The position numbers and the translations under genes are program-made. Below the pieces are notes generated by a model, which worked only from the letters and a program-made list of their open reading frames with translations, was not told the DNA's origin and made no database searches. A stretch of DNA of 32,500 bases, from the NCBI GenBank assembly GCA_028717265.1, contig JAQUOE010000016.1, positions 1 through 32,500 on the forward strand, given 5' to 3'. Origin of the DNA: Actinomycetota bacterium (GTDB lineage: Bacteria > Actinomycetota > Humimicrobiia > Humimicrobiales > Humimicrobiaceae). Each line of letters opens with the position of its first letter. Within the stretch, counting starts at the first letter, position 1. Shown here piece after piece: positions 1-32,500 of the stretch.

Positions 1-1185
1 ATGCTTGAGAAATTTAATATTCCCCAGGCCGAAAATGGAACCGCCATGAATGTGGATGAGGCAATAAAGATAGCCGGAAGAATAGATTATCCGGTGCTGG
101 TAAGGCCCTCTTATGTGCTGGGGGGAAGGGCCATGAATATAGTCTATAATGACAAAACTCTTATGGATTATGTCAGGAATGCGACAGTGGTATCAAACGA
201 CAGGCCGGTTCTTATCGATAAGTTTCTGGAGCGGGCAATCGAGGTCGACGTCGATGCAATTTATGACGGAGAAGAATTATTTATCGGCGGGATCATGGAA
301 CACATAGAAGAGGCGGGAATACATTCGGGTGACAGTGCCTGTGTACTGCCGCCTTTTACATTAAGTAAAAAAATAATAGAAGTGATCAAAGACTACACCT
401 ACCGGATGGCAAAAGAACTTAAAGTCGTGGGGCTGATCAACATCCAGTATGCCATAAAAGATTCCGTGGTTTATGTACTGGAAGCTAATCCCCGTGCTTC
501 GCGTACGGTTCCGTTCGTAAGCAAATCCATCGGTATTCCCCTTGCAAAGATAGCCGCACTTGTGATGACCGGCATGAAATTAAAGAGTATGGACTTCAAA
601 AGAGTCGATCCCATATCGCTAAAATATTATAGTATTAAGGAAGCGGTTCTGCCCTTTAATAGATTCCCTGGTGTGGATACCATTCTGGGCCCGGAGATGA
701 AATCTACCGGAGAGGTGATGGGAATAGACAGCAGTTTTGGGGTTGCATTTGCCAAGACCCAGATCGCTACCAACCAGGTATTTCCGGTTTCGGGATCGGT
801 TTTTATTAGTGTTAATGATAAAGACAAGGATGATATAATCGGAATAGCCGGGAAACTGGCACAGTTCGGTTTTAATATAATCTCGACCACAGGGACCGGT
901 GATACGCTGGAAGAAAAAGGAATCAAATGCCAGAAGGTTCCGAAGATCAGAGAAGGAAGACCAAATGTTCTGGATATGATAAAAAACGGGGAGATAGATC
1001 TTATTATAAATACTCCGGAGGGAAGCATTGCCAGAAGCGACGGATATTATCTGAGAACCGCTGCGGTCCTTCATAATGTGCCTTCGGTTACTACGATTTC
1101 CGGGGCTCTTGCTCTGGTCCAGGGGATAAAGGAAATGAAATACAACTCTAAAGTCAGGGTTAAACCTATACAGGAATACTACTAA
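1..1185 (+). CDS. carB: Carbamoyl-phosphate synthase large subunit, C-terminal part (5' partial)
   Basis: This is the C-terminal third of the large subunit that makes carbamoyl phosphate from bicarbonate, ATP and glutamine-derived ammonia for pyrimidine and arginine synthesis. The 394 visible residues hold most of the second ATP-grasp domain (SYVLGGRAM near residue 37, EANPRASRTVPF near 161) and the C-terminal MGS-type allosteric domain (about 265-394). The family is usually about 1,070 residues, so the gene starts upstream of the window. The ATG at base 1 is an internal Met codon, not the start. The stop codon TAA directly abuts the ATG of pyrK, and the pyrimidine genes follow, so it belongs to a pyr operon. 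Identity is sure; the true start is not visible. Confidence 0.96.
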   Translation: MLEKFNIPQAENGTAMNVDEAIKIAGRIDYPVLVRPSYVLGGRAMNIVYNDKTLMDYVRNATVVSNDRPVLIDKFLERAIEVDVDAIYDGEELFIGGIMEHIEEAGIHSGDSACVLPPFTLSKKIIEVIKDYTYRMAKELKVVGLINIQYAIKDSVVYVLEANPRASRTVPFVSKSIGIPLAKIAALVMTGMKLKSMDFKRVDPISLKYYSIKEAVLPFNRFPGVDTILGPEMKSTGEVMGIDSSFGVAFAKTQIATNQVFPVSGSVFISVNDKDKDDIIGIAGKLAQFGFNIISTTGTGDTLEEKGIKCQKVPKIREGRPNVLDMIKNGEIDLIINTPEGSIARSDGYYLRTAAVLHNVPSVTTISGALALVQGIKEMKYNSKVRVKPIQEYY

Positions 1186-1980
1186 ATGAAACTTTTAAGC
1201 GGAGAAATATTGTCTAATGAAAGATATGGCGACAATCTTTACAGAATAGAAGTTTTTTCGCCGTATATATGCAATAATGCGCAGGCGGGTCAGTTTGTAA
1301 ATGTGAAATGCTCTTATGATGGATCGCTGGACCCATTCCTGAGAAGACCTTTTGCTATTTTCGATATCGAAAAAAAATTCAATGTTTTTTCGATATTATA
1401 TCTCTTAAGGGGAAGGGGAACCAGGTTTCTCTCGCTGCTGGAACAGGGAGACATGCTGGATTTTGCAGGTCCTCTTGGGAAACCAGTGGACCTGACCGGC
1501 GCCGGAGCAAATGTGCTTCTTATCGGAGGCGGTATAGGTATAGCTCCGCTGCATCTTATTGCCAGGATTGCCGTTAGAATAAAAAATAATGTATTTTTCG
1601 CGGCAGGATTCAAGGATAATGCTTTTTTGAGGTGGGAAAAAGATTTGATCAGGCTAAAAATAAATTATGCCGTGATGACCGAAGACGGCTCCTGGGGAGA
1701 AAAGGGCCTGGTTTCCGATTACATATGGGAAAATTTAAAAACGTTCGAAAATTACGATATTTATTGCTGCGGGCCCTGTGATATGCTTAAAACTCTGCAA
1801 AATATTTATAAGAATAAAAAAAATAAAGTAACCGCGTTTCTTGAAGAAAAAATGGCGTGCGGCGTAGGAGTCTGTGGCGGGTGCGTTGTCAGAATCAAAA
1901 AAGGCGGCAAAGGATTTTCTTACCAGAAGGTCTGTGAGGACGGGCCGGCCTTCAATCTGGGGGAGGTGCTTTTTGACTGA
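1186..1980 (+). CDS. pyrK: Dihydroorotate dehydrogenase B, electron-transfer subunit
   Basis: PyrK carries FAD and a [2Fe-2S] cluster and passes electrons from PyrD to NAD+. The 264 residues show the FAD-binding segment RRPFAIFD (53-60), a nucleotide-binding GGGIGIAP (114-121), the CGPCDM motif (195-200) and four cluster cysteines at 225, 230, 233 and 250. This is the usual spacing for the family. The ATG follows the carB stop without a gap, with AGGA about 10 nt upstream. The next gene, pyrD, begins inside its last codons, which suggests translational coupling of the two subunits. A PyrK-dependent enzyme means NAD+, rather than fumarate or quinone, is the electron acceptor, which fits an anaerobe. 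Confidence 0.96.
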   Translation: MKLLSGEILSNERYGDNLYRIEVFSPYICNNAQAGQFVNVKCSYDGSLDPFLRRPFAIFDIEKKFNVFSILYLLRGRGTRFLSLLEQGDMLDFAGPLGKPVDLTGAGANVLLIGGGIGIAPLHLIARIAVRIKNNVFFAAGFKDNAFLRWEKDLIRLKINYAVMTEDGSWGEKGLVSDYIWENLKTFENYDIYCCGPCDMLKTLQNIYKNKKNKVTAFLEEKMACGVGVCGGCVVRIKKGGKGFSYQKVCEDGPAFNLGEVLFD

Positions 1981-2947
1981 GCAGAAAAGCCTGTTTTCGG
2001 ATGAAATAACAAGATCGGGAAACGGAATCAATTTATCCGTTAAGCTGGGAAAAATAAAACTGGATAATCCGGTAATTGCATGTTCGGGTACCTTTGGCTG
2101 CGGAGTGGAATATAATAATTTTTACAATACTGCCGTTCTGGGAGCGGTGACCACTAAGAGTTACTCGCTGGAACCCATGGAGGGGAATCCTCCGCCAAGG
2201 ATTTATGAAACTGCTGCCGGTGTACTTAATTCCATAGGACTTCAAAATGATGGAATAGATGCATTTATAAAAAAACATCTGCCCGGGGCTGAGAAACTGG
2301 GAATAAAAATCATACTGAGCATATTCGGACAGGATCTGCGGGAGTTCGACAAAATAGCATACAGGATTTTAAAAATCGAAGACATCAGGGAAAAAATTAC
2401 CGCTGTGGAACTTAACCTTTCATGTCCCAATATTAAAAAAGGAGGAATGGCATTCAGTGCCGTCCCGGGTGAAGTCAGGGAAATAGTAGGGTCGGTTGTG
2501 AATATTTTAAACATTCCGGTTATAGCAAAGCTGAGCCCCAATCAGGATAATATAATCGAAGCTGCAGCGGCCGCAAGAGAGGGGGGGGCACAGGCAGTAT
2601 CGATCATCAATACCGTTGTTGGTATGGCCGTGGATATAAAGACATTCAGGCCGGGATTGGGCAATATCCTGGGCGGTCTTTCGGGTCCCGCAATAAAGCC
2701 GATTGCTCTCGCAAAAGTGTACTCTCTGGCGCGTGAAAAAATATTGCCGGTAATCGGAATGGGCGGTATTTTTAACTGGGAGGACGCTCTTGAATTTCTG
2801 GTGGCCGGTGCCGGTGCAGTAGGCATAGGCACTGTAAACTTCATACAATATGATGCCGGAAAAAGGATAATAGAGGGTTTAAGAAATTATCTCGAATCGA
2901 GAAAGATTTACGATATCAATGAAGTGATCGGGAGGATCAGAACTTGA
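1973..2947 (+). CDS. pyrD: Dihydroorotate dehydrogenase B, catalytic subunit
   Basis: The FMN enzyme that oxidises dihydroorotate to orotate in UMP synthesis, working with PyrK. Class 1 features are clear: NPVIACSGTFG near the N-terminus, TTKSYSLEP, the active-site loop ELNLSCPN with catalytic Cys151, and the phosphate-binding GMGGIFNWEDALEFL and AGAGAVGIGT segments. The open frame extends upstream to 1874, but that part lies inside pyrK and has no homology. The likely start is TTG at 1973, 4 nt after a strong Shine-Dalgarno GGGAGGTG (1961-1968), giving 324 residues and an 8-nt overlap with pyrK. There is no in-frame ATG near the conserved N-terminus. It ends in a TTGA overlap with pyrF. Confidence 0.95.
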   Translation: MTEQKSLFSDEITRSGNGINLSVKLGKIKLDNPVIACSGTFGCGVEYNNFYNTAVLGAVTTKSYSLEPMEGNPPPRIYETAAGVLNSIGLQNDGIDAFIKKHLPGAEKLGIKIILSIFGQDLREFDKIAYRILKIEDIREKITAVELNLSCPNIKKGGMAFSAVPGEVREIVGSVVNILNIPVIAKLSPNQDNIIEAAAAAREGGAQAVSIINTVVGMAVDIKTFRPGLGNILGGLSGPAIKPIALAKVYSLAREKILPVIGMGGIFNWEDALEFLVAGAGAVGIGTVNFIQYDAGKRIIEGLRNYLESRKIYDINEVIGRIRT

Positions 2948-3687
2948 AAGGTAAAAAACTTTTACCGGAAGACAGGCTGATAATAAGTGTGGATACCAGC
3001 AAAAAAAGTGATGTTGTAAGTTTATGTAAGATGGTCGGGGGAAAGGTTTCCACTTTGAAAATAGGCCTGGAATTAATATACAGTACAGGGCCTGAGATAA
3101 TTAAGACCGCAAAAAGTTTTGGATATAAAGTGATGCTTGATGCGAAACTAATGGATATACCCAATACGGTCAGTAAGGCTGCAAGAGCCATAGGGGATCT
3201 TGGTGTAAGTGCAGTGACGGTACATACTCTCGGAGGAATGCAAATGCTTAAGGAAACCAGGGAAACACTGGAAGAACAGGCAAAAGCAAATGCTATATCC
3301 GGACCTCTACTTTTTGGCGTAACTATTCTTACCAGCCTTGATGACGGTGATCTTAAGGCTCTCGGATTTAAGGAAGATTTTTATCACTCTGTTTTGAATT
3401 TGACTAAAATTGCACTCGACGCGGGAATGGATGGAGTGGTGTGTTCGCCAAACGAAGTGGAGGAAATAAGGAAAAAATTCGGTCCCGGTTTCTATATCGC
3501 GACCCCGGGTATCAGATTACCAAGAGATGCAAAAGGAGATCAGAAAAGGATAAGCACTCCCGCGGAGGCAATATTAAAGGGTGCTGATCTTATTGTAGTG
3601 GGCCGTCCAATTACAACAAGTAAAGATATCGGTAAAACAGTAGATTTATATCTGAGAGAAATAGAAAGGGCCATAAGCAATGCTTAA
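2944..3687 (+). CDS. pyrF: Orotidine 5'-phosphate decarboxylase
   Basis: Decarboxylates OMP to UMP, the last step of de novo pyrimidine synthesis. The 247-residue protein has the catalytic D-x-K-x-x-D motif as DAKLMDIPNTV (D66, K68, D71), an N-terminal IISVD strand and the phosphate-gripper ADLIVVGRPIT near the C-terminus. The start is TTG at 2944, sharing four bases (TTGA) with the pyrD stop and preceded by GGAGG at 2931-2935. The length and the GVTILTSL region match the shorter, PyrF type 1 subfamily rather than the long type found in many Actinobacteria. It overlaps pyrE by 8 nt, so the last two steps are coupled. Confidence 0.95.
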   Translation: MKGKKLLPEDRLIISVDTSKKSDVVSLCKMVGGKVSTLKIGLELIYSTGPEIIKTAKSFGYKVMLDAKLMDIPNTVSKAARAIGDLGVSAVTVHTLGGMQMLKETRETLEEQAKANAISGPLLFGVTILTSLDDGDLKALGFKEDFYHSVLNLTKIALDAGMDGVVCSPNEVEEIRKKFGPGFYIATPGIRLPRDAKGDQKRISTPAEAILKGADLIVVGRPITTSKDIGKTVDLYLREIERAISNA

Positions 3688-4282
3688 GATAATAAATCAG
3701 GTTGAGGGGCTTGATGTTTACAGTATGCTTAAGGATACGGGATCGATAATGGAGGGACATTTTAAGTTGACTTCCGGCTACCACAGCAATTATTATCTCC
3801 AGTGTGCGCGCCTTTTGCAGTATCCCGATACCGCACTTAAGCTCGCCCGCAGGGCTCTTGATATAGTAAAAAAAGATATTGATACAGGCAGCATAGATGC
3901 AGTGGTGTCTCCGGCAATAGGAGGCATACTCTGGGGATATATGCTTGCTTATGCTTCAGGGTGCCGGATGATATTTACCGAGAGAAAAACTGATAGGATG
4001 GAGCTGAGGCGAGGATTTGAGATGGACCCGGGCAGCAAAGTCATTATTGCCGAGGATGTCATTACAACCGGAGGATCGGTAAAGGAAGTAATAGAAATAT
4101 GCAGAGAAAATAAGGCAGATGTAAAAGCCGTTATAAGTATTGTCGATCGTTCGGAAAAACCGGAATTCGAATACCCATATTATTATTTGATCAAGCTTGA
4201 GATCGAAAAATATGAACCTTCCGCGTGCAGGCTCTGCAGAGAAAATCAGCCGCTTGTTTACCCCGGCAGCAAGAAAAAATAA
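3680..4282 (+). CDS. pyrE: Orotate phosphoribosyltransferase
   Basis: Joins orotate to PRPP to make OMP. The 200-residue protein has the PRPP-binding motif VIIAEDVITTGGS (121-133), an N-terminal HFKLTSGYHSNYYLQC segment (27-42) and the flexible-loop ERKTDRMELRRGFE (101-114) with basic residues. Codons after the ATG at 3680 overlap the end of pyrF. The C-terminal tail contains CRLCREN, a short Cys pair seen in some family members; I infer no function for it. It is the last gene of the pyr run. An AT-rich gap with a promoter for mihF follows. Confidence 0.95.
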   Translation: MLKIINQVEGLDVYSMLKDTGSIMEGHFKLTSGYHSNYYLQCARLLQYPDTALKLARRALDIVKKDIDTGSIDAVVSPAIGGILWGYMLAYASGCRMIFTERKTDRMELRRGFEMDPGSKVIIAEDVITTGGSVKEVIEICRENKADVKAVISIVDRSEKPEFEYPYYYLIKLEIEKYEPSACRLCRENQPLVYPGSKKK

Positions 4283-4300
4283 AGGATGATCTTAAAAAAA

Positions 4301-4322
4301 ATATTGATATTATATTGATATT
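4301..4322 (+). repeat. Perfect tandem 11-bp repeat upstream of mihF
   Basis: ATATTGATATT occurs twice in immediate succession (4301-4311 and 4312-4322). Each copy holds TTGATA, and the second copy supplies the predicted -35 box of the mihF promoter. The 11-bp period is about one helical turn, so both copies face the same side of the DNA. It may be a regulator binding site, or chance in an AT-rich spacer. Confidence 0.7.
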
Positions 4323-4343
4323 AAATACATATATTTATATACT
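4315..4343 (+). promoter_or_regulatory. Predicted sigma-70-type promoter for mihF
   Basis: TTGATA (4315-4320), a 17-nt spacer and TATACT (4338-4343). A start near 4350 would leave a leader of about 30 nt before the mihF ATG. It lies in the 98-bp gap after pyrE, the first real gap in the left part of the window. Predicted by eye from consensus and spacing only. Confidence 0.55.
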
Positions 4344-4380
4344 TTAATATATCTAATTTTTTATCGTCTGTGGGGGCTTC

Positions 4381-4701
4381 ATGACTTTAAATAATTTAAG
4401 TGATACGGATAGAAGAAAGGGCCTGAAAGCAGCCCTTGAGGTGAGAAAAAAGAGAGCAGAAATAAAAGGACTGCTAAAGAAGGGAAAGACGGAGATTAGC
4501 TCACTTTTCAAAGATGGGAAGCTTTTTAAGAAGTATATAATAAATATGAAAGTCATAGATCTTGTCAGCTCACTCCCGGGGAACGGTAAAGTAAATGCCT
4601 TAAAAATTCTAAAAGATTTAAAAATAAGCCCCAATAAAAAAGTGGGCGGACTCGGCAAGAATCAAAAACTCAGCTTTAACCGCTTTTTTAAAATAGTTTA
4701 G
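4381..4701 (+). CDS. mihF: Actinobacterial-type integration host factor (mIHF-like)
   Basis: A small basic DNA-binding protein of the mycobacterial IHF family, a nucleoid protein unrelated to IhfA/IhfB. The 106 residues follow the family pattern. There is a basic N-terminal helix (RRKGLKAALEVRKKRAEIK), a central region ending in MKVIDLVSSLPGNGKVNALK, where LPGxGKxxA marks the helix-two-turn-helix DNA-binding element, and KKVGGLGKNQK near the end. Its place just upstream of gmk-rpoZ-coaBC-metK is the same as in Mycobacterium and Streptomyces, and this is the best taxonomic marker in the window. The ATG at 4381 follows a G-rich stretch (GTGGGGGC) that could act as a weak ribosome site. A promoter and a tandem repeat lie upstream, so autoregulation is possible. 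Confidence 0.9.
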   Translation: MTLNNLSDTDRRKGLKAALEVRKKRAEIKGLLKKGKTEISSLFKDGKLFKKYIINMKVIDLVSSLPGNGKVNALKILKDLKISPNKKVGGLGKNQKLSFNRFFKIV

Positions 4702-4723
4702 ACAGTTGAACTTTCTATAATTT

Positions 4724-5293
4724 ATGTCAAATAGAGGAAAATTATTTATTGTCTCAGGACCCTCGGGATCAGGAAAAAGCAGTCTTGTAAGCGATATTAT
4801 AAATGAACTCAATGATTTCGTAAGATCGGTTTCCGTTACCACAAGACCCGGACGAGGGGATGAAGTCAGCGGCAATCAGTATCATTTTATAAGCAAAGAT
4901 GAGTTCGATAGGCTTATAGAGAAAGATATGCTTCTTGAATGGGCCTCCTATGCGGGTTATCAGTATGGTACGCCAAAAGATTTCGTAAACGAGAATCTGG
5001 ATAAAGGTAAAAATGTGATACTTGTAATAGATGTGCAGGGTGCCATGCAGGTAGCAGAGAAAATAAAAGAGACATACCTCATCTTTATCACTACATCTTC
5101 GTTGAAGGACCTGGAAGAAAGGATCAGAAAAAGAGGAGCCGATAGTTCCGAAGAGATGAAGAGAAGACTCGCGATCGCAACGCGCGAACTGGATCATATG
5201 AAACATTATGATTGCATAATCGTTAATAATAATTATAATGAGGCTTTGCTTAATTTAAAAAAGGTTCTAAATTCTCAAAAAGGAAGGGAATAA
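4724..5293 (+). CDS. gmk: Guanylate kinase
   Basis: Phosphorylates GMP to GDP with ATP. The 189-residue protein has the P-loop GPSGSGKSS (12-20), the GMP-binding SVTTRPGRGDEVSGNQYHF (about 37-55), LLEWASYAGYQYGTP and IDVQGAMQ, all typical. It starts 22 nt after mihF with no clear Shine-Dalgarno; the ATG at 4724 is the only suitable start before the P-loop. It is followed after 6 nt by rpoZ. Confidence 0.96.
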   Translation: MSNRGKLFIVSGPSGSGKSSLVSDIINELNDFVRSVSVTTRPGRGDEVSGNQYHFISKDEFDRLIEKDMLLEWASYAGYQYGTPKDFVNENLDKGKNVILVIDVQGAMQVAEKIKETYLIFITTSSLKDLEERIRKRGADSSEEMKRRLAIATRELDHMKHYDCIIVNNNYNEALLNLKKVLNSQKGRE

Positions 5294-5299
5294 TTTCAA

Positions 5300-5542
5300 A
5301 TGAAAGTCCAATATATAGATGAATATAAAAAGAGCATAGATAGCAAATACAAATTGTGCATAGCCGCGGCCAAAAGAGCAAGAGAACTTGGAGAATATCT
5401 TTCCGCACAAAAAAATATGGAGAGGATAAGCGTAATAAAACCTCTGGTGGATGTGGAATCTCATGACCCGCTTGAGATTGCCTTTAATGAAATAAAAGAA
5501 GAAAAAGTTACTTTCGAAATGAAGAAGAAGGAATCCGAATAA
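5300..5542 (+). CDS. rpoZ: DNA-directed RNA polymerase omega subunit
   Basis: The small subunit that helps fold and assemble the beta' subunit of RNA polymerase. At 80 residues it has the family core IDSKYKLCIAAAKRARELG (13-31), which matches the DSKYxLVxxAAKRARQL signature, followed by a PLVDVESHDPLEIAFNEI segment typical of Gram-positive omega. It sits 6 nt behind gmk, the common order in Actinobacteria and Firmicutes, and is followed closely by coaBC. Confidence 0.94.
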   Translation: MKVQYIDEYKKSIDSKYKLCIAAAKRARELGEYLSAQKNMERISVIKPLVDVESHDPLEIAFNEIKEEKVTFEMKKKESE

Positions 5543-5544
5543 TT

Positions 5545-6777
5545 TTGTCCCTGAACAAATCAGTATTTTCTAAAAAGAAAATAATTCTGGGAATCACTGC
5601 ATCTATTGCCGCTTATAAAGCAGCTTATATCTGCAGCAAACTTACAGGTATGGGTGCCGGGGTGATACCGGTTATGACACCCAATGCCCTTAATTTTATA
5701 GCTCCGCTTACTCTGAGTTCAATTTCCGGAAATAAGACAGTAGTGGACCAGTTTGAGAATCAGAAAAAAATTTATCATATTTCACTTTCTCACAGTGCCG
5801 ATGTTTTTTTAATTGCGCCTGCATCAGCTGATGTAATCTCGAAGTTATCTTATGGAGTAGGCGATAATTTCCTGACAACATCGGCAATTTCCGCTACCTG
5901 CCCCGTACTTGTCGCCCCGGCCATGAATGAAAGCATGTATCTCGATCCTGTGATTCAACAAAATATAAATCATTTGAAGGAAAGCGGGAAATATTTTTTT
6001 GTGGGTCCTGCAAGCGGTAAGCTCGCCTGCGGCGAGGAAGGTCCGGGAAGGATGGAAGATGAAGATATAATTATCGAAAGGCTGGGAGAACTTTTAAAAT
6101 ATAAATCTGATCTCAAGGGTAAAAATATTCTTATTACTGCCGGGGGCACAAAAGAATTTATCGATCCGGTAAGATTCATATCGAATAGATCCAGCGGGAA
6201 AATGGGTTATGCTTTAGCCGAAGAGGCCCGTTCCAGAGGCGCAAAAGAAGTGATTCTTGTAAGCGCCGCAGAGAAATCCTTAAAACCATACGGTATAAAG
6301 ATTGTATATGCGGGCGATACCGCAGGGATGAAAAGAGCTCTTCTTGAATATCTGAAAGACAGCGATATCGTTATGATGGCAGCCGCCGTAAGCGATATCG
6401 TTCCGGTTAAAAAATATAATTTTAAGTTAAAGAAGAAAGATGATATATTATCCAAAATAAAGTTCAAAGAAAATGAGAATATCCTGGAACTGCTGGCTGA
6501 AAAAAAGAAGAAAGATCAGTACCTCGTTGGTTTTGCTGCTGAGACCGATTATAGTATCGAAGCCGTGAAGGATAAATTAAAAGGCAGAAATATCGATATG
6601 ATTGTCGGTAATGATATTTCCACAAAAAGTATCGGTATGGGCAGCGATTATAACGAGGTTGACCTGGTAAGACAGGATGGATCCGTGAAAAAACTTGCCA
6701 GGGATAAGAAGAGAATTATTGCCAGAGGGATCTGGGATGAAATTGTAAAAAATTTAGATGCTGTAAAGAATCAATAG
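5545..6777 (+). CDS. coaBC: Bifunctional phosphopantothenoylcysteine decarboxylase / phosphopantothenate-cysteine ligase
   Basis: Makes 4'-phosphopantetheine on the way to coenzyme A. The N-terminal flavin domain (about 1-185) has [13 protein letters not shown], active-site His78, PAMNESMY (125-132) and [11 protein letters not shown] with catalytic Cys162. The C-terminal CoaB domain begins near 193 with [18 protein letters not shown] and has SNRSSGKMG and [13 protein letters not shown]. The start is TTG at 5545, 2 nt after the rpoZ stop; AAGGA lies about 12 nt upstream and no ATG or GTG lies nearer the conserved N-terminus. Length 410 is normal. CoaD, acting two steps later, is encoded at 16715. 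Confidence 0.95.
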
Positions 6778-6785
6778 GAGGAACA

Positions 6786-7991
6786 ATGACAAAGAAACAG
6801 GATTTTTTATTTACTTCGGAATCGGTTACCGAAGGGCATCCGGATAAAATGGCTGATCAAATTTCCGATGCCATTCTTGATGCTATTATTGCCGAGGATC
6901 CAGGATGCAGAACAGCCATAGAAACTTTACTTAAAACCGGGATCGTAATAGTGGCAGGTGAAGTCACCACTTCTACTTATGTGGAGATACAGGATATCGT
7001 AAGAGAGGTGGTTAAGAATATCGGATATACAAGAGCGAAATACGGCTTTGACTATGAAACCTGCGGCGTGATTACTACAATTGGCAAGCAGTCTCCTAAT
7101 ATATCGAAGGGTGTCAATAATGCCTATGAAGCCAGATCCGGAAACGGATATGAAAGTGAGCTCGATAGTCAGGGTGCCGGGGACCAGGGCATGATGTTTG
7201 GTTATGCTACTAATGAAACCGAAGAACTTATGCCTTTTCCTATTCAATTTGCGCACAAGCTTGCCCACCGTCTGTCCGAAGTCAGAAAAGCCGGAATACT
7301 GCCATACCTGAGACCCGACGGTAAAACCCAATTGACGGTAAAATATGAAGACGGAAAGCCGGTTTCGGTAGAGACCATCGTGATAGCGGCACAGCATGCT
7401 CCCGGTATAGACGTAGAATCCCAGATAAAACCGGATATGAGCGAATTTGTAATAAAACCTATAATCCCTGAGCAATATTTAAGTAAAGATTTAAAGTTAT
7501 ATGTAAATCCTACGGGAGAATTTACGATAGGCGGCCCCATGGGCGATACGGGAGTTACCGGGAGGAAATTAATCGTGGATACGTATGGCGGAATGGCAAG
7601 ACATGGAGGAGGCAGCTTTTCCGGGAAAGATCCTTCTAAAGTCGACAGGTCAGCTGCCTATGCTTTGAGGCATGTTGCAAAGAATCTGGTAGCGAGCGGA
7701 GCCGCTGAAAAAGTAGAGATAGAAGCAGCTTATGCAATAGGCGTATCACACCCAATATCGGTCATGGTAGAAACGTTCGGCACCGAAAAGGTGGATGTTA
7801 AAAAAATTCAAAAAGCGGTAGTGGAAATATTTGATCTGAGGCCCGCAGCAATTATCAGGAATTTGAATCTGTTAAGGCCCATCTACAGAAAGACTGCGGC
7901 TTATGGACACTTCGGAAGACATGATAGAGACTTCACCTGGGAAAAGCTGGATAAAGTTGAGGAGATCCAGAGTTTTCTGGGCCTCAAATAA
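6786..7991 (+). CDS. metK: S-adenosylmethionine synthase
   Basis: Makes S-adenosylmethionine from methionine and ATP. The 401-residue protein has [19 protein letters not shown] (13-31; His18 and Asp20 active site), [16 protein letters not shown], the P-loop-like [19 protein letters not shown] and a normal C-terminus ([17 protein letters not shown]). A strong AGGAGGA (6776-6782) overlaps the coaBC stop and lies 3 nt before the ATG. The product feeds the methyltransferases encoded in this window (RsmB, RsmD, TrmD). Next comes priA after 13 nt. Confidence 0.97.
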
Positions 7992-8004
7992 TTCTTTAAT
8001 ATAA

Positions 8005-10269
8005 ATGGTCAGAAATAACAAATATGCAGAGGTTTATGTAGACATAAGAACCTTTGACATCGATCATGCCTTTGATTATAGAATACCCGCTGATTTATCC
8101 CCGGACATCAGTATCGGAAAAGTGGTCAGGGTTCCATTCAAAAATAGGTTAGAGACCGGTTATATCGTAAAAACGAAAGATAATTCCGAACTCGAAGAAA
8201 AAGAAATAAAAGATATTGCAGCCGTAGCAGATGTGAAGCCGGTATTCGATCAGCAAAGACTGGAGCTTATAAACTGGATCAGCAGGTATTATATCCAGCC
8301 TATCGGAAGTGTTTTCAAGTTTTTTCTTCCCCCCGGAGGAAAATCAGGGTATGTAGCCGGTGGCTCAGCTATAAAATTCAAATATAAGGATTACATAATC
8401 ATGAATGAGGATGTATACAGGCAGGTAAAAGATAAGATAAACTGGAAAAAAAATCATTCAAAGAAAAAAGTCGTCGATTATTTGGCTTTGCACGGAGAAG
8501 TATCAAAAGAGAGATTGATGAAAGATACCGGTTCGGGCAATGCCAGTATTGCCTCGCTTGCAAAGAGAAATATCATAACCGTAATTAAAAAAAGGCAGAA
8601 GCGTGATTTCAGGTATGATTACGAAACGGATAAAACCCCGGAGAAAAAAAATATAGTCCTGAATTCTTACCAAAAAAAAGCATTGCTGAGCATAGAAGAT
8701 GCCATAAATAAAAAAGTTTTTCACAAATTCCTGATCGAAGGTGTTACGGGCAGTGGAAAAACCGATATTTATATTGCTGCCTGCAAAAAGATTCTTGACT
8801 GCGGGAAAAAGGCACTTATCCTTACGCCGGAGATCTCTTTGACCCCGCAGCTTTTTTCAAGGTTCGAGTCAGAGTTTGGATCCAGGGTCTGTGTATATCA
8901 TTCGAATATGAATGGTGCTGAAAGATATGAAAGATGGCTTGATATATGGAACGGAGAATTTGATATAGTTATTGGGACCAGATCCTCGATTTTTACTCCT
9001 CTGGATATGATCGGAATAATAATACTCGACGAGGAACACGACCCGTCTTATAAAGAAGGAACCCGGGTCAGGTATAATACACAGGATGTGGCAATTAAGC
9101 TGGGAGAGATACTGGAAATACCCGTGGTCATGGGCAGTGCCACACCGGATCTGGTAACAAGATACAGGGCAGAGATAGAAGATGATTTTACCCTGCTCAG
9201 GGTTCCGGTAAAGGCGCAGAGTACGGACTTTCCGGAAATAGAGATAATCGATCTTAAAAAAACGGACCGCCTGAGAGAGGATCCGGTTATTACAGGAAGG
9301 CTCTTTACGGCCATAAGAGAAGAGCTTGATAAAAACAATAAAGTAATCATATTTTTAAATAAAAGGGGATACAGCAACTTTGTAATATGCAATAAATGCG
9401 GTAATGTCCCCAGATGCCCGGCATGTGATCTTTCCTATAGTTACCACAGCGATCCCGGAAAACTGGTATGCCACCACTGCGGCAGAGAGCAAGATTACGA
9501 CGGGAAATGCCCCGTTTGCGGTGCGGACAATATCTTTTTATATGGTACCGGAATACAAAGGGTCCAGTCGAAGCTTCAGATGAGATTTAAAGATACATCT
9601 GTGCTCAGAATGGATTCGGACGTGACAGTAAAAAAGAAATCGCACCAGGAGATACTGAAGAAGTTCATCTCTCCGGGAGGTTCGATTCTCATAGGCACAC
9701 AGATGATAGCCAAGGGGCTCGATATTGAAGATGTCACACTGGTGGGTATCATCAATTGCGACAGCATGCTTGTGCTTCCGGATTATCATATGAACGAAAG
9801 GGTTTATCAGCTTATGACTCAGGTATCCGGAAGAGCAGGAAGGAAGAAAAAGAAAGGCAGGGTAATAATCCAGACCTATAATCCCGAAAGCAGTATCATA
9901 GAAAACATACTTGCAAATGATTATGAATCATTTTACCGGCAGGAACTGGAAAACAGAAAGGAATTGAAGTATCCTCCTTTTTCCAATTTGATAAATATTA
10001 TAATTTCTGGAAAAGATGAGAATAAAGTAAAAAAAGATGCAGGAGGATTCTTTAGGAGGATAAGCGGAGCCGCCGGTGATTGCTGCAGTATACTCGGGCC
10101 CGCGCCAGCACCATTTAATAAAATAAATTCGTTTTACAGATGGCATATAATAATAAAATCCGGAAATATGGACTCTTTAAATGAAACACTGGCAGGAATA
10201 TTAAAAAGATTCAAAAAATCCGGAGAAAATAAGATAATTATAGATGTGGATCCGGTATGGATCCTTTAA
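8005..10269 (+). CDS. priA: Primosomal protein N' (replication restart helicase PriA)
   Basis: A 3'-5' DNA helicase that reloads the replisome at stalled forks. The 754-residue protein has an N-terminal DNA-binding region (YVDIRTFDIDHAFDYRIP near 11), Walker A GVTGSGKTDIY (about 246-256), the Walker B box LDEEHDP (about 342) and eight zinc-binding cysteines between about 460 and 510 in CNKC, CPAC, CHHC and CPVC pairs. Helicase motifs V and VI are seen in IGTQMIAKGLD and QVSGRAGRKKKKGRV. Several actinobacterial PriA proteins lack helicase motifs; this one keeps Walker A, Walker B and all zinc cysteines, so it looks fully active. No clear Shine-Dalgarno precedes the ATG. Confidence 0.95.
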   Translation: MVRNNKYAEVYVDIRTFDIDHAFDYRIPADLSPDISIGKVVRVPFKNRLETGYIVKTKDNSELEEKEIKDIAAVADVKPVFDQQRLELINWISRYYIQPIGSVFKFFLPPGGKSGYVAGGSAIKFKYKDYIIMNEDVYRQVKDKINWKKNHSKKKVVDYLALHGEVSKERLMKDTGSGNASIASLAKRNIITVIKKRQKRDFRYDYETDKTPEKKNIVLNSYQKKALLSIEDAINKKVFHKFLIEGVTGSGKTDIYIAACKKILDCGKKALILTPEISLTPQLFSRFESEFGSRVCVYHSNMNGAERYERWLDIWNGEFDIVIGTRSSIFTPLDMIGIIILDEEHDPSYKEGTRVRYNTQDVAIKLGEILEIPVVMGSATPDLVTRYRAEIEDDFTLLRVPVKAQSTDFPEIEIIDLKKTDRLREDPVITGRLFTAIREELDKNNKVIIFLNKRGYSNFVICNKCGNVPRCPACDLSYSYHSDPGKLVCHHCGREQDYDGKCPVCGADNIFLYGTGIQRVQSKLQMRFKDTSVLRMDSDVTVKKKSHQEILKKFISPGGSILIGTQMIAKGLDIEDVTLVGIINCDSMLVLPDYHMNERVYQLMTQVSGRAGRKKKKGRVIIQTYNPESSIIENILANDYESFYRQELENRKELKYPPFSNLINIIISGKDENKVKKDAGGFFRRISGAAGDCCSILGPAPAPFNKINSFYRWHIIIKSGNMDSLNETLAGILKRFKKSGENKIIIDVDPVWIL

Positions 10270-10300
10270 ATTTGGAAAGGCTTAATGGGAAAGGTATGAA

Positions 10301-10801
10301 ATGGCAGTAAAAGGAATCAGAAAAATAGGCGATCCGGTTTTAAGAGAAAAAAGTAAAAAAGTGGAAAATACGGATAAGCTTGACAGTCTTGTCAGAGACA
10401 TGGTTGACACATTAAAAGAAGAAGGTGCGGTGGGTCTTGCTGCTCCGCAGATAGGCATAACCAGGAGAGTTATCGCTGTTAATTTTAATGACAGGATCAA
10501 AGTATTTGTAAATCCGGAAATAAAAGTCCTTGACAGGAAGAAAATAGAGAGTAATGAAGGATGCCTGAGTATTTATTCCATAAAAGATTTCAATGTAAAT
10601 AGATTTTCAAAAGTCAAAGTAAAGGCAAAAGATCCCAAAGGCAATGATGTCGTAATTGTAGCTGAAGATTTGCTGGCAAGGGTGTTTCAGCACGAAGTCG
10701 ATCATCTGGATGGCATATTATTCATAGATCGTCTTGACCGGAAATCAAGAAGAGAACTGCTTGCAAAGATCAACGAGATCAAATCAAATATTGCAAAATA
10801 A
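10301..10801 (+). CDS. def: Peptide deformylase
   Basis: A metal-dependent hydrolase that removes the formyl group from new proteins. All three motifs are present in the 166 residues: GLAAPQ (45-50), EGCLS (86-90, metal ligand Cys88) and HEVDH (131-135, two metal-binding His and catalytic Glu). The ATG at 10301 has GGGAAAGG just upstream; another ATG at 10296 is out of frame. It is followed by fmt, the usual pairing in which Fmt formylates initiator Met-tRNA and Def removes the group later. Confidence 0.96.
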   Translation: MAVKGIRKIGDPVLREKSKKVENTDKLDSLVRDMVDTLKEEGAVGLAAPQIGITRRVIAVNFNDRIKVFVNPEIKVLDRKKIESNEGCLSIYSIKDFNVNRFSKVKVKAKDPKGNDVVIVAEDLLARVFQHEVDHLDGILFIDRLDRKSRRELLAKINEIKSNIAK

Positions 10802-10811
10802 GGAGACTTCT

Positions 10812-11795
10812 TTGAAAATATTATTTTTTGGTTCTTCCGAATTTTCGGTACCATTCCTGGAAGAAATATATAAATCAAAACATAACGTGTTACTGGTTGT
10901 AACCACTACCGATAAGCCTGCGGGCAGGGGAAGAAAGACCGCTCCGAATGTCGTAAAAAATAAAGCCGCGGAACTTGGGCTCGACTTTGTACAAATAGAA
11001 AAGTTTGACGGTAGTTTTTTCGATAGGTTTGCCGGATTGGAGCCTGACGCAGTAGTTGTAGCCTCTTTTGGAAAGATATTTCCCGGAAAATTGTTTGAGC
11101 TGACAGATGCCCTGTGGTTCAATGTGCACCCTTCGCTTCTTCCGAAATACAGGGGCCCCACACCTATTGTAAGCACACTGCTGAACGGAGACAAAGAAGG
11201 AGGAGTCAGTATAATCGAGGTGATACCGGAAGTGGATAAAGGCGGAATATATGAACAGATAAAGTTCGAAATAGAAATAGATGATAACCTGGACAGTCTG
11301 GAGAGAAAATCGGTAGAATTCGGAAAGCTTCTTCTTATTAAAGTGCTCGACCTTGCGGAAATCGAAAAGATAAAGCCATATCCGCAGGATGAGAAAAATG
11401 CTACTTTTAGTTATAAAATCACAAAAGATGACCTTAAGATAAACTGGGACAGCGGCGCAGAGAAAATAGTAAACAGGATCAGGGCATTTAGCCCGAAGCC
11501 GGGGGCTTATTTTATCCGGAAAGGTTTAAGGATCAAAGTACTTAAGGCAGCTGTATTAAATGGTTCACAAGTCAATGCCTATCCGGATAATTTCAAGATC
11601 GATAAATCAGGGATTGATAAAAATAAGAAAAACGGTCTCATACTTGCAGCTGATAAAAAAACAGGAATCCTTGTCAGATGTAACAATAATGAAACCGTAA
11701 AAATAGAGCTGCTGCAGCCGCAGGGTAAAAAGATAATGTCTTCAGTTGATTTTATCAACGGATACAGGCTCGAGGCCGGTGAGAGTTTTGAATGA
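10812..11795 (+). CDS. fmt: Methionyl-tRNA formyltransferase
   Basis: Formylates the initiator Met-tRNA using 10-formyltetrahydrofolate. The protein shows KILFFGSSEFSVPFL at the start, TTDKPAGRGRK, the catalytic region NVHPSLLPKYRGPTPI (His in HPSLLP) and EVDKGGIYEQ. A C-terminal OB-like domain follows about residue 205. The open frame reaches up to 10734 inside def, but the family N-terminus fits TTG at 10812, with AAGGAGA (10800-10806) 5 nt upstream, giving 327 residues. HPSLLP is followed by KYRGPTPI rather than the common RYRGAAPI, a mild change also known in other bacteria. The C-terminal domain near 250-295 is diverged. Confidence 0.94.
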   Translation: MKILFFGSSEFSVPFLEEIYKSKHNVLLVVTTTDKPAGRGRKTAPNVVKNKAAELGLDFVQIEKFDGSFFDRFAGLEPDAVVVASFGKIFPGKLFELTDALWFNVHPSLLPKYRGPTPIVSTLLNGDKEGGVSIIEVIPEVDKGGIYEQIKFEIEIDDNLDSLERKSVEFGKLLLIKVLDLAEIEKIKPYPQDEKNATFSYKITKDDLKINWDSGAEKIVNRIRAFSPKPGAYFIRKGLRIKVLKAAVLNGSQVNAYPDNFKIDKSGIDKNKKNGLILAADKKTGILVRCNNNETVKIELLQPQGKKIMSSVDFINGYRLEAGESFE

Positions 11796-13287
11796 AAAAA
11801 GAACCAAAAAAAGAAACGGGAAAAGAACCGGTATCAACCCGCGTAGAGTTGCTCTGCTTATCCTGATTCAATATTTCAAAGAAAGAAAATCATTAAAAGA
11901 TATAATAAACAGTTTCTTTGAAATTTACGAATTATACGGACTTGACAGGCGCTTTATTTTTAATATCGCCAAGGGCACGGTAAGATATTACTTGAAAATC
12001 GATTTTGTTATTTCTTTATTTTCAGATAGGGATATAAAGGATATCGATTTTACAGTAATAAATATTCTGCGCATGGGAATTTATCAGCTGATGCATATGG
12101 ATAAAATTCCGTCTTATTCAATAGTAGATGAAAGTACAGGGTTAGCCAGGAAAAACGCTTCAATATCATCCTCTAAATTTGTAAATGCAATACTTCGCAA
12201 AATAAGTTCAATTCCTGACGTAGATTCATTCGCAAACGGAGAGATTAACAGGCTTATAAAAAACGAAACCGGCCGGATCAGCATTAAATATTCCTATCCT
12301 GACTGGCTGATAAGATACTGGGCCGGGTGGTATGGGATAGAAAAAACTACTCTTATCTGCAGGTCGCTTAATGAAAATCCGCATACTTATCTAAGATTCA
12401 ATAAAGGTAAAATCACCGGAGAAGAGGTACTGAAAGAGTCCGGCATAAAGCCAATCGTATCTCATAATGAAATATTGCCCGGTTCCGTAGAAGTATCAAG
12501 CGTTGCCGATATTTCAGAAACTGATATATACAGGAAAGGACTTATTTCGGTCCAGGACCTGTCTTCTCAGATAGCAGTAAGATATTTTATAAATCCACGG
12601 GAGGATGAAAAAATACTTGATACTTGCGCCGCACCGGGAGGCAAAGCAATATATATGTCTGAATTGGCCGGGGAGGGCGGAGAAGTAATTGCAATTGATA
12701 TAAGCAAAAAGAGGTTAAAAATATTGGAGGATAATCTTAAAAGATTAAATATAAAAAATGTAAAACTCATAGAAACAGATGCAACCAGGCCCTGTTTTTT
12801 AAAAAAGTTCGGAGACACCGGGAATAATAAAAGCTTTGGAAGCCCATGTGCAGTTAAAGGGGCATCTGATAATTATGCCGGCTATTTCGATAAAATTTTA
12901 ATCGATGCACCCTGCAGCGCTTTTGGAACTATTTCCAAGAATCCTGATGCAAAATACAATAAGAAGATGGATGATCTGGTGCGGCTTTCGGAGCTTTCAT
13001 TTAAGATGATCGCGAATTGTGATACTTATTTAAAAACCGGAGGAAGAATAATTTTTTACACATGTACACTTTCACCCATAGAAAATCAACAGGTAATAGA
13101 ACGGTTTTTGAAAGAATTTAAGGGGAAATATATAATTGATAAGCCTGAAATTCCGGACGGGTTGATACCGGTTTTATATTCAAAAGATAATGTGATGTGG
13201 AAAAATAAAAAAACCTGTCCGGAAATTATGCCATATTATTTTAAAAGTGAAGCCGGTTTTGCCTGTAGTCTTTTAAAAAAATTATAA
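11788..13287 (+). CDS. rsmB: 16S rRNA (cytosine-967-C5)-methyltransferase
   Basis: Methylates C967 of 16S rRNA. An N-terminal NusB-like RNA-binding domain (about 20-155) precedes the methyltransferase domain, whose SAM motif is DTCAAPGGKA (about 278). The two cysteines of the mechanism are Cys376 in IDAPCSAFGT and Cys426 in YTCTLSPIEN. The start is uncertain: TTG 11788 with GGTGAG (11778-11783) 4 nt upstream is preferred, overlapping the fmt stop; GTG 11779 is possible. The first 20 residues are very basic (KRTKKRNGKRTG). The region around 350-365 holds a short insertion between SAM motifs. At 499 residues it is slightly longer than most. Confidence 0.92.
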   Translation: MNEKRTKKRNGKRTGINPRRVALLILIQYFKERKSLKDIINSFFEIYELYGLDRRFIFNIAKGTVRYYLKIDFVISLFSDRDIKDIDFTVINILRMGIYQLMHMDKIPSYSIVDESTGLARKNASISSSKFVNAILRKISSIPDVDSFANGEINRLIKNETGRISIKYSYPDWLIRYWAGWYGIEKTTLICRSLNENPHTYLRFNKGKITGEEVLKESGIKPIVSHNEILPGSVEVSSVADISETDIYRKGLISVQDLSSQIAVRYFINPREDEKILDTCAAPGGKAIYMSELAGEGGEVIAIDISKKRLKILEDNLKRLNIKNVKLIETDATRPCFLKKFGDTGNNKSFGSPCAVKGASDNYAGYFDKILIDAPCSAFGTISKNPDAKYNKKMDDLVRLSELSFKMIANCDTYLKTGGRIIFYTCTLSPIENQQVIERFLKEFKGKYIIDKPEIPDGLIPVLYSKDNVMWKNKKTCPEIMPYYFKSEAGFACSLLKKL

Positions 13288-13416
13288 AGTTTTTTTGAAA
13301 GTCGTGAATTTTTATAAACCAAACCTTTACTCCAATTGAGAAAGGCGGTAGCATAGGATTATTTGTAAATCATTCGCATGCCATAAGTTTTAATAGAATA
13401 AATACAGTCTATAAAC

Positions 13417-13887
13417 ATGGATGAGCTATATTTTAAAAAAGCAGAAAAGAAAGATGCTGCTATTCTGGCTGAGTATCGTTTCAGAATGTTTGACGATATA
13501 TTTCAGGAAGACAATCTGAGTGAAAGAAAGGCTGAGATTGTCGGGAGGTGTACCCGCTATTACCTGGACGAGATAGGCAACAAGAACCATTACAGCATTA
13601 TTGCATTTATTGATAAGAAAGCTGTTGGATGTGGGACCATATTACTGGAGGATAGACCGCCAAATCCCAGACACAGGATAAATCTGCACGCTTATATCTT
13701 AAACATCTATGTAGATGCCGAACATAGAGGCAAGGGTATTGCTAAAAAGATCATGGAACACTTGCATGAATATGCCAGGAGCAAAGATGTCAGAAGGATA
13801 GGCCTTCATGCTTCACGGTTCGGCCATGGATTGTATAGGAAGATGGGGTATAAAATAAACGAATCTTATCTTGAGATTGAACTTTAA
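13417..13887 (+). CDS. GNAT-family N-acetyltransferase
   Basis: A 156-residue single-domain GCN5-related acetyltransferase. The acetyl-CoA-binding motif A is clear as VDAEHRGKGIAKKIMEHL (about 107-124), followed by LHASRFGHGLYRKMGYK typical of the fold's end. The substrate cannot be told. It stands alone, 129 nt after rsmB, with no recognisable Shine-Dalgarno before the ATG at 13417 and no convincing promoter. Its stop TAA overlaps the stop of the opposing rpmB. GNAT genes of this kind are often mobile accessory genes, and it is the only gene here outside the conserved core set apart from the PAS gene. Confidence 0.85.
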   Translation: MDELYFKKAEKKDAAILAEYRFRMFDDIFQEDNLSERKAEIVGRCTRYYLDEIGNKNHYSIIAFIDKKAVGCGTILLEDRPPNPRHRINLHAYILNIYVDAEHRGKGIAKKIMEHLHEYARSKDVRRIGLHASRFGHGLYRKMGYKINESYLEIEL

Positions 13888-14075
13888 ACTATTTTTTTAA
13901 CATTGCCGGAAGACAGGCAGCCGGTGCAGATATTCATAGTCTTTACCTGACCCTCATATTCGACCCTGGTCTTATGTATATTAGGTTTAAAGATTCTTCT
14001 GGTTTTTTTATGTGAATGACTGACATTATTTCCAAAAGATGTTTTTTTACCGCAAATTTCGCATAATCTGGACAT
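13884..14075 (-). CDS. rpmB: 50S ribosomal protein L28 (zinc-binding type)
   Basis: A large-subunit ribosomal protein and the only gene on the - strand. The 63 residues read MSRLCEICGKK then GNNVSHSHKKTRR, matching the L28 signature. CEIC and CTGC pairs suggest the zinc-binding (C+) form. Two in-frame ATGs are possible. The downstream one (14075) is preferred because an AGGAG lies 6 nt upstream of it, whereas the upstream ATG (14090) is only 1 nt from its purine-rich stretch, and the family starts at MSRxC. Transcription is opposite to the rest of the window and convergent with the GNAT gene. A promoter is predicted at 14162-14190. Confidence 0.93.
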   Translation of the reverse strand: MSRLCEICGKKTSFGNNVSHSHKKTRRIFKPNIHKTRVEYEGQVKTMNICTGCLSSGNVKKIV

Positions 14076-14380
14076 TTTTTTCTCCTGCATTCTCCTTTAT
14101 GTTTTTAAAATACTAAGTCCCGGAGAATAGTTATTTTAATTAATATATGGACCAGGAAGGAATATTAGCATTTTATTGCTTACTTTTCAAGGTGAATCGG
14201 AAAGTAGATATAAAAAGTAATCATATGTAAAAATAGAAACATTTTTTAATAAGTGAAGTCTTAAGGAATATAGAAAATATCGGAGTTTTGAAGTGCAGTA
14301 TTAATTAAATAGAAATGTAGCAGGTTCTGATATAGAATATAAAAATATTTAATGTTTTGATCCTGAAAACGGTGAGAGAT
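14076..14380. other. Divergent intergenic region between rpmB and fakA
   Basis: A 305-bp AT-rich stretch with no open frame or RNA gene that I can support. It holds the predicted rpmB promoter (reverse strand) and two purine-rich ribosome-binding stretches for rpmB. Before fakA there is a GGTGAG (14371-14376). A weak candidate promoter for fakA is TTGAAG (14288-14293), 16 nt, TAGAAA (14310-14315), too poor to list on its own. The asp23-like gene that often lies between rpmB and fakA in Firmicutes is absent. Confidence 0.7.
14162..14190 (-). promoter_or_regulatory. Predicted sigma-70-type promoter for rpmB
   Basis: On the reverse strand, TTGAAA (complement of 14185-14190), a 17-nt spacer and TAATAT (complement of 14162-14167). 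The expected start near 14155 leaves a leader of about 80 nt before the rpmB ATG. The -35 matches consensus at 5 of 6 positions, the -10 at 4 of 6. Confidence 0.42.
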
Positions 14381-16117
14381 ATGGTTAATAAAATAAATGA
14401 CAGGGATTTAAAAAAAGTCGTTGATATCATAATAGAAAATTTTAAGGAAAATGAAGCAAAGATTAATGATATGAATGTGTTCCCTGTCCCTGACGGGGAC
14501 ACCGGTACCAATATGCTGCTTACTTTAAATTCAATAAGGGAAGAACTGTCAAAGATCAATGATTTTTCCGTAAAAAGTGTTCTGGAAAAAGCTTCATTCG
14601 GAGCATTGATGGGAGCCAGAGGAAATTCCGGCGTGATATTATCTCAAATACTTAAGGGTTTTTTTGATATTATAATAAAATATGACAGCGTCAGCATAGA
14701 AGTAATAAGAGAGGCATTGAAATCCTCAAGGAATCTGGCCTATGAGTCCGTGCAGGATCCGACCGAAGGAACCATGCTCACGGCCATAAAAGATATTTGT
14801 GAATTTGTTTATGATTCAACCAGTGATACCGATAAAATAGAGCTGACCGAACTTTTGGATAAAATTATTTTAGAAGCCGAAAAATCCGTTGAAAGAACCA
14901 CTTTTCTTCTGCCTGTCCTTAAAAAAGCAGGTGTGGTCGATGCCGGAGCACAGGGGATCCTGGATATACTTGTTGGAACGAAAAAAGCTCTTACAGAAAT
15001 TGGCAGCATAAATAAAAGATTAGAGAGATCGCGCATAAAAGTAGGAGAGAGTGAATCTTCCGGACCGAACAGCAGTAGCAGCAAGAGCGGCAATAAGTCA
15101 AAAGGCAATAATCCGGGAAGCGGATCGGGGATAAATTTACCCGGCGCAGAAAGCGATAGCCTGAAGGAAGTAAAGAGAAGTTACGAGATTAAATATACTT
15201 ACTGCACAGAATTCATATTAAAAGGCAGCAACATAGATATAGAGAGATTGAGGGAAAGAATTGAAAGCTTTGGGGACAGCGCACTTGTAGTCGGTAATGA
15301 AAATGTGGTCAAGATACACGTACACACAAATCATCCCCATAAAGTTCTGAGGAGAGCGCTCCATGAAGGCACACTTCACGATATCCAGATCAACAATATG
15401 GAGGATCAAAGAAACGAAGCGGCAGGAAAAGAAGAAACGGTCCCGGAGAAGCCAGAAGAAAGAAGGACTCTTATAGCAGTAGTAAACGGTGAAGGGCTGG
15501 AGGGAGTGTTTAAAAGTATCGGGGTGGATATTATCGTAAGCGGCGGGCAAAGCATGAATCCGTCAACATACGATATAGTAAAGGCCATAAACAGTACCGA
15601 AGCTTCCGAAGTCATTATATTTCCAAATAATAAAAACATCATACTGACGGCAAATCAGGCGAAAAAAATCGTCAGGAAAAAAAGTATTTATGTAATATCC
15701 ACAAGAAGCATACCGGCAGGGATATCGGCAGTACTCCGGTATAATCCTGACGCAGGCATGGAAGAAAATATATCCAATATGGAAGAAGCTGCTAATAAAA
15801 CTAAAGACGGAGAGGTGACCCGGGCAGTCAGAGATGCAAATCTTATGGTTGGAGAGATAAAAAGGGGAGAATATATAGGACTTTCGAATGGTAAAGTCAG
15901 AGTAATATCCGATAACGTTGTTGATGCAACTGTCGACCTTATAAGAGATATTTCAGATTCCACTGAGGAAGTCATCACTTTTTATACGGGTAAGGATAAT
16001 AAATCGGAAGATACCGAGAGTATTAAAAAAAAGATTAAAAAATATTTTCCCAGGTTGGACATAGAAGTACATAAGGGTGAGCAGCCCTTATATCCTTATA
16101 TATTTTCAATTGAATAA
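14381..16117 (+). CDS. fakA: DhaL/DegV-domain kinase, fatty acid kinase FakA-like (DAK2 family)
   Basis: The family phosphorylates fatty acids bound to a FakB partner, feeding acyl-phosphate to phospholipid synthesis. The DhaL domain (about 1-205) has NVFPVPDGDTGTNM, with the metal-binding aspartates of DGDTG (38-42), GARGNSGVILSQ and DAGAQG. A Ser/Gly/Asn/Lys-rich, probably disordered linker spans about 222-260. The C-terminal half has the YTYCTEF segment and SGGQSMNPSTYDI typical of YloV/FakA proteins. The start ATG 14381 follows GGTGAG by 4 nt; an upstream in-frame TTG (14357) lacks such a site. At 578 residues it is near the family length. No fakB is in the window. PlsX, a possible user of the acyl-phosphate, is encoded 5 kb away. 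Confidence 0.88.
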   Translation: MVNKINDRDLKKVVDIIIENFKENEAKINDMNVFPVPDGDTGTNMLLTLNSIREELSKINDFSVKSVLEKASFGALMGARGNSGVILSQILKGFFDIIIKYDSVSIEVIREALKSSRNLAYESVQDPTEGTMLTAIKDICEFVYDSTSDTDKIELTELLDKIILEAEKSVERTTFLLPVLKKAGVVDAGAQGILDILVGTKKALTEIGSINKRLERSRIKVGESESSGPNSSSSKSGNKSKGNNPGSGSGINLPGAESDSLKEVKRSYEIKYTYCTEFILKGSNIDIERLRERIESFGDSALVVGNENVVKIHVHTNHPHKVLRRALHEGTLHDIQINNMEDQRNEAAGKEETVPEKPEERRTLIAVVNGEGLEGVFKSIGVDIIVSGGQSMNPSTYDIVKAINSTEASEVIIFPNNKNIILTANQAKKIVRKKSIYVISTRSIPAGISAVLRYNPDAGMEENISNMEEAANKTKDGEVTRAVRDANLMVGEIKRGEYIGLSNGKVRVISDNVVDATVDLIRDISDSTEEVITFYTGKDNKSEDTESIKKKIKKYFPRLDIEVHKGEQPLYPYIFSIE

Positions 16118-16127
16118 TTTTTTATAT

Positions 16128-16133
16128 GGTGAT
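16128..16133 (+). promoter_or_regulatory. Ribosome-binding site that decides the rsmD start
   Basis: GGTGAT matches six bases of the extended Shine-Dalgarno (GGAGGTGAT). It lies 5 nt before ATT at 16139, the codon where the conserved RsmD N-terminus begins. A similar GGTGAG lies 4 nt before the fakA ATG and the rsmB TTG, so this weak-core arrangement is used elsewhere in the window. Confidence 0.55.
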
Positions 16134-16138
16134 GAGCT

Positions 16139-16693
16139 ATTAGAGTTATTTCCGGTAAATACAAGAGCAGAAAGTTAAAACCTCCATCTGATTATAAGAT
16201 CAGACCCACTTTAGATAACGTAAAAGAAAGCATCTTCAATGTTGTCGGAAGCAGAATAGAAGGGGCAAATGTACTGGACCTGTTTGCCGGAACGGGTTCG
16301 CTGGGAATCGAATCCTTGAGCAGAAACTGCAGCTTTGTATTTTTTGTTGACAATAGTTTTGAATCAATCAAGCTTATAAGCTATAATGTCAACTGCTTAA
16401 AAATCGAGGATGAAAAATATAAAATAATCAGAAGCGAAGCCCCGGATTTTTTGCGATCTTATACAGGTCCCGGGTGGGATATTATTTTTATAGACCCTCC
16501 ATACAGAATTGAAAGTGGTATAATGAGGGGAATATTTAACATCTTATCAGAAAAAAAGATTACGAGGGCCGATACGCTGATAGTATATGAATATTTTTTC
16601 AAAAAAGATATCAAAAAAGAAACGGAAAATTTGAGAAACATCAAGCAATCACATTTTGGAGATAAAGAAGTAGTTTACCTATCTCCTTTTTAA
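16139..16693 (+). CDS. rsmD: 16S rRNA (guanine-966-N2)-methyltransferase, apparent ATT start
   Basis: Methylates G966 of 16S rRNA. Read from 16139 the frame gives (I)RVISGKYKSRKLKPP, the near-invariant RsmD N-terminus. It continues with RPTLDNVKESIFNV, SAM motif I LDLFAGTGSLG (46-56) and catalytic DPPY (119-122); total 184 residues, the normal length. Two in-frame TGA codons end just upstream (16130-16135), and no ATG, GTG or TTG occurs in frame until TTG at 16314-16316, which would delete motif I. The only start fitting the family is ATT at 16139. Otherwise a single inserted base is present: removing T16138 would give an ATG-AGC-ATT-AGA start. It lies between fakA and coaD, as in other Actinobacteria, but recG is missing from before it. 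Confidence 0.88.
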   Translation: MRVISGKYKSRKLKPPSDYKIRPTLDNVKESIFNVVGSRIEGANVLDLFAGTGSLGIESLSRNCSFVFFVDNSFESIKLISYNVNCLKIEDEKYKIIRSEAPDFLRSYTGPGWDIIFIDPPYRIESGIMRGIFNILSEKKITRADTLIVYEYFFKKDIKKETENLRNIKQSHFGDKEVVYLSPF

Positions 16694-16714
16694 AATTAAG
16701 AGACAGGATCCAAT

Positions 16715-17194
16715 ATGGAAAAAATAGCATTATGCCCTGGAACATATGATCCATTGACGGAGGGACATAAGGATGTAATTGAGAGGTGTTCAAAGATTTT
16801 TAGCAAAGTAGTAGTGGCCATATCCAAAGATACCAGGAAAAAACCGTTTTATACTCCTGAGAAAAGAGTTGATTTCGTAAAGAGGGCACTGATAAATCTG
16901 GGAAATATAGAAGTGATTGTGTTTGAAGGGCTGCTTGTGGATCTGGCGAAAAAAGTAAAAGCCACGGTCATAGTGAAAGGACTCAGGGCTATTTCGGATT
17001 TTGAATATGAATTTCAAATGGCACAGATAAATAAAAAGTTAAATCCTGAAGTGGAAACAATGTTCATGGTCACTAATCCCAGATTTGCATACTTGAGCTC
17101 AAGTGCCGTAAAGGAAGTAGCAAGGTTCAAAGGCTGCATAAAAGGACTGGTTCCCAAAGAAATAGAAGGGGACATAGTCGAAAGTTTTAAATAA
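16715..17194 (+). CDS. coaD: Phosphopantetheine adenylyltransferase
   Basis: Adenylates 4'-phosphopantetheine to dephospho-CoA, the penultimate step of CoA synthesis. The 159-residue nucleotidyltransferase has ALCPGTYDPLTEGHKDVI, where TEGH is the HxGH-type site (common form TNGH), KGLRAISDFEYEFQMA and YLSSSAVKEVARF, the ISSSxVKE-like motif. The ATG at 16715 has AGGAT about 8 nt upstream. It follows rsmD by 21 nt, the standard rsmD-coaD pair. It works downstream of CoaBC encoded at 5545. Confidence 0.96.
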   Translation: MEKIALCPGTYDPLTEGHKDVIERCSKIFSKVVVAISKDTRKKPFYTPEKRVDFVKRALINLGNIEVIVFEGLLVDLAKKVKATVIVKGLRAISDFEYEFQMAQINKKLNPEVETMFMVTNPRFAYLSSSAVKEVARFKGCIKGLVPKEIEGDIVESFK

Positions 17195-17224
17195 AAATTC
17201 TAAGTAAAAAATAGGGAGAATAGC

Positions 17225-17686
17225 ATGAATGCATTCGAAATTGTGGATCGGATCGAAGAGCTTCTGGACAAGAGCAAGAGAATTCCGTTTTCATCCAATA
17301 TTATTGTCAATGAGAACGAAATATATGATTTGCTTGATGAATTAAGAAACATATTGCCGGAAGAATTCAAGCAATCCAGATGGATTGTAAAGGAAAGAGA
17401 AAATATGATTGAAGAGGCCAAAAGGCATTCTGAAAGAATAATAAAGGAAACGAAAGAAAAAGCAGAAATACTGGTTAGTGAAACCGAAATACTTAAAAGT
17501 GCAAGTAAGAAAGCGGAGGAATTAATGTCCGCAGTGGAAGCCAGAGCCAGAACAATCAGGCTGGAAGCCGAAGATTATGCCGATGAAAAGCTCGCGAACC
17601 TTGAGGCAATTTTACATAAATTGTTGACTGCTATCGAAAAAGGAAGGGAACAATTCACAAGTACAATGGGAACAGGCGAAAAATAA
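17225..17686 (+). CDS. Coiled-coil protein, SepIVA/DivIVA-like
   Basis: A 153-residue, mostly helical, highly charged protein. A short N-terminal part (NAFEIVDRIEELLDKSKRIPFSSNIIVNENE) is followed by a long predicted coiled coil (about 50-140) rich in Lys, Glu and Ala. There is no signal peptide or membrane helix. In Actinobacteria a gene of this type stands between coaD and rpmF; the mycobacterial SepIVA, a septation factor, is a related longer protein. The assignment rests on the position plus the composition, so the name is tentative. It might also be misread as an ATP synthase subunit b because of its coil. AGGGAG lies 6 nt before the ATG. Confidence 0.7.
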   Translation: MNAFEIVDRIEELLDKSKRIPFSSNIIVNENEIYDLLDELRNILPEEFKQSRWIVKERENMIEEAKRHSERIIKETKEKAEILVSETEILKSASKKAEELMSAVEARARTIRLEAEDYADEKLANLEAILHKLLTAIEKGREQFTSTMGTGEK

Positions 17687-17691
17687 TATTA

Positions 17692-17719
17692 TTGAATAAA
17701 TAATTTTTTATGATATATT
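17692..17719 (+). promoter_or_regulatory. Possible promoter for rpmF
   Basis: TTGAAT (17692-17697), a 16-nt spacer and TATATT (17714-17719) within the 91-bp AT-rich gap upstream of rpmF. A leader of about 50 nt would follow. Matches are 4 of 6 and 5 of 6; in such AT-rich DNA chance matches are likely. Confidence 0.35.
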
Positions 17720-17777
17720 TATGTATTTGTGTTTACTTATAACAAGTTTGTAACAAAATATTCAGGAGGTTATAGCA

Positions 17778-18026
17778 GTGGCGCTTCCAAAAAGAAAAAC
17801 ATCCAAATCCAGACGAGATAAGCGTAGAACCCATGACCGGTTAAAAGCTGTAAATGTCGTCGAATGTCCGAGATGCCATAGTAAAAAGATATCACATAGA
17901 GTCTGTGCAAATTGCGGATATTATGCCGAACATGAGATAATCATATTTGAAGACAAGGGCAAAAAGAAAGAAAAGAAAGAAAAGAAAGAAAAGAAAGAGC
18001 CGGAAAAAGCAAGCAAAGAGAAATGA
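17778..18026 (+). CDS. rpmF: 50S ribosomal protein L32 with a Lys/Glu-rich tail
   Basis: A large-subunit ribosomal protein. The first 55 or so residues are standard L32: ALPKRKTSKSRRDKRRTHD, then the zinc site CPRC and CANC (CANCGYY). The start is GTG at 17778, 7 nt after a perfect AGGAGGT (17764-17770). Ordinary L32 has about 57-60 residues. This one has 82, because about 20 extra residues of repeated Lys-Glu-Lys follow IIIFEDKGK. The tail is encoded by an A/G microsatellite (17966-17998) of period 9. The tail's role is unknown. Confidence 0.93.
   Translation: MALPKRKTSKSRRDKRRTHDRLKAVNVVECPRCHSKKISHRVCANCGYYAEHEIIIFEDKGKKKEKKEKKEKKEPEKASKEK
17966..17998 (+). repeat. 9-bp microsatellite in the 3' end of rpmF
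   Basis: About 3.6 tandem copies of GAAAGAAAA (17966-17974, 17975-17983, 17984-17992, then a partial copy). The period is a multiple of three, so copy-number changes keep the frame and add or remove a Lys-Glu-Lys triplet. Confidence 0.85.
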
Positions 18027-18057
18027 GATATAAGGAAACTGAGATCGGAGGTATATT

Positions 18058-20160
18058 TTGAGTTTGCGAAATTTTTTTTGTCCCAATTCTGTAGCAATAA
18101 TAGGAGCTGCCAGAGATGAAGAAAAAGTAGGCCATGCAATTCTCGATAATATTATAAGTTCAGGATTCAAAGGTAAAATATTTGCCATAAATCCCAGGGC
18201 TGATGAAATTCACCGTATTAAATGCTATCCTTCCATTTTAAATGTTCCCGGAGATGTAGATCTGGCTATAATAGTTATTCCTGTGCAGTATGTTCTCCAG
18301 GCCCTGGATGAATGTTTCAGGAAAAAAGTTAAATGGGCCATTATTATTTCTGCAGGATTTAAAGAAACGGGAGCAGAAGGTGCAAAAAAAGAAAGCCAGC
18401 TGATGGCAAAAGCCAGGGAATATGGCATCAGGATACTTGGACCCAATTGTATGGGGATAATCGATACGGAATGTCCGATAAATGCAACCTTTTCGCACCT
18501 GATGCCGCCCGGGGGCAATATAGGTTTCATATCACAATCGGGTGCTCTGGGCAGTTCGATGCTGGACTGGGCAAAATCCAGAAAGATCGGGCTTTCTAAG
18601 TTTGTATCACTTGGCAATAAGGCGGATATTTCTGAGAATGATTTGTTTGATGATTGGGAAAGTGATGAAAATACCAGGGTTATCACAGCATATCTTGAGG
18701 GTGTAGCGAATGGCAAACAGTTCATCAAAATTTCTTCACGGGTATCAAAAAAGAAACCAATAATCGTCGTTAAATCAGGGAACACAGATGCCGGAGCAAG
18801 AGCAGTATCATCTCACACAGGTACTCTTGCCGGCTCTGCAAAAGCTTATGAGGCAGCTTTTAAACAGGCCGGAATCATAAGGGCAAATACTATAAGGGAT
18901 CTTTTTAATTATGCTACGGCTTTTTCTTATCAGCCATTGCCTAAAGGTAAAAAAGTTGCAATAATAACAAATGCAGGCGGTCCGGGCATTATGGCTACAG
19001 ATGTCTGTGAAAAAAATAACATATCATTGAGCAGTCTTAGCAAAGAAACTCTGAATAAACTAAAGGAATTTTTACCGGAAGCGGCAAATTTTTATAATCC
19101 GATAGATGTACTTGGAGATGCACAGGCAGACAGATACAGAAAGGCTCTGGAAGTAGTCATAAAAGATAATAATGTCAATGCTCTAATCGTACTTCTTACA
19201 CCGCAGGGTATGACTCAGCCCTTAGAAACCGCAGAAGCAGTTCTGGAAGTATTTAATAAAAACGACAGGAGTATCCCGATAGTAACAAGTTTTATAGGTG
19301 GGTCTGAAGTCGAAAAAGCGGTGAAATTTTTAATCGAAAATAATATTCCAAGTTTTGATATTCCTGAGGAAGCGGTGGATGCGTTGAGAGTCATGATGGA
19401 GTATACTGATTGGCAATCCAGATTGAGTTTCCCTATAGAAAAATTTGATGTTGACAGGGAAAAAGTCAAAAAAGTGTTCGGGAATTGCAGGGTTGAAGAT
19501 AGATTGGAACTCGGAGAATTGGAAGCAAGAGAAATTTTAAATGCTTATGGCATAAGGATACCGAAAGCTGAATTAGCCTCAGATATTGGCGCAGCAAAAG
19601 AAATTGCAAAAAGAATAGGATATCCCCTGGTACTTAAAATCGTTTCTCCTAATATTTTGCATAAGACCGATGTTGGCGGCGTAAGGATCGGGATAGAAAA
19701 TGAAAAAGAACTTGAGAAAAGTTACGATGACATTATTTTTAATGTAAGAAAATATATGCCTGATGTCTATATTCGGGGTGTTCTGATTCAGGAATTTATC
19801 AAGGACAAAAAAGAGACTATTATTGGTATTAGCGAAGACCCCCAATTCGGGCCCATGATTATGTTCGGGCTCGGGGGAATATATGTCGAAGCACTAAAAG
19901 ATGTTTCATTCAGAATAGCTCCTTTAAGCAGACATGAAGCCAGCGAGATGATAGAAGAAGTAAAGACCGTTAGTCTACTTAAAGGAACAAGAGGCGAAGA
20001 TCGGTCAGATATTGAAAGTATAATCGAAATCATGCTTAGAGTTTCCCAGCTGATCATGGATTTTCCAGAAATAGTAGAAATGGATATAAATCCTTTATTC
20101 GTAAAGAAACAGGGAGAGGGATCCATAGCTGGAGATGCAAGAATTAGGATAGGAGGTTAA
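18058..20160 (+). CDS. ADP-forming acetate-CoA ligase (acetyl-CoA synthetase), fused alpha-beta
   Basis: Converts acetyl-CoA (or related acyl-CoA), ADP and phosphate to acid, CoA and ATP, reversibly. The 700 residues have a CoA-binding Rossmann domain (SVAIIGAARDEEKVGHAIL near 11), succinyl-CoA-ligase-like domains with SSHTGTLAG (His253, equivalent to the phosphorylated His of the family), and a C-terminal ATP-grasp domain from about 480. This includes LHKTDVGGV (His535), MFGLGGIYVE and EMDINPLFV. The start TTG 18058 follows CGGAGGT by 5 nt. The fused form is common in anaerobic bacteria and archaea; other acyl-CoA substrates cannot be excluded. It is followed after 1 nt by a BioD-like gene, and the pair interrupts the usual rpmF-plsX neighbourhood. 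Confidence 0.92.
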   Translation: MSLRNFFCPNSVAIIGAARDEEKVGHAILDNIISSGFKGKIFAINPRADEIHRIKCYPSILNVPGDVDLAIIVIPVQYVLQALDECFRKKVKWAIIISAGFKETGAEGAKKESQLMAKAREYGIRILGPNCMGIIDTECPINATFSHLMPPGGNIGFISQSGALGSSMLDWAKSRKIGLSKFVSLGNKADISENDLFDDWESDENTRVITAYLEGVANGKQFIKISSRVSKKKPIIVVKSGNTDAGARAVSSHTGTLAGSAKAYEAAFKQAGIIRANTIRDLFNYATAFSYQPLPKGKKVAIITNAGGPGIMATDVCEKNNISLSSLSKETLNKLKEFLPEAANFYNPIDVLGDAQADRYRKALEVVIKDNNVNALIVLLTPQGMTQPLETAEAVLEVFNKNDRSIPIVTSFIGGSEVEKAVKFLIENNIPSFDIPEEAVDALRVMMEYTDWQSRLSFPIEKFDVDREKVKKVFGNCRVEDRLELGELEAREILNAYGIRIPKAELASDIGAAKEIAKRIGYPLVLKIVSPNILHKTDVGGVRIGIENEKELEKSYDDIIFNVRKYMPDVYIRGVLIQEFIKDKKETIIGISEDPQFGPMIMFGLGGIYVEALKDVSFRIAPLSRHEASEMIEEVKTVSLLKGTRGEDRSDIESIIEIMLRVSQLIMDFPEIVEMDINPLFVKKQGEGSIAGDARIRIGG

Positions 20161-20161
20161 A

Positions 20162-21226
20162 ATGATGCCGTTATTTTTTATCTCAAACCAGCCTTTTTCA
20201 GGAAAGAGTTCGATGTGCGTGGGCGTAGGAAAAGCATTCGCTGAGAAAGGTCTGAAAGTAGGATATATGAAACCGGTAGGAACTCTGCCAACACGGGTGA
20301 GCGGGATTATTACAGACGAAGATGCCCAGTACATATCAAACATACTTGATGTAAAAGAAAAACTTGAAGACATATGCCCGGTTGTGGTTACCCGGCAATT
20401 CATAATGGAAGGTCTGAGGGATCAAAATTTTTCCATGGGATTCATTGATTCAATTGATAAAGCTTATAAAAGGATTCAAAAAGATAAGGATATTATGATA
20501 CTGGAAGGGGCCAAAAGTATAGAAGACGGTTACTTCCTGGGAATATCCGCAAAAAAAATTTGTGAAAAACTTGATGCCAGAGCTGTCCTGGTCATTAAAT
20601 ATGACTCTGAAATCGTAGACCAGGTACTTTATGCAAAGGAACTGCTGAATGATTACCTGACAGGAATAATTATAAATTGGATACCGGGAAATCAAATTGA
20701 TTTTCTTGAGGAACTGATAATTCCATATCTCGAGAAAAATAAAATAGAAATCTTTGGACATATAACCTCTGACAGGATGCTGTCTTCTGTAAGCGTCAGG
20801 GAAATGGCCGAACTTCTAAATGGCCAGATAATTTGTGCCGAAGATAAAGTAGATGAACTGGTAGAAACATTTATGGTCGGAGCAATGGGCCAGGAACAGG
20901 CGTTAAAATTTTTCAGAAGAAAAACCAATAAAGCGGTTATAACAGGCGGTGATAGGGCAGATGTTCAGCTTGCGGCACTGGAGACCCCTACAAAATGCCT
21001 TATACTCACCGGTAATTTCCAGCCGAGCACCGTTGTCCTGGGGAGAGCCGAGGAATTGGGCGTACCTATGATCCTGGTAAATTTCGATACTCTAACTGCG
21101 GTAGAAAAAGTCGGAGAAATAATCGGTCATGTAAGGTTTCATGAGATTAAAAAGATAAATAAGATAGTGGATGTGGTACGAGAGTATATAAATATAGACA
21201 GATTACTGGAAATATCAAAAAAATAG
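20162..21226 (+). CDS. BioD-like P-loop plus DRTGG domain protein (phosphotransacetylase N-terminal-like)
   Basis: A 354-residue protein resembling the non-catalytic N-terminal half of long phosphotransacetylases. Residues 1-200 form a dethiobiotin-synthetase-like P-loop domain (FISNQPFSGKSSMCVGVGKA at 6-25, KPVGTLP at 38-44). Residues about 205-325 form a DRTGG domain (VITGGDRADVQLAAL, then LILTGNFQPSTVVL). The catalytic PTA domain is absent and no downstream frame supplies it, so it is probably a regulatory or nucleotide-sensing partner, not a transacetylase. AGGAGGT precedes the ATG. It is tightly coupled to the acetyl-CoA synthetase gene (1-nt gap), and a link to acetyl-CoA or acetate control is inferred. 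Similar pairs occur in other anaerobes, to my knowledge. Confidence 0.82.
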   Translation: MMPLFFISNQPFSGKSSMCVGVGKAFAEKGLKVGYMKPVGTLPTRVSGIITDEDAQYISNILDVKEKLEDICPVVVTRQFIMEGLRDQNFSMGFIDSIDKAYKRIQKDKDIMILEGAKSIEDGYFLGISAKKICEKLDARAVLVIKYDSEIVDQVLYAKELLNDYLTGIIINWIPGNQIDFLEELIIPYLEKNKIEIFGHITSDRMLSSVSVREMAELLNGQIICAEDKVDELVETFMVGAMGQEQALKFFRRKTNKAVITGGDRADVQLAALETPTKCLILTGNFQPSTVVLGRAEELGVPMILVNFDTLTAVEKVGEIIGHVRFHEIKKINKIVDVVREYINIDRLLEISKK

Positions 21227-21245
21227 CTACAACCAATGATCTAAT

Positions 21246-22265
21246 ATGGAAAAGTTCGATTCGAATAATTATTCAATCATTATAGATGCAATGGGCGGAG
21301 ATTTTGCTCCCGAAGAGATAGTAAAGGGTTCAGTGGAAGCCAGAAAAGACTATGGAGTAAAAATCAAACTTGTGGGAAATCCTGATAAGATAGAGAAAGC
21401 GGCAATTTCCGGCAGTCTGGATCTCGATGGTATAGAGATCGTCCCCAGTTCTCAGGAAGTAGGAATGTGTGAATTTCCCTCGGAAGTATTAAAGAAAAAA
21501 AAGGATTCCTCAATCTTTATAGGTTCGCAGCTTGTATCCCATGGTAAAGGAAATGTTTTTATCTCAGCCGGAAATACCGGTGCTGTAATGGCATGTTCCC
21601 TTTTCAACATGAAAAGAATAGAAAATGTTTACAGGCCAGCTATTGCTGTAGTTATACCACTGGGGGATAAGAAGTTCGTATTGATTGATGCCGGTGCGAA
21701 TGCCGATTGCAAGCCCCCTTATCTAAAGCAATTTGCCATTATGGGAAAAATTTATTCCGAAAATATTTTAAGAATAAAGAATCCAAAAGTTGCCCTGGTC
21801 AATATAGGTGAAGAGGAAAAGAAGGGGAACGAATTAAGCGTCGAGAGTTATAAATTACTCAAGGATTATCCGGGCATCAACTTTATCGGAAACATTGAAG
21901 GCAGAGAACTATTTGAAGGGGAAACGGATGTCGCCGTGTGCGATGGTTTCGTAGGTAATGTGATATTGAAACTGGTAGAAGGAATGGCAAATTTCTTTTT
22001 CGGTGAAATAAAAAATATACTGAAATCAGGCACAATGGCAAAACTTTCAGCACTGGTATTGAAAGGTCATCTTGTAAATATGAAGAAAAGATTTGATTAC
22101 GAAGAGTATGGAGGCGCACAACTTCTGGGATTAAACGGACTCGTAATTATCGCCCACGGAAGTTCAAAATCCAGGGCGATTAAAAGCGCAGTAAGAGCTG
22201 CTACCGAGAGCCTGAAAAATAATCTGGCAAGCAAGATCAGTGAAGAAATCAATAACATAAATTAA
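21246..22265 (+). CDS. plsX: Phosphate acyltransferase PlsX
   Basis: Makes acyl-phosphate from acyl-ACP for phospholipid synthesis. The 339-residue protein starts with IIIDAMGGDFAPEEIVKG, has FISAGNTGAVMA, VLIDAGANADCKP and VALVNIGEEEKKGNE, and ends with YGGAQLLGLNGLVIIAHGSS; all are family signatures. It begins 20 nt after the DRTGG gene. It is followed by acpP, the acyl carrier; the fabH, fabD and fabG genes often found between plsX and acpP are not here. PlsX could also use acyl-phosphate produced by the FakA-like kinase encoded at 14381. Confidence 0.96.
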   Translation: MEKFDSNNYSIIIDAMGGDFAPEEIVKGSVEARKDYGVKIKLVGNPDKIEKAAISGSLDLDGIEIVPSSQEVGMCEFPSEVLKKKKDSSIFIGSQLVSHGKGNVFISAGNTGAVMACSLFNMKRIENVYRPAIAVVIPLGDKKFVLIDAGANADCKPPYLKQFAIMGKIYSENILRIKNPKVALVNIGEEEKKGNELSVESYKLLKDYPGINFIGNIEGRELFEGETDVAVCDGFVGNVILKLVEGMANFFFGEIKNILKSGTMAKLSALVLKGHLVNMKKRFDYEEYGGAQLLGLNGLVIIAHGSSKSRAIKSAVRAATESLKNNLASKISEEINNIN

Positions 22266-22301
22266 TAATATAAAGAAAAAATAATAGCAAAAGGAGCAAG
22301 A

Positions 22302-22538
22302 ATGGGAAATTTTGACGAGCTTAAAAAGGTTTTGATTGAAGTGCTGGGTGCGAAGGAAGAAGATATTAAAGCTGAAAGTAAATTTGTTGATGATCTGGGA
22401 GCTGACTCGCTGGATTTAGTAGAACTAATTATGGCACTGGAAGATAAATTCGAAATAGAAATAAGCGATGAGGATGCCGAAAAGATAATCTCAGTGAAAG
22501 ATGCACTTGATTACATAGAAACCAATTCCAAAAAATAA
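22302..22538 (+). CDS. acpP: Acyl carrier protein
   Basis: The carrier of growing acyl chains in fatty-acid synthesis. It is a 78-residue acidic helical protein with the 4'-phosphopantetheine attachment site [15 protein letters not shown], Ser36, and the usual [18 protein letters not shown] end. AAGGAG lies 5 to 8 nt before the ATG. It lies between plsX and rnc, the common bacterial order. Confidence 0.96.
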
Positions 22539-22594
22539 TTTTGGGATCGGTGGATGACCCTTGGGCAATATTAGCCGGGTGGCGAAATTTTTTC

Positions 22595-23314
22595 ATGAAA
22601 AATAACGAAGAAGTTTTATGTACAAGAGTAAGGAACTGGTTAAAAAAACTGGGAATCGATGCCCCGGATCCGGGTATATATATACAGAGCCTGACTCATA
22701 GATCTTTTGCACGCCAGATAAATATTAAGTCACGGGGTAACGAACAACTGGAATTTTTAGGTGACAGCGTGTTGTCTTTAATTATCACATCGTACTTATA
22801 TAAAAAATATGGCGATTTAACGGAAGGAAAGATGGCGAAGGTAAGGGCGGCACTGGTAAGCAGAAGGACACTTTTTCAAATAGCAAGAGAAATAAAGATA
22901 GACAGGCATATACTTTTAAGCGAGAATGAGGAATCATGCGAGGGCAGGAAAAAGATATCTATTTTAGCCAATAGCCTGGAAGCTCTTATCGGCGCCATTT
23001 ACATAGATAAAGGGATGAAATTTGTAACGGGGTGGATTCTGGGAAGATATAGAGAAAAGATCGAGGAAAATATTAAAACTCCGGAAATCACTGATTACAA
23101 AACCTACCTTCAGGAAATTATTCAGGCTGATTACTCCAAACTTGCAAAATATAAGCTCGTCAGATCCGATGGGCCCGATCATGATAGATCTTTCTTCTCG
23201 GTCGTAACTATTGATGACAGAGTAGTCGGAAAAGGTAAAGGGAAGAGTAAAAAAGATTCCGAGCAGGATGCTGCAAAAAATACTTTGAATACTCTCTATA
23301 AACTAAATTTATAA
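22595..23314 (+). CDS. rnc: Ribonuclease III
   Basis: A double-strand RNA endonuclease that processes rRNA precursors. The catalytic signature NEQLEFLGDSVLS gives Glu50, Glu53 and Asp57; the second metal-site segment is LANSLEALIGAIYID (Asn126, Glu129). A C-terminal dsRNA-binding domain follows (about 160-235, ending GKSKKDSEQDAAKNTL). The start is uncertain. The frame is open to TTG 22541, but that has no ribosome site; ATG 22595 gives 239 residues and the right distance to the conserved WLKKLGI. A GGGTGG about 12 nt upstream is weak support. Position 126 is Asp in E. coli (D114); Asn is known in other family members, I believe, and the essential Glu is kept. Confidence 0.92.
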   Translation: MKNNEEVLCTRVRNWLKKLGIDAPDPGIYIQSLTHRSFARQINIKSRGNEQLEFLGDSVLSLIITSYLYKKYGDLTEGKMAKVRAALVSRRTLFQIAREIKIDRHILLSENEESCEGRKKISILANSLEALIGAIYIDKGMKFVTGWILGRYREKIEENIKTPEITDYKTYLQEIIQADYSKLAKYKLVRSDGPDHDRSFFSVVTIDDRVVGKGKGKSKKDSEQDAAKNTLNTLYKLNL

Positions 23315-23336
23315 TTTTATATTCCGGGAATTAAAT

Positions 23337-25655
23337 TTGTATTTAAAGAACATAACACTCCGTGGTTTTAAATCTTTTAAAAATAAAAGCCAATTATTCT
23401 TCGAGCCTGGCATAAGTGTCATTGTGGGGCCCAATGGAAGCGGTAAAAGCAATGTAGCCGATGCTATCTCGTGGGTTCTGGGCGAACAAAGTCCCAGATC
23501 CCTGCGGGGAAGCTCGATGGGAGATGTAATTTTTAAAAGTAAGAATGAAGAAATGGCTATTGCCGAGGTATCACTGCTTTTTGATAACTCCGATAAATCA
23601 TTCGATACCGAATTCAGAGAGGTTAAATTTACGAGAAGAGTTTTTTCCCGCGGAGGAAGTGAATATTTTATAAATTCCTCACCCTGCAGACTGTTGGATA
23701 TCCAGGATCTTACTGCTGACAGTGGTATAGGCAGGGGCCTGCATATTATTATAAATCAGGGTCAGATCAATGAAATTGCCATTCTTAAACCTATCGAAAG
23801 GAAAGCCATAATCGATGAGGTGCTGGGGATATCGAAACATAAAAACAGAAGAGATAAATCCATAAATAAACTCCAAAAGGTCAAAAATGATATCGAAAGA
23901 ATAGACGATCTGATGGAGGAAATAAAAAGAACCATGGATCCCCTCGAAATCGAAGCAAAAAAAGCTCAGAGATATGCAGAAATTTCGAATCTTCTGAAAA
24001 GTGAAGAAATCTCCCTGTTCATTGCTTATCTTAACAGGTTAAATAATGAATGGGAAGATGAAAATAAATCATATAACAAAAATAAAGACAGGATAAAAGA
24101 AATCGACAGTAATATTTCTATTATAGAAAAAGAAAAAAACGATTTTTTTAAGGAAAACATTAAAAGCCGGGATGAGTATGAATCCTGGAAAAATAAAACC
24201 GATTTATTTAATTCGGAAAAAAATAATCTTGAAAACATGGCGGCTCTGATTGAGAGTAAAAAGAACATGTTCGCTACGTTATACAATATGCTCGATCTAC
24301 AATTCGCGGGCGGTACCGGAGGAACAGATGTCCCTCAGGACCCATCCGGGCTTGATAATGAATACGGTGGTGAACCTTTTCTTGAGAAGGTTTCGGAAGG
24401 ATTAAAGAGAATAAATGGCCTGCTGGCAGAGTTGTTGAAAAGGATGAAAAAGAAGTTTAAAGATGAAGATAGTACCTTATATATTGAAAATGAAATTAAA
24501 CCTATATCGGAAGAAATTGAGAAATTGCAGAAAATAATCGGGATTGTCATGAAGAATGAAGGCAAGGGTGAGGCAAAGGGACAGCACAAGGCAGATGCCG
24601 TAAAAATCGATAATTTAAAAAAAAGAATGGAACGTACTGAAAGTATCAGGAATTTTTGTAACCTCAACAGGGAAAGGTCCGAAAAGATCCAATCGCTCCT
24701 GAGCAGTCTTCTGTTGATTTCGGAAAATATAAAAAGAAAACTTTACGGGCAATTTGAAAAAAGAAGTAAATTGATTTCTGAAAACCAGAATAAGTCAAAC
24801 GAATTCGAAAACCGGATAAACCTTTTGAATAACTCTAAATCGAACCTGGAAAATGCTATATACAAAACTGAACTCAGGAAAGAACAAATAAAAGAAAGAG
24901 TCGAAACTATTACCGCAGGCATAGTCGATAATTATAACGTATCGATTGATTATGCCTTAAAAAGTTACAAACCCGCTGTCAAAATCAGGCAGTCCGAGAT
25001 AACGGTAAGAAAACTGAAAAATGAGATAAAAGAATATGGGATGGTCAATCCAAATGCTGCTATCGAATATGGCAGGATCAAAAAAAGATATGATTTTCTG
25101 GCGGATCAGAGGGCTGATCTTATTGAAAGTAAGAAAAATCTGGAGGAACTTATTAAAGAAATAAACGATAGGATATCCGATTTCTTTTTTAAGAAATTTG
25201 ATGAGATAAACGGGTGCTTTAAAAATTATTTTAAAATTCTCTTTCCTCTGGGCGAAGGCGAGATGCAGCTTGAGAAAAGCGATGGCACAGGCGACGATGA
25301 GATCGGGGTGGACCTCAGGGTAGATATTGGCAGCAGTAAGTTTGTGCCGCTTTCTCTCCTATCGGGGGGAGAGAAGTCTCTGATATCCATAGCGTTTCTT
25401 TTCTCTATTTACTCAATAAATCCTTCCCCATTTTATGTTTTTGATGAAGTGGATGCTTCTCTGGATGATGCCAATATAAACCGTTTTCTGGTTCTGGTCA
25501 AAAAATTTTCCGAAAAACAGCAGATAATATTGATTACCCACCAGAAAAGAACCATGGAAATAGCAGATACGATTTATGGGGTAAGCATGCAGTCGAATGG
25601 AATCTCAAAAATAATTTCAGAAAGAATCGGAAAGAAATATGCTGAGATTAATTAA
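23337..25655 (+). CDS. smc: Chromosome segregation protein Smc, short form without a recognisable hinge
   Basis: An ATPase of the condensin family, identified by both half-heads and by position between rnc and ftsY. N-terminal head (about 1-165): YLKNITLRGFKSF, Walker A GPNGSGKSN (31-39), SPRSLRG and the Q-loop region INQGQINEI. C-terminal head (about 640-772): signature SGGEKSLISIAFLFS and Walker B FYVFDEVDASLDDAN. Coiled coil lies at about 168-316 and 425-630, including NPNAAIEYGRIKKRYDFL, a normal C-terminal arm motif. Bacterial Smc is usually about 1,170 residues with a globular hinge of about 150; here only about 105 residues of linker and short helices (322-422) join the arms, with no hinge motif and no CxxC zinc hook. 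TTG 23337 is the start, fitting the family MYLK N-terminus. The frame is intact. Confidence 0.92.
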   Translation: MYLKNITLRGFKSFKNKSQLFFEPGISVIVGPNGSGKSNVADAISWVLGEQSPRSLRGSSMGDVIFKSKNEEMAIAEVSLLFDNSDKSFDTEFREVKFTRRVFSRGGSEYFINSSPCRLLDIQDLTADSGIGRGLHIIINQGQINEIAILKPIERKAIIDEVLGISKHKNRRDKSINKLQKVKNDIERIDDLMEEIKRTMDPLEIEAKKAQRYAEISNLLKSEEISLFIAYLNRLNNEWEDENKSYNKNKDRIKEIDSNISIIEKEKNDFFKENIKSRDEYESWKNKTDLFNSEKNNLENMAALIESKKNMFATLYNMLDLQFAGGTGGTDVPQDPSGLDNEYGGEPFLEKVSEGLKRINGLLAELLKRMKKKFKDEDSTLYIENEIKPISEEIEKLQKIIGIVMKNEGKGEAKGQHKADAVKIDNLKKRMERTESIRNFCNLNRERSEKIQSLLSSLLLISENIKRKLYGQFEKRSKLISENQNKSNEFENRINLLNNSKSNLENAIYKTELRKEQIKERVETITAGIVDNYNVSIDYALKSYKPAVKIRQSEITVRKLKNEIKEYGMVNPNAAIEYGRIKKRYDFLADQRADLIESKKNLEELIKEINDRISDFFFKKFDEINGCFKNYFKILFPLGEGEMQLEKSDGTGDDEIGVDLRVDIGSSKFVPLSLLSGGEKSLISIAFLFSIYSINPSPFYVFDEVDASLDDANINRFLVLVKKFSEKQQIILITHQKRTMEIADTIYGVSMQSNGISKIISERIGKKYAEIN

Positions 25656-26511
25656 GAATCTAAACAATATCTGGAACAAGTTTAAAGATAACCGAAAATT
25701 ATTCTGGGATGAACTGGAAGAACAGATGGTCGCAAGCGACATAAGTATCAATACCACAGGTAAAATACTGGCGGAAGTGAAAAAGTATGTTTATAGTGAA
25801 AATATAAATGATATTGAAAAAATAAAGATACTATTAAAGAAGCAAATCATAGAAATTCTTAAGACTGACGGAGGCGGGGATTTAAAAATATCCACCACCC
25901 CCCCCACAGTATTTTTGATAGTGGGCGTTAATGGGACGGGTAAGACCACTTCGGTTGCGAAGTTAGCCGGTATGTTCAAAGAAAAAAGTAAGAAAGTTCT
26001 GATATCTGCTGCCGATACATACAGATCAGCCGCAGTGGAGCAGATACAGCATTACGCCAGGAAGCTGGATCTGGATATCGTCTCCCACCAGAAATTTTCC
26101 GATCCGGGAGCGGTTGTATATGACAGCCTGGAAAAAGCAATGGCCAGAGGAATCGATCTGGTTATAATCGATACCGCAGGCAGGATGCAGACTTCTTATA
26201 ATCTTATGGAAGAACTTAAAAAAATAAAAAAAGTAATAATGAAGAAAATAGGCCGGGAAGTGGATGAAATACTGCTTGTGATAGATTCTACTACGGGACA
26301 GAATGCCAGAAATCAGGCGGAACTTTTTAATAATTCGTTAAATTTGACCGGAATCATTCTGACTAAAATAGACAGCACTTCCAGGGGAGGAATAGTGCTT
26401 ACGATAAAAAATGATCTGGGTATACCTGTAAAACTGGTTACAGATGGTGAAAAATTGGATAATATACATTTTTTTGATCCAGAAGGATTTACAGAATCCA
26501 TATTCTCCTGA
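25639..26511 (+). CDS. ftsY: Signal recognition particle receptor FtsY
   Basis: The membrane-associated receptor for the signal recognition particle. The 290 residues comprise just the NG domain, with an N-terminal helical part and then the GTPase: GVNGTGKTTSVAKLA (G1), DTYRSAAVEQ (Phe to Tyr change from the usual DTFRAAA), DTAGRMQ (G3) and LTKIDSTSRGG (G4). The acidic A domain found in many FtsY proteins is missing, as in many small Gram-positive-type forms. ATG 25639 lies inside the end of smc, overlapping by 17 nt, with GGAAAG 4 nt upstream, so translation is likely coupled. Its partner ffh follows after 28 nt. Confidence 0.95.
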   Translation: MLRLIKNLNNIWNKFKDNRKLFWDELEEQMVASDISINTTGKILAEVKKYVYSENINDIEKIKILLKKQIIEILKTDGGGDLKISTTPPTVFLIVGVNGTGKTTSVAKLAGMFKEKSKKVLISAADTYRSAAVEQIQHYARKLDLDIVSHQKFSDPGAVVYDSLEKAMARGIDLVIIDTAGRMQTSYNLMEELKKIKKVIMKKIGREVDEILLVIDSTTGQNARNQAELFNNSLNLTGIILTKIDSTSRGGIVLTIKNDLGIPVKLVTDGEKLDNIHFFDPEGFTESIFS

Positions 26512-26539
26512 CAGGTTAAATTAGAAAAGGATTTTTATC

Positions 26540-27868
26540 ATGTTCGATCTGCTGACAAACAAGTTTGAGAATTTATTTTATAAAATAAGAAATAAAGGAA
26601 AGTTGAGTCCGGACGACCTGGATGATGCCCTGAGGGAAATCAAGCTGGCATTGCTGGAAGCCGACGTGAACTTTAAGGTAGTAAAAGAATTCCTGGAAAA
26701 CGTAAAAACAAAAGCGATAGGTGAAAAGATACTGGAAAGTTTGACCTCATATCAGCAGGTAGTAAAAATAGTAAATGAAGAAATTACAAGAATGCTCGGT
26801 TCAGCAAGCAGCGGTGTTGTCTTTGCCCCGGGAGGACCTACGATTATAATGACCGTCGGGCTGCAGGGTACCGGGAAAACTTCTGCAGTCATTAAATTAG
26901 CCAGTTTTTTAAAGAACAAGTACCAGAAAAAGGTATCTATTATTGCTGCGGACATATACCGGCCGGCAGCAGTATTGCAGCTTGAGGACATGGCAAAAAA
27001 TATAGCCGTGGATGTTTATTCGGAAAGCAATTCCAATCCCGTATCCATATCGGTAAAGGGAACGGAATTATTCAGAAAATCCGGAAGTGATGTGATTATA
27101 ATAGATACTGCCGGAAGATTGCATATAGATGAAAAAATGATGAAAGAGATTGTCGATATCAGAAACAGGGTAAATCCCCATCAGATATTTCTGGTGCTGG
27201 ATGCTATGACGGGGCAGGAAGCAGTAAACATTGCCTCGACTTTTAACCAGAGAGTCGAATGTGACGGAATAATTTTGACCAAACTGGACAGCGATACCAG
27301 AGGCGGTGCGGCGCTCTCCGTATATTATGTGGTTAAAAAACCGATAAAATTTATATCCAGCGGAGAGAGAATAGAGGATTTTGATATTTTTTATCCGGAT
27401 AGAATAGCTTCAAGAATACTGGGAATGGGAGACATCCTGACCCTTGTAGAAAAAGCGGAAAAGGTAGTAAGCGAAAAAGAGGCGAAAAAAATAGAAGAAA
27501 AGATCTATAAAAATGAACTGAACTTCGAAGATTTTATAGGGCAGCTTAAGAGTATAAAAAAAATGGGATCACTGGATAAAATATTTTCAATGCTGCCGAT
27601 ACCTGATAAAAACAGGATATTCAAGAAAATAAATTTAGACGATTCTTATCTATCCAGAATAGAAGCTATAATCAATTCAATGACTGTTGAAGAGAGAAGA
27701 AAGCCGCATATAATCAACGGAAACAGGAAAAAAAGGATAGCAAAAGGAAGCGGGAGTTCGGTATCGGAAGTAAATAAATTACTTGTGCAATTCAGCAAAA
27801 CTAAGCAAATGATGAAACAATTTTCAGGGAAAAAAGGAAAATTTAATTTTCCTACCGGAAATTTGTAG
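26540..27868 (+). CDS. ffh: Signal recognition particle protein Ffh
   Basis: The GTPase that binds 4.5S RNA and signal peptides. The NG domain has GLQGTGKTSAVIKLA (G1; Ser where many have Thr after GKT), DIYRPAAVLQL, DTAGRLHID and TKLDSDTRGGAALS. The M domain runs from about 300, with FEDFIGQLKSIKKMGSLDK and the RNA-binding MTVEERRKPHIINGNRKKRI followed by AKGSGSSVSEVNKLL. At 442 residues it is a normal length. Identical gene order with ftsY is seen in many bacteria. The 4.5S RNA gene was not found in this window. Confidence 0.96.
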   Translation: MFDLLTNKFENLFYKIRNKGKLSPDDLDDALREIKLALLEADVNFKVVKEFLENVKTKAIGEKILESLTSYQQVVKIVNEEITRMLGSASSGVVFAPGGPTIIMTVGLQGTGKTSAVIKLASFLKNKYQKKVSIIAADIYRPAAVLQLEDMAKNIAVDVYSESNSNPVSISVKGTELFRKSGSDVIIIDTAGRLHIDEKMMKEIVDIRNRVNPHQIFLVLDAMTGQEAVNIASTFNQRVECDGIILTKLDSDTRGGAALSVYYVVKKPIKFISSGERIEDFDIFYPDRIASRILGMGDILTLVEKAEKVVSEKEAKKIEEKIYKNELNFEDFIGQLKSIKKMGSLDKIFSMLPIPDKNRIFKKINLDDSYLSRIEAIINSMTVEERRKPHIINGNRKKRIAKGSGSSVSEVNKLLVQFSKTKQMMKQFSGKKGKFNFPTGNL

Positions 27869-27880
27869 ATAAAAAATGTT

Positions 27881-27908
27881 TTGCAAGTTTTATGGAAAAA
27901 TATATAAT
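27881..27908 (+). promoter_or_regulatory. Predicted sigma-70-type promoter for the rpsP cluster
   Basis: TTGCAA (27881-27886), a 16-nt spacer and a perfect TATAAT (27903-27908) in the 85-bp gap between ffh and rpsP. The expected start near 27915 gives a leader of about 40 nt. It would serve rpsP, khpA, rimM, trmD and probably the genes through yraN. Confidence 0.55.
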
Positions 27909-27953
27909 TATTAAAGCGAAAAATTAACTATTTAAGAATTTGGAGGTTACAGG

Positions 27954-28199
27954 TTGAGTGTAAAGATAAGACTGACCAGGATGGGTTCAAGAAAACAGCC
28001 CTTTTATAGAATCATTGTAGCAGATATCAGATCACCAAGAGATGGAAGGTTCATTGAAAAAATAGGCATATATGACCCTAAAAGTGATCCGTCAATAATA
28101 GAAGTGAATAAAGAAAAGGCTCTTGATTGGATAAAGAAAGGTGCAAAACCTACAAATACAGTTCAAAAGCTTTTTGATAAGATCGGTTTAGAGAAGTAG
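27954..28199 (+). CDS. rpsP: 30S ribosomal protein S16
   Basis: A small-subunit ribosomal protein. The 81 residues read [39 protein letters not shown] and [11 protein letters not shown], all S16 signatures. The start is TTG at 27954, 6 nt after GGAGGT (27942-27947); a GTG at 27958 is out of frame. It is first in a ribosome and RNA-processing cluster with a predicted promoter upstream. Confidence 0.96.
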
Positions 28200-28227
28200 T
28201 TATTACAACTTAGACTGGAGGTAAACA

Positions 28228-28461
28228 GTGAAAGAACTACTGGAGTATATGGTAAAAGAGCTAGTTGATAGCCCGGATAATGTAGAAATTACGGAAGAGG
28301 AGGAAGATGAAAAAACAGTAATTTTCAAGCTTAAAGTAGCTGAAGAGGATCTGGGAAAAGTAATAGGAAAAAAGGGAAGAACTGCAAATGCTCTGAGGGT
28401 CATAATGAGAGCTGCATCTGCTAAAAGAGGTAAATCCTCTATTGTAAAAATAATGGATTGA
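28228..28461 (+). CDS. khpA: KH-domain RNA-binding protein KhpA
   Basis: A small single KH-domain protein that binds RNA, often with KhpB/Jag, and affects cell division and ribosome assembly. The 77 residues include the GxxG loop in LGKVIGKKGRTANALR and end KSSIVKIMD. An acidic stretch (EITEEEEDEK) is in the N-terminal half. The start GTG 28228 has GGAGGT 5 nt upstream. Its place between rpsP and rimM is the usual one in Actinobacteria and Firmicutes. No khpB is in this window. Confidence 0.93.
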   Translation: MKELLEYMVKELVDSPDNVEITEEEEDEKTVIFKLKVAEEDLGKVIGKKGRTANALRVIMRAASAKRGKSSIVKIMD

Positions 28462-28508
28462 TAATTTAATATATAAGCATAAATAGATTATTTAACAGGC
28501 ATTAGTAA

Positions 28509-29060
28509 ATGTCGGAAATAAATGTAGATGCAAGATTAATTGGGATAATCGGTAAGCCGCATGGAATAAAAGGAGAAACAGTTGTGATGTTGCTTACAGA
28601 TTATCCCAAATCTATTAAAAGGGGAGACATACTTTTTTTTGATGAAAAATGCACGCGGAAAGCAGGAGTAGAAAATATCAGATGGAGGAAAGATAAACCG
28701 GAAGCTCCGATAATAAAATTCAAAGATATAGATAGCAGAAATGCTGCTTACGATTTAAAAGGAATTAATGTCTTCCGCCTTATAAAGGATGGTCCGGTAC
28801 CTGGAAACAACCAGTACTGGGTAGATGATATTCTGGAGTGTACCGTTTGCACGAAAAGCGGTATCGCTATCGGCAAAGTGATAAATGTCGAGAAATTCGC
28901 TTCCAATGATAATCTGGCTGTAAGAATAGACAATAAAAATTTGGATACAGGATGCATTGACGGCGATATTCTTTATGTTCCGGTTATTAAAAATTATATA
29001 GATTGCATAGATTTAAAAAACAGAAAGATAATATTAAAGAAAATTCCGGAATATATTTAA
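28509..29060 (+). CDS. rimM: 16S rRNA processing protein RimM
   Basis: A 30S maturation factor that binds S19. The 183 residues start RLIGIIGKPHGIKGETVV, the RimM signature, and have YWVDDILECTVCTKSGIAIGKVINVEKF with the PRC-barrel-like C-terminal domain, including LYVPVIKNYIDCIDL. It starts 47 nt after khpA at an ATG without a clear Shine-Dalgarno. Length is normal. It is followed by trmD after 49 nt. Confidence 0.93.
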   Translation: MSEINVDARLIGIIGKPHGIKGETVVMLLTDYPKSIKRGDILFFDEKCTRKAGVENIRWRKDKPEAPIIKFKDIDSRNAAYDLKGINVFRLIKDGPVPGNNQYWVDDILECTVCTKSGIAIGKVINVEKFASNDNLAVRIDNKNLDTGCIDGDILYVPVIKNYIDCIDLKNRKIILKKIPEYI

Positions 29061-29109
29061 AATGATTATTTTTTCATTTTTACAAGCTCTTTTAGACCTT
29101 TTTTAGAAA

Positions 29110-29811
29110 ATGTTAAAAATAGATATCATAACAATTTTTCCCGGGATGTTCGATAATATTACTGAATTCGGGGTCATAAAAGAAGCATTTAAAAAAAATA
29201 TCTGCCGGTTGAATATCTATAATTTGAGAGATTTTACAACATACAAACAGGGGCAGGTTGATGACAGGCCTTATGGCGGGGGACCCGGAATGGTTCTAAT
29301 GCCGGAACCAATAGATAGGGCCATTGGTTTTATTAAGAGACGGAGCCGGATAAAAAATAAGGAAAAGCAAAAAGTGGTTCTGCTTTCTCCCGGAGGAGAA
29401 AGTTTAAACCAAAATAAGTTAAAATATATGTCAGGTCTTGAGAATATAATTATTATTTGCGGAAGATATGAAGGGATTGACGAAAGGGTCATTGAATCCA
29501 TGGCGGATCTCGAGATCTCTATAGGTGATTATGTGCTCTCAGGCGGAGAAATACCTTCAATGGTTTTAATAGACGGGATAATAAGATTACTTCCGGGCGT
29601 AGTCGGAAAAGCGGAATCCTTGAAATCGGAATCTTTCGAAAAAAATTTACTTGACTACCCGCAGTATACAAGACCACCGGTTTTTAAAGGGATGACCGTT
29701 CCGAAAATTCTTTTGAGCGGGAACCATAAAGATATAGAAAAATGGAGAAAAGAAAAATCGGTAGAAATAACCAGAAAAAGAAGGCCTGATTTATTTGACA
29801 AAGACAGTTAA
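29110..29811 (+). CDS. trmD: tRNA (guanine-37-N1)-methyltransferase
   Basis: Methylates G37 next to the anticodon and prevents frameshifting. The 233-residue SPOUT protein has IITIFPGMFDN at the start, DDRPYGGGPGMVLMPEPI, SPGGESLNQNK and the trefoil-knot region IIICGRYEGIDERV ... EISIGDYVLSGGEIPSM. The C-terminal part has LLDYPQYTRPPVFKGM. All are standard. The ATG at 29110 has no clear Shine-Dalgarno. It uses the SAM made by MetK. Confidence 0.96.
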   Translation: MLKIDIITIFPGMFDNITEFGVIKEAFKKNICRLNIYNLRDFTTYKQGQVDDRPYGGGPGMVLMPEPIDRAIGFIKRRSRIKNKEKQKVVLLSPGGESLNQNKLKYMSGLENIIIICGRYEGIDERVIESMADLEISIGDYVLSGGEIPSMVLIDGIIRLLPGVVGKAESLKSESFEKNLLDYPQYTRPPVFKGMTVPKILLSGNHKDIEKWRKEKSVEITRKRRPDLFDKDS

Positions 29812-29869
29812 ATTAATTATATTTGTTTGGTTCTAATTAGAAAGAAAAAGAAACAGGCTGGAGAAAAAA

Positions 29870-30211
29870 ATGAATAAATTGGATAAGATAGAAAGTAAAT
29901 ATTTAAAAACCGATATACCCCAGTTCGGCCCGGGGGATAAAATAAAAGTCAAAATAAAAATCAGCGAAGAGAATAAAGACAGAAGTCAAACCTTTGAGGG
30001 GATTGTAATTGCTGTCAGGGGTTCGGGAATCAATAAGACATTTACTGTAAGAAAAATCTCCTTCAATAATGTAGGAGTCGAAAGAACATTTCTTCTTAAT
30101 TCACCTGTAATCCAGTCAATAGAAAGGGTAGGCGAAGGCCTTACAAGAAGGGCCAAACTATATTACCTCAGGGATACGATCGGCAAGAAGTCAAAAATCA
30201 AATTTAAATAA
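29870..30211 (+). CDS. rplS: 50S ribosomal protein L19
   Basis: A large-subunit ribosomal protein at the subunit interface. The 113 residues contain FGPGDKIKVKIKI, RSQTFEGIVIAVRGSG, SFNNVGVERTFLLNSPVI and RRAKLYYLRDTIGKKSKIK, matching L19. A CTGGAG lies 7 nt upstream of the ATG. It follows trmD by 58 nt, the common order rpsP-rimM-trmD-rplS. Confidence 0.96.
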   Translation: MNKLDKIESKYLKTDIPQFGPGDKIKVKIKISEENKDRSQTFEGIVIAVRGSGINKTFTVRKISFNNVGVERTFLLNSPVIQSIERVGEGLTRRAKLYYLRDTIGKKSKIKFK

Positions 30212-30237
30212 TGAAATAGCAGCGGGCTCTTATATTA

Positions 30238-30780
30238 ATGCCTCTTGAAAATAAACAGGTTAATACCAGAAAAAGAAAAATCTTCAGGGAATTTTTGATA
30301 TATATCATAATCGCTCTAACTGCAGCAATATCTGCCACATTAATCAGAATTTATATATTGGAACCTTTCATTGTTCCCACACCCTCGATGGAACCTATGC
30401 TGGAAATTGGAGATAAAGTAATAATAAACAAACTTGCATATAAATTCGGCAGCATAAAAAGAGGAGATATAGTAGCATTTCATTCTCCGCTGGAAAAAAA
30501 AGATCTTGTAAAAAGAGCAATCGCAATAGAAGGGGATGAAATTACTCTCACTACCGAAGGTGAGATTTTCATTAATGGAGAAAAAATCGTTGAAAATTAT
30601 CTTCCGGCCGATCAGGATATTTTTTATATAAATCAGACGGTAGCTATTGGCGAGAATGAATTATTCGTAATGGGAGATAACAGAAACAATAGTTTTGACA
30701 GCAGATTTTTTGGGACGATTCCGGAAGATGATGTATTCGGAGAATTGGTCATAATTTACTGGCCGCCATCAAGATGGTAA
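30238..30780 (+). CDS. lepB: Signal peptidase I
   Basis: A membrane protease that removes signal peptides from exported proteins. The 180-residue protein has an N-terminal basic stretch, one membrane helix (about 18-38), catalytic Ser50 in TPSMEPML, general-base Lys92 in DLVKRAIAIEGD and box E GDNRNNSFDSRFFG (146-159). It is of the short Gram-positive type with a single transmembrane segment. ATG 30238 was chosen as the only start upstream of the membrane helix; no clear Shine-Dalgarno. It lies between rplS and rnhB as in other Actinobacteria. Confidence 0.95.
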   Translation: MPLENKQVNTRKRKIFREFLIYIIIALTAAISATLIRIYILEPFIVPTPSMEPMLEIGDKVIINKLAYKFGSIKRGDIVAFHSPLEKKDLVKRAIAIEGDEITLTTEGEIFINGEKIVENYLPADQDIFYINQTVAIGENELFVMGDNRNNSFDSRFFGTIPEDDVFGELVIIYWPPSRW

Positions 30781-30793
30781 TTTTTTCGGCATT

Positions 30794-31417
30794 ATGGAGT
30801 TCAAAGAGATAAAAAGACTGCTTGATCTGCGCTGTTATGAAGATAATCTGTTCATTGCAGGTTATGAAAAAATAGCCGGAGTAGACGAAGTGGGAAGAGG
30901 ATCATTAGCCGGTCCTCTGGTTGCTGCGGCTGTCATACTGGATAAAAGGAATCTGATAATAGAAGATATAAATGATTCCAAAAAACTTACTCCGGAAAAA
31001 AGAAAATATATTTTTAAAAAAATAATCAGAAACTGTCTCTGCTGGTCAATAGTAAAGATTCCTTCCGATGAAATCGACAGTCTATCGATAACCAGGGCAA
31101 ATGCTCTTGCATTCAAGAAAGCAATTGAGGCTCTGAAAATAAAACCGGATATAGTTCTAGCTGATTATATCAGCATGGATCCGGGTATTGAATATTTACC
31201 CATTGTAAACGGCGATAGTCTCAGTATCTCCATTGCCGCAGCTTCAATAATCGCCAAGGTAATCAGAGATCGCATAATGCTCAGGTTTTCGAGGTATTAT
31301 CCTGAATATGGATTTGAACATAATAAAGGTTATGGTACCAGGAAACATCTGAAATCCTTACAAAAGTACGGTCCCACAAATATTCACAGAGTATCTTACA
31401 GAGGTGTCTTAAGTTAG
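30794..31417 (+). CDS. rnhB: Ribonuclease HII
   Basis: Removes ribonucleotides and RNA primers from DNA. The four catalytic acids are found in the 207 residues: Asp31 and Glu32 in GVDEVGRGSLAGP, Asp124 in VLADYIS and Asp141 in NGDSLSISIAAASIIAKV. The RNase HII ending HNKGYGTRKHLKSL is present. The ATG at 30794 is 14 nt after lepB. Its 3' end carries the ribosome site and overlaps the probable start of yraN. Confidence 0.95.
   Translation: MEFKEIKRLLDLRCYEDNLFIAGYEKIAGVDEVGRGSLAGPLVAAAVILDKRNLIIEDINDSKKLTPEKRKYIFKKIIRNCLCWSIVKIPSDEIDSLSITRANALAFKKAIEALKIKPDIVLADYISMDPGIEYLPIVNGDSLSISIAAASIIAKVIRDRIMLRFSRYYPEYGFEHNKGYGTRKHLKSLQKYGPTNIHRVSYRGVLS
31401..31406 (+). promoter_or_regulatory. Ribosome-binding site that decides the yraN start
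   Basis: GAGGTG is a perfect six-base match to the Shine-Dalgarno consensus (AGGAGGTG), inside the end of rnhB. It ends 6 nt before GTT at 31413. No ATG, GTG or TTG in the yraN frame lies at the right distance; the in-frame GTG at 31404 is followed by TAA at 31410. Confidence 0.55.
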
Positions 31418-31847
31418 CGGTCCGAGTAAAAAAATCATAGGAAAAACCGGCGAATTTATTGCCCGAAAGTACCTGGAAGAGGAAGGCTATTTTATATTGG
31501 AAAAAAATTACAGGACCAGATTCGGCGAGATAGATATTATTGCCAGAAGGGGCAGAAATTTAATTTTTACTGAAGTCAAAACAAGGACTACCTGCGAATA
31601 TGGAGATCCGCTGGAATCAATAAATAGATCGAAAGTGGCAAGAATAAAAAAGGTGGCCAATCAGTATATCGTCTCCAGAAGACTTCCTGAATATGATCCG
31701 AGTTTTAATATTATCTCCATAACCATTGGCAGAAGTTTTATCGGGGAAATGGCAATAAAGGGAAATATGCTGCAAGAAATAATCTCACAGGGTGCTTTGA
31801 AAGATAACAGGAATCTGAAGATCGAGCATATAGAAAATGCCTTTTGA
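31413..31847 (+). CDS. yraN: UPF0102 family protein YraN (nuclease-like fold), apparent GTT start
   Basis: A conserved family of restriction-endonuclease-like fold, role not settled. From 31413 it reads (V)SGPSKKIIGKTGEFIARKYLEEEGYFILEKN, the family N-terminus, then RFGEIDIIARRGRNLIFTEVKTR with the Asp ... Glu-x-Lys active-site pattern. The only canonical start in frame is TTG at 31497, which would delete about 28 residues including the conserved GEFIARKYLEEEGY. A TAA at 31410 closes the frame upstream. GTT at 31413, 6 nt after GAGGTG, is the best-placed start and overlaps the rnhB stop; ATC 31434 and ATA 31437 are other options. Length would be 144 residues. The C-terminal 30 residues are not conserved. 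Confidence 0.85.
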   Translation, partial: VSGPSKKIIGKTGEFIARKYLEEEGYFILEKNYRTRFGEIDIIARRGRNLIFTEVKTRTTCEYGDPLESINRSKVARIKKVANQYIVSRRLPEYDPSFNIISITIGRSFIGEMAIKGNMLQEIISQGALKDNRNLKIEHIENAF

Positions 31848-31850
31848 TAA

Positions 31851-31879
31851 ATAACGTTAAACCTGATATTTGACGTTAT
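31851..31879. promoter_or_regulatory. Inverted repeat overlapping a promoter (possible operator)
   Basis: ATAACGTTAAA (31851-31861) and TTTGACGTTAT (31869-31879) are inverted copies with one mismatch as DNA (a wobble pair as RNA), separated by 7 nt. The right arm covers most of the predicted -35 box of the next promoter. No T-run follows, so it does not look like a terminator. Confidence 0.55.
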
Positions 31880-31898
31880 GGAAGTCCTAAAATATAAT
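31870..31898 (+). promoter_or_regulatory. Predicted strong sigma-70-type promoter for the PAS gene
   Basis: TTGACG (31870-31875), a 17-nt spacer and a perfect TATAAT (31893-31898). It is the closest match to consensus seen in the window. The leader to the ATG at 32010 would be about 105 nt, AT-rich, with a short hairpin-like GTTTTATAAAAAC at about 31969-31981. Confidence 0.65.
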
Positions 31899-32009
31899 GT
31901 CTTAAACATATGGATTTATTGTTATTATTTTTGTTATGTTTTTTGAGTAAAAGTGTTTAAAGCGGTTGTTTTATAAAAACGATTATTTAGTAAATTATTT
32001 AGAAAAATC

Positions 32010-32500
32010 ATGGCAACGAAAAAAGAAGTAACAAGAAGCAAAATGAATACTAAACAAAAGAATCAGGTATTAGACGGAATAAAAGCAAGCGAGAACAGAT
32101 TTAAAGAGTTATTCGAGCATATGAGCAGCGGCGTATCGATATTTGAAGCCGTAAATGGTGGCAATGATTTTATTTTCAAAGATTTCAATAGAGCTGCTGA
32201 AAAAATAGAAAAAATCAGAAAAAAAGATGTTACTGGCAGAAGTGTTATGGAAGTTTTTCCGGCAGTAAAAGAATTTGGGCTTTTTGATGTTTTAAAAAGA
32301 GTACATAAAACCGGAACACCCGAAAAACTTCCCATATCTTTTTACAAAGACAATAGGATCTCGGGCTGGAGGCGTAATTATGTCTATAAGCTGCCTTCAG
32401 GGGAAATAATAGCTATTTACGACGACATAACCAGACAGAAACAGGTAGAAGAATCATTAAAAATCAGTGAAAAGTTCAGTTCAAACCTGATGGAGAATTC
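32010..32500 (+). CDS. PAS-domain protein, N-terminal part (3' partial)
   Basis: The first 163 residues of a probable signalling protein, cut by the window end. After a polar start (MATKKEVTRSKMNTKQKN) there is one PAS domain from about 28 to 143: RFKELFEHMSSGVSIFEAV, then DFNRAAEKIEKIRKKDVTGRS, and a closing SGEIIAIYDDITRQK, a typical PAS end. A second repeat seems to begin with EESLKISEKFSSNLMEN. Output domain (histidine kinase, cyclase or other) is not visible. There is no signal peptide or membrane helix in this part. An alternative start is ATG 32043; neither has a clear Shine-Dalgarno. It has its own promoter and does not belong to the housekeeping run before it. Confidence 0.85.
   Translation, partial: MATKKEVTRSKMNTKQKNQVLDGIKASENRFKELFEHMSSGVSIFEAVNGGNDFIFKDFNRAAEKIEKIRKKDVTGRSVMEVFPAVKEFGLFDVLKRVHKTGTPEKLPISFYKDNRISGWRRNYVYKLPSGEIIAIYDDITRQKQVEESLKISEKFSSNLMEN

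Follow-up and report, generated by a model that had tools for sequence, protein, structure and literature searches.

The smc locus

The window, by which we mean the whole stretch of 32,500 nucleotides analysed here, carries the gene run plsX-acpP-rnc-smc-ftsY-ffh, and the smc features and neighbouring genes described below all lie on its forward strand. The smc gene (23337..25655) is a single uninterrupted frame with a TTG start codon, encoding a hinge-free Smc of 772 aa that was recognised from the open reading frame, Pfam, NCBIfam and the alignment of relatives. It is flanked by two conserved neighbours identified with Pfam, rnc for ribonuclease III (22541..23314) and ftsY for the SRP receptor (25639..26511), the latter overlapping the end of smc by 17 bases. 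The normal smc position that a first-pass annotation had given to the gene is thus borne out. This weak start codon is conserved: every one of the 22 family members examined for it has TTG, as does family f2, and the one member of family f3 compared starts with ATG. The rnc gene is likewise listed with a TTG, at 22541, for which an in-frame ATG at 22595 is the likelier start. Elsewhere in the window, a small ORF (17778-18026) contains a perfect tandem repeat at 17962-17998, consisting of 4.1 copies of AAAAGAAAG with a period of 9.

The head of the protein is that of an Smc. SMC_N, suggested as a check by the first-pass annotation, matches with an E value of 1.2e-65 (Pfam), and the NCBIfam model TIGR02168 (SMC_prok_B) gives 608 bits, above its cut-off of 567. 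The latter match is split into two stretches, as expected of a protein without a middle. The N-terminal ATPase half-head comprises residues 1-164 (23337..23828; AF2 elements and SMC_N) and includes the Walker A motif GPNGSGKSN at residues 31-39 (23427..23453), invariant in 12 relatives. The head-proximal coil and C-terminal half-head span residues 573-772 (25053..25652; Pfam and AF2) and hold, as placed by the relatives' alignment, the ABC signature LLSGGEKSL at residues 674-682 (25356..25382) and the Walker B motif with the catalytic Glu, PFYVFDE, at residues 698-704 (25428..25448). Little or no variation is seen across the 12 relatives in Walker A, Q141 of the Q-loop, the signature, Walker B (including the catalytic D703/E704) or H735, in agreement with the earlier reading of these motifs as intact. 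Together with the best solved matches, which are Smc heads, TIGR02168 and the motifs identify paired ABC half-heads of the Smc type. By its heads, its partners and its descent the protein is an Smc, in a hinge-free variant rather than the textbook form.

Absence of a hinge and conservation of the compact gene

The Pfam SMC_hinge model finds no match at E<=1 in the 772-aa protein, and PF06470 finds none at E<=1 across the whole 1.59-Mb genome; 12 of 14 control genomes were positive. A hinge HMM of our own was run unfiltered on hinge-free and normal Smc proteins, and it scored the hinge-free ones at chance (~0 bits) and nearly all normal ones at 30-118 bits. The absence of a hinge that had been read from the sequence therefore holds for the gene and for the genome. 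A second full-length smc, named earlier as an observation that would speak against this reading, was likewise not found in the genome (94.85% complete), nor was a hinge split off elsewhere in it. A zinc hook is also missing, with CxxC in 0/70 hinge-free Smc, and assignment to the Rad50/SbcC/ASRP type was rejected on the absence of CxxC from the arm tip. RecN was rejected as well, the recN model scoring 64 bits, short of its cut-off of 408.

The compact gene is conserved. In all 22 complete family loci examined, the window included, smc is an open, hinge-free frame of 731-812 aa, which answers the earlier proposal to look at smc in relatives. These loci come from independent assemblies of many genera, and the recurrence of the same uninterrupted compact frame in them excludes chance or assembly error. 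In the family alignment the heads are strongly conserved and the middle is not. Head dN/dS is well under 1 in every close pair. In L006/L007, the pair whose usable divergence is highest (the remaining pairs are noisier), the heads give dN/dS values of 0.09 and 0.06, the arms 0.15-0.17, the predicted hairpin at the arm tip 0.16 and the linkers on either side of it 0.51 and 1.04; among close pairs the hairpin reaches up to 0.8. In general, constraint on the tip hairpin exceeds that on the linkers and is below that on the heads.

Two trivial explanations can be weighed against these data. If the gene were decaying, or misassembled with a stretch deleted from within, a missing domain and half-length arms would be accounted for, but this explanation deserves next to no credence: it is refuted by conservation, that is, by the compact frame in the 22 family loci, the hinge-free forms throughout the class and head dN/dS far below 1. 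The other is a hinge that is present and has diverged too far for HMMs. In its favour, the full-length Actinomycetota Smc L229 and L230 have hinges of only 17-18 bits with our own HMM, and L068, the one full-length exception to that HMM, has a diverged hinge whose Pfam match lies below the cut-off. However, here even the unfiltered HMM is blank, comparing a profile of the middle with profiles of canonical hinges returns a probability of 0.0, the middle has only ~100 residues (~70 in genus g11), and AF2 predicts nothing there except helices and disorder, making a hidden hinge very improbable.

Shortened arms and a predicted tip hairpin

The AF2 model of the window Smc was built from a six-sequence alignment (the window and five distant compact relatives) and has a mean pLDDT of 73.6. 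The N-strand of the arm, residues 165-322 (23829..24302), is predicted as one long helix of ~157 residues, roughly 23 nm, and the C-strand covers residues 425-533 (24609..24935). The two helices are those of an antiparallel coiled-coil arm at half the usual length, the arm of B. subtilis Smc having ~330-344 residues (PMC5344682, PMC12647877), so the arms are indeed about half as long as first noted. Residues 537-567 (24945..25037; AF2) then form short helices where an Smc has its joint. The best PDB fold match of the model is 5xei, a structure comprising Smc head, coiled coil and joint, which suggests that the head-proximal arm is normal and that the distal half is gone. Close to the tip, the return arm carries a single Cys near 24656-24660 (NFCNLN), with no partner Cys; it is kept in many family members and missing from L014-L019.

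Between the two strands the model places a two-helix hairpin flanked by flexible linkers, with no beta sheet. Linker 1, Gly-rich and highly divergent, spans residues 323-344 (24303..24368); hairpin helix A spans residues 345-372 (24369..24452) and helix B residues 379-405 (24471..24551); linker 2, Lys-rich, spans residues 406-424 (24552..24608). Both linkers have pLDDT <50. The hairpin is predicted with moderate confidence (pLDDT ~52-70, from the six-sequence alignment), and its sequence is poorly conserved. The same layout is predicted by AF2 in the Patescibacteria Smc L070, where helices 332-352 and 360-384 lie between linkers, although the two models share one alignment and are not fully independent. 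In hhalign, the hairpins of the host class and of Patescibacteria match with a probability of 42%, against 25% for an arm segment taken from these proteins as a control; in Actinomycetota, an HMM built on 22 hairpins from Patescibacteria scores no higher than background. A search for solved relatives of the tip returned non-significant matches alone, the best being the designed helical protein 2L4HC2_23 (E 0.065).

Partners

The genes for ScpA and ScpB, which the first-pass annotation had proposed to look for elsewhere in the genome, lie next to each other on contig 8. In known complexes the two ends of ScpA bind the two Smc heads. The ScpA match spans profile positions 1-230 of 232, indicating that both Smc-binding ends are present. 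ScpA, ScpB and ParB are all encoded in the host genome and kept in nearly all relatives, with ParB in 37/37 genomes of >=90% completeness. From its sequence, the 772-aa protein looks like the host's only condensin motor subunit, part of a working Smc-ScpAB condensin, and the host and its class as a whole appear to rely on such a shortened motor for chromosome folding.

Distribution among Actinomycetota and Patescibacteria

In a set of 61 genomes that includes the host class (families f1, f2 and f3) and 21 other members of the phylum, no real hinge match was found in any of the three families. One genome of the class gave a chance-level match (E 0.056) in a 59-codon frame. The Smc of f2 and f3, at ~850-890 aa, are likewise hinge-free, and a hinge scored over the cut-off in 18 of the 21 other members. 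Across Actinomycetota more widely, hinge matches occur in 196 of 247 genomes. Among the genomes lacking one, Smc middles that appear from their sequences to consist of helix alone occur in three further families, f4 (~1018-1042 aa), f30 (784-788 aa) and f34 (921-922 aa). The f4 proteins (L220-L225, L056, L057) are Ala-rich, with seemingly full-length arms and an all-helical middle. In f4 the hinge has apparently been lost without shortening of the arms. A missing Pfam hinge match was not by itself scored as loss, because a diverged domain is kept in f43 (17-18 bits with our own HMM) and, by eye, in f53 (L226).

Compact hinge-free Smc were also found in Patescibacteria, including Candidatus Moranbacteria (L071), Candidatus Uhrbacteria (L072) and three further loci (L069, L070, L073); in all five SMC_N is present and the hinge absent, and their genomes encode ScpA. 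Of 145 sampled Patescibacteria genomes, 93 show no Smc match at the threshold of E<=1e-15 and the other 52 do. The Smc frames run from 636 to 1105 codons, with clusters near 705-790, 840-900 and 950-1105 (loci examined include L069-L073, L155-L184 and L234-L236). A hinge over the cut-off was found in 4 of the 52 and no recognisable hinge in the other 48; for 28 complete hinge-free proteins this is backed by chance scores with the unfiltered hinge HMM, the remainder resting on Pfam. Hinge-free Smc thus appear to be present in the whole host class, in three or more other families of Actinomycetota and in most of the Smc-bearing Patescibacteria sampled.

A tree of the heads only (59 rows, 455 columns, careful search) groups f1, f2 and f3 as one clade (100/97) and places f4, f30 and f34 apart. 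It requires six changes of hinge state, and the same number is obtained over the 5-95% range of bootstrap trees. A single origin of hinge loss within Actinomycetota was rejected (p-AU 0.0003) in a test on a larger, quick tree in which all hinge-free Actinomycetota rows were forced together, a grouping chosen after the tree had been viewed. The six changes and this rejection suggest that the hinge was probably lost several times independently. Change counts give no direction by themselves, and loss rather than gain is favoured by the occurrence of hinges in bacteria, archaea and eukaryotes. A hinged Patescibacteria Smc, L185 (G121, 960 codons), nests within hinge-free ones (100/99 with L183 and L072). 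Its position may reflect regain of the hinge by exchange or recombination, or many losses.

Relation to known SMC proteins

The first-pass annotation knew of no described hinge-free Smc. This claim is superseded, the type being widespread here and a hinge-less SMC of oceanic Actinobacteria having been published in 2025 (PMC12153180). The accessible part of that paper describes an abundant cluster from marine metagenomes, annotated to the class Actinomycetes, that AlphaFold predicts to lack a hinge and that is missing the zinc hook too. The 772-aa protein shares the features given there, namely heads and coiled coil, no hinge or zinc hook, and status as (apparently) the sole Smc. The comparison covers features as described. 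The same accessible part does not take up partners, the way in which dimers form or repeated loss. The type is therefore not wholly new, with one recent in-silico precedent in what is accessible of PMC12153180. Its breadth, its repeated loss of the hinge, the retained ScpAB and ParB and the tip hairpin appear to be unreported in the searchable literature, where a search found no relevant paper linking Patescibacteria with hinge-free Smc.

With the bacterial Smc of Smc-ScpAB (TIGR02168) the protein shares heads, motifs, joint region, gene position and the company of ScpA, ScpB and ParB; it differs in its absent hinge, its arms of ~157 instead of ~330-344 residues and its predicted two-helix tip hairpin. 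RecN has a coiled coil without a canonical hinge, but it is a repair protein without ScpAB, unlike the Smc described here. Rad50/SbcC and the archaeal ASRP (ClsN, Sph1) also combine SMC-superfamily heads and a coiled coil with the absence of a canonical hinge. However, they join by a CxxC zinc hook (for ASRP: PMC9389158), which is absent here, and their heads belong by score to other families. The closest engineered cases are the B. subtilis Smc(zinc hook) and Mini-Smc, in which the hinge was replaced and/or the arms shortened and which still work (PMC5344682). These are artificial proteins that retain a known dimerisation domain, and their shortest functional arm has 253 residues; arms of 253-267 residues were functional and those between these lengths and 321 were not (PMC5344682). 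An arm of 157 residues must therefore follow other rules. The hinge channel has been proposed as a selective gate for the bypass of obstacles, and hinges without a channel tend to go with longer arms (PMC12647877), whereas the case here is the opposite, with the hinge absent and the arms shorter.

How two hinge-free Smc might be joined

We propose that the protein would form an Smc-ScpA-ScpB complex in which the hinge is gone and the arms have ~157 residues. The heads would run a normal cycle of ATP-driven engagement, with ScpA, together with ScpB, bridging two heads by its N-end on one Smc and its C-end on a second, and ParB would be the likely loader. The arm tips would be joined, weakly or transiently, by pairing of the tethered hairpins into a four-helix bundle and by arm-arm contacts. 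Such a complex could still translocate or extrude DNA, and with the hinge channel it would have lost hinge-based bypass of obstacles. That hairpin pairing, head engagement and kleisin bridging together unite two Smc is a model to which we give even chances. It is favoured by the prediction of the hairpin between floppy linkers in both the window and Patescibacteria Smc, by its generally stronger constraint relative to the linkers, and by the single-copy smc in a normal locus with intact ATPase motifs and retained ScpA, ScpB and ParB. Two earlier observations point the same way: B. subtilis carrying the Rad50 zinc hook in place of the hinge grows normally on rich medium, which implies that dimerisation does not hinge critically on the fold of the domain responsible (PMC5344682), and arm-arm contacts probably contribute to the dimerisation of hinge-less Smc (PMC5526789). 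The model is weakened by the pLDDT of the hairpin, its poor sequence conservation and the upper values of its dN/dS, by the hhalign and HMM comparisons, which did not establish common ancestry of the hairpins of the two phyla, and by the minimum of 253 residues for working engineered arms in B. subtilis (PMC5344682).

The main rival is an open clamp without dimerisation at the tip, in which monomers would be joined only by ATP-dependent head engagement and ScpA-ScpB bridging, the short arms being free ends and the hairpin merely capping the coiled coil. A poorly conserved tip between disordered linkers and the retention of ScpA and ScpB, which can bridge the heads, fit it, as does the association of hinge-deleted yeast Smc5 and Smc6 sub-complexes through their ATP-engaged heads (PMC8327961). 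However, the hairpin is predicted at the same place in two phyla, the flanking arm is kept up to a conserved stretch at 301-320, and an arm of 157 residues without a tip partner has no obvious reason to persist, so that we regard the open clamp as plausible and, on balance, doubtful. The tip might instead bind another protein (or DNA) as a junction, with the function of the hinge moved to a separate subunit. The linkers and hairpin do resemble a tethered docking element, but a candidate subunit did not emerge, the genes around smc are the ordinary ones and the tip sequence diverges fast, and this reading is improbable. As for the first-pass annotation, which had offered dimerisation by another route, a monomer or a complex joined at the heads only, its expectation that dimerisation at the tip is different or absent stands with the missing hinge, whereas a pure monomer is weakened by a ScpA with both ends and the retained ScpB.

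Returning to the hairpins, the wider proposal is that bacteria have repeatedly swapped the hinge for a tethered two-helix tip hairpin, giving a recurring class of condensin without a hinge channel whose compact forms are half-armed. We hold this tentatively, as leaning slightly to the doubtful side. If true, the class would take in most Smc-bearing Patescibacteria, one whole class of Actinomycetota and at least three more Actinomycetota families. Surveys of arm length that align on the hinge (as in PMC5344682) would overlook such proteins. The hinge is widely seen as a defining part of SMC proteins: it is where the dimer forms, it has been proposed to gate DNA and, in recent work, it is viewed as a selective gate for bypass of obstacles (PMC12647877). 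The proteins described here would be natural hinge knock-outs that keep ScpA, ScpB and ParB, with arms below the functional minimum seen when arms were shortened in B. subtilis (PMC5344682). They would allow direct questions about the purpose of the hinge, about whether a ring must be closed at the tip for loops to be extruded and about the shortest arm with which the motor can work.
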